DNA of 64,000 bases from Kribbella sp. VKM Ac-2568 (GTDB lineage Bacteria; Actinomycetota; Actinomycetes; Propionibacteriales; Kribbellaceae): assembly GCF_004345365.1 (NCBI RefSeq), contig NZ_SLVF01000006.1, positions 372,001 through 436,000 of the forward strand. Reading direction: 5' to 3'. The notes beneath the pieces are model-generated. The model searched no databases, had not been told where the DNA came from, and saw only the letters and a program-made list of their open reading frames with translations. Every line of letters begins with the position of its first letter. Positions within the stretch are counted from its first letter, which is position 1. The position numbers were made by a program, and so were the translations under genes. Positions 1-64,000 of this stretch are shown in pieces.

Positions 1-375
1 CAGGCCTCGGCAGCGAAGGTGGCCGACTGGCTGAGCACCCACCCGGCTGTGGACAAGGTGTACTACCCCGGCCTCCCCGAGTGCGACCCGCGCGGGCTGA
101 TCGGCCGCCAGCAGGCAGGGCCGGGCGCAGTACTGGCCTTCACTACCGCAGGCGGGTACGACGCTGCCGCCCGGGTGGCCGCGTCGCTGCGGCTGATCAC
201 CCATGCGGTGTCGCTAGGCGGGGTGGACACCCTGATCCAGCACCCGGCCGGGCTGACTCACCGGCTGGTCGCGGACGAGGCCAAGCCGCACGCAGGGCTG
301 CTGCGGCTCAGCATCGGCCTCGAAGACCCAGACGACCTCACCGGCGATCTGGCTCAAGCCCTCGGTCAGCAGTAG
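1..375 (+). CDS. Trans-sulfuration family PLP enzyme (cystathionine/methionine gamma-lyase type), 3' end
   Basis: Only the last ~124 residues lie in the window; the frame is open from base 1. The stretch SLGGVDTLIQHPAGLTH is the C-terminal signature of the Cys/Met metabolism PLP-dependent family (cystathionine gamma-synthase, cystathionine beta/gamma-lyase, methionine gamma-lyase), followed by the usual LLRLSIGLEDPDDL segment that ends these proteins. The catalytic lysine and PLP site are upstream of the window, so the exact reaction (gamma-lyase or gamma-synthase) cannot be assigned. It ends 10 bp before the convergent clpP stop, with no clear terminator between them. Confidence 0.85.
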   Translation, partial: QASAAKVADWLSTHPAVDKVYYPGLPECDPRGLIGRQQAGPGAVLAFTTAGGYDAAARVAASLRLITHAVSLGGVDTLIQHPAGLTHRLVADEAKPHAGLLRLSIGLEDPDDLTGDLAQALGQQ

Positions 376-385
376 CCGGAGTACT

Positions 386-967
386 TCACGCCGGCACGGG
401 CGCCGGAGGACGCGTCAGCACCTGGTCGACGATCCCGTACTCCTGCGCCTGGTCCGGGGTGAACCAGCGGTCCCGGTCGAAGTCCGTCTCGATCCGGTCC
501 AGCGGCTGCCCGGTCCGGTCGGCGAGCAGCCTGGCCAGGTCCTTCTTGGCCAGGATCATCTGCTCTGCCTGGGTCTTGATGTCGGTCGCGGTGCCACCCA
601 TGCCGCCGAGCGGCTGGTGCATCATGATCCGCGAGTGCGGCAGCGCGAACCGCTTGCCGGGCGTGCCGCAGGTCAGCAGCACCTGGCCCATCGAGGCGAC
701 CAGCCCCATCGCGTACGTCGCGACGTCGTTGCTGATGAAGTTCATCGTGTCGTAGATCGCCAGCCCGGCCGACACCGAGCCGCCGGGGGAGTTGATGTAG
801 AGCGAGATGTCCGCCTTGGGGTCCTCGGCGTTCAGCAAGATCAGTTGGGCGCACAGGGCGTTCGCGTTCTCCTCCTTGATCTCTTCGCCGAGCACGACGA
901 TGCGCTGCCAGAGCAGGCGCTGGTAGATGTGGTTGTCGAGGGCATTCGGTGACGTGGTCTCGCTCAT
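386..967 (-). CDS. clpP: ATP-dependent Clp protease proteolytic subunit ClpP
   Basis: 193-aa serine peptidase of family S14, the proteolytic chamber that works with Clp AAA+ unfoldases. The catalytic triad is visible: Ser92 in VASMG, His117 in IMMHQP and Asp166 in DRDRW; the N-terminal INSPGGSVSAG segment is also conserved. The ATG at 967 is chosen because the protein then has the normal ClpP length; an extended reading to 1054 would run through the operator region. It stands alone, unlike the usual clpP1-clpP2-clpX order, and faces a ClgR-like regulator gene across 123 bp with a pair of palindromes. This suggests a regulated accessory ClpP rather than the housekeeping pair (inference). Confidence 0.93.
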   Translation of the reverse strand: MSETTSPNALDNHIYQRLLWQRIVVLGEEIKEENANALCAQLILLNAEDPKADISLYINSPGGSVSAGLAIYDTMNFISNDVATYAMGLVASMGQVLLTCGTPGKRFALPHSRIMMHQPLGGMGGTATDIKTQAEQMILAKKDLARLLADRTGQPLDRIETDFDRDRWFTPDQAQEYGIVDQVLTRPPAPVPA

Positions 968-1006
968 GTCTCCAGCGTGGGCGCCACACGGCGATCCGGC
1001 CCGGGA

Positions 1007-1037
1007 ATCTGCCCTCGGCAGATCTGCCCACCGCAGA
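1007..1037. promoter_or_regulatory. Tandem inverted repeats between clpP and the ClgR-like regulator
   Basis: Perfect 7-bp arms ATCTGCC/GGCAGAT around a 3-bp spacer (1007-1023) overlap a second, looser repeat TCTGC-N5-GCAGA (1023-1037). Centres are 15 bp apart. The position between two divergent starts (967 and 1091) next to a helix-turn-helix gene suggests its operator; binding is inferred. Confidence 0.6.
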
Positions 1038-1090
1038 CCCGGGCGGGGTGGCACACTCGGTACAGGACATCGGACCGAGGAGGACCAGAC

Positions 1091-1447
1091 GTGTTGCTAC
1101 GCCAGGTGATCGGAAACGTCTTCCGCCGGCTGCGGCGCGAGCGGGGGATCACCCTGCGCGAGCTCGCCGAACAGGCTCAGGTGTCGGTGCCCTACCTGTC
1201 CGAGATCGAGCGCGGCCGCAAGGAGCCGTCCTCGGAGATCCTGGCCGCGATCTGCCGGGCGCTGGACCTCGAGCTGTCCGACCTGCTCGCCGAGGTGCAG
1301 TTCGACCTCGCCACCGCCGTGCGGGCCACCGTGCCGCTGCGGCTGCAGACCTCGTCGATCCGGGTGGCCGAATCGTCGCCGCAGCGCACCGTTTCGTCCC
1401 CTGGGGCGTACTCGACTTCCGCGCAGGCGTTCGCGCTGGTCGCCTAG
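1091..1447 (+). CDS. XRE-family regulator, ClgR-like
   Basis: 118 aa. The N-terminal ~65 residues form a Cro/C1-type helix-turn-helix (RRERGITLRELAEQAQVS, then PYLSEIERGRKEPSSEIL), which closely resembles ClgR, the actinobacterial activator of clp genes. The remaining C-terminal half is short and unrecognised. The GTG at 1091 is preferred because GAGGAGG lies just upstream; the frame extends further back to 977, but that would cross the palindromes. Divergent transcription from clpP supports direct control of that gene. The genome's main ClgR could be elsewhere, so no symbol is given. Confidence 0.85.
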   Translation: MLLRQVIGNVFRRLRRERGITLRELAEQAQVSVPYLSEIERGRKEPSSEILAAICRALDLELSDLLAEVQFDLATAVRATVPLRLQTSSIRVAESSPQRTVSSPGAYSTSAQAFALVA

Positions 1448-1469
1448 TCAGTGCTCCGGTGGCTAGGTA

Positions 1470-2468
1470 GTGCTCTGGTACAGCAACCCTTCCGCTCAGG
1501 CCTGGCGTTGCTCAGCCGCGCCCGCTGACGCATTGGCCTTCCATCAAGGCCTGGCCGACTACCGGCCCACGCCGCTGACTGAAGTACCGGCGTTGGCTGC
1601 CGAACTCGGTGTCGGCCGCGTGCTGGTGAAGGACGAGTCGCAACGGTTGGGACTGCCCGCCTTCAAGGCGCTTGGCGCCTGGTGGGCCATCCACCGCACG
1701 TTGCAGGACCATCCGGACGTGACCCGACTCGTCACCGCGACCGATGGCAACCACGGTCGTGCAGTAGCCCGCATGGCCGCCATGCTCGGCCTCGAGTCAC
1801 ACGTGTTCATCCCGTACGTCGTGAGCGCCCCTGCGATCGAGGCCATCCGCTCCGAAGGCGCCACCGTCACGATCATCGAGGACTCGTACGACGCTGCTGT
1901 GGTTGCTGCGGCCGAGGCAGCTACTGGTAGCGCTGTGCTGATTCAGGACTCGGCTTGGCCCGGCTATGAGGTCGTGCCGCAGCGCATCGTCGACGGGTAC
2001 TCGACTCTCTTCCGCGAGATCGACCTGCAGCCCGATCTCGTCGTAGTACCAATGGGTGTGGGCTCCGTGGCTCAAGCGGCTGTCACTCACTACCGCAGCG
2101 AGTCTCCTGCGCCGTCGGTTCTCGGAGTAGAGCCCGCACGGGCCGCCTGTATCACCAGTAGTCTGCTGGCCGGCGAGCCCGTCACGGTGGAGACCAGCAC
2201 AACCGTCATGGCCGGCCTGAACTGCGGTACGCCGTCCAGCCTCGCCTGGCCCGTACTGCGAGCCGGGCTGGACGCATCCGTCACTGTGGAGGAGGACGAG
2301 GCTCTCCTGGCTGTGGAGGACCTCGGCGCCGCGGGAATCTCCTCCGGTGCGAGTGGTGCCGCCACGCTGGCCGGCGTACGAGTGGCGCGTGACAAATTGC
2401 CGCTGACCGAAGACAGCACCATCGTCCTGATCAGCACTGAGGCGGCGCCGCTCAACCTCCGGGATTGA
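1470..2468 (+). CDS. PLP-dependent diaminopropionate ammonia-lyase-like enzyme
   Basis: 332 aa, fold-type II PLP enzyme. FHQGLADYRPTPL, VKDESQRLGLPAFKALG (Schiff-base Lys66) and TDGNHGRAVA are the hallmarks of diaminopropionate ammonia-lyase, which turns 2,3-diaminopropionate into pyruvate and ammonia. It is shorter than E. coli YgeX (about 400 aa), so substrate range may differ; serine/threonine dehydratase-like activity is an alternative. The start is GTG. Its 3' end overlaps the convergent gene by 17 bp. No partner of a diaminopropionate pathway is seen nearby. Confidence 0.78.
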   Translation: MLWYSNPSAQAWRCSAAPADALAFHQGLADYRPTPLTEVPALAAELGVGRVLVKDESQRLGLPAFKALGAWWAIHRTLQDHPDVTRLVTATDGNHGRAVARMAAMLGLESHVFIPYVVSAPAIEAIRSEGATVTIIEDSYDAAVVAAAEAATGSAVLIQDSAWPGYEVVPQRIVDGYSTLFREIDLQPDLVVVPMGVGSVAQAAVTHYRSESPAPSVLGVEPARAACITSSLLAGEPVTVETSTTVMAGLNCGTPSSLAWPVLRAGLDASVTVEEDEALLAVEDLGAAGISSGASGAATLAGVRVARDKLPLTEDSTIVLISTEAAPLNLRD

Positions 2469-3336
2469 GCACTGCGGTCAGGCGCTCGGTCGACACGCAC
2501 GAGATCAGGCACCGCTCCTTGGCGTCACCCAGCAAGTCCGCGGTCCACCGGGTGAACCCGCCGTCGCCCAGATCGGCATCACCCGAGCCCACGCCGAGCG
2601 CAGTACCGAAGTAGTAGTTCGAGCCGTTGGTCCGCTCCGCATCCTCGGCGAACTCGACCTTGAGCGCGGGCCGCACGGTGTCGTTGATCCGCTCACTTAC
2701 CGCGGACCGCGCGAACGTGGTGAAGGTCAGCCGCGCCTCATCACCCAGTACGTCGTGCCAGTAGCGCAGATGGTCCACCAGCATCTCCGCCTCGACGCGT
2801 CCCGAACCAGTGTCCCGCGCGCTCGACACCAACGCGAACAGCTGGAAGTGCGCGAACAGCCCGGGCCCGTCGACTGCCTGGGCGCGAACCACCCGTTGGC
2901 AGGCGGCGAGATCCACCCGGGCCTGACCGGCGCGTCGGCGTACGGCGGCCTCGATCGCGAGTTCGTTGGTCGGGTCGCTCGCGACCTCCGTACTCCGGAT
3001 GGTGCTGACCACCCGGTTCTGGTCGATGGTCGCGACGGACGAACAGGTGCCTAGCGGGGTGACCGGCGACAACTCGACGCCCGCGAATCGCTCCGGTAGG
3101 CGTTCCCACAGCCTCGCCTGCGTCTTCACGAGTGCTCGCGGATCCACTGTGGACGGCCGGACGAACCGATCCTCCCGCCAGCGCTGCATGACTCGCGCAG
3201 GCGTGACGGCCGCGGCCCGGGCGCGGCTGACCTCCAGCAGGACCGTCTGCAGTTCCGACGGACTCAGTCCCGTGGTGAGACCCTCCCGAGCACCCTCCGG
3301 TAGCTTCCGCCAGACCCGCTCGCCAACGTCGCTCAT
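2452..3336 (-). CDS. Uncharacterised protein with class II synthetase-like segments
   Basis: 294 aa, family not firmly recognised. The middle region TPLGTCSSVATIDQNRVVS followed by STEVASDPTNELAIE resembles the HisRS/HisZ-type class II aminoacyl-tRNA synthetase core, and the C-terminus (DLGDGGFTRWTADLLGD, then CVSTERL) recalls motif 3. The match is by eye and weak. ATG at 3336 is chosen since upstream codons lack coding character and run into the neighbouring DUF4865 gene. It is divergent from DUF4865, with a strong palindrome between them. A catalytic or regulatory role cannot be given. Confidence 0.6.
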   Translation of the reverse strand: MSDVGERVWRKLPEGAREGLTTGLSPSELQTVLLEVSRARAAAVTPARVMQRWREDRFVRPSTVDPRALVKTQARLWERLPERFAGVELSPVTPLGTCSSVATIDQNRVVSTIRSTEVASDPTNELAIEAAVRRRAGQARVDLAACQRVVRAQAVDGPGLFAHFQLFALVSSARDTGSGRVEAEMLVDHLRYWHDVLGDEARLTFTTFARSAVSERINDTVRPALKVEFAEDAERTNGSNYYFGTALGVGSGDADLGDGGFTRWTADLLGDAKERCLISCVSTERLTAVLNPGG

Positions 3337-3406
3337 TCCCCAACCCTGCCGGATCGTCCGTGGGTTGGCTTCCGAATTAGCTGTCGGGCTGGACGAGCCG
3401 GTGTTT

Positions 3407-3424
3407 GTACCTACTAGTATGTAC
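3407..3424. promoter_or_regulatory. 18-bp near-perfect palindrome
   Basis: GTACCTACTAGTATGTAC matches its reverse complement at 16 of 18 positions and has the perfect core TACTAGTA. It sits 27 bp before the DUF4865 start and 71 bp before the divergent start, as expected for an operator. The cognate regulator is not in the neighbourhood. Confidence 0.5.
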
Positions 3425-3450
3425 GGCAGTCGACGAGAGGGAGTGGGCGC

Positions 3451-4026
3451 GTGTACGCGATGCAGTACGAGATCACCTTGCCGGCGGACTACGACATGGG
3501 GATCATCCGGCGGCGGGTGGAGACGTTGGGCGCGCGCACGGACGACTTCGAGGGGCTCGGGCTGAAGGCCTACCTGGTCCAGGACCAGGCGAACGGCGCG
3601 ACCGTGAATCAGTACGCGCCCTTCTACCTGTGGAACGACACGGCCGGGATGAGCCGGTTCCTCTGGGGCGGTGGCTTCTTCAGTGGGATCTGCAAGTCGT
3701 TCGGGCGCCCGATCGTGCGGCACTGGACGGGGGCGGCCACCCTGGCCGGGCCCGACATCGATCAGACCGCGGTGGCCGCGACGAAGTACACGCTGATGCT
3801 GCCGCCCGACATCGATCCGGCCGAACCGGTCGCCGAGGCTGCCGATGTCCTGCGGAGCACGGCCGCGATGGCGGGTGTCCACAGCTCGGCGATCGCGGTG
3901 GACCCGACCCGGTGGGAACTGGTCCACTTCACCTTGTGGAGCGGCGAACCGGGCATCGTGCCGGGCACGCGGTACCAGGTGCTGCACTTGTCCACACCCG
4001 GCACAAAAGATCTGTTCCGGCAGTGA
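3451..4026 (+). CDS. DUF4865 family protein
   Basis: 191 aa. The start MYAMQYEITLPADYDMGIIR, the GLGLKAYL segment and YAPFYLWND are typical of DUF4865, a small actinobacterial/proteobacterial family of unknown function that often sits beside a transcription factor. GTG at 3451 has a purine-rich GAGAGGGAG upstream. The 18-bp palindrome just upstream suggests inducible control. A heme- or monooxygenase-like role is sometimes suspected for such small ferredoxin-like folds, but nothing in the sequence proves it. Confidence 0.8.
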   Translation: MYAMQYEITLPADYDMGIIRRRVETLGARTDDFEGLGLKAYLVQDQANGATVNQYAPFYLWNDTAGMSRFLWGGGFFSGICKSFGRPIVRHWTGAATLAGPDIDQTAVAATKYTLMLPPDIDPAEPVAEAADVLRSTAAMAGVHSSAIAVDPTRWELVHFTLWSGEPGIVPGTRYQVLHLSTPGTKDLFRQ

Positions 4027-4131
4027 CTTCCCGGATACCTTCTTAGACATGACTTACTCGAGCCCGCACCTTTGACCTCCTGACCGCCTAGCTGCTCCGA
4101 GCCCCCCGATCCACCGACCGGGAGGGCTGCG

Positions 4132-5388
4132 ATGAGCGCCGTACCGCGAAGCCTGTCCGCCCGCATCGTCGCGTACGAGGCGCTGCAGGACTTCATCCCG
4201 CTGTATCCGCTGTACCAGTTGCTGTTCACGGATCACGGCCTGTCGGCGGCCGAGATCTCGACGCTGTTCATCATCTGGTCGACGACCGCGTTCCTCCTCG
4301 AGGTGCCCTCCGGCGCCCTGGCGGACACGTTCTCCCGCCGCAGACTGCTGGTGCTCGGCTCGGTCCTCAGCGGACTGGGCTTCGCCAGCTGGATCGTCGT
4401 TCCCTCGTACGCCGGGTTCGCGCTGGGCTTCGTCCTCTGGGGCGTCAGCTCCGCGCTGATCTCCGGAACCTTCGAAGCCCTCGTGTACGACGAGCTCGCC
4501 GCGCGCGGGGCTGCCGACAGGTATGCCGGGCTGCTCGGCCGGGCGAGGTCGGCCTCGCTGGTCCTCAACCTGGCGGCCACTCTGCTGGCAGCTCCGCTGT
4601 ACGAGCTCGGCGGTTACCCCCTGGTGGGTGCCGTCAGCCTGGTCAGTTGCCTGATGCAAGTAGTTGTAGCCCTGTCCCTGCCGGAGGCGGCGCGGGTCGC
4701 CACGGCTGACGAAACGGAGGAGGTGGAGCCTGGCGCCGGGCACGGGCCGTTGGGTCGGTACGCGCTGATGCTGCGCTCGGGTCTGTCCGAGGCGTCGACC
4801 AGCCGTACTGTCCGGAAGGCTGTTGCCCTGGTCGCGTTGCTGGGTGGATTCCTGGCGTTCGACGAGTACTTCCCCTTGCTGGCAAGGGATGTCGGGGCGT
4901 CGACGACGCTGGTGCCGTTGCTGATCGCCGGCACGGTGGCTGCCCAGGCGATCGGCGGTGCGCTCGCGGGTCCGGCGTACCGGAGGCGTGCGTCGTTCTT
5001 CGGGGTGGCGCTGGGAATGGCTGCCGGGTTGCTGGCCTGGGGGTCGCTCAGTGGGACGGCGCAAGGCTTCGTGCCGATCGCCGTCGGCTACGGGGTGATG
5101 CAACTCGTCATCGTCGTGGCCGAGGCGCGGCTGCAGGACGCCATCCAGGGTCCTGCTCGCGCGACGGTGACGTCCGTGTCGGGGCTGTTCGCCGAGGTGT
5201 TCGCGGTGGCGGTCTACGCCGGGTTCGCGCTCGGATCGGTCTGGTTCAGCCTGCCGATCCTGGTCGCGGGGCTGACCGTGCCGCTGCTGCTGACGGCGCT
5301 GATCACCCCGTTCACCCTGCCGCCGCCCGGAGTCCGGACCGACGACGAAGCCGAGGAGCTAGCCAGCGAGGAGGGTGGACAGCGATGA
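4132..5388 (+). CDS. MFS transporter
   Basis: 418-aa integral membrane protein with about 12 hydrophobic segments. The loop between helices 2 and 3 reads LADTFSRRRLLVLGS, the classic MFS motif A (G-x-x-x-D-x-x-x-R-R). The central polar loop near residues 190-205 (TADETEEVEPG) splits the two six-helix halves. A GGGAGGG ribosome binding site precedes ATG 4132. The substrate is unknown. The similarity in style is to drug/metabolite efflux carriers of actinobacteria. Confidence 0.88.
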   Translation: MSAVPRSLSARIVAYEALQDFIPLYPLYQLLFTDHGLSAAEISTLFIIWSTTAFLLEVPSGALADTFSRRRLLVLGSVLSGLGFASWIVVPSYAGFALGFVLWGVSSALISGTFEALVYDELAARGAADRYAGLLGRARSASLVLNLAATLLAAPLYELGGYPLVGAVSLVSCLMQVVVALSLPEAARVATADETEEVEPGAGHGPLGRYALMLRSGLSEASTSRTVRKAVALVALLGGFLAFDEYFPLLARDVGASTTLVPLLIAGTVAAQAIGGALAGPAYRRRASFFGVALGMAAGLLAWGSLSGTAQGFVPIAVGYGVMQLVIVVAEARLQDAIQGPARATVTSVSGLFAEVFAVAVYAGFALGSVWFSLPILVAGLTVPLLLTALITPFTLPPPGVRTDDEAEELASEEGGQR

Positions 5389-5405
5389 CGCCATCCTCAC
5401 ACCGC

Positions 5406-5433
5406 CGACTCTCACCACCCGACTCTCACCACC
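5406..5433. repeat. 14-bp tandem duplication
   Basis: GACTCTCACCACCC occurs twice back to back just after the MFS gene. The 186-bp gap to the next gene otherwise holds only C-rich sequence and a GAATATTC palindrome at 5524-5531. Confidence 0.6.
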
Positions 5434-5574
5434 CGGCCCGCACTCAGCCGCCCGGCTCACGCCGGCGCGCTCACCTGCCAGGCCCGACGCCGCGGGGCTC
5501 ACACTCGGGGGGTCTCGGGCGTTGAATATTCGGTGCCGGCCGAAGGGTGGGGCACCTACGGTCGGAGGGTGATG

Positions 5575-6504
5575 ATGACGGATCGGCGGCAGGGTTTGCT
5601 CGCTGCGGGAGCGGCAGGCGTGACGGTGGTGCTCTGGGCCTCGGCCTTCGTGGCGATCCGGCATGTGGGGCACGAGTTCTCGGCGGGTGCGCTGTCGTTG
5701 GGGCGGTTGCTCGTCGGAAGTCTGCTGCTCGGGGTGTTCGTCTTCAGCCGGCCTCGGCGCTGGCCCGCCCGTGGTGACTGGAAGTTGCTGCTCGTCTGCG
5801 GCTTGTTGTGGTTCGGCGTCTACAACGTGGCGCTGAACGAGGCCGAGCAACGACTCGACGCCGGTACCGCCGCCATGCTGGTGAACATCGGCCCGCTGCT
5901 GATCGCGCTGCTCGCCGGTCTGCTGTTGGCCGAGGGATTCCAGCGGCAACTGGTGATCGGAAGCATCGCCGCGTTCGGTGGCGTCGTCCTGATCGGCACG
6001 TCGTCGTCCGAGGGTAAAGCGGAGACCTGGGGCGTGATCCTCTGCGTGGTGGCCGCCATCGCTTACGCCATCGGGGTCGTCGCCCAGAAGCCACTGCTAG
6101 GACGCCTCCCTGCTCTGGAGGTGACGTGGCTGGCCTGCACGATCGGCGCCATCAGTTGCCTGCCCTTCGCGCCAGCCCTGGTCCGCGAGACGGCCGACGC
6201 CCGACCATCCACGATCTGGTGGGTCGTCTTCCTAGGCGCGTTCCCAACCGCCTTGGCATTCACTACCTGGGCCTACGCGCTCGCCAGGACCAGCGCCGGG
6301 AAGATGGGCGCCACCACCTACCTGGTCCCACCCCTCACGATCTTCCTGGCCTGGCTCCTCCTGGACGAGGCTCCCGCCCCACTCGCCTTCGCCGGCGGCG
6401 CCCTCTGCCTGCTCGGCGTTGCCATCTCCCGCCACAAGCCCAAGAGCAAGACCGGTCAGACCTCCGCCCCATCCCCCGATGGGACAGTCCCAGCCCCAGA
6501 CTGA
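5575..6504 (+). CDS. EamA/DMT-family transporter
   Basis: 309-aa, ten-helix drug/metabolite transporter with two EamA repeats (residues ~10-140 and ~150-290). Typical sequence is GVTVVLWASAFVAIRHVG at the start and PLTIFLAWLLLDEAP in the second repeat. Starts at 5569 (GTG), 5572 and 5575 (ATG) are possible; 5575 has the best spacing (5 nt) from GGAGGG. The protein probably exports metabolites or amino-acid-like compounds; substrate unknown. It is the second exporter in a row after the MFS gene and ends 16 bp before the convergent TetR gene. Confidence 0.87.
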   Translation: MTDRRQGLLAAGAAGVTVVLWASAFVAIRHVGHEFSAGALSLGRLLVGSLLLGVFVFSRPRRWPARGDWKLLLVCGLLWFGVYNVALNEAEQRLDAGTAAMLVNIGPLLIALLAGLLLAEGFQRQLVIGSIAAFGGVVLIGTSSSEGKAETWGVILCVVAAIAYAIGVVAQKPLLGRLPALEVTWLACTIGAISCLPFAPALVRETADARPSTIWWVVFLGAFPTALAFTTWAYALARTSAGKMGATTYLVPPLTIFLAWLLLDEAPAPLAFAGGALCLLGVAISRHKPKSKTGQTSAPSPDGTVPAPD

Positions 6505-6520
6505 CGCCGGTCGTACTCGG

Positions 6521-7219
6521 TCAGGTCCAGGTAGCGGTGAAGCCATTGACCAGCGTCGTCAGGCCGGACTCGAAGCCCTCGCTGAAGTCGTAGTGAAGGC
6601 CTTCTTCGCCGAGGGATTCGACCACCCGGGTCAGCGTCGGAGCCTTGCCCGATGGGAGGTTCTGAACCCGGGTCAGTAGATCTGGGGCCAGGTCGAAGGT
6701 GTCGGCGCGGACCGCCGCCTCCCCGAGCGAGAAGCCGTGGATGAAGTCGATCAGGGTGTTCACAGACTCGAAGATCTGGCGTGGCGAGAGTCCGGCGCGA
6801 TCCAGCGCTCGGTAGAACGGCTCGACCGTGGTCACGACGACGTCGGAGACCGCGGACGTGTCGGAGAGGACCTGGAGCGCGAGGTTCGGGTGAGCACGAA
6901 GGGCGTTCCGATACGCGCGGGCGGCGCCCTTCAACTGGTCCTGCCAAGGAACAGCGTCGCCCGGGTCGGGTGAGTCGACGTCCGCGAACACCAGTTCGGC
7001 CAGCCCGGCGAACACCGCCGCCTTGTTCGGCAGGTGGTGGTAGATCGACATCGGGTTCACGCCGAGCGTGGCGGCGAGCCGGCGCATCGTCATCGCCTCG
7101 ATGCCCTCGTCGTCCACGATCCGCAGCGCCGCCTCGAGGATCGCCTGCCGGCTGAGCCGCTCCTCGCCCGACCGCGGCCGACCACTCCGCCGGGGACCAG
7201 CCTTGCCAGCATTAACCAT
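6521..7219 (-). CDS. TetR-family regulator with TetR_C_1-like ligand domain
   Basis: 232 aa. The N-terminal HTH (AILEAALRIVDDEGIEAMTM, LAATLGVNPMSIYHHLPNK) is of the TetR class, and the longer C-terminal domain with FYRALDRAGLSP and FIHGFSLGEAA resembles TetR_C (tetracycline-repressor-like) members. The start codon lies inside a 15-bp palindrome, implying autoregulation, and the divergent SDR gene is the obvious target. The ligand is unknown. Confidence 0.9.
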   Translation of the reverse strand: MVNAGKAGPRRSGRPRSGEERLSRQAILEAALRIVDDEGIEAMTMRRLAATLGVNPMSIYHHLPNKAAVFAGLAELVFADVDSPDPGDAVPWQDQLKGAARAYRNALRAHPNLALQVLSDTSAVSDVVVTTVEPFYRALDRAGLSPRQIFESVNTLIDFIHGFSLGEAAVRADTFDLAPDLLTRVQNLPSGKAPTLTRVVESLGEEGLHYDFSEGFESGLTTLVNGFTATWT

Positions 7220-7252
7220 ACGTCGTATGGTACAGAAATCATACGGCGTATG
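7216..7252. promoter_or_regulatory. Two TetR-type operators
   Basis: CCATACGTCGTATGG (7216-7230) is a perfect 7+1+7 palindrome, and CATACGGCGTATG (7240-7252) repeats its core. Centres are 23 bp apart in the 72-bp gap between the TetR and SDR starts. Together they fix CATACG-N-CGTATG as the probable recognition sequence. Confidence 0.8.
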
Positions 7253-7291
7253 GCTAGCTGGGGAGTCCGGCGTTCGAGGAGGGAGCAGGGC

Positions 7292-8209
7292 ATGAGTGAG
7301 AAGCCGTTGGCGGGAAAGGTCGCGCTGGTCACCGGTGCGACCCGGGCGGCAGGGCGCGGGACTGCCGTGCAGCTGGGCGCCGCCGGGGTGACCGTCTACG
7401 TGACGGGGCGGACGACCCGCGCGCAGCAGTCGGAGATGAAACGGCCGGAGACGATCGAGGAGACCGCGGAACTGGTGGACGCGGCGGGCGGCCATGGCAT
7501 CGCAGTACAGGTGGATCACACGGATCCTGAGCAGGTTCGTGCTCTCGTCGACCGGATCGAGGCCGAGCAGGGCGCGTTGCACATCCTGGTGAACGACATC
7601 TGGGGCCAGTCGGGCGAGCCGAACTGGGACAAGACGGTCTGGGAGTCGGACCTCGACAGCGGCCTGCGGTTGTTCCGGCTCGGCGTGGAGACGCACGCGA
7701 TCACCAGCCACTTCGCGCTGCCGCTGCTGATCAAGTCGCCTGGCGGCCTCGTGGTGGAGATGACCGACGGCACCAACGACTACAACGCGACCAACTACCG
7801 CGTCTCCTTCTTCTACGACGTCGCCAAAGGTGCGGTGAGCCGGATGGCCTTCGCCCTGGCGCACGAGCTCGCACCGCACCAGGCAACCGCCGTACTGCTG
7901 TCGCCCGGGTGGCTGCGGTCCGAGGCGATGCTCGACGGCTTCGGCGTCACCGAGGCGAACTGGCGGGACGCGACCAAGGCGATCCCGCATTTCGCGATCT
8001 CGGAGAGTCCGTCGTACGTCGGTCGCGCTGTTGCCGCCCTCGCCGCGGACCCCGACGTCGCGCGTTGGAACGGCAAGTCGGTGTCGAGCGGCGAGCTCGC
8101 GAAGGTCTACGGCTTCACCGACCTCGACGGCAGCCGGCCCGACGCCTGGCGCTACATCGTCGAGGTCCAGGACCCCGGCAAGCCGGCCGACACCACCGGC
8201 TACCGCTGA
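7292..8209 (+). CDS. SDR family oxidoreductase
   Basis: 305 aa short-chain dehydrogenase. The N-terminal cofactor motif is GKVALVTGATRAAGRGTA (TGxxxGxG type, with Arg after TGA), followed by the Rossmann strand VTVYVTGRTTR. The usual catalytic S-Y-K set is not classical: the region around SFFYDVAKGAVSRMAFALAH supplies the Y-x-x-x-K. ATG 7292 has GGAGGGAGCAGG upstream. It is probably an NADP-dependent reductase induced when the divergent TetR leaves its double operator. Substrate unknown. Confidence 0.88.
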   Translation: MSEKPLAGKVALVTGATRAAGRGTAVQLGAAGVTVYVTGRTTRAQQSEMKRPETIEETAELVDAAGGHGIAVQVDHTDPEQVRALVDRIEAEQGALHILVNDIWGQSGEPNWDKTVWESDLDSGLRLFRLGVETHAITSHFALPLLIKSPGGLVVEMTDGTNDYNATNYRVSFFYDVAKGAVSRMAFALAHELAPHQATAVLLSPGWLRSEAMLDGFGVTEANWRDATKAIPHFAISESPSYVGRAVAALAADPDVARWNGKSVSSGELAKVYGFTDLDGSRPDAWRYIVEVQDPGKPADTTGYR

Positions 8210-8235
8210 GCCAGCCCCACAACCAGTGCCACGCG

Positions 8236-9042
8236 TCAGAGCCGGTAGGTGCGGCAGACCTCGTCACCGAGACCTGAACCCACCAGCGGCAGGGCAGAGT
8301 CGTCGAGCGCGGTGTGCGGATGTGCAGCAGCGATGGGGATTCCAGTAGCGGCCGCTAGAGCCAGTACTTCGCGCCGGGAGGTCACGGCAACCACGGGGTC
8401 CCGCTCGTACACGTAGGTCAGCTCGGGCCACCGCGCCTGCGCCGGGTGCACCAGTACGTCTCCGCCGAGTACCGCCCGCTGAGTCACCACGCACTGATGC
8501 CCAGGTGTGTGCCCTGGCGTCGGCAACAGCCGGAGCCCGTCGTCCAGCAAGGTCTCACCGTCGACGGCCCGGAGTTGCCCGGCGTCCGCGATCGGCTTGA
8601 TCAACCGCTCGTAGGTCGGCCCGCCGTGCGCGTGATCCAGCTCAGCCTGCTGCACCACGTACGTCGCGTTGCCGAAGCGCGGATGCTCCCCGGCGGTGTT
8701 CCAGCCGGCGTGGTCGAGGTGGACGTGGGTGAGGATCACCGTGTCGATGTCCGCCTCGCGCACCCCGGTGGCTTCGAGGAGCTCGGGGAGGCGCCCGGTC
8801 GTCCCCAGCCAGTTCGCCGCCTCTCCACCGGCCGGGCCGATCCCTGTGTCGACGAGGGTAGCGCCACGGTCGCTGGTCACCAGGTAGCTGTGGAAATGCA
8901 GCCACCAGCCGCCGGCGGCATCCACGTTCCCCGGGAGGTTCGCCTCGGTCCACCGCTGGTGCTCAGGCGACCACCCGGGCAGCGCTGCCTCCACAGCCTC
9001 TGGAAACACCGCCACCGCATCGCACAACACCGACACGTCCAC
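8236..9042 (-). CDS. MBL-fold metallo-hydrolase
   Basis: 268 aa. ILTHVHLDHAGW is the metal-binding HxHxDH motif of the metallo-beta-lactamase fold, with further ligands in TPGHTPGHQCV and the late AAHPH. Proteins of this kind include lactonases (AHL-lactonase-like) and alkylsulfatase-like hydrolases; the TLVDTGIGP strand before the motif is also standard. GTG start. No neighbouring gene points to the substrate. Confidence 0.88.
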   Translation of the reverse strand: MDVSVLCDAVAVFPEAVEAALPGWSPEHQRWTEANLPGNVDAAGGWWLHFHSYLVTSDRGATLVDTGIGPAGGEAANWLGTTGRLPELLEATGVREADIDTVILTHVHLDHAGWNTAGEHPRFGNATYVVQQAELDHAHGGPTYERLIKPIADAGQLRAVDGETLLDDGLRLLPTPGHTPGHQCVVTQRAVLGGDVLVHPAQARWPELTYVYERDPVVAVTSRREVLALAAATGIPIAAAHPHTALDDSALPLVGSGLGDEVCRTYRL

Positions 9043-9153
9043 GCGAACCCCCTGACCAGCAAGCGGATGCAGCTGACCTCACGCTAGATCAAGGCAGAAG
9101 CTTTCACGGGGGCGAGGGTGCCCCGGGCAGTCGCGCCATCCTGGTGAGGGCGG

Positions 9154-9750
9154 TCAAGGCAGGACCATCCAGGCGGCGAGGGTGGTCATGACGAGGGCGA
9201 TGCCGGCGTCGAGGAACTGCCAGGCGCGGGGCCGGGCGAAGACGGGTCCGAGCTTGCGGGCCAGGAACCCGAGCGCGAAGAACCACCCGAAGCTGGCGGC
9301 GACCGCGCCGACACCGTAGAGCCAGCGCCCGTCGGAGCCCCGCTGGTTCGCCAACGCCCCGAGCAGCACGACGGTGTCGAGATAGACGTGCGGGTTGAGA
9401 TATGTGAACCCGAGACAGGTCAGTACGACGCTGCGCAACGCGGCCGGCGCGTGATCCGCCGGGCTCATCAGGCCCGGGTTGATCGCCCGCCGCGCCGCGA
9501 TCACGGCGTATCCGAAGAGGAAGGCGGCACCGCCGTACTTCGCGATGTTCAGCGCGAGGGGGCTGCTGGTCAGGAGCGCTCCGAGGCCGGCGATTCCGCC
9601 TGAGATCAGGAGAGCGTCGGAGAGGGCGCACGTCAGCACCACCGGCAGGACGTGCTCGCGGCGCAGCCCCTGACGCAGTACGAACGCGTTCTGCGCTCCG
9701 ATCGCAACGATCAGGGATAGCGACGTGGCAAAGCCGGCGAGTAGGGGCAT
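9154..9750 (-). CDS. lysE: LysE/ArgO-type amino acid exporter
   Basis: 198 aa with about six membrane helices. The N-terminal SLIVAIGAQNAFVLRQGLRR is characteristic of LysE/ArgO basic amino acid exporters. It lies divergent from a LysG/ArgP-type regulator across 91 bp, the standard lysG-lysE arrangement in which lysine, arginine or histidine acting through the regulator induces export. Specificity for lysine versus arginine is not decided by sequence here. Confidence 0.9.
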   Translation of the reverse strand: MPLLAGFATSLSLIVAIGAQNAFVLRQGLRREHVLPVVLTCALSDALLISGGIAGLGALLTSSPLALNIAKYGGAAFLFGYAVIAARRAINPGLMSPADHAPAALRSVVLTCLGFTYLNPHVYLDTVVLLGALANQRGSDGRWLYGVGAVAASFGWFFALGFLARKLGPVFARPRAWQFLDAGIALVMTTLAAWMVLP

Positions 9751-9841
9751 GTCTCGACCGTAGGGTCGACCGGACAGGTATTCCAGCTAAAGATTCTTCA
9801 TCACCATTAGTTGGGCTTCATCGACGAATAGACTCCGCAGT

Positions 9842-10729
9842 ATGCAGATCGATGCAGCGCAACTGGACACCTTTGCGGCCGTGATCGACGAGGGCAGCTT
9901 CGACGCGGCCGCGCGGCGCCTGCAGGTCACCCCGTCGGCCGTCAGCCAGCGGATCAAGGCGCTGGAGAGCCACCTGGGGCAGGTGTTGATCCAGCGGACC
10001 AAGCCGGCCCGGAGTACAGACGCGGGGGAGGCGCTGCTCCGGCTCGCACGGCAGGTGTCGCTGTTGGAGTCCGAGGCGATCGCCGCGGTCAAGGGCAAGG
10101 CGGAAGGCCTGCGGCTGCCGATCGCGGTGAACGCGGACTCGCTGAACGGCTGGTTCCTGCCCGCGTTGCTCGCAGTACCCACGGAGTTGGTGACCGCGTT
10201 CGACCTTCGTCAGGAGGATCAGGACCACTCGGCCGAACTGCTCCGGAACGGCACGGTACTCGCCGCGGTGACAGCCGACCCGCGGCCCGTGCAGGGCTGC
10301 CGGATCCGGGCGCTCGGGAAGATGCGCTACCTGTCGACCGCGAGCCCGGAGTTCGCCGAGCGCTGGTTGACCGGGCGGCCGCTCCCCGAGGCGCTCGCGG
10401 TGGCGCCGATGATGGTGTTCAACCCGAAGGACATGCTGCAACACCGGTTGATCCGCAAGGTCACCCGCCGTCGGCTCGACCCGCCGGTGCACTCGATCCC
10501 GGCGCCGGGGCCGTTCGTCCGGGCGATCCGCCTCGGGCTTGGCTGGGGGATGATCGAGGAGGAGGTCGTCGAGCAGGATCTTGCCGCCGGCCGCCTGGTA
10601 GAGGTTGCCCAAGGCAAATATGTGGACGTGCCGCTCTACTGGCAACATTGGAAACTCGAATCGGCCGTTCTCACCGCCCTCACCACCGCGGTCCTCCAAG
10701 CGGCCCACTCGGGCCTCCGGACCTCCTGA
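9842..10729 (+). CDS. lysG: LysR-family regulator, LysG/ArgP type
   Basis: 295 aa. N-terminal winged HTH (LDTFAAVIDEGSFDAAARRL, TPSAVSQRIKALESHLGQVL) with the ArgP/LysG feature LIQRTKPARSTDAGEAL, followed by a LysR substrate-binding domain. It probably senses basic amino acids and activates the divergent lysE. ATG 9842 lies close to the promoter region, and the leader is short. The assignment rests on the conserved regulator-exporter pairing as well as sequence. Confidence 0.9.
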   Translation: MQIDAAQLDTFAAVIDEGSFDAAARRLQVTPSAVSQRIKALESHLGQVLIQRTKPARSTDAGEALLRLARQVSLLESEAIAAVKGKAEGLRLPIAVNADSLNGWFLPALLAVPTELVTAFDLRQEDQDHSAELLRNGTVLAAVTADPRPVQGCRIRALGKMRYLSTASPEFAERWLTGRPLPEALAVAPMMVFNPKDMLQHRLIRKVTRRRLDPPVHSIPAPGPFVRAIRLGLGWGMIEEEVVEQDLAAGRLVEVAQGKYVDVPLYWQHWKLESAVLTALTTAVLQAAHSGLRTS

Positions 10730-10783
10730 GATCCGGCCGGAGATCGGCTGGGGAGATGGTGGCGATGCGGCTAGGGTCAGAGC

Positions 10784-10978
10784 ATGAAGAAGGCTGTGTT
10801 CGTGGCGCTGGGGGTCCTACTCACGGTGGTGGGCGTCATCTGGGCGCTGCAGGGGCTCGGGTATATCGGCGGCAGCTCGATGACCGGGAGCTCCCTCTGG
10901 GCGATCGTCGGGCCGATCGTCGCCGCGTTCGGGGTATCCCTGATCTACGTCACCGTCCGGGGTCCGCAGAAGCGGTAG
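10784..10978 (+). CDS. Small two-helix membrane protein
   Basis: 64 aa with two hydrophobic segments (residues ~4-26 and ~36-58) separated by a Ser/Gly turn (GGSSMTGSSL). It starts with MKK and ends with basic residues, so both termini are probably cytoplasmic. Such small actinobacterial membrane proteins have no assigned function. Its 3' end overlaps the convergent SCO6745-like gene by 29 bp. Confidence 0.7.
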   Translation: MKKAVFVALGVLLTVVGVIWALQGLGYIGGSSMTGSSLWAIVGPIVAAFGVSLIYVTVRGPQKR

Positions 10979-11843
10979 GCGGCAGTTCCTCCGGTTCCCA
11001 GCGCATGGCCATCGGGTTGTCGGGTGGGACCGCGCCGGACGCCATGATCATGCCGCTGATCGGGCGGATCAACCGGTCGAGTTCCGCCGCGGCCTCGTCG
11101 CCGAAGGCTGACCAGCCCTGCTCGGCCAACCTGTCGGTCGTGTCCTCGACCTGCTGACGCAGCGCGCGACCCGCCTCGGTCAGCACTCCGTCCGCGTCGA
11201 GCAGGCCTCGTGACTTGAGGTCCTCCTCGGCTTCGGCCCACTCCTCGTCGCTCCAGCGCCGGTTGACCTGGAACACCTGCTTGGACGGCCCACCTGCGGC
11301 AGAGATGGTGATACACGCCTGGCACGGGCTCAACTCCGCGCCGACCAACGCAGCGACATGCCCGTCACCTCGGGACTCCCGGAGGATGGTGGTCGCCTGC
11401 CACAAGACCAGGTGCGGCTCGTCGGGCCACTCCAGCGCCGCGTTCGCCGCACCGAGCGCCCTCCCCGCTACCGGAGCCAGCTCGGCCGCCCGACGAGCCA
11501 GCTCAGCCGTACGGCGTACCGCAGTACTGGGGTCGGGCAGGAGACGGCGTACTGCGCTGTCGACCGCCTCGAGGCGAGCGGTGAGCAACTGCTCGGGCGA
11601 GGCGTAGTTCCAGGCGTCGGGAATCGCGCGGGCGACCATCGACGGGTGGAAGTTGTAGAAGAGCGCGGCGACCACGTCTGGGCCTACTGCGCCCAGGGGA
11701 GCCGCCCGGCAGCCGAAGTAGCTCATCCAGCCGCCGCGCAGGCCTAGTGCGTCAGTGGCCTGTCTGGTGTCGGGCGCGAAGTAGCTGATCGCGTGGTACG
11801 GCTCCAGGACTCGCCACATACGCCGGGCGCGGGACTCGCTCAT
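10950..11843 (-). CDS. SCO6745 family protein
   Basis: 297 aa. The start RRMWRVLEPYHAISYFAPD, then GLRGGWMSYFGCRAAPLG and VVAALFYNFHPSMVARAIP, is the conserved pattern of the SCO6745 (SalK-like) family, found widely in actinobacteria. Its C-terminal half contains a winged-helix-like segment (NRRWSDEEWAEAEEDLKSRG). Function unknown; a DNA-binding or regulatory role is guessed from that segment. ATG at 11843 is used; a TTG four codons upstream is possible. Confidence 0.75.
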   Translation of the reverse strand: MSESRARRMWRVLEPYHAISYFAPDTRQATDALGLRGGWMSYFGCRAAPLGAVGPDVVAALFYNFHPSMVARAIPDAWNYASPEQLLTARLEAVDSAVRRLLPDPSTAVRRTAELARRAAELAPVAGRALGAANAALEWPDEPHLVLWQATTILRESRGDGHVAALVGAELSPCQACITISAAGGPSKQVFQVNRRWSDEEWAEAEEDLKSRGLLDADGVLTEAGRALRQQVEDTTDRLAEQGWSAFGDEAAAELDRLIRPISGMIMASGAVPPDNPMAMRWEPEELPPTASADPGR

Positions 11844-11911
11844 GAGCCGATCCAAGCAGACTTTCCCCTCCGATTGGACTGCACCGGTATGGTGCGGCCA
11901 AGGTGTGCGAT

Positions 11912-12307
11912 ATGAGCATCCGGGTGCAGTGTGTGAACTACGACGCGATCGATCCGGCCGCGCAGGCGCGGTTCTGGGCCGACGTGCTGGGGTGGCGGAT
12001 CACCTTCGAGAACGAGAAGGAGTCCGTGCTCGAGCCGCCGGAGGGCAGCCCCGAGGACGGCATCGTGCCGGACATCCTGTTCCTGCGGGTGCCCGCGGAC
12101 GAGGCCAAGGCGGTCAAGAACCGCGTGCACATGGACCTCCGACCGGAGGACCAGGCGGCCGAGGAGGCCCGGATCGTGGCGCTCGGCGGCCGTCGGACCT
12201 CGATCGGCCAGGACGAGTCCGCCTCCTGGATCGTGATGGCCGACCCCGAAGGCAACGAGTTCTGCCTGCTCCGGGCTTTCACCGCGGAGGAACTAGCCTC
12301 CTTCTGA
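11912..12307 (+). CDS. VOC (glyoxalase-like) family protein
   Basis: 131 aa single VOC domain. VNYDAIDPAAQARFWADVLG is the opening strand-helix and VMADPEGNEFCLL the closing one. Motif KNRVHMDLRPED is shared with the VOC protein at 39886-40287 (KNRVHLDLEPDG), so the two belong to one paralogous subfamily. Possible roles are glyoxalase, dioxygenase or drug-binding; no metal-ligand set is decisive. ATG at 11912 is preferred over GTG 11903. Confidence 0.83.
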   Translation: MSIRVQCVNYDAIDPAAQARFWADVLGWRITFENEKESVLEPPEGSPEDGIVPDILFLRVPADEAKAVKNRVHMDLRPEDQAAEEARIVALGGRRTSIGQDESASWIVMADPEGNEFCLLRAFTAEELASF

Positions 12308-12317
12308 ACAGCCCTCA

Positions 12318-12373
12318 CGATCAGGACGGAGTGATCAGAACGGCCTGATCAGAGCGGGGTGATCAGAGTGCGC
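12318..12373. repeat. Four tandem 14-bp units around TGATCA
   Basis: Units start at 12318, 12332, 12346 and 12360, with consensus TGATCAGARCGGNN (first unit CGATCAGG). Each holds the 6-bp palindrome TGATCA or a variant. The array fills the convergent gap between the VOC and GNAT genes and contains the GNAT stop codon. Confidence 0.7.
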
Positions 12374-12860
12374 GGTGCATGACGTGGAGGCCTACGTAGC
12401 CGTGGGTGGGGTGGTGGAAGGCTTCGGGGACGGTGCCGATGATCTGGAAGCCGAGGGCCTGCCAGAGCTTCACGGCCGCCTCGTTCGTCTCGACCACCGC
12501 GTTGAACTGGATCGAGCGGAAGCCCTCCCGGCCGGCCCAATCGATCATGTCCTCGCAGAGAGCCCGGCCAACGCCCTTCCCACGAGCTGACGCGTCGACC
12601 ATGAAGCTGGCGCTCGCGACGTGCGCGCCGGGTCCCGGCCGGTTCGGGTACATGTTGGCGCTGCCCAGGACCGTGCCGTCGGCATCGACCGCGACGCTGG
12701 TCCGGGCCTGCGGCGAGTTCGACGGGGCCATCCAGAGCGACTCGGCCTGCTCCCTCGTCATCGACGGGTCGTAGGCGTAGGTCTCCTGGGCGGTGACGAT
12801 CTGGTGGAAGAACGGCCAGATCGCCGGCCAGTCGCCGGCAGTCGCGTCTCGGATCTCCAC
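12363..12860 (-). CDS. GNAT N-acetyltransferase
   Basis: 165 aa. The acetyl-CoA pyrophosphate loop ARGKGVGRALCEDMIDWA is clear, followed by FNAVVETNEAAVKLWQALGF (motif B). It resembles phosphinothricin/methionine-sulfoximine-type and ribosomal-protein-type acetyltransferases. GTG start. The acceptor substrate is unknown. Its stop codon lies in the 14-bp repeat array. Confidence 0.88.
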   Translation of the reverse strand: MEIRDATAGDWPAIWPFFHQIVTAQETYAYDPSMTREQAESLWMAPSNSPQARTSVAVDADGTVLGSANMYPNRPGPGAHVASASFMVDASARGKGVGRALCEDMIDWAGREGFRSIQFNAVVETNEAAVKLWQALGFQIIGTVPEAFHHPTHGYVGLHVMHRAL

Positions 12861-12983
12861 AGCAGCCCTTCTCTTCAGCCCGGCTCCACCTGGCGAGCAA
12901 GGATTCTCGGTGTGCGAAAAGCATCACGCGTTGAGCGGTGGATGCCAACTGGATTCCGCGCCGCGCGGATAGCATCGCGGGGG

Positions 12984-14204
12984 ATGACAAACACCGTTGT
13001 CCATGGGTTGCCGCGCTGGAGTCTGGCCGTGCCCCCGCTCGCTCTCGTCGTCCTGGTGCTGACCTGGGGCCGCGACCTCGGCGCAGTGCTGATCGTCCTC
13101 GTCTGCCTGGGTCTCGGCGCCGCGGTGATCGCCGCCGTCCACCATGCCGAGGTCGTCGCCCATCGCGTCGGCGAACCGTTCGGCACGCTGATCCTGGCCC
13201 TCGCGGTGACCGTGATCGAGGTCGCGCTGATCGTGACGCTGATGGCGTCAGGCGGGGACAAGGCGGCCTCGCTGGCCCGCGACACGGTCTTCGCCGCGGT
13301 GATGATCACCTGCAACGGGATCGTCGGACTCGCGCTGGTGGTCGGGTCGGTCCGGCACACGACGCAGCAGTTCCGGGTGCACGCGTCGGGGAGCGCACTC
13401 GCCGTGATGACCGCGCTGGTCACGCTCAGCCTCGTACTGCCGACGTTCACCACCAGTACTCCGGGGGCCACCTTCAGCCCGGCCCAGCTCGCGTTTGCCG
13501 GGGTGGCGTCGCTGGCGATGTACGGAGTCTTCGTCTTCGTCCAGACGATCCGGCACCGCGACTACTTCCTCCCGGTGGCCGCCGAAGAGACCGCAGCGGT
13601 TGGGGTCGGGACGGTCGCGGGGGCTTCCGCCGGGGCGGGCCAAGATGGCGCGGCAGCCGGGGCCGGCTCGGAGGCCGAGAAGGTGTCGATCGCGGCCGAT
13701 CTTGTAGATGACGAGGAGGACGGGGAGGTGCACGCGGCGGCGCCGACTGGGCGGGTCGCGGTGCTCAGCCTGAGCTTGCTCTTCGTGTGCCTGATCGCGG
13801 TCGTCGGCCTGGCGAAGACGGTCTCACCGAAGCTCGAGGACGCGGTCGAGTCGGCTGGTGCTCCGGTGGCCGTGGTCGGCGTCGTCATCGCCTTGCTGGT
13901 GCTGCTCCCGGAAACCGTCGCCGCGGTCCGCGCCGCCCTGCGGAACAGGCTGCAGACGAGCCTGAACCTCGCACTCGGATCGGCCCTGGCCAGCATCGGG
14001 CTGACCATCCCGGCGATCGCGGTCGCGTCCATCTGGCTCAGCGGCCCGCTGGTCCTTGGCCTCGGCGGCACGGAGATGGTCCTGTTCGCGCTGACGGTGA
14101 TCGTCAGCATGCTGACGCTGGCGACCGGCCGGGCCACGCTGCTCCAGGGCGCGGTCCACCTGATGATCTTCAGCTCCTTCGTCTTCCTTGCGGTCAGCCC
14201 GTAG
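12984..14204 (+). CDS. Calcium/cation:proton antiporter (CaCA, ChaA-type)
   Basis: 406 aa with ~11 membrane segments in two halves. GEPFGTLILALAVTVIEVAL matches the first alpha-repeat of the CaCA superfamily; the second repeat is LGSALASIGLTIPAIAVA. The central loop (~residues 195-250) is acidic and Gly/Ala-rich, typical for the CAX/ChaA hinge. It probably exports Ca2+, Na+ or K+ in exchange for protons. ATG 12984 follows GGGG. Shorter or longer starts upstream lack coding character. Confidence 0.88.
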   Translation: MTNTVVHGLPRWSLAVPPLALVVLVLTWGRDLGAVLIVLVCLGLGAAVIAAVHHAEVVAHRVGEPFGTLILALAVTVIEVALIVTLMASGGDKAASLARDTVFAAVMITCNGIVGLALVVGSVRHTTQQFRVHASGSALAVMTALVTLSLVLPTFTTSTPGATFSPAQLAFAGVASLAMYGVFVFVQTIRHRDYFLPVAAEETAAVGVGTVAGASAGAGQDGAAAGAGSEAEKVSIAADLVDDEEDGEVHAAAPTGRVAVLSLSLLFVCLIAVVGLAKTVSPKLEDAVESAGAPVAVVGVVIALLVLLPETVAAVRAALRNRLQTSLNLALGSALASIGLTIPAIAVASIWLSGPLVLGLGGTEMVLFALTVIVSMLTLATGRATLLQGAVHLMIFSSFVFLAVSP

Positions 14205-14210
14205 GCCGGC

Positions 14211-15647
14211 TCAGAGGCCGCCGAGGTAGTCGACGACGTGCTGCTGGTGGTTGTGCTCGGCCCAGCCCTGCGGAGTGCTGTTGTACCCACAGTCGCGGAT
14301 GGTCGGGTCGGCCCCGAGCTCGATCAGCTTCTTCACCGTCTCCAGATGCCCGTGGAACGCCGCCTGGTGCAGCGGCGTGTTCATCCCGAGCACGTTCAGG
14401 TCGAACCCCAGTTCCTTCAACGGCTCCAGCGCCTCGGTCCGGCCGAGCTCGGCCGCCCGCAACGGAAGGAAGCGATTGCGCTGCACCGCCCGGGCCGCCA
14501 GGTCGCTGTCAGCCTCGAAAGAGCTGCCCTGCATGACCGCGGCGTACAGCTCATGAACGTCGTCGAGCGGCGCCGCACCATGTGCCCGCAGGAGTTCCGC
14601 GACCTCGGTGTACCCGACCACGGCGGCCAGTTCGTACGCCCGATGACCACAGAAGATCGGATGCTCGGTCCCGCGGCCGTCCGGATCGGTGCCTTGGGCA
14701 AGCACTAGTTGCACCCGGTGGAGCAGGCCTTCCGAGGACGCGAAGACCAACTCGTCCTCCAGGAGCTGTCGCGGCGTGTGATGTACGGTCGTCAACCGCT
14801 CGTGCCACGCCCCGCCATCCCCTCGGCCGAGCCCGAACTCGAGCAACAGCTCCAGGTGGTCGTCGTCGTACGGCGGCGGACACCCCGGCCCGCAGTTGTA
14901 CATCGTCTGGCTGTCGTTCGCATCGGCTCCCGCCTCGAGCAGCAGCCGGGCCAGCGCGAGCCGGCTCTGATGCGGCGGCTGATCCCCCTCACCCCGGCCG
15001 AACGCACCCGTCAACGCGGTGAACGGCGACGGCAATCCCTCCCAGAGGTACCCGGCATTCGGATCAGCACCATGAGCCAGCAGCATCCGGGCGATCTCCA
15101 CCGGCGCCTCCGGCGTCACGTCGAGGCGCGAATAACTCAAGTAGAGCAGGGATTCCCACCGATACGGACCACCCTCACGACTGGCCAGCGCGCCGTCCCG
15201 GGCCAGCTCCGCACGAACAGCCGGTACGTCGCCGGCGACAACCATCGTGTAGATGTTGCTCAGGGCAACATCAGGGAACTTCGTCAGCAGCTCGCACGCC
15301 GCGCTCCGGCGTACCGGGTCGTCGGAGCCATACTGCAGCGTGGCGAGTCGGAGGAACTCGTCGGCCCGCCGGCCAGGGGTGTCCAAGGGTCCGCCGATCG
15401 CCTGACGGTGGGGATAACGGCTGTACTGCGTGATCAGGTCGAGGTGATGCGTGAGCCTTGACCAACTGGCGAATCCGTAGCTGCGGGCGATCACCAACTG
15501 GGCATCGGCCAGGTTGCTGACGGGGTGGAACTCGGCGGCGAGTGCGACAGCCGCGGGATCCTCCGCCCTGACCTGCTTGAGCAGGGTCTTGGCCTGCTTC
15601 TTCAGGTGCTCGAGGCTCGGGGGACTGGGGAGTTGACGGGTCGGCAT
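14211..15647 (-). CDS. Ankyrin repeat domain protein
   Basis: 478 aa. Ankyrin-like units recur, for example LLEAGADANDSQ, MNTPLHQAAFHGHLETVKKL and LIELGADPTIRD near the C-terminus, plus more divergent repeats (LLAHGADPNAG; ELLRAHGAAPLDDV). The N-terminus (SLEHLKKQAKTLLKQVRAED) is helical and conserved among actinobacterial cytosolic ankyrin proteins. There is no signal peptide. It probably acts as a protein-protein interaction scaffold; partner unknown. ATG 15647 has GAGGAGG upstream. Confidence 0.87.
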   Translation of the reverse strand: MPTRQLPSPPSLEHLKKQAKTLLKQVRAEDPAAVALAAEFHPVSNLADAQLVIARSYGFASWSRLTHHLDLITQYSRYPHRQAIGGPLDTPGRRADEFLRLATLQYGSDDPVRRSAACELLTKFPDVALSNIYTMVVAGDVPAVRAELARDGALASREGGPYRWESLLYLSYSRLDVTPEAPVEIARMLLAHGADPNAGYLWEGLPSPFTALTGAFGRGEGDQPPHQSRLALARLLLEAGADANDSQTMYNCGPGCPPPYDDDHLELLLEFGLGRGDGGAWHERLTTVHHTPRQLLEDELVFASSEGLLHRVQLVLAQGTDPDGRGTEHPIFCGHRAYELAAVVGYTEVAELLRAHGAAPLDDVHELYAAVMQGSSFEADSDLAARAVQRNRFLPLRAAELGRTEALEPLKELGFDLNVLGMNTPLHQAAFHGHLETVKKLIELGADPTIRDCGYNSTPQGWAEHNHQQHVVDYLGGL

Positions 15648-15800
15648 GGCGACCTCCTCTCTACGTGCCCGCTGTCCGCGTCGTCGGGCGAGAAAGGAGG
15701 TGGCTGGCACCGCGCAAGCTCGAAACCAGGTGGGCTGAGCCCTTCCCGCGGACCGGTGGCACCCTGGGCGCCTGACGCCGATCCTACGCCCGCGCCCGGC

Positions 15801-16169
15801 TCAGGTCTTCTCCATCCACCACTCGGTGAACTCGTGCGCGCGCCCGTCCCGGTCCAGCCGGATCAGCCACAGGTTGCTGAACTCGCTCGGCGGGTCCGTC
15901 AGGTACGTCGTCCAGCCGCGGACGAAGCCGACCCCGTCGCCGAAGCCGAGCACCTGGTAGTCGAAGGTCGTCTCCCCGGGCGCGTCCGCGACCTCGAGCC
16001 AGGCGTCCACGATCGCGTCCCGGCCGAGCACCGGCTCCTCGTCCGGCCGGCGGTAGAAGGCGGCGTCCTCGGTCCACAGCGCGGCGATGTCCGCCGGATC
16101 GTTCGTCTCCCAGGCAAGCCGGTACCGCGCGATCCACCGCTCCAGCACCTTCTCCCGCATCCCTCGCAT
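15801..16169 (-). CDS. NTF2-like/SnoaL-type protein
   Basis: 122 aa. The cone fold is indicated by RWIARYRLAWETNDPADIAA, LWTEDAAFYRRP and the final FTEWWMEK strand. These small proteins are either enzymes (isomerase, hydrolase) or ligand-binding subunits. No catalytic residues can be named. In-frame ATGs at 16160 and 16169 exist; 16169 has GGCAGGA at suitable distance. Confidence 0.75.
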   Translation of the reverse strand: MRGMREKVLERWIARYRLAWETNDPADIAALWTEDAAFYRRPDEEPVLGRDAIVDAWLEVADAPGETTFDYQVLGFGDGVGFVRGWTTYLTDPPSEFSNLWLIRLDRDGRAHEFTEWWMEKT

Positions 16170-16275
16170 CACTGCATCCTGCCGCCCCACGAGCACAACC
16201 TCACGCGGGCACGCGGGCAGGGCACGCAGATCAACGCCGCGGAGGAGAGGAGACGCAGGTCACCAAGAGCAGGTG

Positions 16276-16334
16276 TTGAACGTGTTCAAAAGTTGGGTCT
16301 ACGCTCAGAGCATTGAAGAGTTGAACGTGTTCAA
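16276..16334. promoter_or_regulatory. Two identical TTGAACGTGTTCAA operators
   Basis: TTGAAC-GT-GTTCAA occurs at 16276-16289 and 16321-16334, exactly 45 bp apart, in front of the membrane-protein/TetR transcription unit. Identical sequence and the TetR gene downstream support autoregulation. Confidence 0.75.
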
Positions 16335-16354
16335 ATGGTGAGGATGAGGCGACG

Positions 16355-16792
16355 ATGACGATGACGGTGACGACGTACCTGCTCTATCTGCTGATCGCGG
16401 TACCGCTGACGATCTGGGTGGCGCGGACGCTGAGCCGGAACGGGCGGATCTTCCTGGTCGACGTGTTCCACGGCAACGCGGACTTCGCGGACGCGGTGAA
16501 CCGGCTGCTGGTGGCCGGCTTCTACCTGGTCAACCTGGGGTTCGTGACGCTGTTCCTGCGAACCGGCGACACGGTGGCCGACGCGCGCGGGCTGATCGAG
16601 GCGCTGAGCGTCAAGGTCGGCATCGTGATGGTGGTGCTGGGGGTGCTGCACCTGGTGAACGTGTGGGTCTTCAACGCGATCCGCCGCCGCAGCCGGATCG
16701 AGGAGATGACCGCGCCGCCGGTCCCGCCGAACGGGTTCGCCGGCGACCGCCCGTTGACCGGCACCCAACAGCCGACGCCTTCCGGCTACTGA
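16355..16792 (+). CDS. Small membrane protein linked to TetR
   Basis: 145 aa with three hydrophobic segments (~8-24, ~48-68, ~88-108) and a Pro-rich cytosolic tail (APPVPPNGF). Conserved-looking LVDVFHGNADFADAVNRLL lies between helices 1 and 2. Family unrecognised. It is the first gene after the double palindrome and is followed within 6 bp by a mini-ORF and then the TetR gene, so the three probably form an operon. Related actinobacterial loci carry a thiol-disulfide (DCC) protein here (recollection, not checked). Confidence 0.75.
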   Translation: MTMTVTTYLLYLLIAVPLTIWVARTLSRNGRIFLVDVFHGNADFADAVNRLLVAGFYLVNLGFVTLFLRTGDTVADARGLIEALSVKVGIVMVVLGVLHLVNVWVFNAIRRRSRIEEMTAPPVPPNGFAGDRPLTGTQQPTPSGY

Positions 16793-16798
16793 CCGATC

Positions 16799-16897
16799 AT
16801 GCAGCAGTCAGTAGTCCCGTACGACGCGCAGTGTGGCCCCTGCAGGCGGTTCAAGGAGCGGCTGGCGGCTCAGGTCTGGGTGGAGAACGACGGGTGA
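16799..16897 (+). CDS. 32-residue ORF resembling a truncated DCC/DUF393 N-terminus
   Basis: ATG 16799 to TGA 16897 encodes 32 residues including VPYDAQCGPCRRFKERLA. This is the YDxxCxxCRRF signature of the DCC family (DUF393, thioredoxin-like), but everything after the first helix is missing. The stop overlaps the TetR start as GTGA (16894-16897), so translation of the two can be coupled. It may be a decayed DCC gene kept as a leader, or simply a chance ORF; the CxxC match favours the former. Confidence 0.5.
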   Translation: MQQSVVPYDAQCGPCRRFKERLAAQVWVENDG

Positions 16898-17580
16898 TTA
16901 CTCTGACTGACGTGACGGACAGTGCGACCGCCAAGGGTGAGCAGACGCGTGAGTTGATCCTGTCGACCGCCCTGCGGTTGTTCCGCGAGCAGGGCTACGG
17001 CAAGACCACGATGCGCGCGATCGCCGCGGAGGCTGGCGTCTCGGTCGGCAACGCGTACTACTACTACAGCTCCAAAGAACACCTCATGCAGGCGTACTAC
17101 GACCACCTGCAGGTGCAACACCGCGAGGCCGTGGCCGGCATCCTGGCCGGGGAGAAGTCCTTCACCAAACGGCTCACCGGAGTACTGGAGAGCTGGCTGG
17201 AGGTGTCGGCGCCGTACCACGAGTTCGCCGGCACCTTCTTCAAGACGGCGGCCGAGCCGAAGAGTCCGCTGTCGCCGTTCAGCGAGCAGTCGCGGCCGGC
17301 CCGGGAGGCGAGTGTCGAGATCTTCCGTCAGGTGGTGGACGGATCCGACCTGAAGCTCCCGGCCGATCTCCGGGCCGAACTTCCCGAGCTGCTCTGGCTG
17401 ATGCAGATGGGCATCGTGCTGTTCTGGGTGCACGACGACAGCGAGGGGCTGCGCCGGACCCGGACCCTGATCGTCAGCACGGTTCCCCTGGTCGACCGGC
17501 TGCTCCGCCTGACCCGCATCCCCGGCGTCAAAGGCGTCGTCAACGACCTGGTCGGCGTCATCCGCAAGATCAAGGCCTAG
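16894..17580 (+). CDS. TetR-family regulator
   Basis: 228 aa. N-terminal HTH: ILSTALRLFREQGYGKTTM, IAAEAGVSVGNAYYYYSSKE. The C-terminal ligand domain is all-helical with SWLEVSAPYHEFAGTFFKT, resembling TetR_C_31-like members. The GTG at 16894 overlaps the preceding mini-ORF stop; a longer reading would cover that ORF in another frame. It presumably represses its own operon through the two TTGAACGTGTTCAA sites about 560 bp upstream. Confidence 0.88.
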   Translation: MITLTDVTDSATAKGEQTRELILSTALRLFREQGYGKTTMRAIAAEAGVSVGNAYYYYSSKEHLMQAYYDHLQVQHREAVAGILAGEKSFTKRLTGVLESWLEVSAPYHEFAGTFFKTAAEPKSPLSPFSEQSRPAREASVEIFRQVVDGSDLKLPADLRAELPELLWLMQMGIVLFWVHDDSEGLRRTRTLIVSTVPLVDRLLRLTRIPGVKGVVNDLVGVIRKIKA

Positions 17581-17603
17581 GGCCTGGGCTGCGGCCTGCG
17601 GGG

Positions 17604-18119
17604 CTATTCGCCGGTCAGGCCGTCGACCCGTTCGCGGAGCAGGTCGGCGTGGCCGTTGTGGCGGGCGTATTCCTCGACCATGTGGAGGTAGAGCCAACGC
17701 AGCGAGTACTCCGCATCGCCCCGCGGTCGCTTGAACGTGTGGTCGAGGGAGTAGGCCGCGGCGAGTTCGTCCGACGCTCGGATCGTTGCCTTCAGATCGG
17801 CGAGATCCTGCTCCGCCTGGGCGGGATCGACCAGGTCGAAGTCGCCGTCCGGATGCTCGTCGGTCCACAGCTCCAGCCGCAGCGGCCGCCCGGCGAGGCA
17901 CACCTGGAACCAGTACCGCTCGACCTCGGCGAGATGCCGGATCAACCCCAGCAGGCTCATCGTCGACGGCTCGGTGCTCGCCCGGACGAGCTGCTCGCCG
18001 GTCAACCCCGAGGTCTTCCACAACAGCGTGCCCCGGTGAAAGTCCACAAATCCCTGCAGCAACTCACGCTCCCCACCCACATTGGGCGGATCCGTGCGGA
18101 AGACGTCGGCTGTGCTCAC
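17604..18119 (-). CDS. DinB-fold (DUF664-type) protein
   Basis: 171 aa. FVDFHRGTLLWKTSGLTGEQ, LLGLIRHLAEVERYWFQ and WLYLHMVEEYARHNGHADLL are the three conserved helices of the DinB/DUF664 four-helix bundle; the histidines (H in RHLAEVE and HMVEEYARHNGH) form the metal site. This superfamily includes thiol-dependent S-transferases (mycothiol, bacillithiol). GTG at 18119 is preferred; ATG 18155 would lie inside the palindromes. It shares the control region with the divergent HTH gene. Confidence 0.82.
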   Translation of the reverse strand: MSTADVFRTDPPNVGGERELLQGFVDFHRGTLLWKTSGLTGEQLVRASTEPSTMSLLGLIRHLAEVERYWFQVCLAGRPLRLELWTDEHPDGDFDLVDPAQAEQDLADLKATIRASDELAAAYSLDHTFKRPRGDAEYSLRWLYLHMVEEYARHNGHADLLRERVDGLTGE

Positions 18120-18147
18120 GGCCTGAACCGTACCTGCTGATCCTCCG

Positions 18148-18187
18148 CTTGACATCAGCTGTCAAGTACTTGACGATCTATGTCAAG
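18148..18187. promoter_or_regulatory. Double CTTGAC-N7-GTCAAG operator
   Basis: Two 19-bp inverted repeats (18148-18166 and 18169-18187) share arms CTTGAC/GTCAAG with 7-bp spacers, centres 21 bp apart (two helical turns). Their inner halves make the perfect 14-bp palindrome GTCAAGTACTTGAC (18161-18174). TTGACA -35-like hexamers are embedded on both strands. Confidence 0.75.
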
Positions 18188-18208
18188 CAGACGCGAGGGC
18201 GGTGGCAG

Positions 18209-18646
18209 ATGGACGAGTTGACCCGGCAGTTGGTGGGGATCATCGAGCGCAGGCTGCTCGACCCGTTGGAGATCCTGGTCGACTCCGACCTCGCCGGCCT
18301 CCGGCGGAAAGCCGAAGCCGCGGCTGGATCCTTCGCCGCCCGGCTGCTCGGTCCCGACGACCGGGACGCGGCCTGGGCTGCCGCGACCTTGATCGGCGCG
18401 CTGTATCCGGGCGACACTGCGTTCGACCCGCCCGCCGACTGGTGGCGTACTCCGCTGGGCCGCGCCGTGCTGCGTCGGGTCGGCCATCCCAGCGCGACGG
18501 CGGTCCCGTACGCACTGGCCGGAGCGATGCTCGGTATCACCCGCCAGGGAGTTCACGACTTGGTTGTCAGAGGCAAGCTTTCCCGCGACCCCGACGGCGG
18601 GGTCACGGTGTCATCGGTCCGCGAACGAGAGTTGGGACGATCATGA
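18209..18646 (+). CDS. Putative helix-turn-helix protein
   Basis: 145 aa. The C-terminal third, AGAMLGITRQGVHDLVVRGK followed by SRDPDGGVTVSSVRERE, reads as a MerR/excisionase-like helix-turn-helix with wing. The N-terminal ~90 residues are helical, Ala-rich and unrecognised. It starts 22 bp after the double palindrome and is joined to the hydrolase gene by an ATGA overlap (18643-18646). Probably the local regulator; the N-terminus could be a sensor or dimer domain (inference). Confidence 0.72.
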   Translation: MDELTRQLVGIIERRLLDPLEILVDSDLAGLRRKAEAAAGSFAARLLGPDDRDAAWAAATLIGALYPGDTAFDPPADWWRTPLGRAVLRRVGHPSATAVPYALAGAMLGITRQGVHDLVVRGKLSRDPDGGVTVSSVRERELGRS

Positions 18647-19442
18647 TCGCCAGCTACGAGTACGGCGGGGCCGGCCCGCGGGTGCTCCTCCTGCATGGCG
18701 GCGGCGGGAACGCGGATCAGTGGCAGGAGTTCGCGAAACACCTCGACGGCTTCAGTCTGACGGCGGTCGACCTGCCCGGCCATGGGGGATCCAGTGACAG
18801 TTCCTGGCGATGGGACGAGGTGCTGGACGAGCTCGAAACCCTCGATCTCGGGAACCCGTTCGTGGTCGGGCATTCGCTCGGCGGGATGCTCGCCGTGCGC
18901 TGGGGCAAGCGCCACCCGGAATGCCCTGGTCTGGTGAATCTGGACGGCAACGGCTGGCCCTCGACGTACCCGGGGCAGGTGGACGTCGAGCCCGCGCGCG
19001 AGAAGCTGAACGAGGTGTTCAAGGCGCAAGCGGAGGCGATGGCGGCGCCGTTGACGCCGGAGGTCGAGGAGATGCTCGTCACTCAGCAGCCGCACCTCCG
19101 GCGGAATCTCGTCCGCAGAAACGGACAGACCTTCCTCCGCCGGAGCGCCCGGCCCTCGACGTCATCCGCGAACTGATCGCCGCCGAACGCACGACCGACC
19201 TGTACGACGGTCTGAGCTGCCCGGCGCTCGCCGTCGTCGCCACCAGGCTGTTCCCCGCCCAGGAACCCTTCGCCGACCTGTTCCGGGCCCAGCAGCGCGG
19301 CGTCGTCGAGGACCTGTGGGGCCGGGAAGAGCGGGACCCACGTGGTTGCCGGGTGGTCGAGTTCGACGGGTCGCACGGGATGCTCTTCGAGGACCCGGCC
19401 GGAGTGGCGGCGCTGGTTCGGGAGTTCCTGACGGCGCACTGA
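18643..19442 (+). pseudogene. Alpha/beta hydrolase, interrupted by a -1 base frameshift
   Basis: The first frame (18643 to ~19135) encodes VLLLHGGGGNADQWQEFA, VDLPGHGGSSDSS and the nucleophile elbow VVGHSLGGMLAV. Near 19133-19140 the reading moves to another frame, which continues with PERPALDVIRELIAAERTTD and ends with FDGSHGMLFED, bearing the catalytic His, up to 19442. The 800-bp span is one base short of a 266-aa protein, so a single deletion around CCTCCGCCGGAGC explains it. As written the first frame stops at 19176. Real decay, programmed frameshift or a sequencing error cannot be separated here. The ATG overlaps the upstream HTH stop. Confidence 0.75.
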
Positions 19443-19617
19443 GTTTGGATACTCTCCGCAGATGGTCCTGGGGTGACGTACACTATCTGTGACGGCCCGC
19501 CCAGTTCTGCCTCGGGCCGATTCAGTGCACACGCTGCGCTAGCAGTCGACCACCACGCGCCGCGGCCCACCTGGCTGCGCCGGGCAGGACGACCCCCCGA
19601 CTTTCTTGGAGTACTTC

Positions 19618-21513
19618 ATGGCGGCTAGCCGCCCCGGTAACACCACGCCCACTTCCGCCCCCTCTACCTCTCTTCCGCGCGCCCAGGGTGAGGCCCCGGC
19701 GCGCCCCCGCCGCCGTCGCCGGACCGGTGCCAGCGGCAACAACCAGAACGGGATCGCCCAGAACGGGAACGCCCAGAACGGGAATGCCCAGAACGGGAAC
19801 ACCCAGATCGGAACCACGCTGAACGCCTCGTCCACCACCGCATCCCCGCAAGGCACCGTCAACGGCTCACGCCGGCCGGCTGGTGACACCACCGCCCCGC
19901 AGAGCAAGCGTAGCCCGCGCACCCGCCGCGGCGGCAACCAGCGCGGCGCCGACTCCCGCAGTACCGGCTCCCGCGGCGCCGACCGCGTGGTCGAGACGGT
20001 TGTGGAGAGCGACTTGTACGACGAGCTCGACGTGCCGGTGATCGACGACGACATGACGTTCGCCGAGCTCGGCGTCCCGGCCGGACTGGTCAAGGCGCTC
20101 GCGTCGACCGGTGTGGTCAAGCCGTTCCCGATTCAGGCGGCGACGCTGCCGGACTCGCTGGCGGGCAAGGACGTGCTCGGTCGCGGCCGGACCGGTTCCG
20201 GCAAGACCTACGCGTTCGTGCTGCCGGTGCTCGCCCGGCTCGCGGCCAGCGGCACCAGGCGCCGTCCGAACCAGCCGCGCGCGCTGATCCTGGCGCCGAC
20301 CCGTGAGCTCGCCACCCAGATCCAGGCGTCGATCACGCCGCTGACGGATGCGCTCGACCTGCGCACGATGACGATCTTCGGCGGCGTCGGCGCCGGCCCG
20401 CAGATCAGCGGCCTGCGCCGCGGCGTCGACATCGTCGTCGCCTGCCCCGGACGGCTCGAGGACCACGTCAAGTCCGGGCACGCGAAGCTCGACGCGATCG
20501 AGATCACCGTGCTGGACGAGGCCGACCACATGGCCGACCTCGGCTTCCTGCCCGCCGTCCGGCGGATCCTGGAGGCGACCCCGGCGAACGCCCAGCGGCT
20601 GCTCTTCTCGGCCACCCTGGACGCCGGCGTCGACGTCCTGGTCAAGCGGTTCATGAAGTCGCCCGTCACGCACAGCGTCGACTCGGCCCAGTCGCCGGTG
20701 TCGAAGATGACGCACCACGTGCTGCACGTGCAGTCCGACACCCGGCTGCCGGTGTTGGTCGACCTGACCGCCGCACCGGGCCGCACGCTGGTCTTCACCC
20801 GCACGAAGTACGGCGCGAAGTCGCTCACGAAGAAGCTGATCGCACTCGGCGTACCGGCGGTGGAACTGCACGGCAACCTCTCGCAGGGCGCCCGCACCCG
20901 GAACCTCGAGGCCTTCTCCGACGGCTCGGCGAAGACGCTGGTGGCGACCGACATCGCTGCCCGCGGCATCCACGTCGACGACATCACGCTGGTCATCCAC
21001 GCGGATCCGCCGATCGAGCACAAGGCCTACCTGCACCGCTCCGGCCGTACTGCGCGAGCCGGTGCCGAGGGGACCGTCATCACGCTGATGACGGACGACC
21101 AGGTCCGCGACGTCCGGGACCTGACCCGCAAGGCCGGCATCTCCGCCAAGGTGACCAAGCTCCGCGTCGGCGACCCGCTGCTCGCGCAGTTGGCGCCGGG
21201 CGAGCGCGCCTTCGTCACCCCGCCGGTGAAGTCCGCGGTCCAGTCGGAGTCGGTACGCCGTACCGGTGCCGGCGGATCCTCGGACGGCCGGGGTCGCGGT
21301 GGTCGCCGTCGGCGCGCCGCCGGACCGGGCGCGCCGCGTGCGGCCGGCCAAGGTGCTCGCAACGGAGGCGGCCAGGGCGGTAAGTCGCGCGGCAACCCCC
21401 GCGGCGGCGCTTCCGCCCCGAAGAGCTACAGCACCACCACGCCGGGCGCGACCAGCCGCCCAGCCGGCGCAGCAGCCTTCTCCGCAGGCACCCGCGCAGG
21501 CCGCGGTCGCTAG
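19618..21513 (+). CDS. DEAD-box RNA helicase
   Basis: 631 aa. Motifs in order: Q-motif (FPIQAATLPDSLAGKD), Walker A GRTGSGKT (~residue 192), PTRELATQI, DEAD (~300-303), SAT (~331), FTRTKYGAK, ATDIAARGI and HRSGRTARAG (~472). The first ~140 residues are disordered and basic, with a repeated AQNGN pentapeptide; the C-terminus is an Arg/Gly-rich RNA-binding tail. It probably remodels structured RNA or ribosome intermediates, as in cold adaptation. About 170 bp separate it from the previous gene, allowing a long 5' leader. A strong stem-loop follows the stop. Confidence 0.93.
   Translation: MAASRPGNTTPTSAPSTSLPRAQGEAPARPRRRRRTGASGNNQNGIAQNGNAQNGNAQNGNTQIGTTLNASSTTASPQGTVNGSRRPAGDTTAPQSKRSPRTRRGGNQRGADSRSTGSRGADRVVETVVESDLYDELDVPVIDDDMTFAELGVPAGLVKALASTGVVKPFPIQAATLPDSLAGKDVLGRGRTGSGKTYAFVLPVLARLAASGTRRRPNQPRALILAPTRELATQIQASITPLTDALDLRTMTIFGGVGAGPQISGLRRGVDIVVACPGRLEDHVKSGHAKLDAIEITVLDEADHMADLGFLPAVRRILEATPANAQRLLFSATLDAGVDVLVKRFMKSPVTHSVDSAQSPVSKMTHHVLHVQSDTRLPVLVDLTAAPGRTLVFTRTKYGAKSLTKKLIALGVPAVELHGNLSQGARTRNLEAFSDGSAKTLVATDIAARGIHVDDITLVIHADPPIEHKAYLHRSGRTARAGAEGTVITLMTDDQVRDVRDLTRKAGISAKVTKLRVGDPLLAQLAPGERAFVTPPVKSAVQSESVRRTGAGGSSDGRGRGGRRRRAAGPGAPRAAGQGARNGGGQGGKSRGNPRGGASAPKSYSTTTPGATSRPAGAAAFSAGTRAGRGR
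19744..19818 (+). repeat. 15-bp coding tandem repeat in the helicase N-terminus
   Basis: Five units of CAGAACGGGAACGCC (with drift, the last unit most diverged) encode QNGNA pentapeptides. Unit length is a multiple of three, so copy number can change without frameshift. Confidence 0.85.
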
Positions 21514-21520
21514 ACACTCG

Positions 21521-21569
21521 AAGCGACAGAAGGCCGGACTGACCCCAGGGTCGGTCCGGCCTTTCGCTT
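21521..21569 (+). terminator. Helicase transcription terminator stem-loop
   Basis: AAGGCCGGACTGACC (21530-21544) pairs with GGTCGGTCCGGCCTT (21549-21563) with one T-G wobble around a CCAG loop; outer AAGCGA/TCGCTT (21521-21526, 21564-21569) extend it. It lies 7 bp after the helicase stop. There is only a short T run, as usual in high-GC actinobacteria. It may also serve the convergent CGNR gene. Confidence 0.8.
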
Positions 21570-21587
21570 GTACTGAGGCGGGCCCGG

Positions 21588-22187
21588 TCAGGAATTCTCT
21601 GACTGGGCTCGTCTTGCGCGTAGGGCCCGGACTCGGCCTCGGCTGGCGCAGGCGGGGTTCGGGCACCAGCGGCGGCGGCCGGAGGGGTCGCTGAAGACAC
21701 CTCGGCAATCGTGCTCGGGGCAGGCGGACAGGAACTCGCGCTCGGGGCCGGTCAGGTGGTCGACGGCCTGGCGAGCGATCCGGCCGAGTGCCTCGGAAGC
21801 TGTCTTCGGGCGCTCGCGAGTCAGCCGGTCCGTGAGCGCAAGGCGGATCGGCGCAGGGTGAGCGTGCAGGAACCGGTCGAGAGCGCTGACGTCGGTCGGT
21901 TTCGGCTCGTCGCCGTCCACGCTCGCGAGGGCGATCGGGCGCAGGAGTTCGCGCAGTTCCCAGGTCCGCTGGAGGTCTCGGGTCGACAACTTCCGCGTCG
22001 GGGTCAGTTCGGCCCCCTCGAACCATTCGGTCAACCGCTCGACCGTCGGGATCCGCTCGACCGGATGCTCGCCGAAGTGCGTCCCACGGGTCGCCAGCAG
22101 GTTGAGCCAGGTCGCCCCGAGATCGAACCGCAGCGCCGTCCGGCCGCTCACCGCGCCCTCCAAATCACCGCACCAGCCGCGGGCCAT
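21588..22187 (-). CDS. CGNR zinc-finger (ABATE-domain) regulator
   Basis: 199 aa. The N-terminal ABATE-type helical domain shows WLNLLATRGTHFGEHPVERI, then LRELLRPIALASVDGDE. The C-terminal zinc finger has CPEHDCRGVFSDPSGRRRWC followed by PNPACASRGRVRALRARR. The family's CGNR tetrapeptide is CASR here. These proteins are predicted stress-linked transcription factors. It is divergent from a phosphotriesterase-like gene, with a doubled operator between them. Confidence 0.86.
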   Translation of the reverse strand: MARGWCGDLEGAVSGRTALRFDLGATWLNLLATRGTHFGEHPVERIPTVERLTEWFEGAELTPTRKLSTRDLQRTWELRELLRPIALASVDGDEPKPTDVSALDRFLHAHPAPIRLALTDRLTRERPKTASEALGRIARQAVDHLTGPEREFLSACPEHDCRGVFSDPSGRRRWCPNPACASRGRVRALRARRAQSENS

Positions 22188-22207
22188 CGACTATTCACGT
22201 GGACAGC

Positions 22208-22249
22208 GTAACGCCCCGGCCGTTACCGTCGTAACGGTTCGGGCGTTAC
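22208..22249. promoter_or_regulatory. Double GTAACG-N7-CGTTAC operator
   Basis: Two 19-bp inverted repeats at 22208-22226 and 22231-22249 with identical arms, centres 23 bp apart. The inner half-sites also form CGTTAC-N4-GTAACG. Located 21 bp from the CGNR start and just before the phosphotriesterase gene; the CGNR protein is the natural candidate binder. Confidence 0.8.
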
Positions 22250-22276
22250 GTCAGAAGAATGGCAGGATGGGGACGG

Positions 22277-23185
22277 ATGAAGGTACGGACGGTGCTGCGG
22301 GATGTGGCGCCCGAGGAGCTCGGGGTGACGGACTCGCACGATCACCTGTTCTTCAAGACTGCAGTGCTGCCCGGTCAGGAGTTGGACGACGAAGACGCAG
22401 CCCTCGCCGAGGTGCGAGCGTTCGCCGAGGTGGGTGGGCAGGCGATCGTGCAGTGGACTCCGTACGGGCTCGGGCGGCGGGCCGCGATCCTGCCGAAGAT
22501 CTCCGCTGAGACAGGGATTCACCTCGTGGCGTCGACGGGTTTGCACCGGGCGGAGCACTACCCGGACGGTGTGGTGGAGGCGGTCAGACTGAGGTTGGCG
22601 GAGGTGTTCGTCCAGGAGTTGACCGAGGGGATCGGCGATACCGGCGTGAAGGCTGGGCTGATCAAGGTTGCCGGTGGGTTTCATCGCCTAGAGGAGCACG
22701 CGCGCACGGTGATGAGTGCGGCGGCCGAGGCGCATCACGCGACCGGTGCGCCGATCGCGATCCACCATGAGTTGGGGACGGCGGCGGATGCGGTGCTGGA
22801 TCTCCTGGTCGATGAGCTCAACGTCCCACCGGCGAACGTGATCCTCGGACATCTGAACCGATTCCCCGACCACGGATTCCACCTCGAGCTTGCCGCCCGG
22901 GGATCGTTCCTCGCCTTCGACGGGCCGTCCCGGGCGAACCACGCGACCGATCCACGGCTGTTCGACTGTCTGGGCGCTCTGGTCGACGCCGGGTACGCCG
23001 ACCGTCTGCTGCTCGGCGGCGACACGACCACTGCCCGGGCGCGGTTCACCGCGGACGGTCCGGGAATCCCGTTCCTGCTCACCGGACTCAGGCCAAGGTT
23101 GATCCGCCACTTCGGCGAAGACTTCGCGACCTCGGTGTTCGTCGCCAATCCCGCCCGCGCCTTCGCGACCGCTTGGCGAACATGA
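22277..23185 (+). CDS. Phosphotriesterase-family amidohydrolase
   Basis: 302 aa TIM-barrel metal hydrolase. Metal ligands are visible: HDH in VTDSHDHLFF, the carboxylated-lysine candidate in AGLIKVAGG, His in IAIHHELG, His in VILGHLNRFPD and Asp in LLGGDTTTA. The family includes phosphotriesterases, lactonases (SsoPox/AhlA) and the poorly defined resiniferatoxin-binding group; a lactonase role is more likely than organophosphate hydrolysis. Start 22277 is favoured, though ATG 22259 is also possible. Control by the double palindrome is inferred. Confidence 0.87.
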   Translation: MKVRTVLRDVAPEELGVTDSHDHLFFKTAVLPGQELDDEDAALAEVRAFAEVGGQAIVQWTPYGLGRRAAILPKISAETGIHLVASTGLHRAEHYPDGVVEAVRLRLAEVFVQELTEGIGDTGVKAGLIKVAGGFHRLEEHARTVMSAAAEAHHATGAPIAIHHELGTAADAVLDLLVDELNVPPANVILGHLNRFPDHGFHLELAARGSFLAFDGPSRANHATDPRLFDCLGALVDAGYADRLLLGGDTTTARARFTADGPGIPFLLTGLRPRLIRHFGEDFATSVFVANPARAFATAWRT

Positions 23186-23242
23186 GCTGACGGTATCGGC
23201 GACATTCTGTTGCCGGGGGCATCCGGGCGGTACGGTTCGCTG

Positions 23243-23611
23243 GTGAACACGATCGCGCAGATCTTCGTCGCCCTGGCCGGTGTCTTCCACCTTGCCGTCT
23301 TCGCTCTGGAGAGCCTGCTCTTCAAGAAGCCGAGCACCTACCAGCGCTTCCTGATCAAGACCGAGGCCGAGGCGGAGGCAGTCCGGCCCTGGGCGTTCAA
23401 CCAGGGCTTCTACAACCTGTTCCTCGCGATCGGCGCGATCGGCGGGCTGATCGCCGGTGGCGACAAGGGCCACGCGATCGCGCTGTTCGCCTGCGCCTGC
23501 ATGGCCGGCGCCGGCATCGTGCTGATCGCGTCGGACCGCCGCATGGCCCGCCCGGCCGCCCTGCAGGCTGTCCCGCCGATCCTGGCCCTGGTCCTCGCCG
23601 CGGTCCTCTGA
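23243..23611 (+). CDS. DUF1304 membrane protein
   Basis: 122 aa with four helices. IAQIFVALAGVFHLAVFALE, then YQRFLIKTEAEAEAVRPWAF and NQGFYNLFLAIGAIGG are diagnostic of DUF1304. Function unknown. The GTG at 23243 gives the family's usual length; the frame is open upstream. It precedes an MFS gene separated by a control region with palindromes, so it is probably a separate unit. Confidence 0.85.
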   Translation: MNTIAQIFVALAGVFHLAVFALESLLFKKPSTYQRFLIKTEAEAEAVRPWAFNQGFYNLFLAIGAIGGLIAGGDKGHAIALFACACMAGAGIVLIASDRRMARPAALQAVPPILALVLAAVL

Positions 23612-23624
23612 CCTACTCCTAATC

Positions 23625-23668
23625 TCAAGCGCCCTTGAAGTCGAAAAGTTGACTTCAAGAGCACTTGA
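23625..23668. promoter_or_regulatory. Paired TCAAG-N4-CTTGA boxes
   Basis: TCAAGCGCCCTTGA (23625-23638) and TCAAGAGCACTTGA (23655-23668) are 30 bp apart, and the inner parts make a 9-bp-arm repeat CTTGAAGTC/GACTTCAAG (23634-23642, 23651-23659). The pattern resembles MarR-type operators. No MarR gene lies beside it, so the regulator is elsewhere. Confidence 0.65.
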
Positions 23669-23685
23669 TGTCCGAGGGTCTCTAC

Positions 23686-25080
23686 ATGACGACAACCGCT
23701 GACCCTTCGACGAGCACCGCGGCACCACCTCGGCCGCGCAGCGTGCTCGCGCCGGAGTACCGGGCACTGACCATCGGGATGGTCGCGCTGATCACCCTGG
23801 TCGCGTTCGAGTCCCTCGCGGTCACCACCGCGATGCCGACCGTCGCGCAGTCGCTGGACGGGCTGTCCCTGTACGCGCTCGCGTTCGGCGGCCCGCTCGC
23901 GTCGAGCGTCGTCGCGATGGTCGTCTCCGGCACCTGGAGCGACCTGAAGGGCCCGGCCCGGCCGCTCTGGCACGGCACCGCCTGGTTCCTGGCCGGCCTG
24001 ATCATCGCCGGGATCGCCCCGACGATGGAGGTGCTCGTCGTCGGGCGCATCATCCAGGGCTTCGGCGGCGGCCTCCTCACGGTCGCCCTTTACGTCGTCG
24101 TGGGCCACCTCTACCCGGCAGAGCTCCGGCCGCGCATCTTCGCCGCGTTCGCCACCGGCTGGGTGGTCCCGTCCCTGGTCGGCCCTGCGATCGCCGGCCT
24201 GATCGTCGAGCACGGGAGCTGGCGGATCGTGTTCCTCGCAGTACCGGCGATGGCCATCCCGGCCGCCCTGGTGATGCGCCCCGGGCTGGCTCGTGCGGAC
24301 GCCGGTACTCAGGAGCAGGAGCACAGGTCGCTCTGGGACCGGCGAGCTATGTGGGCGATCGCCGCGGCGGTGGGCGTCGGCCTGCTCCACTACGGCGGTC
24401 AGCAGCGCGGGATTCTCCAGATCGCCTTGCTCGCCGTCGGTCTGGCCGGGGTGATCGCCTTCTCGCCGAAGTTGTTGCCCAAGGGGACCTTCACGATGTG
24501 CACCGGGCTCCCGGCTGTTGTCGCGCTCCGCGGCCTCGTCGCGGCCGCCGGATTCGGAGCCGAGGTGTTCCTCCCGCTGATGCTGACCCGCGAACGTGGA
24601 CTCTCGCCCTCCTTCGCCGGGCTCGTGCTCACCGTCAGCGCGCTCACCTGGACCACCGCCTCGTGGTACCGGGGCCGGCCGCACCAGCCGTTCTCGCACG
24701 AGGTGTTCCTGCAGGCCGGGATGATCTCGATCGTGCTCGGCATCACGGCGGCGACCCTGACGCTGAACCCGCACGTTCCGGTGCTCGTGGGCATCCTCGG
24801 GTGGGGGCTCGCCGGTCTCGGGATGGGCACGGTGTTCCCGACCGTCTCGGTGCTGATCCTGGAGTACTCGAGCCGCGAGGAGCAGGGCGCGAACAGCTCC
24901 GCGCTGCAGCTCAGTGACGCGCTGGCCACAGCCACGGTGCTCGCGGTCGGCGGCTCGCTGTTCGCCGCGATCGAGCCGCACTCGGCGACCACCGCCTACC
25001 TGACCGCCTTCGGGCTCCCCGCCGTACTCGCCCTGCTCGGCGTCTTCGCCGCCCGTCGTACCAAGCAGCAGGTCGGGTAG
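23686..25080 (+). CDS. MFS multidrug-type transporter
   Basis: 464 aa, 14-helix-like drug:H+ antiporter style. Features: ITLVAFESLAVTTAMPTVAQ (motif C region-like start), the motif A equivalent SGTWSDLKGPARPLW, and VVGRIIQGFGGGLLTVALYV (motif B, with RIIQGFGGG). The N-terminus is Thr/Ala-rich. ATG 23686 has GAGGG upstream; ATG 23668 would overlap the second operator box. It probably exports a toxic compound and is induced through the paired boxes (inference). Confidence 0.87.
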   Translation: MTTTADPSTSTAAPPRPRSVLAPEYRALTIGMVALITLVAFESLAVTTAMPTVAQSLDGLSLYALAFGGPLASSVVAMVVSGTWSDLKGPARPLWHGTAWFLAGLIIAGIAPTMEVLVVGRIIQGFGGGLLTVALYVVVGHLYPAELRPRIFAAFATGWVVPSLVGPAIAGLIVEHGSWRIVFLAVPAMAIPAALVMRPGLARADAGTQEQEHRSLWDRRAMWAIAAAVGVGLLHYGGQQRGILQIALLAVGLAGVIAFSPKLLPKGTFTMCTGLPAVVALRGLVAAAGFGAEVFLPLMLTRERGLSPSFAGLVLTVSALTWTTASWYRGRPHQPFSHEVFLQAGMISIVLGITAATLTLNPHVPVLVGILGWGLAGLGMGTVFPTVSVLILEYSSREEQGANSSALQLSDALATATVLAVGGSLFAAIEPHSATTAYLTAFGLPAVLALLGVFAARRTKQQVG

Positions 25081-25084
25081 CGGG

Positions 25085-25723
25085 CTACTCCCTGGAGCCG
25101 GTGACCGCGATGCTGGCGCCGAGTCCGATGATCATCAGCCCGCCGGTGCCACCGACCAGTTCGAGGCGGCGCGGCGAGCGGGCGAACCACTCGCGGGCGG
25201 TCCCGGCGACCAGGGCCCACAGGCTGTCGGAGCACAAGGCGATGACGATGAAGATCAGCCCGAGCAGCAGGACCTGCAGCGACGCGGGCGCCGCGTTCTT
25301 GTCGACGAACTGCGGTAGGACCGCGGCGAAGAACACCGCTGTCTTCGCGTTCGTCACCCCGACGAGGAACCCCTGGCGCATCGCCCGCCGGGCGTTCCCG
25401 GGCTTCACCTCGCCCTGCAACGCCGCGACCAGCGACTTCCGGGTCCGGAACGCGTGTACCCCGAGATAGATCAGGTACGCCGCTCCGGCCAGCTTGACCA
25501 CGGTCAGGGCGATCGCGCTGGCGGCGATGAGCGCACCTAGCCCGAGCGCGACCGCAACAAGCATCACGGCCGCGCCGACCGTGTTCCCCACCATCGTCAA
25601 CACCGCCTCGCGCCGCCCGACAGCCAGCGCCCGCCCCACGATGAACAACACACTGGGCCCAGGAACCACGATGATCACGAACGAGGTGATCGCGAACGCG
25701 AGCAGATGATGACCGGACGGCAT
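25085..25723 (-). CDS. LysE/RhtB family translocator
   Basis: 212 aa, six helices. FVIIVVPGPSVLFIVGRALA is the RhtB-type signature (PGP after helix 1), followed by RQGFLVGVTNAKTAVFFAAV. Such proteins export homoserine, threonine, leucine or quorum-type amino acid derivatives. It is distinct from the LysE-type gene at 9154. Convergent to the MFS gene with only 4 bp between stops; no regulator adjacent. Confidence 0.9.
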   Translation of the reverse strand: MPSGHHLLAFAITSFVIIVVPGPSVLFIVGRALAVGRREAVLTMVGNTVGAAVMLVAVALGLGALIAASAIALTVVKLAGAAYLIYLGVHAFRTRKSLVAALQGEVKPGNARRAMRQGFLVGVTNAKTAVFFAAVLPQFVDKNAAPASLQVLLLGLIFIVIALCSDSLWALVAGTAREWFARSPRRLELVGGTGGLMIIGLGASIAVTGSRE

Positions 25724-25855
25724 CCCCTCACACTAGGGCCGCCCCGCCCGCAGCCGCAGGTGAATTCCGACACTCGCCAGGCTCCGGCATCTGGACGGGG
25801 GCGCGCCGGCGCGTTGACCGTGGGTGAAGCGGGCGGCTACCTTTCCAGGGACAAC

Positions 25856-25957
25856 CTGCGGTGCCATGAGGGAAACCGGTGAGAGACCGGTACGGCCGCG
25901 CCACTGTGAGCGAGCTTGCTCGTGAGTCAGGACGCTCGGGCATCAGCAGCCTTTCGA
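25856..25957 (+). promoter_or_regulatory. Cobalamin riboswitch
   Basis: Conserved parts occur in the right order: GGTGCC, GAGGGAAACCGGTGAGAGAC, the B12-box core GCGCCACTGTGA (25899-25910), and the later GAGTCAGGAC. It ends about 30 bp before cbtB, whose ribosome binding site AGGAGG could be sequestered, so control is probably at translation. Adenosylcobalamin would switch off cobalt uptake. Exact edges are estimated. Confidence 0.88.
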
Positions 25958-25988
25958 AGGGGACGCGCACTTCCCCAGGAGGTACTCG

Positions 25989-26192
25989 ATGTCTGCACCC
26001 ACGCCTGCCCGATCGGTCGCCGTACCGGCCATCTCGCCGCGCCTGCTCGCCGTCGCCCTGCTCGCGGTCGGCCTGCTGCTGATGCTCGCCTACCTGGTCG
26101 CGTTCGACCAGGGCGCCGTCTCACAGTCGGGTATGTACCTGCACGAGCTGATGCACGACGGGCGCCACCTGCTCGGCGTCCCCTGCCACTGA
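25989..26192 (+). CDS. cbtB: CbtB, small subunit of cobalt transporter
   Basis: 67 aa with one membrane helix (~residues 17-37) and the C-terminal signature LHELMHDGRHLLGVPCH. The histidines are the expected cobalt-binding residues of CbtB. It follows the cobalamin riboswitch directly, with AGGAGG before the ATG, and precedes cbtA. CbtB works with CbtA to take up Co2+ for cobalamin synthesis (family knowledge). Confidence 0.92.
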   Translation: MSAPTPARSVAVPAISPRLLAVALLAVGLLLMLAYLVAFDQGAVSQSGMYLHELMHDGRHLLGVPCH

Positions 26193-26228
26193 GTCCTGTC
26201 ACCGCCTGATCGGAAAGACAGGATCGCC

Positions 26229-26996
26229 ATGCGCACCTTCGGATCTGTTCTGGTGCGCGGACTTCTGGTGGGACTCTTCGCCGGCCTGCTGGCCGGAACC
26301 TTCGCGTACGTGATGGGCGAACCGCACATCGACTCCGCGATCGCCATCGAAGAGGCCGCCGGTGCCGCGCACACCCATGACGCGGGCGGTCAAGCCGTCC
26401 CGGCCGAGGCCGAGGAGGAGCCCCTCGTCAGCCGCACCGGCCAGCGAGCCGGCCTGTTCCTCGCCACCTCCCTGTACGGCGTGTCGCTCGGCGGCATCTT
26501 CGCGGTCGGCTTCGCCCTGTTCCGGCGCCGGCTGCGGACCGGCAGCGACTCGTACGCCGCGCTCGGGGTGGCCGCCGCGGGCTTCGTCGGCATCGTCCTC
26601 GTGCCGTTCGTCAAGTACCCGCCGAATCCACCCGCGGTCGGTGATCCGGAAACGATCACCAAGCGGACCGTGACCTACCTACTGACCGTGGTGATCGGCC
26701 TGCTCGCGGTCTGGGCCGGGGTCGCCGCCTCGCGCTGGGCCCAGCGGTTCGGCCCGGCGCAGTGGATCCGCCTCGGCGTCGGCGCGGCCGCCTTCCTGGC
26801 GACCGTGGTCGTGGCGTACCTGATCCTGCCGTCGATCAACGAGGTTCCGGGGTCGTTCCCCGCTACGCTGCTCTGGCAGTTCCGGCTCGCCTCGCTCGGG
26901 ACGCAGTCGGTGCTCTGGCTGCTCCTCGGGCTCGGGTTCGCCGCGGTGATCGACCGTCGTACTCCGGTGTCCCAGTCCGAGGTGGTTGCAGCTTGA
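26229..26996 (+). CDS. cbtA: CbtA, cobalt transporter membrane subunit
   Basis: 255 aa, about five to six helices. VRGLLVGLFAGLLAGTFAYV at the start, a His-containing loop AAGAAHTHDAGGQ and VKYPPNPPAVGDPETI are standard CbtA features. A 7-bp inverted repeat (TCCTGTC/GACAGGA, 26194-26223) lies between cbtB and cbtA and could set their expression ratio. The stop overlaps the next gene's TTG start (26993-26996). Confidence 0.92.
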   Translation: MRTFGSVLVRGLLVGLFAGLLAGTFAYVMGEPHIDSAIAIEEAAGAAHTHDAGGQAVPAEAEEEPLVSRTGQRAGLFLATSLYGVSLGGIFAVGFALFRRRLRTGSDSYAALGVAAAGFVGIVLVPFVKYPPNPPAVGDPETITKRTVTYLLTVVIGLLAVWAGVAASRWAQRFGPAQWIRLGVGAAAFLATVVVAYLILPSINEVPGSFPATLLWQFRLASLGTQSVLWLLLGLGFAAVIDRRTPVSQSEVVAA

Positions 26997-27559
26997 CGAG
27001 TCTCACGTTGGTCGCTCATGCCCTGACCCCGGACCTGCGGGGCCTCGTCCTGGGTGGCGCGGCCGCTCCGGACACGTCGAGCGTCAAGGCGGCTCGTGAG
27101 CTCAGGATCAACGCGGCCGAGGTGTACTCCGGTCCGGAGCCGGCCGCCGTGCAGACAGCGGAGGCGCTCGGCCTGGTCCCGACGGTGGACCAGGCCCTGC
27201 GCGATCGCGAGTACGGCGACTGGACCGGGCGAAGCCTCGAGGAGTTGCTCGCGGCCTCACCCGAGCCCGTCGCCGCGTGGCTCGACCGACCGCATGCCGC
27301 GCCACCCGGCGGCGAGAGCGCGAACGACCTGATCACCCGGGTCGCCGACTGGCTGGGCGACCTGGCCCAGCCCGAGACGGAGCGCAGTACGGGGGTCCGG
27401 GACGTGGCGGCCGTCGTCCATCCGGCGGTGGTTCGAGCGGCGATCCTGTATGTGCTCGAAGCGCCGGCGGAGTCCCTCCGCCACGTCGACGTCCGGCCGC
27501 TGGCCGTGGTGCGGTTCAGCGAGTACGACGGTCGCTGGAGTCTGCTCGCGGGCGGCTGA
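26993..27559 (+). CDS. Histidine-phosphatase-fold protein linked to cbtAB
   Basis: 188 aa. It is translationally coupled to cbtA by a TTGA overlap and has a TTG start. The fold is recognisable (YSGPEPAAVQTAEALG, LRDREYGDWTGRSLEEL, PGGESANDLITRV), but the catalytic RHG is replaced by AHA in LTLVAHALTPD; the second His is kept in AVVHPAVVRAAI. The riboswitch context suggests a cobalamin-related job such as CobC-type alpha-ribazole phosphate hydrolysis, though the missing Arg and Gly could mean altered or lost phosphatase activity. Confidence 0.8.
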   Translation: MTSLTLVAHALTPDLRGLVLGGAAAPDTSSVKAARELRINAAEVYSGPEPAAVQTAEALGLVPTVDQALRDREYGDWTGRSLEELLAASPEPVAAWLDRPHAAPPGGESANDLITRVADWLGDLAQPETERSTGVRDVAAVVHPAVVRAAILYVLEAPAESLRHVDVRPLAVVRFSEYDGRWSLLAGG

Positions 27560-29071
27560 TCAGCCGTCCGAGACGGTCACCTTGGCGAACAGGGGACGGC
27601 CGCTCGGGGGCATCACGAAGTTCTGCACCCGGTCGCGGACGGCGCTGTTGCTGGCCAGGTCGGCAGGGAAGATGCCGACCGCGTCGTCCCAGATGATCTT
27701 CCCGGCCTGGTCGTAGAGCTTCGACCGCTCGGCCTGGTCGATCGAGGTCCGCGCGTCCAGCAGCAGCTTGTCCAGCGCGGGGTTGCAGTAGCCGTTCCGC
27801 TTCGCGGAGCAGACGTAGAGCCGGGCCAGCGTGTAGTCGGCGTCGCCGGTCCCGCTGACGTTGGTCTGCAGGTTCATGTCCCAGTTGAGCTTGCCGAAGT
27901 CCTCCAGCCACTGGGCCCGCTCCTTCTCCAGCGGCTGCACCTTGACGCCGATCTTGGCCCAGTCCGAGATCATCGCCTGCGCCAGCGCCCGGATGTTCGG
28001 GCCACCTTCCAGGGGCCACTGCATCGAGGTGCTGAACCCGTTCGGCAACCCCGCCTCGGCCAGCAGTTGCTTCGCCTTCGCCGGGTCGTAGGAGTACGGC
28101 GACAGCTTGGGCGCGCCGATCACGCCCTGCGCGAGGGGAGCCTGGGCGACGCCGGCGAGGTCGCCGTACAGGTCCTTCACCGTGCCTTCCAGGTTGAGCG
28201 CGTGCCACATCGCCTGCCGAACCCGCTTGTCGTTGAACGGCTTGCGGTTGGAGTTGAACCAGTCGAAGAAATAGGTCCAGCTCGGCGTGGTGGCGTAGGT
28301 GATGCCCTTGCTGCCGCTGATCTGTGGCACCTGGTCCGGCGGGATCGCGGTCAGCACGTCGATCTCACCGTTCTCCAGCCCGGTGATCCGCCCGGCCACC
28401 TCGGGGATCGCGACGAACTCGAGCCGGCTCAGCTTCGGCGCGCCGTCCCAGTACGTCGGGTTGGCGGCCAGGGTGAGCTTCTCGTCCGGCGCGAACTCGG
28501 TCACGGTGAACGGCCCGGTGCCGATCGGCTTGCTGAAGAACCCCTCGGTGTTGATCTTGTCCGCCGGGCCGATGAAGAGCAGCGTCAGCGAGCTGAGCAG
28601 GGTGCCGAGCGGCTTGCTGGTCTTCACCGTGACGGTCAGGTCGTCCGTCGCCGCGAACGAGGTCACCGTCCCGTACAGCGGGACCAGCGGCCCGTCGAGC
28701 TTCTGGTGCCGCTGGTACGACGCGACCACGTCCTTCGCGGTGAACGGGGTGCCGTCGGAGAACTTCACCCCCGAGCGCAGCTTGAACACCCAGGTCGCCG
28801 GGTCCGGGTTCTCCCACGAGGTCGCCAGCACCGGCACGATCTTGCCGTCCTCGACCCGTACCAGCGGTTCCATGATCTGCTGGATCGCGGTCTGCACGGC
28901 CTCCTCGCCGGCGTACTTGTGCGTGTCCAGCGACACCGGGAACATGGCCGGCGCGTAGCGCAGCACCTGCTCCCCGCTGCCTGGTTCACTCGCGGGCGAA
29001 CAGGCGATCAGCCCGAGCGCCAGGGCAACCGCGGCCGTGGTGGCCACCAGCAACCTTCGTTTCCTCAACAC
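27560..29071 (-). CDS. Peptide-type ABC transporter substrate-binding lipoprotein
   Basis: 503 aa SBP family 5 (cluster C) protein. Lipobox LIAC with Cys24 after a basic, hydrophobic signal. SBP_bac_5 features: YAPAMFPVSLDTHKYAG near the N-terminus, WVFKLRSGVKFSDGTPFTA and NGFSTSMQWPLEGGPNIRA. GTG start with AAAGGAG. It is the last gene of the minus-strand operon beginning with the IclR regulator and should deliver a peptide-like or phosphorylated solute to permeases encoded upstream. Its stop abuts the convergent phosphatase stop (TGATCA). Confidence 0.92.
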   Translation of the reverse strand: MLRKRRLLVATTAAVALALGLIACSPASEPGSGEQVLRYAPAMFPVSLDTHKYAGEEAVQTAIQQIMEPLVRVEDGKIVPVLATSWENPDPATWVFKLRSGVKFSDGTPFTAKDVVASYQRHQKLDGPLVPLYGTVTSFAATDDLTVTVKTSKPLGTLLSSLTLLFIGPADKINTEGFFSKPIGTGPFTVTEFAPDEKLTLAANPTYWDGAPKLSRLEFVAIPEVAGRITGLENGEIDVLTAIPPDQVPQISGSKGITYATTPSWTYFFDWFNSNRKPFNDKRVRQAMWHALNLEGTVKDLYGDLAGVAQAPLAQGVIGAPKLSPYSYDPAKAKQLLAEAGLPNGFSTSMQWPLEGGPNIRALAQAMISDWAKIGVKVQPLEKERAQWLEDFGKLNWDMNLQTNVSGTGDADYTLARLYVCSAKRNGYCNPALDKLLLDARTSIDQAERSKLYDQAGKIIWDDAVGIFPADLASNSAVRDRVQNFVMPPSGRPLFAKVTVSDG

Positions 29072-29085
29072 AGTCGATCTCCTTT

Positions 29086-29110
29086 GCAGGGCAGGGCAGG
29101 GCAGGGCAGG
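29086..29110. repeat. GCAGG pentanucleotide array
   Basis: Five perfect copies of GCAGG (29086-29110) followed by two GGCTAGGGCAT units. It lies between the EEP gene stop and the SBP start, partly in the SBP ribosome-binding region. Such simple repeats are slippage-prone. Confidence 0.8.
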
Positions 29111-29136
29111 GCATGACCGGCACGGCTAGGGCATGG

Positions 29137-29943
29137 CTAGGGCATGACCTGAGGCCGCGTGAAGGTGTAGGTGGCGGCCACGGGGTGGTGGTCGGAGGGC
29201 GCGCGTCCGGCGTGGAAGAAGTCGACGACCTCGCTGCAGCGCGCCGCGAGCGGACCACGGCTGAAGATCCAGTCGATCGCCTTCGGTGGCGAGGCGAGCG
29301 GCGACAGCCTCGTGCCGATCGACCCGGTCGCCACGGTCGGTACGACGGGGTGGGTGACGGGCGAGTGCCGGCCGAGCGCCGTGAAGCTGTCCAGGAAGCT
29401 CGCGTTGCCGAGCTCCCACTGCGGCGGGCCGATGTCGTTGATGTCGACTGTGAACAGGCACGGACCGTCGCCCGCCAGGCGTTCCAGCGCCTCGGCGACC
29501 GCCCGGGCCTGGGTGACGCGCCGATTGCCGAGATCGGCTCGCTCATCGGGATGACCGGGCCAGGTCAGGTGCGCAGTACTGAACAGAAGGTCGGGCAGCT
29601 CGGGGGCGTTGGGGCGGAGGCGGGCCCAGAACAGGGCGGCGTCCGGCGAGAGGATTCCGACGTCCTCGGCGCCGTGCTCGAGCAGTTCGAACAGGTCGCG
29701 CCGCCACCACAGGTTGCTCTGCTTCTCCCAACCAGGGAAGGAATCCTCGACCCGGTCGTGTCCAGGCAGTGCCTCGTCGAGCAGCGAGCGAGTGCTGTCC
29801 TTCAGTTCCTGGACCGCCAGCAGGTCAGGCGGTCGCGTGGTCAGCAGCGCTCGCAGCGCATCCCGCCGGTCGTCGAGGTAGTAGTCGCCCCACAGGTTGT
29901 AGGTCATCGCGACGAAACTGAAGTTGCTCAAGGCAACGGTCAT
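29137..29943 (-). CDS. Endonuclease/exonuclease/phosphatase-fold protein
   Basis: 268 aa EEP-family hydrolase. FVAMTYNLWGDYYLDDRRDA (Asn of the metal site), LLAVQELKDS (catalytic Glu), STAHLTWPGH, FTVDINDIGP and the final PSDHHPVAATY (Asp-His pair) match DNase I/sphingomyelinase-like enzymes. The Asp-Ile-Asn motif reads VDINDI instead of GDxN. It has no signal peptide. The start overlaps the preceding histidine phosphatase by ATGA. Possible substrates are phosphodiesters imported by the operon's ABC transporter. Confidence 0.88.
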   Translation of the reverse strand: MTVALSNFSFVAMTYNLWGDYYLDDRRDALRALLTTRPPDLLAVQELKDSTRSLLDEALPGHDRVEDSFPGWEKQSNLWWRRDLFELLEHGAEDVGILSPDAALFWARLRPNAPELPDLLFSTAHLTWPGHPDERADLGNRRVTQARAVAEALERLAGDGPCLFTVDINDIGPPQWELGNASFLDSFTALGRHSPVTHPVVPTVATGSIGTRLSPLASPPKAIDWIFSRGPLAARCSEVVDFFHAGRAPSDHHPVAATYTFTRPQVMP

Positions 29944-30592
29944 GAGGGCTGCTCCTCGGCGCGCTCGGAGACGGATGAGGTCGGTATGTTGTAGGCGGCC
30001 AAGCCGGTCGAGCTGACGGAGCCGCCCTCCACCACGAGCCGGAGTACGGTCACCGAGCAGTTGACCGGCGGATCGAGCGACAGCTGACCGCCCGGCGGAA
30101 GGCCGAGGGCTTCCGCGGCGGCGACCCGGATCGGACCGCCGTGGGTCACTACCAGGACTCGGGTCCCGCTCATGGTGGCGCGGGCCGCCTCCCACACCCG
30201 GGTCCGGAGTTGGGCGAACGTCTCGCCGCCGCCGCGGGCGACGTCCTCGCCGCGGGCGAACGCCGCGACGACTTCGGGCTCCTCACGCAGGATCTCGGTG
30301 AAGGTCCGGCCGCCCCAGGTGCCGACGTCGATCTCCCGCCACCGGCGGTCCAACCGCGCCGGCGGGCACCCGCCCTCGGCGTACGGCTGCAGCGTCTCGG
30401 CGACTCGTTGCAGGTCGCTCGCGACCACCTGGTCGAACGACGGGAAGGCGCTGCGCAGGTACTCCGCGGCCTGCTTCGCCTGCTGCCTGCCGAGATCGCT
30501 GAGGCCGGTGCCCTGCTGTCCCTGGTACCGGTCCTCCGCATTCCACCAGGACTCGCCATGCCGGAGCAGGACCACCTCGACGTTCCGGCTCA

Positions 30593-30593
<1 letters not shown>
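29940..30593 (-). CDS. Histidine phosphatase family protein
   Basis: 217 aa phosphoglycerate-mutase-like enzyme. Catalytic RHGESWWN near residue 11, followed by GLSDLGRQQAKQAAEYLR, and the second His in VVTHGGPIRVAAAEAL. WREIDVGTWGGRTFTEIL is the usual E-x-x-x-G-x-W region. It lies between an ATPase gene (1-bp TGATG overlap) and the EEP gene (4-bp overlap), so it is a real member of the ABC operon. Together they suggest removal of phosphate groups from an imported compound (inference). Confidence 0.9.
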
Positions 30594-31592
<999 letters not shown>

Positions 31593-31603
<11 letters not shown>

Positions 31604-32594
31604 CGGTGAGCACCTTCCCGGCGTGATGGCAGGCGGAGCTGTGCGGTGCGGGTCGTCCCGGAGCGCCGAGCAGGACTGGTTCCTCGTCCGCGCAGCGCTC
31701 GGAGGCGAAGGCACAGCGCGGCCGGAACGAACATCCCGAGGGCAGGTCCAGCAGATCCGGCGGCGCACCCTGGATCGGAGTGAGCCGTTCGCGGGGTCCG
31801 TCGATCGCAGGCAGGGAACCCATCAGCCCGGCCGTGTACGGATGTGCGCTGTGCTCGTAGACCTCGCGGATCGGACCGGCCTCGACCACGCGCCCGGCGT
31901 ACATCAGGACGACGCGATCGGCGACGTCGGCCACGACGCCCAGGTCGTGGGTGATCAGGACGAGCGACATCCCTTCCTCGTCCTGCAGCCGGGCCAGCAG
32001 GTCCATGATCTGGGCCTGCACGGTGACGTCGAGGGCGGTGGTCGGCTCGTCGGCGATCAGCAGTCGCGGTGACAGGGCGAGGGCCATCGCGATCATCACG
32101 CGTTGCCGCATCCCGCCGGAGAACTGGTGCGGGTAGTCGTCGAGCCGCTTCTCGGCGGCCGGGATACCGACCCGGCGCATCAGTTCGAGCGCCTCTGCCC
32201 GCGCCTCCTTGCGGGAGGCGCCGCGGTGCTTGCGGAACATCTCGCCGATCTGCGCTCCGACCCGGAACACCGGGTTCAGGGAGCTCAGCGGATCCTGGAA
32301 CACCATCGCGATCTCCCGGCCGCGCAGTTCCCGCGTCGCGGTGGCGGGCAGCGCCAGCAGGTCGCGGCCGTCGTACTCGATGGAGCCGCCGGTCACCCGG
32401 CCCGCCGGCTTCGGGATGATGCCGAGCATCGCCTGCGCGGTGACGCTCTTGCCGCTGCCGGACTCGCCCAGCAACGCGACCGTCTCACCACGCCGTACGT
32501 CGAAGGAGGCGCCGTCGACCGCGGTCACCACGCCGGCCGACGTACTGAACTCGACCCGGAGATCCCGGACGGACAACAGAGGTTCGGACGTCAT
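31593..32594 (-). CDS. Oligopeptide-type ABC transporter ATPase (OppD/DppD-like)
   Basis: 333 aa. Walker [11 protein letters not shown]-loop [12 protein letters not shown], signature [16 protein letters not shown], Walker [16 protein letters not shown] and [14 protein letters not shown]. The OppD-type C-terminus [12 protein letters not shown] carries the Cys cluster often found in these proteins. ATG at 32594 overlaps the permease stop (TGATG). Confidence 0.93.
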
Positions 32595-33490
32595 CACAGG
32601 CTCCTCAGGCGAGGGTCGTACCGGTCCCGCAGGGCGTCGCCGAGTACGCCGAGGGACACCACCAGGAAGGCCAGCGCGATCCCCGGCACGGTGGAGATCC
32701 ACCAGGCGTCGGCCAGGTAGTTGCGCCCGTTCGCGATGGTGACGCCCCAGCTCGGCGTACTGGCCGGAGTCCCGAGACCGAGGAAGCTCAGGGACGCCTC
32801 GGCCAGGATCACGTGGCCGATCTCGACGGTCGCCACCACGAGCACCGGGGCGATGCAGGCCGGGAGCACGCAGCGACGGATCAGCCGCCACGTCCCCGCA
32901 CCGAGAGTCCGGGAGGCGTCGACGAACTCCCGCCGCCGGGTGGTCAGCGCCTGGCCGCGAGTGACCCGGGCGAACGTCACCCAGTTGGACACCGCCAGCA
33001 CGATCACCACATTGACCACGCTGGGTCCGAGCAACGCTGCGATGAAGATGGCCAGCAGGATCGAGGGGAAGGCCAGTTGGATGTCGGCGAGCCGCATCAG
33101 CACGCTGTCCAGCCAGCCGCCGAAGTACCCCGCGGCCAGGCCGACGGTGACGCCGATGGTGCCGGCCAGCAGCAGGGTGGCGAGGCCGACGGCGATCGAG
33201 ATCCTTGCCCCCTGCAACATCTGGGCGAGCAGGTCCTGGCCGACCTGGTCGGTGCCGAGGATCGCGAGTGAGCCGTCGGACAACCGGCTGCCGGGTGGTT
33301 TGAGCCGGTCCTGCGTCCGGGTGGCCACCGGGTCGAACCGGACGAGCCAGGGCCCGATCGCGGCAGCGACGACGTACACGATGATCACGGCCAGGCCGAA
33401 GCGGATCCTCGCGGAGCCGGCCCGGCCGCGCGTACTGGTGGCGGGCCTCGGTACGGCGGTGGTGGTCAGGTCGAGGTCGGTAGAGGTCAT
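32594..33490 (-). CDS. ABC transporter permease (DppC/OppC-like)
   Basis: 298 aa, with the DppC-type N-terminal helix then a TM domain containing LGTDQVGQDLLAQMLQGARI and the EAA loop REFVDASRTLGAGTWRLIRR. Conserved C-terminal EASLSFLGLGTP and PSWGVTIANGRNYL. ATG 33490 follows the DppB stop by 1 bp; a GTG three codons earlier (33499) would overlap by 8 bp. Pairs with the following permease. Confidence 0.9.
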   Translation of the reverse strand: MTSTDLDLTTTAVPRPATSTRGRAGSARIRFGLAVIIVYVVAAAIGPWLVRFDPVATRTQDRLKPPGSRLSDGSLAILGTDQVGQDLLAQMLQGARISIAVGLATLLLAGTIGVTVGLAAGYFGGWLDSVLMRLADIQLAFPSILLAIFIAALLGPSVVNVVIVLAVSNWVTFARVTRGQALTTRRREFVDASRTLGAGTWRLIRRCVLPACIAPVLVVATVEIGHVILAEASLSFLGLGTPASTPSWGVTIANGRNYLADAWWISTVPGIALAFLVVSLGVLGDALRDRYDPRLRSL

Positions 33491-33491
33491 C

Positions 33492-34418
33492 TCAGTCACC
33501 AGCCAGGCGGACGCGGGGGTCCAGGAAGCCGTAGATCAGATCCACGAGCAGGTTGATTCCGACGAAGATGGTGGCCACCAGCAGGATCGACGCCTGGACG
33601 ACGCCGTAGTCGCGGCGGCCGATCGAGTCGATCAGCAGGCGGCCCACGCCGGGCCAGGCGAACACGGTCTCGACGATCACCGTGCCGCCGAGGAGAGCGC
33701 CGAACTGCAGCCCGACCACGGTGACGATCGGGATCAGGGCGTTGCGCAGCGCGTGCGACAGGATCACCGTCGACTCCAGCAGGCCCTTGGCCCGGGCGGT
33801 CTGCACGTAGCCCTCGTGCACCACCTCGAGCAGTCCGCTGCGGGTGAGGCGGACCAGGATCGCCAGGAAGGGCAGTGCGAGCGTGATGGTCGGCAGCACC
33901 AGGTGCGCCCACGAACCGGAGCCCGAGCTGGGCAGGACCTGCAGCCCGCGGGCGAAGAGGAGGATCATCACGATGCCCAGCCAGAACGACGGAGTGGACT
34001 GACCGAGCAGCGAGAACACGGAGATGCCGCGGTCGATCCAGGTGTTCGCCCGCAGCGCCGCCACCACACCGAGCGGGAGGCCGATCAGCAGGGACACCAG
34101 CAGCGCCGTGCTGGCCAGCTGGACCGTGGCCGGAACCCGTTGCAGGACAAGGCTCATCGAGTCCGCGTTCAGCCGGAACGACTGCCCGAAGTCGAGCCGG
34201 ACGACGTTCGAGAGGTAGGTCGCGTACTGCTGGATCAGCGAGTGGTCCAGGCCGAGCTGGGCCCGCAGCGCCGCGACCTGCGCCTGGTCCGCGTCCGGCC
34301 CGAGCATGATGTACGCCGGATCGCCGGGCACCAGGCGCAGTACGACGAAGATGATCGTGACCGCGCCCCAGAGCACGAACACCGAGAAGAACAACCGCCG
34401 CAGAACATAAGCCGCCAT
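33492..34418 (-). CDS. ABC transporter permease (DppB/OppB-like)
   Basis: 308 aa. Starts MAAYVLRRLFFSVFVLWGAV, the standard N-terminal helix of DppB-type permeases, with VVLRLVPGDPAY and the EAA loop GYVQTARAKGLLES. The end region AWPGVGRLLIDSIGRRDY is typical of the family. TGATG overlap with the upstream IclR gene shows co-translation from the regulator onward. Confidence 0.92.
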   Translation of the reverse strand: MAAYVLRRLFFSVFVLWGAVTIIFVVLRLVPGDPAYIMLGPDADQAQVAALRAQLGLDHSLIQQYATYLSNVVRLDFGQSFRLNADSMSLVLQRVPATVQLASTALLVSLLIGLPLGVVAALRANTWIDRGISVFSLLGQSTPSFWLGIVMILLFARGLQVLPSSGSGSWAHLVLPTITLALPFLAILVRLTRSGLLEVVHEGYVQTARAKGLLESTVILSHALRNALIPIVTVVGLQFGALLGGTVIVETVFAWPGVGRLLIDSIGRRDYGVVQASILLVATIFVGINLLVDLIYGFLDPRVRLAGD

Positions 34419-35176
34419 CAGGCGCCCCGACGGTGGGCCAGCTGGGCCGCGGGTGGTGCGCTGAGCTGTCTTGCGCCGCGGGTGAGAGCGGTCAGGACGA
34501 CGCGGATCTCTTCGATCGCGGTCGCGCCGCCCGCGAGTTCGGCGCCGAGGGACGCCACGCACTGCCCGTCCGCATCACGCACCGGTACTGCGACCATCCG
34601 CGGGAGCGAGGCGACCGGCCGGGAGTTGTGGGCGAAGCCGGTCTCCCGGGCGCGGTGCAGGGCCGCGAGGGTGTTGTGCCGGTCGCCGCTGTCGGCCAGG
34701 TGGGCGTCGACCTCGCTGGCGGGGAACGCGGACAGGTAGGCCCGGCCCAACGCACTCCGGTGCAGCGACACCGGATCACCGGGCTTCACCGTCGGTCGTA
34801 GCTCACTGGAACCTCTGGCCGGACCGGCCACGGCTGCTACCTCGAGCACGGTGCAGCCGACACCGCCCGCGGCAGGACGAGGCCCGGGCCTCGCCAGTAC
34901 TACGGTCCGCCCGAGCCGGCCGCCCAAACCGGACAGCAGGTCACCCGGGCCGGCCGTAGTACAGGTCGAGCCGCGGAGTCCGCTCAGGCCCTCGGCGGCG
35001 CAGTACTGGTGATCGCCGACGCGGTCGACCAGCCCGTGCTCGCAGAACGTGATCAGGATCCGGTGGACCGTGCTCTTGTGCAGCCCGACCGCGACCGCGA
35101 GCTCGGTGACGCCGTACGGGCGGTTCTGCCGGTTGAGCTCGGCCAGGACGGTCAGGGCTCGGCTCAGCGACTGCAT
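34418..35176 (-). CDS. IclR-family regulator heading a peptide ABC operon
   Basis: 252 aa. N-terminal winged HTH with ALTVLAELNRQNRPYGVTEL and AVAVGLHKSTVHRILITFCE, then an IclR effector domain (LHRSALGRAYLSAFPASEV, ARETGFAHNSRPVASLPRM). It is the first gene of the operon running to 27560, so it probably controls its own transporter. The divergent intergenic region carries LacI-like AACGTT sites rather than an obvious IclR box. Confidence 0.88.
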   Translation of the reverse strand: MQSLSRALTVLAELNRQNRPYGVTELAVAVGLHKSTVHRILITFCEHGLVDRVGDHQYCAAEGLSGLRGSTCTTAGPGDLLSGLGGRLGRTVVLARPGPRPAAGGVGCTVLEVAAVAGPARGSSELRPTVKPGDPVSLHRSALGRAYLSAFPASEVDAHLADSGDRHNTLAALHRARETGFAHNSRPVASLPRMVAVPVRDADGQCVASLGAELAGGATAIEEIRVVLTALTRGARQLSAPPAAQLAHRRGA

Positions 35177-35208
35177 GGCGGCCTCGATTCGGGCGGAGTC
35201 TTGTTACA

Positions 35209-35322
35209 TGAACGTTAACGGGAGCGTTAATGCACCGTAGAAGTGTGTGATTTACGTGTCAATAGGACGCCGTTCCAGTGGGCGCAACAGCCGATTGACG
35301 ACGAATTCCCGTGAACGTTAAC
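35209..35322. promoter_or_regulatory. LacI-like AACGTTAAC sites between IclR operon and DUF6772 gene
   Basis: TGAACGTTAAC occurs at 35209-35219 and 35312-35322, with a degenerate GAGCGTTAATG at 35222-35232. The central CG-containing palindrome AACGTT is characteristic of LacI-family operators. The LacI gene lies 1.4 kb downstream. Occupying both sides of the divergent region, it could repress both transcription units. Confidence 0.65.
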
Positions 35323-35359
35323 TTCGCTGTCATCCACCCCCGTCACCCTGGAGGCACGC

Positions 35360-36301
35360 GTGACCACCGATGTCAGAGCCGCGCTGCTGGCCGCCGATCC
35401 ACGCCTGTCCAAGTTCTCGCCGCTGCCGCGCATCCTGGCGTTCGACGACTTCGACAGCGGGACGCACGGCTGGTGCGAACTGCTCGGCAACTACAACGGC
35501 CGGGGCGACCTCGGCACGGTCGACGCGCACATGCGCGACTTCCGCCCGCCGCAGTTGTCGTCCTGCACCTTCTTCGACATCGGCACCCACGGTGCGATGA
35601 GCGGCACCTACGCGCTCAAGCTCGCCACCCGGCCGTACAAGGGTCACACCGCGGTGGCGATCCGCCGGCTCACTATGAGCGGCCGCGGCCTGGTCCAGCT
35701 CGAGACGTACTTCGCGTTCAAGTCCGAGGCCACCCTGGGCGGCGGTGCGGAGCTCGACACCTTCGGCGACGTCCAGTGGGACGGCAACACGCACCCTTCG
35801 GAGGCCCAGTTCGGCGCCTTCACCGTGGCCACCGATCTGTGTGGAGACGGTGGGCTGAGGTACCACACGGTCGCGCGCTACCAGAACACCGACATGGACA
35901 ACCGGTTCACGCGACAGTGGATCGCGCCGACGGTGCCCGAGCCGACGCCCCGCGAGCACTTCGAGGGCAAGGTGAAGCTGGAGTACGCGGCCGACTTCAC
36001 CGCGCCGAACCCGGAGGACTGGCAGGCGTTCGGCGAGCCGCAGGAGCTCTGCTACAACGAGGTCCCGACCAAGGTGAACTGGCACTACCTGCGCTGGCTG
36101 GTCGATACCGATGCCCGCCGCAACGTTGAGCTCCAGGTGAACGACCGGGTGATGGACATGCGCGACGTCCCGGTCCCGCCGTACGAGGAGCGCTACGAGA
36201 CGCTGGAGAACCTGCTGAACTTCTACTTCTCGGTCCGGACCCACTCGTCGGTGCGCAACTTCCTCTTCCTCGACTCCGTCCTCATCTCGGTTGATTGGTA
36301 G
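35360..36301 (+). CDS. DUF6772-like protein
   Basis: 313 aa, start GTG with CTGGAGG. LPRILAFDDFDSGTHGWCEL and LLNFYFSVRTHSSVRNFLFL at the ends are the distinct features; internal FSRPxx-type lectin features are absent, but the strand-rich, WCEL/GTYALKL pattern suggests a jelly-roll beta-sandwich similar to carbohydrate-binding proteins. No signal peptide is present. I recall this as DUF6772, found in actinobacterial sugar clusters. Activity unknown. The LacI gene and AACGTT sites imply control by a sugar-like effector. Confidence 0.62.
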   Translation: MTTDVRAALLAADPRLSKFSPLPRILAFDDFDSGTHGWCELLGNYNGRGDLGTVDAHMRDFRPPQLSSCTFFDIGTHGAMSGTYALKLATRPYKGHTAVAIRRLTMSGRGLVQLETYFAFKSEATLGGGAELDTFGDVQWDGNTHPSEAQFGAFTVATDLCGDGGLRYHTVARYQNTDMDNRFTRQWIAPTVPEPTPREHFEGKVKLEYAADFTAPNPEDWQAFGEPQELCYNEVPTKVNWHYLRWLVDTDARRNVELQVNDRVMDMRDVPVPPYEERYETLENLLNFYFSVRTHSSVRNFLFLDSVLISVDW

Positions 36302-36306
36302 GCATC

Positions 36307-36624
36307 GTGCGACAGTCCATGACCGCAGTACTGGAACGCGACACCACCTTCGACAAGGACTTCGAGACCGAGCCGTACGAGGTCGCCTGGGCCGGGGAGG
36401 CGCGCTGGTTCGTCCAGCTGGTCGGCGGCGACGGCGCGGCCCGCTTCGTCACCCAGGTATCGCCTGACGGCATCACCTGGTGTGACCTCGACGACGCCTC
36501 GCACGTCGCGGGGCAGGGCGAGCTGGTGAGCTGGCCGGCGACCGGGTTCGGCAACTGGCTGCGGGTTCGCGCCGTGGTCGAAGGCACGGTCCAGGTCCGC
36601 ATCCACCTAGCGGTGAAGGCCTAG
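36307..36624 (+). CDS. 105-aa partner of the DUF6772-like protein
   Basis: The product is unrecognised, about 105 aa, mostly beta-strand by appearance (DGITWCDLDDASHVAGQ, GFGNWLRVRAVVEGTVQVRI). It starts 5 bp after the DUF6772-like stop, so the two are almost certainly co-expressed. GTG at 36307 or ATG at 36319 is possible. No signal peptide or catalytic motif is seen. It could be a second beta-sandwich domain that works with the larger protein (inference). Confidence 0.6.
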   Translation: MRQSMTAVLERDTTFDKDFETEPYEVAWAGEARWFVQLVGGDGAARFVTQVSPDGITWCDLDDASHVAGQGELVSWPATGFGNWLRVRAVVEGTVQVRIHLAVKA

Positions 36625-36645
36625 GGCGTGTCTGACACGCCCTAG
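36621..36645. terminator. Perfect 12-bp-arm inverted repeat, probable terminator
   Basis: CTAGGGCGTGTC and GACACGCCCTAG flank a single T; the last codons and stop of the 105-aa gene lie in the left arm. Followed by TCTTCTCC, it fits a stem-loop terminator, or a palindromic operator before the LacI gene. Confidence 0.6.
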
Positions 36646-36679
36646 TCTTCTCCCACCGTGTAAACGACTGGAGGTCCTG

Positions 36680-37720
36680 ATGGGGGAGGCGCGTCGCCCG
36701 ACTTTGCGCGACATCGCCGATGCGCTGGGGCTGTCGGTCAACACGGTGTCGCGGGCACTCGGCGACAAGGACAGCGTGAGTTCGCGGACGCGGGCCGCAG
36801 TACAGGCCGAGGCGGCGCGGATCGGCTATGTGCCGAACTCGCTCGCCCGGTCGCTGGTGCTCGGGTCCGCGATGACGCTCGGCCTCGTCATCACCAACCC
36901 GTCCAACCCGTTCTACGCCCAGCTGATCAGCTCGATCGAGCTCGGCGTCCGCGGCCAGGGGTACTCGCTGCTGCTGCTCGTCACCGACGAGAGTGCGGAG
37001 AACGAGCAGCGGGCCACCGAGGCGCTGCTGCGCTCGGCCGTGGACGGCGCGATCGTGGTCCCGGTGCAGGCCGAGTGGGACCACTGGCGCCGGGTCCGCG
37101 ACTCCGGGATCCCGCTCGTGTTCGTCAACCGCGATGTGCCCGAGCTCGACTGCGACATGGTCGGCGTGGACAACGAGCGAGGTGCGTACGACGCCACCAC
37201 GCACCTGATCGCCGGCGGGGCGCGGAAGCTGCTGGTGCTGGAGGAGGACCTGCCGATCACGACCACGGCCGACCGGGTGGCGGGGTTCCGGCGGGCCATG
37301 AACGATGCCGGGCTGTCCGTTTCCGCCGACACCGTTCGCGCAGTACCGACGAAGCGGTACGACTCCCTGGCGCTGCCGTGGCAGCCCGAGGAGGCGTATC
37401 GCTTCGCGGGTGAACTCGTCACCGGCGGGGATCACCCGGACGGCATCGTCACCGGGAACGACTACTTCGCGCTCGGTCTGCTGCGGGTTCTCGCCGAGCA
37501 AGGACTCGAAGTACCGCGGGACGTTGCTGTCACGGGGTATGGCGACCATCCGTATGCCGCTTACCTCCAGACACCGCTGACCACAGTCCGCCTCCCGGCC
37601 GCCGAGGTCGGTACTACGGCGGTCGACCTGCTGCTCCGCCGGATCCGGGGCGAGAGCGGTGCGCGGCCTCGGAAAACCCTGATCCGGCCCGAACTCGTGG
37701 TGCGCGCGTCGTCTTCGTAG
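36680..37720 (+). CDS. LacI-family regulator
   Basis: 346 aa. N-terminal HTH/hinge: TLRDIADALGLSVNTVSRAL, VSSRTRAAVQAEAARIGYVP, NSLARSLVLG. Periplasmic-binding-like effector domain with NPSNPFYAQLISSIELGVRG and VTGNDYFALGLLRVLAEQG. It probably binds the AACGTTAAC sites 35209-35322 and controls the DUF6772-like pair. The effector is unknown, presumably a sugar. ATG 36680 follows GGAGG. Confidence 0.9.
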   Translation: MGEARRPTLRDIADALGLSVNTVSRALGDKDSVSSRTRAAVQAEAARIGYVPNSLARSLVLGSAMTLGLVITNPSNPFYAQLISSIELGVRGQGYSLLLLVTDESAENEQRATEALLRSAVDGAIVVPVQAEWDHWRRVRDSGIPLVFVNRDVPELDCDMVGVDNERGAYDATTHLIAGGARKLLVLEEDLPITTTADRVAGFRRAMNDAGLSVSADTVRAVPTKRYDSLALPWQPEEAYRFAGELVTGGDHPDGIVTGNDYFALGLLRVLAEQGLEVPRDVAVTGYGDHPYAAYLQTPLTTVRLPAAEVGTTAVDLLLRRIRGESGARPRKTLIRPELVVRASSS

Positions 37721-37823
37721 GTCACTTTCCGATAGATGGGACTTCCCGTCAGGGGGTTTCCGATGCCACACTGCCGGGAGCCCGGTGTGAGGCCTGGGTG
37801 ACCGACTGTGACGGGGAGTCGTG

Positions 37824-39107
37824 ATGGCGGAGCTCGAGAAGTTGGTGCGGCGGGTGCGGAGCCTCCCGCCCGAGGCCGCGGCCCGGGAGGCGCGCGCGTT
37901 CTTTGACGCGCTGCCGCCGGGCGCCGGCATCGCCCTGGCCGAAGGCCGGCCCGAGCTGGTCGGATCGCTCGACGGTGCACCCGCCGCGCTGCGCTACCGG
38001 GCCAACCACCTGCGCCTGCTCGCGGCCCGCAACCGACTGCGGGCAGCGATCGACGCCGGTACTGCGACAGACCACGAGCGGCGGCGTCTTCAGACTGTGG
38101 AGGAGCTGCTGACTCCGGTGTCAGGGATCGACGTGGATGCCTCAGGCAACGTTGTGAAGGTTCAGCGGCCGCGGCAGTTCCTGGTGGTCGAGCCCGAAGG
38201 GCAGGGGCGGGCGGTCGAGGTGCTCGGCGATCTGGATCGGGCGCGCAACATCGCGATCCTGGTGCCCGGCATGGGCAACAACCTGGAGACCCTGCGCGAC
38301 CAGGTGGACCGGGCGGATCTGATCCGGCGCGAGGCCGGGCCGGGGACGGCGTCCGTGCTCTGGCTCGGCTACTACTCTCCACAAGGCGTTCGCGACGCGA
38401 TGAGTAGTGTTCCGGCCCAGGAGGCTGGACCCGGGCTGCGACGCTTCACTGCCGGGCTCGACACCGAGACGTTGCCCACGGCAAAGGTCACGCTGATCGG
38501 GCACAGCTACGGTAGCCACGTGGTGGGGCAGGGACTGATCAATGGCGTGCGGGTCGACCGGGTCGTGCTGACCGGCAGCCCCGGCGTCGCGAAGGCAGTG
38601 AACGGCGCCGCCCAACTGGTGCCGTCCCAGACCAGGTTGTTCGTCGAACGGGCGCCAGGCGACTACGTCTCCTATACCGAGTGGCACGGCCCGGACCCGG
38701 CAACCTACCCGGACGCGACCCGGATGGCGACCAACGAACCGGCCGGCGGCGGGATCACGGTCCAGGGCCACAACGAGTACTACCGGCCGAACAGCGAGGC
38801 GCTCCGCAACGTTGGCCGGGTGGTCCGCGGCGACCTCGCACACGTCACCACCACCGACACGAGCCGCTCGGCCGAGACCAAGCTCGCGCTCGGGCTGTCC
38901 TGGGGCGAGCCGCTGCACTCCGCTGCCGGCGCGGCGGCCAAGGTGTTCGACGGCATCGCCGCGCTCCGGAAGACCAAGCCGGACCGTGCCGCGGCGTCGA
39001 CCCCGGTGCCGCAGCAGGGAGCACTCGAGCAAGCCACCCGCCCCGCGACGCACCCGGCCAGAACCGCCGCCGCGCACCCCCGACGGCCGGAAGGACCCCA
39101 GCGATGA
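37824..39107 (+). CDS. DUF1023 alpha/beta hydrolase
   Basis: 427 aa. Nucleophile elbow TLIGHSYGSHVVGQG (Ser228) preceded by NIAILVPGMGNNLETLRDQV, the DUF1023 signature. N-terminal ~100 residues are helical. The C-terminus after ~390 is low-complexity (Ala, Pro, Thr). Known members are actinobacterial esterase-like proteins, often exported or associated with ESX/WXG proteins; here no signal peptide is apparent. ATG 37824 is preferred over GTG 37821. The stop overlaps the next gene by ATGA. Confidence 0.85.
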   Translation: MAELEKLVRRVRSLPPEAAAREARAFFDALPPGAGIALAEGRPELVGSLDGAPAALRYRANHLRLLAARNRLRAAIDAGTATDHERRRLQTVEELLTPVSGIDVDASGNVVKVQRPRQFLVVEPEGQGRAVEVLGDLDRARNIAILVPGMGNNLETLRDQVDRADLIRREAGPGTASVLWLGYYSPQGVRDAMSSVPAQEAGPGLRRFTAGLDTETLPTAKVTLIGHSYGSHVVGQGLINGVRVDRVVLTGSPGVAKAVNGAAQLVPSQTRLFVERAPGDYVSYTEWHGPDPATYPDATRMATNEPAGGGITVQGHNEYYRPNSEALRNVGRVVRGDLAHVTTTDTSRSAETKLALGLSWGEPLHSAAGAAAKVFDGIAALRKTKPDRAAASTPVPQQGALEQATRPATHPARTAAAHPRRPEGPQR

Positions 39108-39493
39108 CGCTGACCGAGGCCCGCGACTTCCTCCGAACCGAACTCCTCGCCGTGGCGACGGCCGTAGTACCGGGTCAGAAGGCTGTGGTCACCCACGACC
39201 CAGGGCCGATCAACCCAGGCGCCCTCTTCGACGGCTGCGGCCCGGCCACGGTCTGCAGCATCACCGTCGAAACAGGCGAGCCGACCGCGTCCGACCCGGC
39301 CTGGGCAGTCGCCGCAGCAGCCGCCGTCCTCCAAAGCCGAGGCTGGCGAGCGGAGGTAGAACCGGTCGAGGAAACCCACCACCGCGTAGCCGCCTCCCGA
39401 GACGGCTTCGAAATCACCGTCCACGCCTGGACCACCGACTGGCGCCTAACCTTCACCGGCGAAACGCCGCCGCTCTCTGACTCAGGGGAGTAG
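39104..39493 (+). CDS. Hypothetical protein coupled to the DUF1023 hydrolase
   Basis: 129 aa, no family recognised. It starts MTLTEARDFLRTELLAVAT and ends WTTDWRLTFTGETPPL. Alternating strands (GWRAEVEPVEETHHRVAAS) suggest a small alpha/beta fold resembling secreted-effector chaperones or immunity-type proteins. The 4-bp ATGA overlap with the hydrolase points to a shared function, perhaps a modulator or chaperone (inference). Confidence 0.65.
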   Translation: MTLTEARDFLRTELLAVATAVVPGQKAVVTHDPGPINPGALFDGCGPATVCSITVETGEPTASDPAWAVAAAAAVLQSRGWRAEVEPVEETHHRVAASRDGFEITVHAWTTDWRLTFTGETPPLSDSGE

Positions 39494-39885
39494 AGGTCAC
39501 CAGGGGTCGTCGACGCCTCGAGAATCGTCCGCAGCCGGCTCGTGTGCCGCAGCCACCGTGGCCAGTGAGCGCCTAGCCGCGACCGGCTCTGTGGACATTG
39601 CCTCTGTGCACCCACTGTCCTCATCCTGCCGCTCGACTGACCGGTGATGCGCGCCTGTGGACAACCTGACCGGTCCACAGGGCGCCAACCACCAGCGAAC
39701 GTCTGATTCACGGCGAACCAGACGGCGGTGCTCCGTGAGCTTCCACAGCTCAGCCCCGGCATGCACGACGTGCTCCGAGAAGCTGGCCGGCTCCAGGCAG
39801 GCGACTTGTCGCATCCACCTGGCCCAATCACGGACCCGCCGACCCGCCCCGACCCGCCCCGACCCGCCGATCGTTGTCGTGCCGG
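39494..39885. other. 392-bp intergenic region without convincing gene
   Basis: A reading frame on the minus strand spans 39497-39814, but it lacks a recognised family and I cannot support it. The segment has DnaA-box-like words TGTGGACAA (39656-39664) and TGTGGACAT (39590-39598), plus a C-rich decamer GACCCGCC(CC) repeated about four times at 39833-39869. No stem-loop terminator is obvious. Confidence 0.5.
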
Positions 39886-40287
39886 TTAGCTGTTTGCCTT
39901 GCGCTCTGCGGCGCTTTGTAGGACGCAGAACTCGTTGCCTTCGGGGTCGAGCATTACTACGAAGCCGGCGCCGGGTTTTGCTCCGGGTTCGAGTTTTTCG
40001 GGGGTGGTGCGGTCGTCATAGGTGGTGGCGCCGAGCGTGAGCAGCCATTCGACCTCGGCTTCGCGGGGGCCGTCTGGTTCCAGGTCTAGGTGGACGCGGT
40101 TCTTGACGGCCTTGCCGTCGGTGTTCTGCCAGAAGAGCAGCGTCATCGAGTCGGTGGTGACGGATGCGGCGGGGTCGCCCGGGAAGTCGTCGTCGGCGAG
40201 TTTGCCTTTGAGCACTTTGGCCCAGAAGGTCGCGAGGGTGTACGGGTCGTGGGTGTCGAACGTGACGGTGCGTACGGAGGAGGTCAT
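39886..40287 (-). CDS. VOC family protein
   Basis: 133 aa, one glyoxalase-like domain: VRTVTFDTHDPYTLATFWAK at the start and FVVMLDPEGNEFCVLQ at the end. The shared motif KNRVHLDLEPDG marks it as a paralogue of the protein at 11912-12307. ATG 40287 lies behind GGAGG. Lower GC3 than its neighbours is noticeable, especially at the 3' end (for example TTTGCCTT, TACTACGAAG). Function not assignable beyond the fold. Confidence 0.83.
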   Translation of the reverse strand: MTSSVRTVTFDTHDPYTLATFWAKVLKGKLADDDFPGDPAASVTTDSMTLLFWQNTDGKAVKNRVHLDLEPDGPREAEVEWLLTLGATTYDDRTTPEKLEPGAKPGAGFVVMLDPEGNEFCVLQSAAERKANS

Positions 40288-40330
40288 ACGGCAGACAGTG
40301 CCGCAGACCGCCTCCGTCCGCTACCGGATT

Positions 40331-41182
40331 TCAGGCCTTGCCGAGGGTCTGCTTCTGGCGCCCCAGGCCCTGGATCTCGCACTCGACGGTGTCGCCGGGG
40401 GACAGGTACGGGAAGCGGCCGGACAGGGCCACGCCCTCCGGGGTGCCGGTGTTGACGATGTCGCCCGGGTCGAGAGTCATGTACTGCGAGAGGTCGCGGA
40501 CCAGGGCGGCGACCGAGAAGATCATGTCGCGGGTGTTGGAGTCCTGGCGCGGTTCGCCGTTCACCCAGGACTTGAGGTCCAGGTTCTGCGGGTCGTCGAC
40601 CTCGTCGGCCGGGATCAGCGCGGGGCCCAGCGGGTTGAAGGTCTCGCAGCACTTGCCCTTCGACCACTGGCCGCCGGACACCTCGAGCTGGAAGGCGCGC
40701 TCGGAGACGTCGTTGGCGACCGTGTACCCCGCGATGCAGGCCAGCGCCTCCTCGTCGGAGGACAGGTACCGGGCGGTCTTGCCGATCACCACGGCCAGTT
40801 CCACCTCCCAGTCGGTCCGGGTCGAGCCCCGCGGCACCAGCACCTCGTCGTACGGGCCGACGACGGTGTTCGGGTGCTTGAAGAAGACGATCGGCTCCTT
40901 CGGCGGTTCGGCGCCGGACTCGGCCGCGTGGGCGGCGTAGTTCTGGCCGATGCAGACCACGGCGGCCGGCTTCGCGATCGGCGCGCCGACCCGGAGTCCT
41001 TCGGCCGACGCGACCGGCAGGGAGCCGGCGTCGAGGGCGGCCCGAGCCCGGGCGATGCCGTCGGAGGCGAGGAAGGCGCCGTCGATGTCGGCGGTGACGG
41101 AGCTCAGGTCATAGACGGTGCCGTCGGTCGAGCGCAGGTACGGGCGCTCCTCACCGACCGCGCCGAGGCGCAGCAGTTCCAC
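40331..41182 (-). CDS. Fumarylacetoacetate hydrolase family protein
   Basis: 283 aa FAH-fold enzyme. Metal ligands in the ExE region (DWEVELAVVIGK) and D of VANDVSERAFQ; cofactor region IGQNYAAHAAESG. In the non-phosphorylative L-fucose/L-rhamnose pathways this fold hydrolyses 2,4-diketo-3-deoxy acids; FAH members also act on acylpyruvates and fumarylpyruvate. The cluster (dehydratase, lactonase-type amidohydrolase, sugar ABC transporter) favours a diketo-acid hydrolase. It lies in a two-gene minus unit with the GntR regulator just 8 bp upstream. Confidence 0.85.
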   Translation of the reverse strand: MELLRLGAVGEERPYLRSTDGTVYDLSSVTADIDGAFLASDGIARARAALDAGSLPVASAEGLRVGAPIAKPAAVVCIGQNYAAHAAESGAEPPKEPIVFFKHPNTVVGPYDEVLVPRGSTRTDWEVELAVVIGKTARYLSSDEEALACIAGYTVANDVSERAFQLEVSGGQWSKGKCCETFNPLGPALIPADEVDDPQNLDLKSWVNGEPRQDSNTRDMIFSVAALVRDLSQYMTLDPGDIVNTGTPEGVALSGRFPYLSPGDTVECEIQGLGRQKQTLGKA

Positions 41183-41190
41183 AGACTCTC

Positions 41191-41898
41191 CTAGCTAGAC
41201 GGAAGTTCCTGGTCGAACACGGGACGCAGCCGCGCCCGCGAGGCTTCGATGTGGGACCGCATCGCGGCGGCCGCCTCGACCGGGTCGGCCTTGCGGACCG
41301 CCGCCACGATCGTCTTGTGCTCGCGCAGGGCCTTGGTCGCGATCCCGCCGCCGTAGTACAGCCGGAAGAGATGCAGGTGGCAGTGGGTGCGGGCGAAGGA
41401 CTGCCGGGCGGTCTCGTTGCCGGCCAGTTCCAGCACCAGGTCGTGGAACCGCTGGTCGTGCGCGGCCATCGCCTTGTAGCTGTCGTAGTCCGGCCGGTCC
41501 GGTACGTCGGTGTAGCTGAGCATCTCGTTCTTGAGCCGGGTCAGGTCCTCCGGGGCGGTCCGCTCCGCGGCACGGCCGGCCGCCCAGGGCTCGATGTGCA
41601 GCCGGTACTCGAAGAGGTCCTCGAACTCGGCCCGGGTCAGCGTCGACGACACCCGGTAACCGCGCAGCGGCTCCTTGATCACCAGGCCGTCGGACTCCAG
41701 CCGGGCCAGGGACTCGCGGATGGGCGTCTGCGAGATGCCCAGTTCCCGGGTCAGCGCGTCGATGTTCAGCCGGGTTCCCGGCGCGACCACGCTGTCCATG
41801 ATCAGGCCCTTGACCGTCTCGTAGACGTCGTCGCTCAGTACCTGTCGCTGGGGCAGGCGCGTGAGCTGCCCCGCCAGACCCACATGCGCATCAGTCAC
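41191..41898 (-). CDS. GntR (FadR subfamily) regulator
   Basis: 235 aa. N-terminal winged HTH: DDVYETVKGLIMDSVVAPGT and ELGISQTPIRESLARLES. FCD ligand domain: AHDQRFHDLVLELAGNETAR, with the metal-binding His residues. GTG at 41898 follows GGAGGAG; the open frame runs further up through the promoter region. Its likely operator is the palindrome at 42013-42024, letting it control both its own unit and the divergent transport/catabolic operon. Effector is expected to be a sugar acid. Confidence 0.9.
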   Translation of the reverse strand: MTDAHVGLAGQLTRLPQRQVLSDDVYETVKGLIMDSVVAPGTRLNIDALTRELGISQTPIRESLARLESDGLVIKEPLRGYRVSSTLTRAEFEDLFEYRLHIEPWAAGRAAERTAPEDLTRLKNEMLSYTDVPDRPDYDSYKAMAAHDQRFHDLVLELAGNETARQSFARTHCHLHLFRLYYGGGIATKALREHKTIVAAVRKADPVEAAAAMRSHIEASRARLRPVFDQELPSS

Positions 41899-42012
41899 AG
41901 TAGCTCCTCCCGAAGCCTCATTCTGCCCGACCGACCGGCACAAGTGTGCACAGTCGTTACCGACACATGTCTTGACGCCATCAGTGTGAAGCGGCAGCAT
42001 CAACCACGCAAT

Positions 42013-42024
42013 ATCCTATAGGAT
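42013..42024. promoter_or_regulatory. GntR-type palindrome ATCCTATAGGAT
   Basis: Perfect 12-bp palindrome, extended imperfectly by flanking AT/CT, between the GntR and SBP starts, 19 bp before the SBP start. The centre TATA may overlap a -10 element. FadR-type regulators often bind such A/T-centred palindromes. Confidence 0.75.
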
Positions 42025-42043
42025 CTTCGAGGAGTCATCGCCC

Positions 42044-43141
42044 ATGACCGTCCCATCGTCGCTCTACCGCAGAACCGCTGTCGGGCTGGCACTCGTCGCA
42101 CTCGTCGCGACCGGCTGCAGCACCAAGGACTCCAACGACACCGCGGGCGGTACGGCCGGCGACGACGCCTCCACCGGTACGTCGACCGGCCCGGTGGAAC
42201 TGAAGGACGGCTCCAAGGTGAAGCTAGCCCTGATCCCGGGCGGGGCGCACCCGTATTTCCAGCCCTGGAAGACCACCGCCGAGCAGGACAAGACCGACTT
42301 CAAGCTCGGCAGTGTCACGTTCAACGAGACCGGCGAGTGGGACCAGGGCAAGCAGAACAATGTGATCAACTCGCTCGCGGCCCAGGGGTACAACGCGTTC
42401 GGCATCTTCGGGGTGTCGCCGACCGACATCAACTCCACCTTCGAGGACCTGAAGGCGAAGGGGTTCGCGGTCGGCTCGCTGGCCTCCTGCCCGGCCGGTG
42501 ACACGAACTCGGCCGACTTCTGCCTGTCCACCGACGTCGAGGCGGCAGCGTACAAGGCGACGCAGGCGACGATCGAGGCGATCGGCGGCTCCGGCACGAT
42601 CGTGCACCTGACCGGCAACAACGTCGACTCCAACACCCAGCGGCGGATCGCCGGGGTGAAGAAGGCGATCGCCGAGACCGGTGGCAAGGTGACCGAACTG
42701 CCGGTGATCACCGACATCGACAAGGACCTGCAGACCGCGCAGAAGGCGGTCGCCGATCTGCTCGCGTCGAAGGGCAAGGAGATCAAGGGCATCGTCACCA
42801 CCGCCTACAACCCGGCGGTCGCCGCGGCGGACGGCGTTGCCAGCAGCAAGCTTCCGATCAAGGTGGTGGCGATCGACGACGACGCCAAGATCCTGTCCGG
42901 GATCAAGTCCGGCGGGGTCGCCGCAACCGTGACGCAGAACCCGGTCGGCCAGGCGTACGTCGGCGGCTGGCTGCTCGCCCTGCTCGGCTCCAAGCAGTGC
43001 ACGATGAAGACGCCGGGCGTGATCGTCGACTCCGGTTCCTTCGTCGTCACCAAGGCCAACGTGGACAGCTACGACACCGAGCGGAAGGCGAAGACGGTCG
43101 AGCTGCAGAAGGACTTCGTCTCCCAGCTGTCCTGCTCGTGA
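42044..43141 (+). CDS. Sugar ABC transporter substrate-binding lipoprotein
   Basis: 365 aa, periplasmic-binding protein type 1 (ribose-type) fold. Lipobox VATGC (Cys25) followed by a Ser/Thr-rich linker. KQNNVINSLAAQGYNAFGIF, TGNNVDSNTQRRIAGVKKAI and TQNPVGQAYVGGWLLALLG are consistent with the sugar-binding LacI-like fold. First gene of the operon 42044-48779. Confidence 0.9.
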   Translation: MTVPSSLYRRTAVGLALVALVATGCSTKDSNDTAGGTAGDDASTGTSTGPVELKDGSKVKLALIPGGAHPYFQPWKTTAEQDKTDFKLGSVTFNETGEWDQGKQNNVINSLAAQGYNAFGIFGVSPTDINSTFEDLKAKGFAVGSLASCPAGDTNSADFCLSTDVEAAAYKATQATIEAIGGSGTIVHLTGNNVDSNTQRRIAGVKKAIAETGGKVTELPVITDIDKDLQTAQKAVADLLASKGKEIKGIVTTAYNPAVAAADGVASSKLPIKVVAIDDDAKILSGIKSGGVAATVTQNPVGQAYVGGWLLALLGSKQCTMKTPGVIVDSGSFVVTKANVDSYDTERKAKTVELQKDFVSQLSCS

Positions 43142-43206
43142 CCGGAACCCAGCCGCACACACCGCCAACCGCCCAGGCGACCACCCAGGGGAACACGCAG
43201 AGGGAC

Positions 43207-44310
43207 ATGCAGACTTTGCCTAAGACAACCATCCGCCGGGTCGAGGCTTTTCTCGTCGACCTCGAGGTGGAGACCGTCCGGACCGACGCCGTGCAGTCGT
43301 TCCTCAAGCAGGAGACGGTCTTCGTCGAGCTGGAGACCACCGACGGCTTCGTCGGCCTCGGCTACTCCTACACGATCGGCACCGGCGGTAAGGCGGTGCT
43401 CGCGATGCTGCGGGACCACCTGCTGCCGCGGCTGGTCGGTGCGGACGCCCGGAACGTCGAGGGGATCTGGTTCGACCTGTTCGCCTCCACCCGGGCGACC
43501 ACGGTCGGCGCGATCACCTCGCTCGCGCTGGCATCCGTCGACACCGCGCTGTGGGACCTCCGCTGCCGCCGCGCCGGTGAGCCCCTGTGGCGGCTGGCCG
43601 GTGGTTTCCGCCGGAACGTGCCGCTGTACGACACCGAGGGCGGGTGGTTGCACCTGACCACCGACCAGCTCGTCGCCGGGGCGCTCGCCTCGCAGAAGGC
43701 CGGCTGGCCCGGCGTGAAGCTGAAGGTCGGCAAGCCCCGCGTGCACGAGGACCTCGAACGACTCAGCGCAGTACGGGATGCGGTGGGGCCGGCGCTCGAC
43801 ATCATGGTGGACGCGAACCAGTCGATGACGTACGCCGAGGCGAAGCGCCGGGCCAGGGCCTTCGAGCCGCTGGACCTGAGCTGGTTCGAGGAGCCGCTCC
43901 CAGCCGACGACCTGACCGGTCACGTCCGGCTCGCGGAGTCCACCTCGATCCCGATCGCGGTCGGCGAGTCGATGTACTCCGTGTCGCAGTTCCGCGAGTA
44001 CCTCGCGGCCGGTGCGGCCGGGATCGTCCAGGTCGACGTGGCCCGGATCGGCGGCATCACCCCGTGGCTGAAGGTGGCGCACCTGGCCGAGACCTTCAAC
44101 CTCGAGGTCTGCCCGCACTTCCTGATGGAGCTGCACGTCAGCCTGACGGCCGCGGTACCGAACGGGCGGTACGTCGAGCACATCCCGCAGTTGCGGGCGA
44201 TCACCACGGCCGAGATGGAGATCGTGGACGGGCACGCCGTCGCGCCGGACGAGCCCGGACTCGGCATCGCCTGGGACCGCGACGCGATCGACAACCGGCG
44301 CGTCTCGTGA
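43207..44310 (+). CDS. Enolase-superfamily dehydratase (mandelate racemase type)
   Basis: 367 aa. Catalytic pattern of the MR subgroup: K-x-K in GWPGVKLKVGKP, metal ligands Asp in IMVDANQS, Glu in WFEEPLPADD and Glu in IAVGESM, then Asp in VDVARIGG and His in VCPHFLMELH (general base pair). Acid-sugar dehydratase such as L-fuconate, L-rhamnonate or D-arabinonate dehydratase is expected; no exact substrate. GTG at 43138, which overlaps the SBP stop by GTGA, is an alternative start. The stop overlaps the permease start. Confidence 0.88.
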   Translation: MQTLPKTTIRRVEAFLVDLEVETVRTDAVQSFLKQETVFVELETTDGFVGLGYSYTIGTGGKAVLAMLRDHLLPRLVGADARNVEGIWFDLFASTRATTVGAITSLALASVDTALWDLRCRRAGEPLWRLAGGFRRNVPLYDTEGGWLHLTTDQLVAGALASQKAGWPGVKLKVGKPRVHEDLERLSAVRDAVGPALDIMVDANQSMTYAEAKRRARAFEPLDLSWFEEPLPADDLTGHVRLAESTSIPIAVGESMYSVSQFREYLAAGAAGIVQVDVARIGGITPWLKVAHLAETFNLEVCPHFLMELHVSLTAAVPNGRYVEHIPQLRAITTAEMEIVDGHAVAPDEPGLGIAWDRDAIDNRRVS

Positions 44311-45401
44311 GCGCACCGGTCTCCGAGACCGCGACCGCGGCGCTGCAGGAACCGGAGACCCCGGTCGAGCCGCCGCGTGGGCGGGGCGGCGGCCGGACCC
44401 CATGGTGGGCGAACCAGCGGATCGGCCTGCTGATCCTGGTGGTCGCCCTCTCCGCGCTGTTCGGCATCCTGCGACCGGCGTTCTTCAACCAGCAGTTGGT
44501 GGTCTTCCCGCTGCTGCGCGACATCGCGATGTTCACGGTGGTCGGCCTGGCGCAGATGAGTGTGCTGTCGATCGGCCACATGAACCTCGCGGTCGGCCGG
44601 ATGGCCGCGTTCTCGATGATGATCACCGGCATCTCCTACGACCTGTGGCACTTCAGCCTGTACGCCGGGTTGCTGGTCGGGCTGGTCGCCGGGACCGCGA
44701 TCGGCGCCCTCGCGGGCTGGGTGATCGCGCGCACCGGGGTGAACTCGTTCGTCGTCACGCTGGCGCTGGACTTCCTGCTGCTCGGGTTGATCCCGCTCGT
44801 CTACACCGTCCTGACGGACAACGCCGCCTTCGTCACCAAGCCGCCGGGGATGCGGGAACTGCGCAACTACTCGCTCGCGGACGTGTGCATCGGCAACGTC
44901 TGCGGGTCTCCGGCGGTGCCGCAACTGGCGATGTTCGCGGTGATCGCGATGGTCGTGGTCGGCTGGATCTACAGCCGCTCCAAGCTCGGCCGTGAACTCC
45001 TGATGACAGGTACGTCGGTCAAGGCCGCCGAGCTGTCGGGGATCCCGACCGCCCGCCGAGTGATCACCGCGCACGCGATGTCCGGCTGCCTGGCCGCGCT
45101 GGCCGGGTTCATGCTGGCCGTCAGCACCGGGTCGATCAAGGCGACGATCGGTGAGGAGTTCATGCTGCCGTCATTCCTCGGCCCGATCCTTGGTGGCACG
45201 CTCCTGGCCGGCGGTTTCGTCTCGGTCTGGGGCACGCTGCTCGGGACCGCGCTCACCTCGGTGATCCGCAAGGGTCTCGACCTGCTCGGCGTCGGTCTGG
45301 AGAGCCTGAACATCTACCTGGGCCTGATCCTGCTCGTTGCCCTGTCGACCGACCGGTTCCGGACAGTGCTCTCCGACCGGCAGGGGGTGAGAGAACGATG
45401 A
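44307..45401 (+). CDS. Sugar ABC transporter permease (RbsC-like) 1
   Basis: 364 aa with a Pro/Gly-rich N-terminal extension and 8-10 helices. ALFGILRPAFFNQQLVVFPL, LSIGHMNLAVGRMAAFSMMI and VIARTGVNSFVVTLALDFLL are BPD_transp_2 features. GTG 44307 overlaps the dehydratase stop by GTGA. The next permease is its paralogue, so the pore is probably a heterodimer. Confidence 0.9.
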   Translation: MSAPVSETATAALQEPETPVEPPRGRGGGRTPWWANQRIGLLILVVALSALFGILRPAFFNQQLVVFPLLRDIAMFTVVGLAQMSVLSIGHMNLAVGRMAAFSMMITGISYDLWHFSLYAGLLVGLVAGTAIGALAGWVIARTGVNSFVVTLALDFLLLGLIPLVYTVLTDNAAFVTKPPGMRELRNYSLADVCIGNVCGSPAVPQLAMFAVIAMVVVGWIYSRSKLGRELLMTGTSVKAAELSGIPTARRVITAHAMSGCLAALAGFMLAVSTGSIKATIGEEFMLPSFLGPILGGTLLAGGFVSVWGTLLGTALTSVIRKGLDLLGVGLESLNIYLGLILLVALSTDRFRTVLSDRQGVRER

Positions 45402-46405
45402 AGCGGTTCGCGCTGAGGTTCGCCCGGACCACCGAGATGACGCTGCTGGTCATCTGCTTGGTGTTCTTCATCGGTCTGGTGATCGCCTCGAACGGCGATC
45501 TGCTCGAGCCGAATTCCTTGCGAGTGCTCCTTCAGTTCCTTGCCGTGCCAGTACTGATCGGCTTGGCTCAGATGGTGGTTCTAGCCGTGGGTCAACTCAA
45601 CCTCGCCGTCGGTGCCGTCGGCGGATTCGCCGCGTGCGCGATGGGCGTGCTGATGGCCGACCACGGCGTGCCGGTGCCGCTGGCGCTGTTGATCGGCTTC
45701 CTGCTCGCGTCCGTCGCCGGCCTGCTGAACGGTCTGCTCGTCGTGCTGACCAGGATCAACGGCTTCATCGTCACCCTCGCGACGATGACCGTCCTGCTCG
45801 GCGTGCAGTACCGCTTGGTCGGGACGCGGACGGTCGACGCCTACCCGCAGAGCCTGAAGAGCTTTGGCTCGTACGCCGTGTTCGGCGTGCTGCCGCTGAT
45901 CTTCCTGGTGGCGCTGGCGGTCGCCGCGCTGCTCGCGGTGATGCTTCGCCGGACCGTGCCGGGTCGGCAACTACTCGCCTCGGGTGGGAACCCCATCGCC
46001 GCCAGGCTTTCCGGGATCTCCAACGACCGGTCGGTGATCATCGCGCACACGCTGTCCGGCGCGATCCTCGGTGTCGCGGCGATCCTGACCGTCGCGTCGT
46101 CGCCCGGCGTCAACAAGAGCATCGGTGGGGACTGGCTGCTGCCGAGCTTCGCCGCCCCGATCATCGGCGGGGCCCTGCTGACCGGTGGTTCCGCGGTGGT
46201 GCTCGGGACCGTGCTGGCCGCCTTCATCGTCCGCTTCGTCGACACGGCCCGGGCCGAGTTCTCGCTCGAGCCGAGCTGGGTGAACTTCGTCGTCGGCACC
46301 GTGGTGCTCGGCTCGGTCGTGCTCGGCCAGGTCCGCAGCCGCCGGCAGGAGCGCCGTACCGTCGTGAAGGCGCCGGACGTGGCCGTGGCCGGAGGTGTGT
46401 CATGA
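45398..46405 (+). CDS. Sugar ABC transporter permease (RbsC-like) 2
   Basis: 335 aa. AVGQLNLAVGAVGGFAACAM, VVLTRINGFIVTLATMTVLL and NPIAARLSGISNDRSVIIAH follow the RbsC pattern. ATGA overlap with the preceding and following genes. Works with permease 1 and the double ATPase. Confidence 0.9.
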   Translation: MKRFALRFARTTEMTLLVICLVFFIGLVIASNGDLLEPNSLRVLLQFLAVPVLIGLAQMVVLAVGQLNLAVGAVGGFAACAMGVLMADHGVPVPLALLIGFLLASVAGLLNGLLVVLTRINGFIVTLATMTVLLGVQYRLVGTRTVDAYPQSLKSFGSYAVFGVLPLIFLVALAVAALLAVMLRRTVPGRQLLASGGNPIAARLSGISNDRSVIIAHTLSGAILGVAAILTVASSPGVNKSIGGDWLLPSFAAPIIGGALLTGGSAVVLGTVLAAFIVRFVDTARAEFSLEPSWVNFVVGTVVLGSVVLGQVRSRRQERRTVVKAPDVAVAGGVS

Positions 46406-47937
46406 CGCTGTTCGAGGCGGAGCAGATCGACAAGCTGTTCCCCGGAGTCCGGGCGCTGGACGGCGTGACGCTGAGACTGGAAGCCGGGTCGGTGCACGCG
46501 CTCCTCGGTGAGAACGGCGCCGGCAAGTCCACGCTGATCAAGGTGATCACTGGTCTCTACAAGCCGGACGGCGGGCGGTTGCTGCTGGACGGCCAGGAGG
46601 TCCAGTTCGGGTCGCCGCACGAGTCGGCGTCCGCGGGTATCGGTGTGGTGCACCAGGAGCGCAACCTGATCCCGGGGTTCACCGTCGGCGAGAACATCCT
46701 GCTGCAGAAGCTCCCGACCTCGCGCGGGCTGGTGGACCGCGGAAGGATCCGCTCCGAGGCAGCCCGCTGGCTCGGAGAGCTCGACCTGGACATCGATCCG
46801 GACAAGCCGGTCACGGAGTTGTCGGTGGCACAAGCCCAACTGGTCGAGATCGCGAAGGCGCTGTCGGTGGAGAGCCGGGTGCTGCTGCTCGACGAGCCGA
46901 CGGCCTCCATCACGCCGAACGAGGCCGAGCGGCTCTTCCGGGTCGTGGACAAGCTCAAGAACGACGGCCGCTCGGTGCTGTTCGTGAGCCACAAGCTCGA
47001 AGAGGTCTTCCAGATCTGCGACACCGTCACGGTGCTGCGGGACGGCGCGTCGGTGCTCGAGTCGGGGGCGCTGTCCGACCTCACCCGCGACCAGGTGGTC
47101 GACCTGATGGTCGGCCGGGTCCACGAGGCCCTCACGCTGCCGCGTCGAACGGTGGCTGCTGACGCTGAGCCGCTGCTTGAGCTGACCGGGGTCGGTACTG
47201 CGACCGGTCATACCGACGTGGATCTCAAGGTCAGGCCGGGGGAGATCGTCGGGCTCTACGGGCTCGTCGGCGCCGGGCGGAGCGAGTTGGCCAAGGCGTT
47301 GCTCGGGCTCGACCGGATCACCGCGGGCGAGGTCCGGGTCCGCGGTCAGGTGGTCCGGATCAAGAACGTCCGGGACGCGCTGAAGACGTACAAGATCGGC
47401 TACGTGACCGAGAACCGCAAGGAAGAGGGCGTCTTCCTCGAGCAGTCGGTCGCCCGCAACATCGCGGTGACCGTGTGGGACCGGCTGCGTAAGGCCCTCG
47501 GGCACGTGCCGTTCCTGCGCTATGTGCCGAAGAAGGCGGAGACCGCGATCGTCGCCGACTATGTCGAGCAGCTCGGCATCCGGATCGCCTCTCCTGAACA
47601 GCTGGCCGGGACGTTGTCGGGCGGCAATCAGCAGAAGGTGTCGCTGGCGAAGTGGCTGGCGGCGAAGACCGAGATCCTGATCATCGACGAACCGACGGTC
47701 GGGATCGACGTGCGGACCAAGGATGCCTTCCACACGTTGATCTGGGACCTGGCGGCGAACGGGCTGGCGATCCTGCTGATCACCTCGGACCTGCCCGAGA
47801 TGATCACGCTGGCCGACCGGGTGGTGGTGATGCGGGACCACCGCGTCCGCGGCGAGGTCGCGAACGACCACGACTACGACACGATGAGCCAGCAGGTGAT
47901 CCGGCTGATCCACGCGGAAAGGACTACAGCGGCATGA
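46402..47937 (+). CDS. Sugar ABC transporter double ATPase (RbsA/XylG-like)
   Basis: 511 aa, two fused nucleotide-binding domains. First: GENGAGKST (Walker A), LSVAQAQLVEIAKALS (degenerate signature) and LLLDEPTASIT. Second: degenerate Walker A GLVGAGRSELA, GTLSGGNQQKVSLAKWL signature and ILIIDEPTVGIDV. The asymmetry is normal for RbsA-type proteins. Overlaps both neighbours by ATGA. Confidence 0.93.
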   Translation: MTLFEAEQIDKLFPGVRALDGVTLRLEAGSVHALLGENGAGKSTLIKVITGLYKPDGGRLLLDGQEVQFGSPHESASAGIGVVHQERNLIPGFTVGENILLQKLPTSRGLVDRGRIRSEAARWLGELDLDIDPDKPVTELSVAQAQLVEIAKALSVESRVLLLDEPTASITPNEAERLFRVVDKLKNDGRSVLFVSHKLEEVFQICDTVTVLRDGASVLESGALSDLTRDQVVDLMVGRVHEALTLPRRTVAADAEPLLELTGVGTATGHTDVDLKVRPGEIVGLYGLVGAGRSELAKALLGLDRITAGEVRVRGQVVRIKNVRDALKTYKIGYVTENRKEEGVFLEQSVARNIAVTVWDRLRKALGHVPFLRYVPKKAETAIVADYVEQLGIRIASPEQLAGTLSGGNQQKVSLAKWLAAKTEILIIDEPTVGIDVRTKDAFHTLIWDLAANGLAILLITSDLPEMITLADRVVVMRDHRVRGEVANDHDYDTMSQQVIRLIHAERTTAA

Positions 47938-48779
47938 GCGGGCGGGTTGATGCGCATCACCACATCTGGGACCTGAGCGTCCGGGAGCAGAGCTGGATGG
48001 TCGGGCCGGCGATGGATCCGCTGCGGCGGAACTTCTCGATCGACGACCTCGCCCCGCTGGCGGCCGCGACGGACGTCACCGCCACCGTGATGGTGCAGAC
48101 CGTCGGGGTGCCCGAGGAGACACCGGAGTTTCTGGCCGTTGCCGCTGACAACGAACTGGTCGCGGGCGTGGTCGGCTGGGCGGACCTCACGGCTGATGAC
48201 GTCGCGGATGCCCTGGCCCGCTTGAAGGAGCGAGCCGACGGCCAATGGCTGAAGGGGATCCGGCATCAGGTGCACGACGAGGAGGACCCGCGCTGGTTGT
48301 GCCGCTCCGACGTACGGGCTGGGCTTGCCGCGGTGGCTGAGGCCGGGCTGGTGTACGACCTGCTGACGAAGACGCCGCACCTGCCGGCCGCGGTGGAGAC
48401 GGTGCGGGCGCTGCCGGAGTTGTCGTTCGTGGTCGACCACATCTCCAAGCCGGTGGTCGGCGAGAGTCTGGAGCCGTGGGCAACGGAACTCCGCTCGCTC
48501 GCCGCGCTGCCTAACGTGAGCTGCAAGCTGTCGGGCATGGTGACCGAGGCGTCGTGGACCGACTGGAAGGTGTCGGACCTCCAGCCGTACGCGGATGTTG
48601 TGCTGGACGCGTTCGGCCCCGATCGGGTGATGTTCGGCTCGGACTGGCCCGTCTGCCTGCTAGCCGCTACTTACAGCGAGGTCATGCAGGCGGCCGTCGA
48701 CCTGACCTCAGGTCTCACCAGTACCGAACGCGACGCCGCCTTCGGTGACACCGCCCGCCGCGTCTACGACCTGACCTGA
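47934..48779 (+). CDS. Amidohydrolase family protein, L-fuconolactonase-like
   Basis: 281 aa TIM-barrel protein. VDAHHHIWDLS (HxH), WLKGIRHQVHDEEDP, ELSFVVDHISKP and VMFGSDWPVCLL (Asp) are the pattern of the COG3618 family, which includes L-fuconolactonase and L-rhamnono-gamma-lactonase. It would open the sugar-acid lactone before the dehydratase step. Last gene of the run; coupled by ATGA to the ATPase. Its stop touches the convergent gene's stop (TGATCA). Confidence 0.9.
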   Translation: MSGRVDAHHHIWDLSVREQSWMVGPAMDPLRRNFSIDDLAPLAAATDVTATVMVQTVGVPEETPEFLAVAADNELVAGVVGWADLTADDVADALARLKERADGQWLKGIRHQVHDEEDPRWLCRSDVRAGLAAVAEAGLVYDLLTKTPHLPAAVETVRALPELSFVVDHISKPVVGESLEPWATELRSLAALPNVSCKLSGMVTEASWTDWKVSDLQPYADVVLDAFGPDRVMFGSDWPVCLLAATYSEVMQAAVDLTSGLTSTERDAAFGDTARRVYDLT

Positions 48780-49613
48780 TCACGGGAGGCGGATGAAGTC
48801 CCGGGTGGCCGTGGCGGTGATCGCGGCGAGGGCCGAGGCGTCCTGAGGGCGGCCGCCGGCGACGATCTCGAACAAGGTGTGCTGGGCGTCGTTGATGGAG
48901 ACGAGCCGGTCGACGACCAGCCGCGGACCGCGGGTGGGATCCGTGTAGGTGTAGGTGAAGGTCGTGTGGTGGAAGACCATTCCGGTGAAGTTCGGGTTGG
49001 TCGCCTTGGTGGTGCCGTCCACGCGGGAGATGAGCCTGAAGTCGGCCGACGCGGTGCTGGCCAGGGTGAGTTTGCGGTCGGTCAGCATCTTCACCGGGAG
49101 GTCCGAGGCATTGGCGTTCACCCGGAGGTTCCAGAGCTTGTTCGGGCTGCTGAACCGCACCTCGAAGGTGGACAGCTTGACCATCGACCAGGTCTTCGGC
49201 GCCAGGATGATGACGCCGACCTCGGTGGCCGGATCTCCCCAGCCCCGATGCGTGTACTGCACCTGAGCCGGGGTCAGCGCCGGTACCGCGGGCGTCGGAT
49301 GGGCACTCGGCTTGGAGCTGGGCCCGGTACTCGGCTCAGCGCCGGGGTTGGCGCTGGGCTCACCGCTCGGCTGAGCGCTCGGCCCACCGCTCGGCTGAGC
49401 GCCTGGCTCAGTGCTGGCGTTACCGCCCGGCTCAGTCCCCGAGCCGGGGCTGGGCTCCGCGCTGGGGTTGGTGCCGGCGCCGGCGTTCGGGCCGGCCCCC
49501 GCGTGCTCGTTCGCGTCGGTTGAGTGTGAGCCGATCGCGAAACCGGCGGTGACACCGCCGGCGAGGACGACGGCGGCGACTGCGCTGAGCGCGGCAGTAC
49601 GAGTGAGCTTCAT
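48780..49613 (-). CDS. Secreted Pro/Ser/Gly-rich linker protein
   Basis: 277 aa. Signal-like N-terminus (ALSAVAAVVLAGGVTAGFAI) with no lipobox, then residues ~38-110 are a repetitive low-complexity linker of PSAEPS/QPSGGPS units. The C-terminal ~160 residues form a globular domain (VGVIILAPKTWSMVKLSTFE, HHTTFTYTYTDPTRGPRLVV). The domain is unrecognised. It probably sits at the cell surface with the linker spanning the wall. The linker DNA is itself repetitive. Confidence 0.75.
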   Translation of the reverse strand: MKLTRTAALSAVAAVVLAGGVTAGFAIGSHSTDANEHAGAGPNAGAGTNPSAEPSPGSGTEPGGNASTEPGAQPSGGPSAQPSGEPSANPGAEPSTGPSSKPSAHPTPAVPALTPAQVQYTHRGWGDPATEVGVIILAPKTWSMVKLSTFEVRFSSPNKLWNLRVNANASDLPVKMLTDRKLTLASTASADFRLISRVDGTTKATNPNFTGMVFHHTTFTYTYTDPTRGPRLVVDRLVSINDAQHTLFEIVAGGRPQDASALAAITATATRDFIRLP

Positions 49614-49683
49614 CCGGCTTCCCTCAGGTCCTGACGGTCCTCTGACCGCACCCCTTCGACGCCTTCGCCGGGTCAGAAGTTCA

Positions 49684-50724
49684 CTAGGTCGCGAACTCCA
49701 CTCTGACCCCGAGCAGGCGCACCGGCCGGCGGAGCTCGAACTTCTCCAGCAGCACCAGCGCTGCCGCCGCGATCACCTCGGGATCCTGGGTGATCTCCGG
49801 CAGTTTGCGGCTTTTGATCGGGGTGAAGAACGAGGTGAACCGCACCTTGACGGCGATCCGCTGGATGCTGCGGCCGTCCGCGACCACCTCCCGCGTCACC
49901 GTCTCGGCGATCCGGCGCAACTCCCGCTCGATCTCCGCCCGCTCCACGAGGTCGGTGGCGAACGTCTCCTCGTGGCTTCGCGACACCGGCTCACGCGGTA
50001 CGTCGGTCACCTCGGTGTCGCCGAGTCCTCGTCCGAGCGCGAGGTACCAGGTGCCCATCTTCGGACCGAAGCGTTTCTTCAGTACGTCGAGGTCGGCGGC
50101 CGCGAGGTCTGCGACGGTGAACAGCCCGAGTTCGTTGAGGTTCTGCGACATCCGGCTGCCGATACCCCAGAGGTCGCGGACCGGACGGTGGTGCATCACG
50201 TCGGCCCAGTTCGCGACGGTCAGCCGGTAGATCCCCTCGCCGGACCCGCTGTCGCGTTTCCCGAACCCGGTGGCCAGTTTGGCCCGCACCTTGTTGTCGC
50301 CGATCCCGATCGAGCAGGACAGCCCGGTCCGCTCCAGCACAGCCCGGCGCAGCTCTTGGGCCAACGCCTCCGGGTCGTCGGTCGAGGCGCCGACGAAGCA
50401 CTCGTCCCAGCCCCATACCTCGACGATCACCGGGAACTCGCGCAGCGTGTCCATCACCTCCGCGGAGGCCGCGTCGTACGCCGCCGGGTCGGTCGGCAGG
50501 AAGAGGGCGTCCGGGCAGCGTTTCGCGGCCGCCCGGAGCGGCATCCCCGAGTGCACGCCGAACTCGCGGGCCTCGTACGACGCGGTGGCAACCACCTGGC
50601 GGGCCTGGGTCGGGTCGCCCGAGCCACCTACCACCACCGGCAGTCCCCGGAGTTCGGGATGACGCCGGATCTCGACCGCGGCGATGAACTGGTCCATGTC
50701 GACGTGCAGGATCCACCAGCTCAT
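49684..50724 (-). CDS. dinB: DinB2-type Y-family DNA polymerase
   Basis: 346 aa. Palm motif HVDMDQFIAAVE supplies the first metal Asp (Asp9); EVWGWDECFVGA supplies the DE pair; TGLSCSIGIGDNKVRAKLAT is the finger/palm conserved Lys-Arg region. The WGWDE form and the absence of a C-terminal clamp-binding peptide (ends RLLGVRVEFAT) match mycobacterial DinB2 rather than DinB1. The steric-gate position, after Phe13, is Ile14; aromatic residues are usual in DinB1. Error-prone translesion or ribonucleotide-tolerant synthesis is expected from that class. The start codon overlaps a CsoR-like palindrome. Confidence 0.88.
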   Translation of the reverse strand: MSWWILHVDMDQFIAAVEIRRHPELRGLPVVVGGSGDPTQARQVVATASYEAREFGVHSGMPLRAAAKRCPDALFLPTDPAAYDAASAEVMDTLREFPVIVEVWGWDECFVGASTDDPEALAQELRRAVLERTGLSCSIGIGDNKVRAKLATGFGKRDSGSGEGIYRLTVANWADVMHHRPVRDLWGIGSRMSQNLNELGLFTVADLAAADLDVLKKRFGPKMGTWYLALGRGLGDTEVTDVPREPVSRSHEETFATDLVERAEIERELRRIAETVTREVVADGRSIQRIAVKVRFTSFFTPIKSRKLPEITQDPEVIAAAALVLLEKFELRRPVRLLGVRVEFAT

Positions 50725-50737
50725 ACCCCAGGGGTAT
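50723..50737. promoter_or_regulatory. CsoR-like palindrome at the polymerase start
   Basis: ATACCCCAGGGGTAT is a perfect 7+1+7 palindrome covering the start codon of the polymerase gene. TACCC...GGGTA is the arrangement used by CsoR/RicR copper repressors. The resemblance is by pattern only; the spacer (3 nt between TACCC and GGGTA) is shorter than in RicR sites. Confidence 0.5.
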
Positions 50738-50810
50738 CACAGACGGCAGAACAGGTCTTGGACCTCGGGGCGCGACCGAAGGAGGCTTGAAACGACGAAA
50801 GGAACTGAGC

Positions 50811-51680
50811 ATGAAGGTATTTCTGACCGGCGGTTCCGGCTACATCGGCCGGGCCACGATCGAGTCATTGCGCAGGCACGGCCACGAGGTGACCGCGCTC
50901 GCCCGCAGCGACCGGGCGGTCGAAACGGTCACTGCGCTGGGCGCGAAGGCCGTCGTCGGCGACCTGACCGACCTCGATGTACTGCGGGCAGGCGCGTCCG
51001 CGGCGGACGGCGTGATCCACCTGGGCGCCGTGAACAGCCCGGAGGCGGCGACGATCGACCTGGCCGCGGCCGAGGCGATGCTCGACGGTCTCGGTGGTCG
51101 CGGACCGTACGTGCACACCGGTGGTGTCTGGGTTTACGGCGACACCGACGGGTTGATCGACGAAGGCGCGCCGACAAATCCACCGGCGATCACCGCCTGG
51201 CGACTCGACAACGAGGCCCGGGTGCTCGCCTCGGCAGCGTCCGGTTCGCGTCCGGTCGTGGTGATGCCCGGACTCGTCTACGGGCGCTCGAACGGCCTGA
51301 TCGAGGCGTTCTTCGTGGAGCCGGCGCGCACGGAGGGCGCGGTACGGGTGATCGGGGACGGGGCCAATCACACGACGCTGGTACACGTGGACGACATCGC
51401 GGATCTCTACGTGCTCGCGCTGGAGGCGCCGGCGGGTGCGGTGTATCTCGGAGTCGCGCAGAACTTGCGGTTCGCGGAGCTAGCCCCGGCGCTGGCGCAG
51501 GCTGCTGGTCACGCGGGCAAGATCGAGCAGATCAGCCTGGAGCAGGCGCTCGAGCAGCTGGGCCCGATCGCGGAGGCATACGCACTCGACCAGCAGATGC
51601 GCAGCGACCGGGCCCGCCGAGAACTCGGCTGGAACCCCGCCCACCTGGACGCCGCATCCGACCTTGCCGCGGGGCGCTAG
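50811..51680 (+). CDS. NAD-dependent epimerase/dehydratase (extended SDR)
   Basis: 289 aa. VFLTGGSGYIGRATIESLRR is the GxxGxxG NAD(P) motif; the usual catalytic Y-x-x-x-K is not clear, as the region reads VWVYGDTDGLIDEGAPTNPP, so it may be an atypical or NmrA-like member. C-terminal AAGHAGKIEQISLEQALEQL is the substrate-domain helix. ATG 50811 follows AAAGGA. Divergent from the polymerase gene, 86 bp apart, with the palindrome between them. Substrate unknown. Confidence 0.85.
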   Translation: MKVFLTGGSGYIGRATIESLRRHGHEVTALARSDRAVETVTALGAKAVVGDLTDLDVLRAGASAADGVIHLGAVNSPEAATIDLAAAEAMLDGLGGRGPYVHTGGVWVYGDTDGLIDEGAPTNPPAITAWRLDNEARVLASAASGSRPVVVMPGLVYGRSNGLIEAFFVEPARTEGAVRVIGDGANHTTLVHVDDIADLYVLALEAPAGAVYLGVAQNLRFAELAPALAQAAGHAGKIEQISLEQALEQLGPIAEAYALDQQMRSDRARRELGWNPAHLDAASDLAAGR

Positions 51681-51783
51681 GCGCCAGCTCGCGGCTCCTC
51701 CGTCGCCGCGTCGGACGGATCTGCGTCCCCTCCTCGCGCCTGCGGGGCTGGACAAGAGACTGCGCTGGCTGGGGCGGCGAGCG

Positions 51784-52260
51784 TCAGAGGGGCTTGCGCA
51801 TTTGTTGTGAGGTGACGACGTAGCCGAGGGAGTCGTACAGCGCGATCGCTGTGGTGTTGTTGCCGAAGACGTTCAGCTCGAGGTGCTCGAAGCCGCGGCG
51901 GCGGCACTCCTCCTCGCCGGCCAGCATGATCGAGCGGCCGTAACCCTTACCGCGCTGGTCCTCGTCCACCTCGATGCCGTAGATGAACGGGTTCTTCTTC
52001 TGGGTGCTGATCCACAGGTTGCCGACCGGTTCGCCGTGGTGGCACGCCATCCAGATCAGGTGGTGCTCGGTGTCCCGCCCGTCGGGGAGCAGCTTGGCGG
52101 TCTCCTGGCGGGCGACCTCGAGAGCGGTGGCGGGGTCGAGTCCGCGGGACGGGCCGATCCCGGCGGCGAACGATGCGGCGGCCCGCTCGCTCCAGGCGAC
52201 GAACTCGTCCTCGGTCAGCGGGCGGAGGGTGACAGGCGGCGGTGCCTTCGGGCTGCTCAC
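51784..52260 (-). CDS. GNAT N-acetyltransferase
   Basis: 158 aa. The acetyl-CoA loop DQRGKGYGRSIMLAGEEECR and the following LNVFGNNTTAIALYDSLGY are decisive. Similar to RimI/YjaB-type enzymes. GTG at 52260 is chosen; upstream codons lack coding bias. It is the third GNAT-type protein here. Acceptor unknown. Confidence 0.85.
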   Translation of the reverse strand: MSSPKAPPPVTLRPLTEDEFVAWSERAAASFAAGIGPSRGLDPATALEVARQETAKLLPDGRDTEHHLIWMACHHGEPVGNLWISTQKKNPFIYGIEVDEDQRGKGYGRSIMLAGEEECRRRGFEHLELNVFGNNTTAIALYDSLGYVVTSQQMRKPL

Positions 52261-52439
52261 CCGTAGGAAGATACCGCCGCGGGCGACTCGGTGGCACCCG
52301 GCCCAAGGACGGCGCTGCGGTGGTCTCAGCGCGAGATAGTTGCCGCTGGCCACTGTCTGACGCGGGACCGCCGCCACGTCCGGGAGTCGCCCGGCGATTC
52401 CAGGAGGAGCCAGCGTTTGCCAGGGAGAGGAAGGGGCGC

Positions 52440-52643
52440 GTCAATCCCGCACGAACGACGGCCATCGGGCTGCTGAGTTTCGCCGTGGTGGCCGGCGCGG
52501 ACGGAGTACGGGTGTTCGATGACCGGAACAACTTCTGGTCGGCCGAGGTTCCGTCGTACGGCGTGAAGGTGCCGCATGCCGGCGTCACCATCAAGGTGCT
52601 CACGCAGACCGGAACATCGATGTGGATCCTGGTCTCCCGGTAG
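52440..52643 (+). pseudogene. C-terminal fragment resembling M6 (immune inhibitor A-like) metalloprotease
   Basis: The frame ending at TAG 52643 reads GVRVFDDRNNFWSAEVPSYG and VKVPHAGVTIKVLTQTGTSM, the closing strands of InhA/M6-type secreted proteases. No HEXXH domain or signal peptide lies upstream, and the frame degrades before ~52440. About 60 residues of a protein normally 600-800 aa survive, so I call it a gene remnant. The rest of the 490-bp gap (52261-52751) shows no other gene. Confidence 0.45.
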
Positions 52644-52751
52644 CAGGTTTATCGGCGGGTACTTTGACAGATGCCGCGGTTATGCAGACAGCCGTGCGGA
52701 ACCCGACCACTCCGAGGTGTCTGTGATGGCTCACCTTCAACGGACCCGCCG

Positions 52752-53063
52752 ATGAGGCGCAAGCCGCCCGCCGGGGCGGTCACCAAAGCGCCGGAGGGAC
52801 TCCCGTCCCCGCTGCTCGAGAACTGGGAGTGGCAGGACAATGCCGCCTGCCGGGACGTGAATCCGGAACTGTTCTTCTCCGCCGAGTCCGAGCGGGGCAT
52901 GCGCAAGCACGCCCGCGAGGTGCTGGCCAAGTCACTCTGCGGCACCTGCCCGGTGAGACGGCAGTGCCGCGAGCACGCGGTCGTGGTCGGCGAGATGTAC
53001 GGCGTCTGGGGCGGCACCACCGAGGAAGAGCGCGAACCCGCCCTCCACGGCCGCCGCCGCTGA
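52752..53063 (+). CDS. WhiB-family regulator
   Basis: 103 aa. Four iron-sulfur cysteines Cys33, Cys63, Cys66 and Cys72 in the C-x(n)-CxxCxxxxxC arrangement (SLCGTCPVRRQC), and the G-V-W-G-G motif (MYGVWGGTTEEER) that follows. It is an actinobacteria-specific [4Fe-4S] transcription factor responding to redox or nitric oxide. Basic tail HGRRR. It has no adjacent partner sigma factor. ATG 52752 is the clear start. Confidence 0.93.
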   Translation: MRRKPPAGAVTKAPEGLPSPLLENWEWQDNAACRDVNPELFFSAESERGMRKHAREVLAKSLCGTCPVRRQCREHAVVVGEMYGVWGGTTEEEREPALHGRRR

Positions 53064-53103
53064 TCCCCTCAGCCCTGGGTTACTCGCCGGTTAGCATGAC
53101 GGC

Positions 53104-53517
53104 ATGGAGCTGACTCTGGAGCTGGCCGAGAAGGTGCTCGCGTCGCAGCCGTTCAGCGTGCTGTTGGGGACCAGGCTGGTCGCCTTCGGTGACGGCCGAG
53201 CGGTCCTCGAACTGGACGTCCGCGACGATCTCCGGCAGCAGAACGGCTATCTGCACGGGGGAGTCCTGGCCTACGCCGCCGACAACGCGATCACCTTCGC
53301 GGGCGGCACCGCGCTCGGGCCGGCGGTGCTGACCGGTGGATTCACGATCACCTACCTCCGGCCCGCCGCGGGCGCGGTACTGCGGGCCGAGGCCCGGGTG
53401 GCGCACGCCAGCAGCAGGCAGGCGACGTGCACCTGCGAGTTGTTTGTGCAGGACGAGCACGGCGACACCACGCTCTGCGCCATCGCGCAGGGCACGGTGA
53501 TCGCTGTCCGTGCCTGA
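53104..53517 (+). CDS. PaaI-family thioesterase
   Basis: 137 aa hotdog-fold protein. RQQNGYLHGGVLAYAADNAI is the PaaI signature with catalytic His and the helix Asp; GGFTITYLRPAAGAVLRAEA is the following strand. It probably hydrolyses acyl-CoA thioesters, perhaps aromatic ones. Ends close to the convergent zf-TFIIB gene. Confidence 0.88.
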   Translation: MELTLELAEKVLASQPFSVLLGTRLVAFGDGRAVLELDVRDDLRQQNGYLHGGVLAYAADNAITFAGGTALGPAVLTGGFTITYLRPAAGAVLRAEARVAHASSRQATCTCELFVQDEHGDTTLCAIAQGTVIAVRA

Positions 53518-53531
53518 CGTCGGCCTCAGTC

Positions 53532-53876
53532 TCAGTCGAACAGCTCGTCGAAGAACGACTTCTTCTTCTTGCGGTGCGGGTACTGCTGGTACTTGTCGCG
53601 GTCGTCGTAGCGGCGCTTGTCCTCGTACCGGCGGTCGTCGTACCGCTTCTCCTCGTACCGGGGACGGTCGTACTCCGGCTGGCGGGCGGGCTGGACCGGC
53701 TGAACCGGTTGGCCCGGCTGCGGCCCGTTGTACGCGATCTCGGCGTCGACGAGCTTCTCCAGCTCGCCACGGTCCAGGAAGATGCCGCGGCACTCGGTGC
53801 ACTGGTCGACAGTGACACCGCTGCGCTCGTACGTGCGCATCGAGCCTCGGCACTTGGGGCAGATCAGGGTCTCCAT
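53532..53876 (-). CDS. zf-TFIIB domain protein
   Basis: 114 aa. Zinc ribbon with Cys6-Cys9 (ICPKC) and Cys26-Cys29 (QCTEC), followed by RGIFLDRGELEKLVDAE, the TFIIB-like zinc finger family. The C-terminal half is charged and repetitive (YDDRRYEDKRRYDDRD) and ends with a lysine cluster KKKKSFFDELFD. Function unknown; nucleic acid or protein binding is likely. ATG 53876. Confidence 0.9.
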   Translation of the reverse strand: METLICPKCRGSMRTYERSGVTVDQCTECRGIFLDRGELEKLVDAEIAYNGPQPGQPVQPVQPARQPEYDRPRYEEKRYDDRRYEDKRRYDDRDKYQQYPHRKKKKSFFDELFD

Positions 53877-53928
53877 TGAGACACTCTAGGTGACGAAATC
53901 GCCCGAACCCCGGGAGTTCAGCGAACTC

Positions 53929-54339
53929 TCAGGGAAGGCTCAGGCGATCCAGCCCGGTCACGCCGCGCTCGACCAGATGCTCGCGGCCGGCCGGGGGAAC
54001 GTACGGTTCCGGCCAGAAGTCGGTGATCCGGGCGATCTGCTCGCCGCGCAGCTCGAAGTACACGAGACCCACCAGCTCCTCGTCACCCACGGTGAAGTTC
54101 ATCGACGCGGCGGCGGTCGCGCCGTCCGCGATCAGCCGGGTCACGGTGAGCCGCCAGTCGTCCGGATACTCCCGGTTGAACGCGAGGTACCTCTCCCGGC
54201 CGGTGATCCGCTCGCCGGTCTGCGGCATCTCGTAGATCACGTCCTCGGTCACCAGCGCGCCGAAGTCGTCCCACTCGCGCTCGCTCATCGTCTCGAAGTA
54301 CAGCCGGACCACGGCCCGGGTCTGCTCGGTGCCAGTCAT
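53929..54339 (-). CDS. SnoaL-like NTF2-fold protein
   Basis: 136 aa. TEQTRAVVRLYFETMSEREW and ITGRERYLAFNREYPDD with a final ITDFWPEPYVPPAGREHL match the SnoaL-like cone fold (polyketide cyclase/steroid isomerase-like). FNREYPDDWRL is typical. ATG 54339. It is not in an operon with a recognised biosynthetic gene, so role unknown. Confidence 0.82.
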   Translation of the reverse strand: MTGTEQTRAVVRLYFETMSEREWDDFGALVTEDVIYEMPQTGERITGRERYLAFNREYPDDWRLTVTRLIADGATAAASMNFTVGDEELVGLVYFELRGEQIARITDFWPEPYVPPAGREHLVERGVTGLDRLSLP

Positions 54340-54416
54340 GACGCGACCGTAGACCCCGCCGCCGACATCGGCTGATGAGAGGATGCACGAGCCGTTTCCG
54401 AATCCTGGGGAGAACG

Positions 54417-56135
54417 ATGGCTGAGCAGTCCGCGGGTTTGCTGGCCCGGCGACGGGCCCGCGGTCTGTGGGTCAAGGGCGCCAAGCAGTTGGGCTTCGCG
54501 AAGACCGGCGAGGAGGCCGGTACGCCGGACAAGCCCGCCGCGCTGGACACCTTCACCCGGGCCCTCGAGCTGGATCCCGGGATGACGGACGCGTGGCTCG
54601 GCTTCCACGCGGCCGGTGGCGACCACGACACCGCGCTCGACAAGCTGGTCGCCGGACTGGGCCGGTTCGGCGAGGAGCGGGACCAGGACAAGCGCCGGCT
54701 GAGCTCGACCTTCCAGGCCGGCTGGTGGTTCACCCACTCGCTGGAGACCACCGACCACGTCTGGCACGCGGAGGTCCTCCGCCTGCTCGCGGCGGGTGAC
54801 ATCGACAAGGCCGCGGAAGCCGCCGACAAGGTGATCGAGGGCACCCGGCGGCACTTCCTGCTCTCCAACGTGGCGATGCTGCGCAAGCAGTACGACGTGG
54901 CGATCCACGAGCTTCGGCAGGTTCCGCAGGACGGGCACCTCGGCGCCGAGGCGGTACTGCGGCTCGGGATGCTGCTCGCCACGGTCGAGCAGTGGAGCGA
55001 GGCGGAGACCCTGCTCCGGCAGGCCGCCGGCCAGCAGCTGAACAACCTCGTCCAGGTGGACGCGGAGTACTACCTGGGCTTCGTCTACCGCGGCACGAAC
55101 CGCGAGGAGAACGCGCTTCGCCAGTTCGAGTGGGTCTACGAGCGGAACAACGCGCACCGGCAGGTCGCGGAGGCCCTGGCGGACTCCGACCTGCGGTTGG
55201 ACACCCGCCCGGCACCCCGCAGTACCGGCCCTGTCGCGCCCGTCATCAGGCGGGGCGCGCCGACCCAGCCGTCGCTGCACCGCCGGCCCGACTGGGGCGC
55301 GGTGCAGGGCATCCTCAACGAGCTCGACCGCAACGTCGGGATGGAGGACGTCAAGCGACAGGTCTCCGCGGTCGCGGCCCAGGTGCGGGCCGGCCTGATG
55401 CGGGCCGAGCGCGGCCTGCCCACCGCCAAGCTCGGCGGCCACCTGATCTTCGCCGGACCGCCCGGCACCGGCAAGACCACCGTCGCCCGCGTCGTCGCCC
55501 GCCTGTACTGCGCGCTGGGCCTGCTCGCCGCGGACACGGTGATCGAGACCGACCGGTCCGGCCTGGTCGCCGAGTGGATCGGCCAGACCGCGGTGAAGAC
55601 GAACGAGGTGGTCGACTCCGCGCTGGACGGCGTGCTGTTCATCGACGAGGCGTACGCGCTGCGCAAGAAGCGCACCGGCAACGACTTCGGCACCGAGGCG
55701 ATCGACACGCTGCTGAAGCGGATGGAGGACGACCGCGACCGCCTGGTGGTGATCGTGGCCGGCTACTCCGAACCGATGGCCGAGTTCCTGGAGGCCAACC
55801 CCGGCCTCCGCAGCCGCTTCTCCAGCCGCATCGACTTCCCCCGCTACACCGCCGACCAGCTCCGCGAGATCGCCTATCGCCTGGTCCAGAACCGCGGGGA
55901 CCACCTGACCGAGTCGGCCATGGCCAGCCTGACCGCCGTCCTCGACCAGGTCTGCTCCAGCGGCCGCATCGACGAACTGGGCAATGCCCGCTTCATCCGC
56001 ACCGTGCTCGAGGCCGCCGCCAAACACCGGGACCTCCGCCTGTTCAACTCCCCGGGCATCCCCTCCGACGAAGCGCTGGTGACGCTGGACGCCTCCGACC
56101 TGAAGGCAGCCGTCGAGGAGATCCTGAGCTTCTGA
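54417..56135 (+). CDS. EccA-like AAA+ ATPase with TPR N-terminus
   Basis: 572 aa. Residues ~20-270 form a TPR-type helical domain (KPAALDTFTRALELDPGMTD, AEAVLRLGMLLATVEQWSEA); ~290-560 is an AAA+ module of CbbX/EccA type: Walker A FAGPPGTGKTTVA (~350), Walker B LFIDEAYAL (~405), sensor VAGYSEPMAEF, Arg finger LRSRFSSRIDF. In mycobacterial type VII secretion EccA provides cytosolic ATPase/chaperone activity. No ESX genes or WXG100 proteins are seen in the window, so it is an orphan here. The sequence order TPR + AAA fits ESX EccA well. Confidence 0.88.
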   Translation: MAEQSAGLLARRRARGLWVKGAKQLGFAKTGEEAGTPDKPAALDTFTRALELDPGMTDAWLGFHAAGGDHDTALDKLVAGLGRFGEERDQDKRRLSSTFQAGWWFTHSLETTDHVWHAEVLRLLAAGDIDKAAEAADKVIEGTRRHFLLSNVAMLRKQYDVAIHELRQVPQDGHLGAEAVLRLGMLLATVEQWSEAETLLRQAAGQQLNNLVQVDAEYYLGFVYRGTNREENALRQFEWVYERNNAHRQVAEALADSDLRLDTRPAPRSTGPVAPVIRRGAPTQPSLHRRPDWGAVQGILNELDRNVGMEDVKRQVSAVAAQVRAGLMRAERGLPTAKLGGHLIFAGPPGTGKTTVARVVARLYCALGLLAADTVIETDRSGLVAEWIGQTAVKTNEVVDSALDGVLFIDEAYALRKKRTGNDFGTEAIDTLLKRMEDDRDRLVVIVAGYSEPMAEFLEANPGLRSRFSSRIDFPRYTADQLREIAYRLVQNRGDHLTESAMASLTAVLDQVCSSGRIDELGNARFIRTVLEAAAKHRDLRLFNSPGIPSDEALVTLDASDLKAAVEEILSF

Positions 56136-56379
56136 GTCACCGACTCGACACACTCGGCAACCAGGTCCGTGTCGACACCCCGGCTGCCATCGGTTGTTCA
56201 GGTTGTGTTTGCCGCAGGGCCGTCGGCCGGGGAGAGGATCAACTCGCTCCGACGGCCACCGCGGCGTCCGCTCGAGGAAACCCGCCGGAGACCACGAGCT
56301 CCGCGCGAACTCGCGTGTACCGAACCTCGGGCCTGCGTCCCCTGGACGTCCGCCCACGAATGCCCCAAGGAGCATCCGC

Positions 56380-57819
56380 ATGTCTCTCGCTCGCCGTTCT
56401 GTCCTCCGCGGTGCCGCCGGCGCCGGTGCCGCGGGCGTCGGCTTCGCCGCTGTCGGCGCTGTCCCGTCGCTCGCCGAGGCGACGCCCCGGCCGCAGCACC
56501 AGCCGTTCCCGTCGCACCGCCCGTTCCCGCCGCTGATGGACGACCCGAAGGGCCTGCTGGCGCTGCCGCCGGGCTTCAAGTACACGGTCGTCACCCACGC
56601 CGGCGAGACCAAGCTCAAGTCCGGTCAGCCGACCCCGGCCCTGCACGACGGCACCGCCGCCTTCGACGACGGCCGGAACTACCTGCTGATCCAGAACCAC
56701 GAGATCGGCGCCAACGACCCGCTGGGCGTGCCGCAGATCGCCGGCACCGTGTACGACGCGGGCGTCGGTTCGGCCGGCGGTTGCACGGTCATCTCGGTCG
56801 ACAAGGACGGCCGGAACCGTGGCGAGTGGGTCGGCATCTCCGGCACGCTCACCAACTGCGCCGGTGGCCCGACGCCGTGGGGAACCTGGATGACCTGTGA
56901 GGAGACCGAGTCCAAGGCCAACGGCTCCACCCGGCTCAAGGACCACGGGTACGTCTTCGAGGTCTGGGCCGACGGCGAGACGGCGCACCCGGTCCCGCTG
57001 AAGGCGCTCGGCCGCTACGCCCACGAGGCCCTCGCGATCGACAAGTCGCGGACCCACATCTACCTGTCCGAGGACGCCTCGGGCCCCAACGGCCTGTTCT
57101 ACCGGTGGTCCGCACCGCGCGGCTACAAGCTCAGCTCGGAGAGCTGGAAGGACCTCGCGGACGTCGACTTCGGCACCCTCGAGGCGATGGCCATCCTGGG
57201 AGACGACGGCAAACCGATCCCGGACGTCGCCTACCTGACGTCGGCCCAACTGCTGCGTCCGTTCCGGGTCGCGTGGGTGCCGGTGTCCGACCGCGACGCG
57301 GTCTCGGTCTCCGTCCGCAAGCAGTTCACCGACGGCCAGGTCACCCGGGGCAAGAAGTTCGAGGGCGTCTACGGCACCGACGAGGGTGTCTACGTCGTCA
57401 ACTCCTTCGCCGAGGGAGGTTCGGCGGACCTGCCGGCCGACGCGGTGCCGCACGACGGCATGGTGTGGTTCTACAACTACGAGGCCAAGACCATCCAGCT
57501 GGTCACCTACTTCCCCGAGAGTGCCGCCGCCAACAAGGGCACCGAGGCGAAGTACAACGACTACAACTTCGACGGCCCGGACAACGTGACCGTCACCCCG
57601 TGGGGCTCGCTGGTCCTGGCCGAGGACGGCAACGCCAGCAGCCACGTGCTCAGCTCGACCCCCGGCGGCCCGACGTACGCGATCGCCCGCAACATGCTCA
57701 ACGACTCCGAGTTCACCGGCCCGACCTTCTCCGATGACGGGAAGGTGCTCTTCGTCAACATCCAGACCCCGGGCATCACCCTCGCCATCACCGGCCCCTG
57801 GCGCGACTACCTCGGCTGA
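56380..57819 (+). CDS. Tat-exported PhoX-like (DUF839) phosphatase
   Basis: 479 aa. N-terminus MSLARRSVLRGAAG is a twin-arginine signal (RRSVL). DUF839 features follow: YLLIQNHEIGANDPLG, MTCEETESKANGST, GRYAHEALAID and FSDDGKVLFVNIQTPG. PhoX binds Ca2+/Fe and hydrolyses phosphomonoesters at the cell surface under phosphate starvation. Upstream 240 bp contains GGTTGTTCAGGTTGTG (56192-56207), a loose direct repeat that could be PhoP-like but I could not confirm. ATG 56380 follows CAAGGAG. Confidence 0.9.
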   Translation: MSLARRSVLRGAAGAGAAGVGFAAVGAVPSLAEATPRPQHQPFPSHRPFPPLMDDPKGLLALPPGFKYTVVTHAGETKLKSGQPTPALHDGTAAFDDGRNYLLIQNHEIGANDPLGVPQIAGTVYDAGVGSAGGCTVISVDKDGRNRGEWVGISGTLTNCAGGPTPWGTWMTCEETESKANGSTRLKDHGYVFEVWADGETAHPVPLKALGRYAHEALAIDKSRTHIYLSEDASGPNGLFYRWSAPRGYKLSSESWKDLADVDFGTLEAMAILGDDGKPIPDVAYLTSAQLLRPFRVAWVPVSDRDAVSVSVRKQFTDGQVTRGKKFEGVYGTDEGVYVVNSFAEGGSADLPADAVPHDGMVWFYNYEAKTIQLVTYFPESAAANKGTEAKYNDYNFDGPDNVTVTPWGSLVLAEDGNASSHVLSSTPGGPTYAIARNMLNDSEFTGPTFSDDGKVLFVNIQTPGITLAITGPWRDYLG

Positions 57820-57841
57820 CGCCGTCGGTAGCTCCAACGAC

Positions 57842-57878
57842 AAGCCCCGCCCGGCGCGCGCTGCGCCGGACGGGGCTT
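57842..57878. terminator. Convergent terminator
   Basis: AAGCCCCG-C-CCGGCGC (57842-57857) pairs with GCGCCGG-A-CGGGGCTT (57863-57878) with one internal mismatch and a five-base loop. It sits between the PhoX and PBP stops and probably serves both strands. Confidence 0.8.
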
Positions 57879-57892
57879 CGTTCGTCCTCGGT

Positions 57893-59800
57893 CTACTTGA
57901 ACTTGGTGAGGAAGGTCTTGAGGATCGGCCCGGCGGCCTTCGCTCCGGAGGCGCCGCCTTCGACGATGACGGCGAAGGCCACGTCACCGCGGTAGCCGAC
58001 CATCCAGCCGTTGGTGATGACCTTGCCCTTGGAGACCAGCTCCGCGGTACCGGTCTTCGCCGCGACCGCGCCGTTCGCGGCCAGCACGTGCGCGGTGCCG
58101 CCGGTGACCGTCGTCCGCATCATCGTGCGCAGCGCCGCGGTGGTTGCTGCGGGCAACGGTGAGGCGGCCGCGCCGGCCGGGTCCTTGCCGGGGACGAGGA
58201 CGGGGTTCAGCGCAGTACCGTGCTGGACCGCGCCGGCCACCATCGCCATCTGCAGCGGGCTCGCCGTCACGGTGCCCTGGCCGATCATCGAGGCCGCCTC
58301 GGCGACGTCGTCCTTGGGCGCGGGCACCTCGCCGCCGTACGCCGGGATCGACAGCTTCAGGTCCCTCCCGAAGCCGAACATCGCGGCGGCCTTCGTCATC
58401 CCGTCGGCGGGCAGCCGGCCATGCTGGGAGATGAAGGCGGTGTTGCAGGACTCGTTGAACGCCTTCTGCATGGAGCCGTTGCCGTACGCCGCGAGGCCGT
58501 CGTAGTTCTTGAAGGTCTTGCCGAACACGTTGATGGTGTTCGTGCACGGCAGCGCGGTGTTCGCGGTCTCCCCGCTGCCCATCAGCGCGGCCGAGGTGAC
58601 GATCTTGAAGGTCGAGCCCGGCGCGTAGTGCCCCTGGAAGGCGCGGTTGTAGTTCGTCGCGTCCGGCCCGTTGGCGGCGGCCAGCACCTGCCCGGTCGAG
58701 GCCTGTACCGCGACCAGCGACGCCGGCAGCTTGCTCGTCGCCAGAGCGGCCTCGGCGGCGCGCTGCAGGTTCGCGTCGAGGCTGGTCTTCACCGGGACTC
58801 CGGCCTTGCCCTGCTGCGAGAAGACCGTCTTGATCGTCATCTTGGTCTTGCCGTCGCGAAGGGTGACTGTGCCGCCCGGGGTGCCCGCGAGTTGCTGCTG
58901 GTACGCGTACTGCAAGCCGGTGGTGCCGACCTGGTCCGCGCTCGAGGCGGTCGGCCCCGCGTTCTTCAGGGTCTCCTCGGTGGCGGTCTTCATCGTGCCG
59001 ATCACCGAACGCGCGAACGTCGAGGTCTCCGGCAGCGACTGGGTGCCGCCCATCGTCAGCACGCCGGGCAGCTTGCCCATCGCCGGCCGCAGCTTCTCCC
59101 AGTCCTCGGCGCGGATGGTGATCGCGTCGACGAACTGCCCGGCCGGCGCGGCGACGGCGCGCGCCTTCAGCTTGGCGCCGTCGACGTCCAGATTCTTGGT
59201 GAAGGCCGCGTACGTCGCGGGGGTGGCCACGTTGCCCGAGGCGACTCCGACGATCACGACCGGGCGGTTCGCGGTCAGCGCGCGGCCGTTCCGGTCGAGG
59301 ATGGACGCCCGCGCGGGCAGGGCGCGAACCCGCTTCAGGTAGTTCGCCTCGCCCAGCCCCGGGTAGATGGTGTCGCCGGAGGCCTTGATCTTCCAGGCGT
59401 CACCCGTCTTCACCGCGGTCGCGGTACTGGTCCACTTCATCGTGCCGATGCCGCGCAGTACGGCCTCGACGGCGAGTTCCTGCGTGCAGGTGTTGCCGTC
59501 GGTGCAGTTCGGCTCGCCCTGCGGTGTCACGGTGGCGGACTGGGCGACGAGCGCGGTGTCCACGCCGTCGAGCCGCGGTCCGAAGGTGGTCGGCGCGTCG
59601 GTCAGTGCCGCCGCCTCGTCCGGCTTGCCGTTCGGCGCCCAGGCCTTCACCCAGGCGGCGGCGAAGCTCTTGACGGCTTCCGCGGAAGCTTGCTTCTCGT
59701 TGTTCGGATCGGCCTTCCCTCCGCTGTCCGGCTTGCTGTCGGAACAACCAGCGGTGACGAGGACAGCACTCAGACAGACGATGGCAGCAGTTCGCTTCAC
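57893..59800 (-). CDS. Penicillin-binding lipoprotein with NTF2-like N-terminus
   Basis: 635 aa. Signal with lipobox VTAGC (Cys19). Residues ~45-150 are a MecA/NTF2-like domain, followed by the PBP dimer domain and transpeptidase: SxxK in GHYAPGSTFKIVTS (~395), SCN in NESCNTAF (~449) and KTG in AAKTGTAEL (~581). This layout is the class B monofunctional PBP with MecA_N domain, such as Streptomyces/Staphylococcus PBP2a-type proteins of actinobacteria. It crosslinks peptidoglycan. GTG 59800 is chosen for its adjacent signal peptide. Confidence 0.92.
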   Translation of the reverse strand: MKRTAAIVCLSAVLVTAGCSDSKPDSGGKADPNNEKQASAEAVKSFAAAWVKAWAPNGKPDEAAALTDAPTTFGPRLDGVDTALVAQSATVTPQGEPNCTDGNTCTQELAVEAVLRGIGTMKWTSTATAVKTGDAWKIKASGDTIYPGLGEANYLKRVRALPARASILDRNGRALTANRPVVIVGVASGNVATPATYAAFTKNLDVDGAKLKARAVAAPAGQFVDAITIRAEDWEKLRPAMGKLPGVLTMGGTQSLPETSTFARSVIGTMKTATEETLKNAGPTASSADQVGTTGLQYAYQQQLAGTPGGTVTLRDGKTKMTIKTVFSQQGKAGVPVKTSLDANLQRAAEAALATSKLPASLVAVQASTGQVLAAANGPDATNYNRAFQGHYAPGSTFKIVTSAALMGSGETANTALPCTNTINVFGKTFKNYDGLAAYGNGSMQKAFNESCNTAFISQHGRLPADGMTKAAAMFGFGRDLKLSIPAYGGEVPAPKDDVAEAASMIGQGTVTASPLQMAMVAGAVQHGTALNPVLVPGKDPAGAAASPLPAATTAALRTMMRTTVTGGTAHVLAANGAVAAKTGTAELVSKGKVITNGWMVGYRGDVAFAVIVEGGASGAKAAGPILKTFLTKFK

Positions 59801-60007
59801 GTTCTCAACTCTCGCACGGCGACGGGTACACACCTGGAACAGTCTTCGGCGTGTGGCTAGCCTGCCACGAGGGGAAAAATACTCAGGTCGCGGCCGGCCC
59901 GGACACTTCTACGACGCGCGACGCGGTCGTGAAGTTGGCCCGGATCGCAGGATCCGGTGGTGATTGCCGAGGCGAATCCCCCTGATCTACAACGGGAATC
60001 GGCTGGT

Positions 60008-60766
60008 TCAGCCGAGCTGGATGACCGCGAAGCGGGCGCCCTCGGGGTCGGCGAGCACCGCCATCCGGCCGAAGTCGGTGTCCAGCGGATCGCCGACGAG
60101 CTTGCCGCCGCCGCGTTCCACCTGCTCGACGGTGCCGTCGGTGCTCGAGGTCGCGAAGTACGGCAGCCAGTGCGGCGGCGTGCCGGGGGCGAAGTACGGG
60201 TGGAACGCCCCGGTCCCGGCGACGGGGCGGTCGCCGGCGTACAGAGCGGCGTACTGCGTGTCGATCTGCTCCGCGCGATAGCCGAACACGGCGGTGTAGA
60301 ACGCCTTGGCGGTCTCGTAGTCGTCGCTCAGCGCTTCGCTCCAGACCAGCATGCCGGGATCGGCGCGGCGCGCGCTGCCGATGTGTTCGGCGGCCTGCCA
60401 GAGGCCGAAGATCGCGCCGTTCGGGTCGGCGGCGATCGCCATCCGGCCGTGTTCGCCGATCTCCCGCGGTTCCGTCAACTCCTCGCCGTGTTCAGCTGCG
60501 ATGGCTTCGAGTGTGCGTTCCAGGTGATCCGTGGCGAGGTACGTCGTCCAGCGGCTCGCGAGGTGTGCTGTCCCCGGCTGCTTCGGGCCGATGCCGCCGA
60601 TGTCCTCGCCGTCGAGCTTGCAGACCCAGTAGTCACGCGCGCCCTGGTGCTCGCAGCTCCACCCGAACAAGCCGGCATAGAAACGCGTAGCCACGACGGC
60701 GTCGTCGGCGGCCAGGTCCACCCAGTTCGGGGTACCCGTCGGCCACGGCACGCTCCGATCGACCAT
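60008..60766 (-). CDS. Two-domain VOC family protein
   Basis: 252 aa with tandem glyoxalase-like domains (~8-120 and ~130-250). First: PNWVDLAADDAVVATRFYAG; GRMAIAADPNGAIFGLWQ. Second: PGMLVWSEALSDDYETAKAF; GRMAVLADPEGARFAVIQ. The pattern is common in actinobacterial hydroxylase- or antibiotic-resistance-like VOC proteins. ATG 60766 has AGGAGGA upstream. Role unknown. Confidence 0.86.
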   Translation of the reverse strand: MVDRSVPWPTGTPNWVDLAADDAVVATRFYAGLFGWSCEHQGARDYWVCKLDGEDIGGIGPKQPGTAHLASRWTTYLATDHLERTLEAIAAEHGEELTEPREIGEHGRMAIAADPNGAIFGLWQAAEHIGSARRADPGMLVWSEALSDDYETAKAFYTAVFGYRAEQIDTQYAALYAGDRPVAGTGAFHPYFAPGTPPHWLPYFATSSTDGTVEQVERGGGKLVGDPLDTDFGRMAVLADPEGARFAVIQLG

Positions 60767-60896
60767 CGGGTCCTCCTGCCGGAATACGTTGTCCAGAACA
60801 GCCCCGCCAAACCTGCCAGGGCACACCGGCCACGTCGAGGAGATCCCCCGCGGATCGCGTAACAGTTCGGTCACTGCTGGCGTAGTCTGCACGATT

Positions 60897-61226
60897 GTGA
60901 CCCGCCTAGCACTGCACAGCCGGCTGATCCCCGGCACCGAGGACGCCTACGAGGTCGAGCACGCCCGCGTCTGGCCCGAGCTGATCACCGTGATGAACCA
61001 GGCCGGCATCCACGACTGGAGCATCTGGCGCAGCGGCCGCGACCTCTTCCACCTGGTCGAGTGCGACGACTACGAGGCGGCTGTTGCCCAACTCGCCAAC
61101 GACCCGGTCGACCAGCGCTGGCAACAACACATGAGCCAGTACGTGGAAAGCTTCGCCCAGAACCCCGACGGCCTCGCCGGGCAGTCCCTGCGCCACGTCT
61201 GGACGATGTCCGAGCAAACCGACTAG
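60897..61226 (+). CDS. L-rhamnose mutarotase family protein
   Basis: 109 aa. GTEDAYEVEHARVWPELITV, IHDWSIWRSGRDLFHLVECD and VDQRWQQHMSQYVESF follow the RhaM pattern, which interconverts alpha- and beta-L-rhamnose (or fucose). GTG start. It may serve the sugar cluster at 40-48 kb although 12 kb away. The stop overlaps the convergent pirin stop (CTAG). Confidence 0.9.
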   Translation: MTRLALHSRLIPGTEDAYEVEHARVWPELITVMNQAGIHDWSIWRSGRDLFHLVECDDYEAAVAQLANDPVDQRWQQHMSQYVESFAQNPDGLAGQSLRHVWTMSEQTD

Positions 61227-61930
61227 GCGAGCATCTCCCACACGAGTACTTCGGCTCCCTCCGGCCCGGCCGTCACGAGTTGAGCGTCGGAGGCGACCAC
61301 CCGCGCCGCGTCCGCGGTACCGAGGTCTCCGGCGCCCTCCAGCGTGATGGTGCCTAGGGCAACGAAGAGATGCACGTACGGCGCTCGCGGCAACTGGATC
61401 GCCCGACCGGGGGACAGCCGCGCGGCATACAGGCCGGCCTTCCGCTGGTTGATCCGGATGGCGGCGGTGGTCGCGTGTTTCGGCAGGCCGGAGGCGATCG
61501 GGACGAGCTCACCCGTCGCGAGGCTGTCGTCGACCTCGGCCTGCTGGTACGTCGGGTCCAGGTCGACCTCGTCCGGCCGGACCCACATCTGCACATACCG
61601 GACAGGTTCGCCCGCGTCGTTCCGCTCGGAGTGCTGGATGCCGCTACCCGCACTCATCCGCTGGGCGAGCCCCGGATACACGATGCCGCTGTGCCCCTCG
61701 GAATCCTGGTGCGCGAGCGCGCCCCGCAGTACCCAGGTGACGATCTCGAGATCCTGGTGCGGATGCGTGTCAAACCCGGTGCCCGGAGCAACCACCTCGT
61801 CGTTGTGCACCATCAGCAACCCGAACCCGACGTTCGCCGGATCGTAGTACGGCCCGAACGAAAACGAATGCCGCGAGTCGAGCCACTCGTTCTGGGTCCG
61901 GAAACGGTCGTCGGCCCGGCGGATATCCAC
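61223..61930 (-). CDS. Pirin family protein
   Basis: 235 aa bicupin. Metal site FDTHPHQDLEIVTWVLRGAL (H-x-H ... E) and SAGSGIQHSERNDAGEPVRY, typical of YhhW/pirin-type proteins with quercetinase-like potential. ATG 61930. Preceded by a 118-bp spacer with no recognised element apart from a TAGTAATA -10-like stretch on the minus strand side. Confidence 0.9.
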   Translation of the reverse strand: MDIRRADDRFRTQNEWLDSRHSFSFGPYYDPANVGFGLLMVHNDEVVAPGTGFDTHPHQDLEIVTWVLRGALAHQDSEGHSGIVYPGLAQRMSAGSGIQHSERNDAGEPVRYVQMWVRPDEVDLDPTYQQAEVDDSLATGELVPIASGLPKHATTAAIRINQRKAGLYAARLSPGRAIQLPRAPYVHLFVALGTITLEGAGDLGTADAARVVASDAQLVTAGPEGAEVLVWEMLA

Positions 61931-62048
61931 CCTCTAGTAATACCTTGTCCCACTGCCGAGGCGCTTGTCTGACTAGCTGACCCGGCGGGGATCGCATACT
62001 CTGCCGACGGCATGCAGCGGCTGCCTTGTGTTCCTGGGGGTGCGACGG

Positions 62049-62954
62049 ATGCGTCGAGTCGGGGTGGGGCTGGCGTGCGCGCTGGCGCTGTCTGCATGTG
62101 ACTCCGCTGATCAGCCTGCGGTCGAGGAGCGCGCCGCCGAGCAACCGATGGGCAGCCTGTGCGAACGGCTCCGGCCGACCCTCGCAGGCACCTGGAAGAC
62201 CGAGGACGCACCGGCGACGTTGGAGCCGCTGTCGGACAGTTGCTGGCTCACAGACTCCACGAACCCGAACAACCGATTCCGGATCTCGGTCTCGGTGCTT
62301 CCGACGACGGCCAAGGAGACGGCTGAGATCCGCCTGGCCGAAGCAGCCGGGTTGCGCGGCGTCTACGTGGCGAAGCAGGTCGACGGTGGCGTCGGACCGG
62401 GTTCCTGGGCGATGAATCCAGCGGCAGTCGGCCCGTGGTTGGTGTTCCGTAGCGGCGAGCGGCTGGTGAGAGTCGCGCAGGACACCAGCGGGGAACTGGA
62501 CGCCATCCAGGCAGTCGCAAGGACCATCATCAGCTTGCCGGGCGGGATCCCCGAAGCTCCTGCGGTGGTTCAGGTCCCGGAATGTGCGCCGGGCACCGCG
62601 GCCGCCGAGAAAATGCTTGGTGCCAAGGCCACGGCCCGTCGAGATGCCCTGGTCGACGGATTCGCCCACTGCCTGTGGGGCTCGACCACCAGGACCGCCT
62701 TCACCCGCGCCGGGGGAGCCGCCTCCGACCAGGGCCTGAACTTCATCTATGCGAAGGACGCGGGAGCTGATGCATGGACCGGGGTCCGCCCGGTGAAGGT
62801 CGGAGCCGAGGGTTGGCAACAGCCCGACGGCTTCACCGCGTACCGCGTGGGCAAGAACACCTTCGTGAACGTAGGCGCAGCATCCACCTCAGCAATGCGC
62901 CCAGCCGAAACCCTCGCCCTCGCCCGAGCAGTCCTTCCCGCGTACGGCGGCTGA
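62049..62954 (+). CDS. Hypothetical lipoprotein
   Basis: 301 aa. Lipobox LSAC (Cys17) after VGVGLACALA. The mature part has paired cysteines (SLCERLRP; LSDSCWLTDS; VPECAPGT; AHCLWGS) in two repeats, suggesting a duplicated fold. No family recognised. It probably faces the extracytoplasmic space. ATG 62049 is preferred; GTG 62028 is upstream. Confidence 0.72.
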   Translation: MRRVGVGLACALALSACDSADQPAVEERAAEQPMGSLCERLRPTLAGTWKTEDAPATLEPLSDSCWLTDSTNPNNRFRISVSVLPTTAKETAEIRLAEAAGLRGVYVAKQVDGGVGPGSWAMNPAAVGPWLVFRSGERLVRVAQDTSGELDAIQAVARTIISLPGGIPEAPAVVQVPECAPGTAAAEKMLGAKATARRDALVDGFAHCLWGSTTRTAFTRAGGAASDQGLNFIYAKDAGADAWTGVRPVKVGAEGWQQPDGFTAYRVGKNTFVNVGAASTSAMRPAETLALARAVLPAYGG

Positions 62955-62985
62955 GTTTCGTGCCACCCGCCGAATCACAGGTCGG

Positions 62986-63501
62986 TTAGTAGTAGCCCTT
63001 TTCGCCGTCGAGGAGTTCTCGGATGGTGTCTAGGTGGCCGATGTGGCGGGCGGTTTCTTCGAGCATGTGGAGGAGGATCCAGCGGAGGGTTGCCTGGGCT
63101 GAGCCGAAGTCGGGGTGTTTGCCGGTCTCGTCGAGTGAGTGGGCGGCGATGATCTCGTTGGACTGGGCGCACTGCTGTTCGAACTCGTCCAGGAGCTTGG
63201 CCAGCGGGACGTCGTCGACCATCATGTCGGCGTCTTCGGGCTCTTCCTGGAACTGCGGGTTCCCCTCGAACGACTCGCCGAGGAAGAGGACGTTGAACCA
63301 GCAGTGCTCGGTCCAGCGCATGTGGGAGACGAGCCCGGCCATCGTCATCAGCGGCGAGGTCGACAGCACCGAGCGGTGCTCGTCCGCCTCGGCGAGCCCT
63401 TCGCACTTGTAGCGCACGAGCGCGCGCTGCATGTCCAGCCACCCGACCAGCTGGGTCCGTTCGTCGGCCACGAAGGGCGGGCGCTCACGCGAGATCGTCA
63501 T
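62986..63501 (-). CDS. DinB-fold (DUF664-type) protein
   Basis: 171 aa. LVGWLDMQRALVRYKCEGLA, AGLVSHMRWTEHCWFNVLFL and WILLHMLEETARHIGHLDTI are the conserved DUF664 helices with their histidines. A paralogue of the protein at 17604-18119. It may act with low-molecular-weight thiols. ATG 63501. Confidence 0.87.
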   Translation of the reverse strand: MTISRERPPFVADERTQLVGWLDMQRALVRYKCEGLAEADEHRSVLSTSPLMTMAGLVSHMRWTEHCWFNVLFLGESFEGNPQFQEEPEDADMMVDDVPLAKLLDEFEQQCAQSNEIIAAHSLDETGKHPDFGSAQATLRWILLHMLEETARHIGHLDTIRELLDGEKGYY

Positions 63502-63671
63502 ACCGGCGGACGCTATCGCGCCCAGCTCCACCGCCGCATGGCAATTACCGGGGCGCGGGCCTGCTGATTGTCGGGTTCCGGTGGGCGGGTGCATATTGGC
63601 GGGAGAGGTTCCACCGGGGGCGGAGGTGTGTGGCCGGTGACGAGCGGGTCGACGGTGGTTGGCGGCGGGTA

Positions 63672-64000
63672 ATGGACGGGGCGCGGAAGGCGCTGATCGT
63701 CGCGAACGACGAGTACGAGCACGACGGGCTCAAACAGCTGCGGGCACCGGCGGCGGACGCTGTGGCGCTGGCCGGGGTACTCGGGGACGCGGAGATCGGC
63801 GCGTTCGAGGTGCAGGTGGTGCGCAACGAGTACGCGCACGTCATCGAGGGACGGATCGAGGACCTGTTCTCGGACGCCCGGTCCGGCGACGTGCTCCTGC
63901 TGCACTTCTCCTGTCATGGGCTGAAGAGTGAGTCCGGGGAGTTGTTCTTTGCCGCCCGCAACACTCGTCCCAACCGGCTCGGCTCCACCTCGGTCTCGGC
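63672..64000 (+). CDS. Caspase-family protein, 5' part
   Basis: At least 109 residues, running off the window. ARKALIVANDEYEHDGLKQL opens a caspase/metacaspase-like p20 domain, and LLLHFSCHGLKSESGEL contains the catalytic His (HGL). The Cys is expected beyond the window end. In actinobacteria such proteins carry extra effector domains (toll-, WD40- or transmembrane type) and are candidates for abortive-infection or self-destruct functions. ATG 63672 is used; a GTG at 63630 with GGAGG is possible. Confidence 0.82.
   Translation, partial: MDGARKALIVANDEYEHDGLKQLRAPAADAVALAGVLGDAEIGAFEVQVVRNEYAHVIEGRIEDLFSDARSGDVLLLHFSCHGLKSESGELFFAARNTRPNRLGSTSVS

Follow-up and report, generated by a model that had tools for sequence, protein, structure and literature searches.

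The closest described relative of the polymerase considered here is DinB2 of Mycobacterium smegmatis, in which, according to the available text of Ordonez et al. 2014 (PMC4176160), a leucine at steric-gate position 14 accompanies ribonucleotide use and a phenylalanine at the same position abolishes RNA synthesis. The non-aromatic DinB2 gates on record in that text are leucine, isoleucine or valine, and the isoleucine gate of Kribbella flavida DinB2 is already listed there. These Ile-gated enzymes of K. flavida and other Actinobacteria are the nearest precedent, with the same gate residue and, for K. flavida, the same genus; the K. flavida protein is in print as a sequence report only (PMC4176160), beyond which nothing on a Kribbella DinB polymerase was found in the literature. 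For mycobacterial DinB2, no clamp motif is predicted (PMC10159617, available text). With respect to regulation, two types of operator invite comparison. The BenM/CatM dyad of LysR type consists of ATAC-N7-GTAT within T-N11-A, with a second site lying towards the target gene (PMC6628147, as far as its available text goes), while the operators of Streptomyces CsoR have a common TAC-X9-GTA core and differ in length between species (PMC3902906, available text).

In the window, that is, the whole stretch of 64,000 nucleotides of Kribbella sp. VKM Ac-2568 that was analysed, dinB2 occupies positions 49684..50724 on the minus strand and encodes a DNA polymerase IV of DinB2 type with 346 aa; the ORF reads MSWWILHVDMDQFIAAVE. 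The protein matches the NCBIfam model NF002883 over its full length with 543.3 bits (cut-off 330), scores below the respective cut-offs of the remaining Pol IV family models, contains the Pfam domains IMS and IMS_C, and matches DNA polymerase IV chains in the PDB with E values of about 1e-117. We take these chains (4dez and 6jum) to be M. smegmatis DinB2. Homology to them is full-length with 57% identity, the VWGWDE and TASYEAR stretches are conserved, and the C-terminal ends are alike: the Kribbella ORF closes with ...LLGVRVEFAT where the alignment to the PDB chain ends, and inspection of this C-terminus reveals that the clamp-binding tail is absent. The differences comprise a few extra residues in the palm-thumb loop of the Kribbella protein and the gate itself, aliphatic in both enzymes, which in the alignment is Leu14 in the PDB chain and Ile14 in the dinB2 product (codon 50683..50685, minus strand). 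The initial annotation had described a DinB2-like polymerase with a non-aromatic Ile at residue 14 and a missing clamp-binding tail, and it was right on all three counts; the enzyme is an ordinary Kribbella DinB2 of an already known type. The genome has three other Y-family matches: a Tyr-gated protein, a Phe-gated protein and a weak match at C2.

The Ile gate is not new and is the rule rather than an oddity in the genus, being present in 37 of 38 genomes, with Val in the remaining one. A survey of named genomes with peptide patterns, restricted to the best 80 of 562 relatives and hence biased to close ones, returned Ile in 46, Leu in 21, Gln in 11, and Val and Phe in one each; Kribbella catacumbae was the nearest named DNA match among the matches listed (92%). 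By family analogy with M. smegmatis DinB2, the Kribbella enzyme probably discriminates only weakly against ribonucleotides, and Ile14 is likely to be permissive for them. As a separate observation, the Gln-gated DinB2 orthologs (HVDLDQFQAAVE) among these 80 named loci belong to Nocardia (L193, L195, L199, L203, L214, L216, L217, L219, L225 and L231, each near base 1500) and to Mycobacterium hubeiense (L230, also near base 1500). The words glutamine and Nocardia are absent from the available text of PMC4176160, and a literature search for a glutamine steric gate in Nocardia DinB2 found none; a polar gate residue of this kind merits an enzyme assay.

The palindrome at the start of the gene, ATACCCCAGGGGTAT, matches exactly at 50723-50737. 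It had been described in the initial annotation as covering the start codon, of which the position and exactness of the site stood up, while the overlap amounts to only two of the three codon bases (50722-50724). A palindrome search allowing up to 3 mismatches gave 3 matches where 0.37 would be expected; this one site, counted once per strand, accounts for two of them. Across the genome (8.9 Mb), exact copies of ATACCCC-N-GGGGTAT number 2, and with up to 2 mismatches the total is 8, compared with 2 for the reversed control. Because of this excess over the control and the recurrence of versions of the palindrome at dinB2 of related genomes, the palindrome is real and beyond chance. With at most 1 mismatch, the same form occurs at 7 sites in 5 of the 38 genomes, of which 4 lie at dinB2 starts, 2 at LysR genes, and 1, on C26, is unexplained. 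The latter (L005, G000:C26:6589-6603) is the second exact ATACCCC-N-GGGGTAT, and no LysR or SDR homolog was found nearby.

The palindrome contains the BenM/CatM form of dyad, ATAC-N7-GTAT within T-N11-A, exactly at 50723-50737 (a site without strand), and it terminates a longer element, GTCCAAGACC-N11-CTGTGATACC-N5-GGTAT, whose second conserved block in the genus comparison, GGTCTTGGAC, lies at 50754..50763 on the plus strand, on the side of a divergent SDR gene. When the 31-base pattern GTCCAAGACC-N11-CTGTGATACC was searched in the 38 genomes with up to 3 mismatches and the reversed pattern as control, 80 matches in 35 of the 38 genomes were obtained versus 20 for the control (columns summed by hand). 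By position, six of the 80 lie at dinB2 (G000, G010, G017, G027, G030 and G037). Inspection of 30 of the 80, taken in order of search ranking, found a LysR homolog in 24, dinB2 loci in 4 and neither in 2, both of the last being three-mismatch matches. In the own genome, the element recurs between another SDR gene and the LysR gene at C2:432109-432972, whose product contains the Pfam domains HTH_1 and LysR_substrate. Orthologs of this LysR protein were found in 22 genomes of the genus, with ATACC-N5-GGTAT upstream in 19 and the full element in 17; in G027, G030 and G037 the ortholog retains the dyad but no GTCCAAGACC block, and in G024 it has neither.

Taken together, the palindrome is best read as a predicted LysR-type operator and not as a copper-sensor site. 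The LysR protein at G000:C2:432109-432972 is the best candidate for its regulator, and the assignment stays at candidate level because several LysR paralogs, 35-55% identical, have similar elements and four LysR orthologs are without the GTCCAAGACC block. LysR promoters usually have a divergent regulator gene. At the window locus no LysR gene adjoins the site, and dinB2 is on the regulator side; a divergent regulator gene is common at LysR-type operators without being obligatory. Compared with the BenM/CatM operators (PMC6628147, available text), the locus shares the dyad and the second site towards the target gene and differs in having dinB2, not lysR, as the regulator-side gene. A LysR-type protein, possibly the candidate on C2, would bind the operator in trans. 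At many other element copies the regulator gene holds the place that dinB2 occupies here, a position that puts a -10-like element and the start codon of dinB2 inside the predicted operator.

The genes around the palindrome are dinB2, the SDR gene and a GNAT gene. The SDR gene (50811..51680, plus strand; NAD-dependent epimerase family, Pfam PF01370) is divergent from dinB2 and is the likely main target of the operator. It adjoins dinB2 in 4 of the 38 genomes, and an ortholog (E <=1e-50) is present in 5 of 38, all within the 22 in which the LysR ortholog occurs. G024 has the element between LysR and SDR genes and no such site at its dinB2. With kinship ignored, an intact dyad upstream of dinB2 was present in 4/4 genomes with an adjacent SDR versus 2/34 without (Fisher p=0.0002), and the GTCCAAGACC block at dinB2 in 4/4 versus 1/34 (p=0.00007, kinship likewise ignored), while none of 7600 shuffled stretches contained the dyad. 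Among genomes without the SDR at dinB2, G017 retains both the dyad and the GTCCAAGACC block together with an SDR deletion remnant, and G007, whose DinB2 is the most similar to the one considered here (92% identity), retains the dyad. The G017 remnant (L050, ~1290-1393) consists of approximately the first 13 codons followed by approximately the last 20 in a different frame, upstream of dinB2. These comparisons make the divergent SDR gene the most likely target of the operator, and we regard it with good confidence as probable that the locus combines an ordinary Ile-gated, tail-less DinB2 with a predicted LysR-type operator, formed by the palindrome and GGTCTTGGAC, that most likely serves this SDR. 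The simplest history is an original dinB2-operator-SDR pair from which the SDR was lost more than once; the alternative, gain in some lines, is compatible with the same distribution. Copying of a lysR-SDR promoter together with its SDR was considered and rejected: the SDR beside the own LysR gene is of classical type (adh_short) and the window SDR of epimerase type, so a copied gene pair does not account for the shared element.

A different account would regard the conserved core simply as the dinB2 promoter, with the near-perfect symmetry being accidental. A -10-like hexamer, TACCCC, with a preceding TG-A, lies at 50731..50736 on the minus strand, six bases before the dinB2 ATG, and no ribosome site is present at the usual distance from this ATG. 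These two features suggest a leaderless dinB2 transcript; selection on such a transcript would maintain the left half of the site once the SDR was lost. Related cores are located upstream of the dinB2 start in 26 of the 38 genomes, in many cases lacking symmetry and with no SDR alongside; this count is descriptive, as its permissive pattern was written post hoc and includes one species' own string. On the other hand, the -10 consensus is TANNNT, and TACCCC is without its final T. A promoter alone also leaves unexplained both the tracking of the SDR by the dyad and the GTCCAAGACC block and their recurrence at LysR genes, and we consider this account improbable. The predicted LysR-type operator, with a leaderless promoter possibly embedded in it, is preferred.

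The initial annotation had proposed instead that the palindrome is a CsoR-family operator placing dinB2 under the control of copper or another metal. The ATACCC and GGGTAT arms with their G-tracts indeed match those of Streptomyces CsoR sites, whose operator lengths vary by species (PMC3902906, available text), and three CsoR-family genes are present in the genome. However, the arms at dinB2 are two bases closer, the spacing being TAC-N7-GTA rather than TAC-X9-GTA, and neither csoR nor copper-efflux genes were found beside the palindrome. Sites with the CsoR spacing lie elsewhere in the own genome: ATACCCC-N3-GGGGTAT has 12 sites with up to 2 mismatches versus 4 for the control, and the five with at most 1 mismatch are all within ~1.8 kb of the CsoR-family genes on C5 and C14. 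Three TAC-X9-GTA-spaced sites lie upstream of the own csoR at C5 and one near the second CsoR homolog; none was found in the stretch of the third. Of the 7 genus sites of the N1 form, by comparison, 6 are at the start of dinB2 or of a LysR gene, and the longer element is mostly at LysR-type genes. CsoR control of dinB2 is rejected on arm spacing and neighbouring genes, and a copper- or metal-responsive operator at this position appears highly improbable. As a separate observation, an N3-type CsoR site (L145, G000:C14:44695-44711) lies between a CsoR-family gene and a divergent gene for what, by eye, is apparently an MFS transporter.

Control of dinB2 by DNA damage through its start region (PafBC or LexA) has next to no probability. 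The genome is enriched in the PafBC-type motif, with 58 sites versus 14 in the reversed control, and the motif is present at 1 mismatch at the Phe-gated dinB of C17. Upstream of dinB2, however, no PafBC-type match is better than 6 mismatches, a result that most shuffles surpass; no LexA-like site with <=3 mismatches lies within 49199-50908, and according to PMC4176160 (available text) DNA damage does not induce dinB2 of M. tuberculosis. Both the PafBC/RecA-NDp promoter and the LexA box were rejected as candidates for dinB2, the former on its 6 mismatches and the latter for want of a site near the start. LexA-like sites at the same threshold number 64 in the whole window against 31 expected. 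In the relatives L013, L032 and L038, CTGTCGG or TTGTCGG was noted by eye upstream of the core. The motif at the Phe-gated dinB (L139, G000:C17:24545-24601) is PafBC/RecA-NDp-like and lies just upstream of that gene.

Given the predicted LysR-type operator, control of dinB2 itself by a LysR protein is possible. Autorepression is common among LysR proteins, which makes it conceivable that a LysR protein bound at the operator could also block dinB2, if the leaderless start is true. The fullest version of this idea, that dinB2 took over the regulator gene's place within a divergent promoter of LysR type, starts leaderless within the operator, and as a ribonucleotide-tolerant polymerase would be repressed or released jointly with the oxidoreductase in response to a metabolite rather than to DNA damage, is tentative and, in our judgement, unlikely; no literature joining DinB or polymerase IV to LysR-type divergent control was found. 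The present analysis removes the lead of copper control and replaces it with a candidate LysR-type operator common to dinB2 and the SDR gene. That this operator may govern dinB2 too is the one point of some interest: if LysR control of dinB2 were true, metabolism would govern the expression of a polymerase that probably tolerates ribonucleotides.
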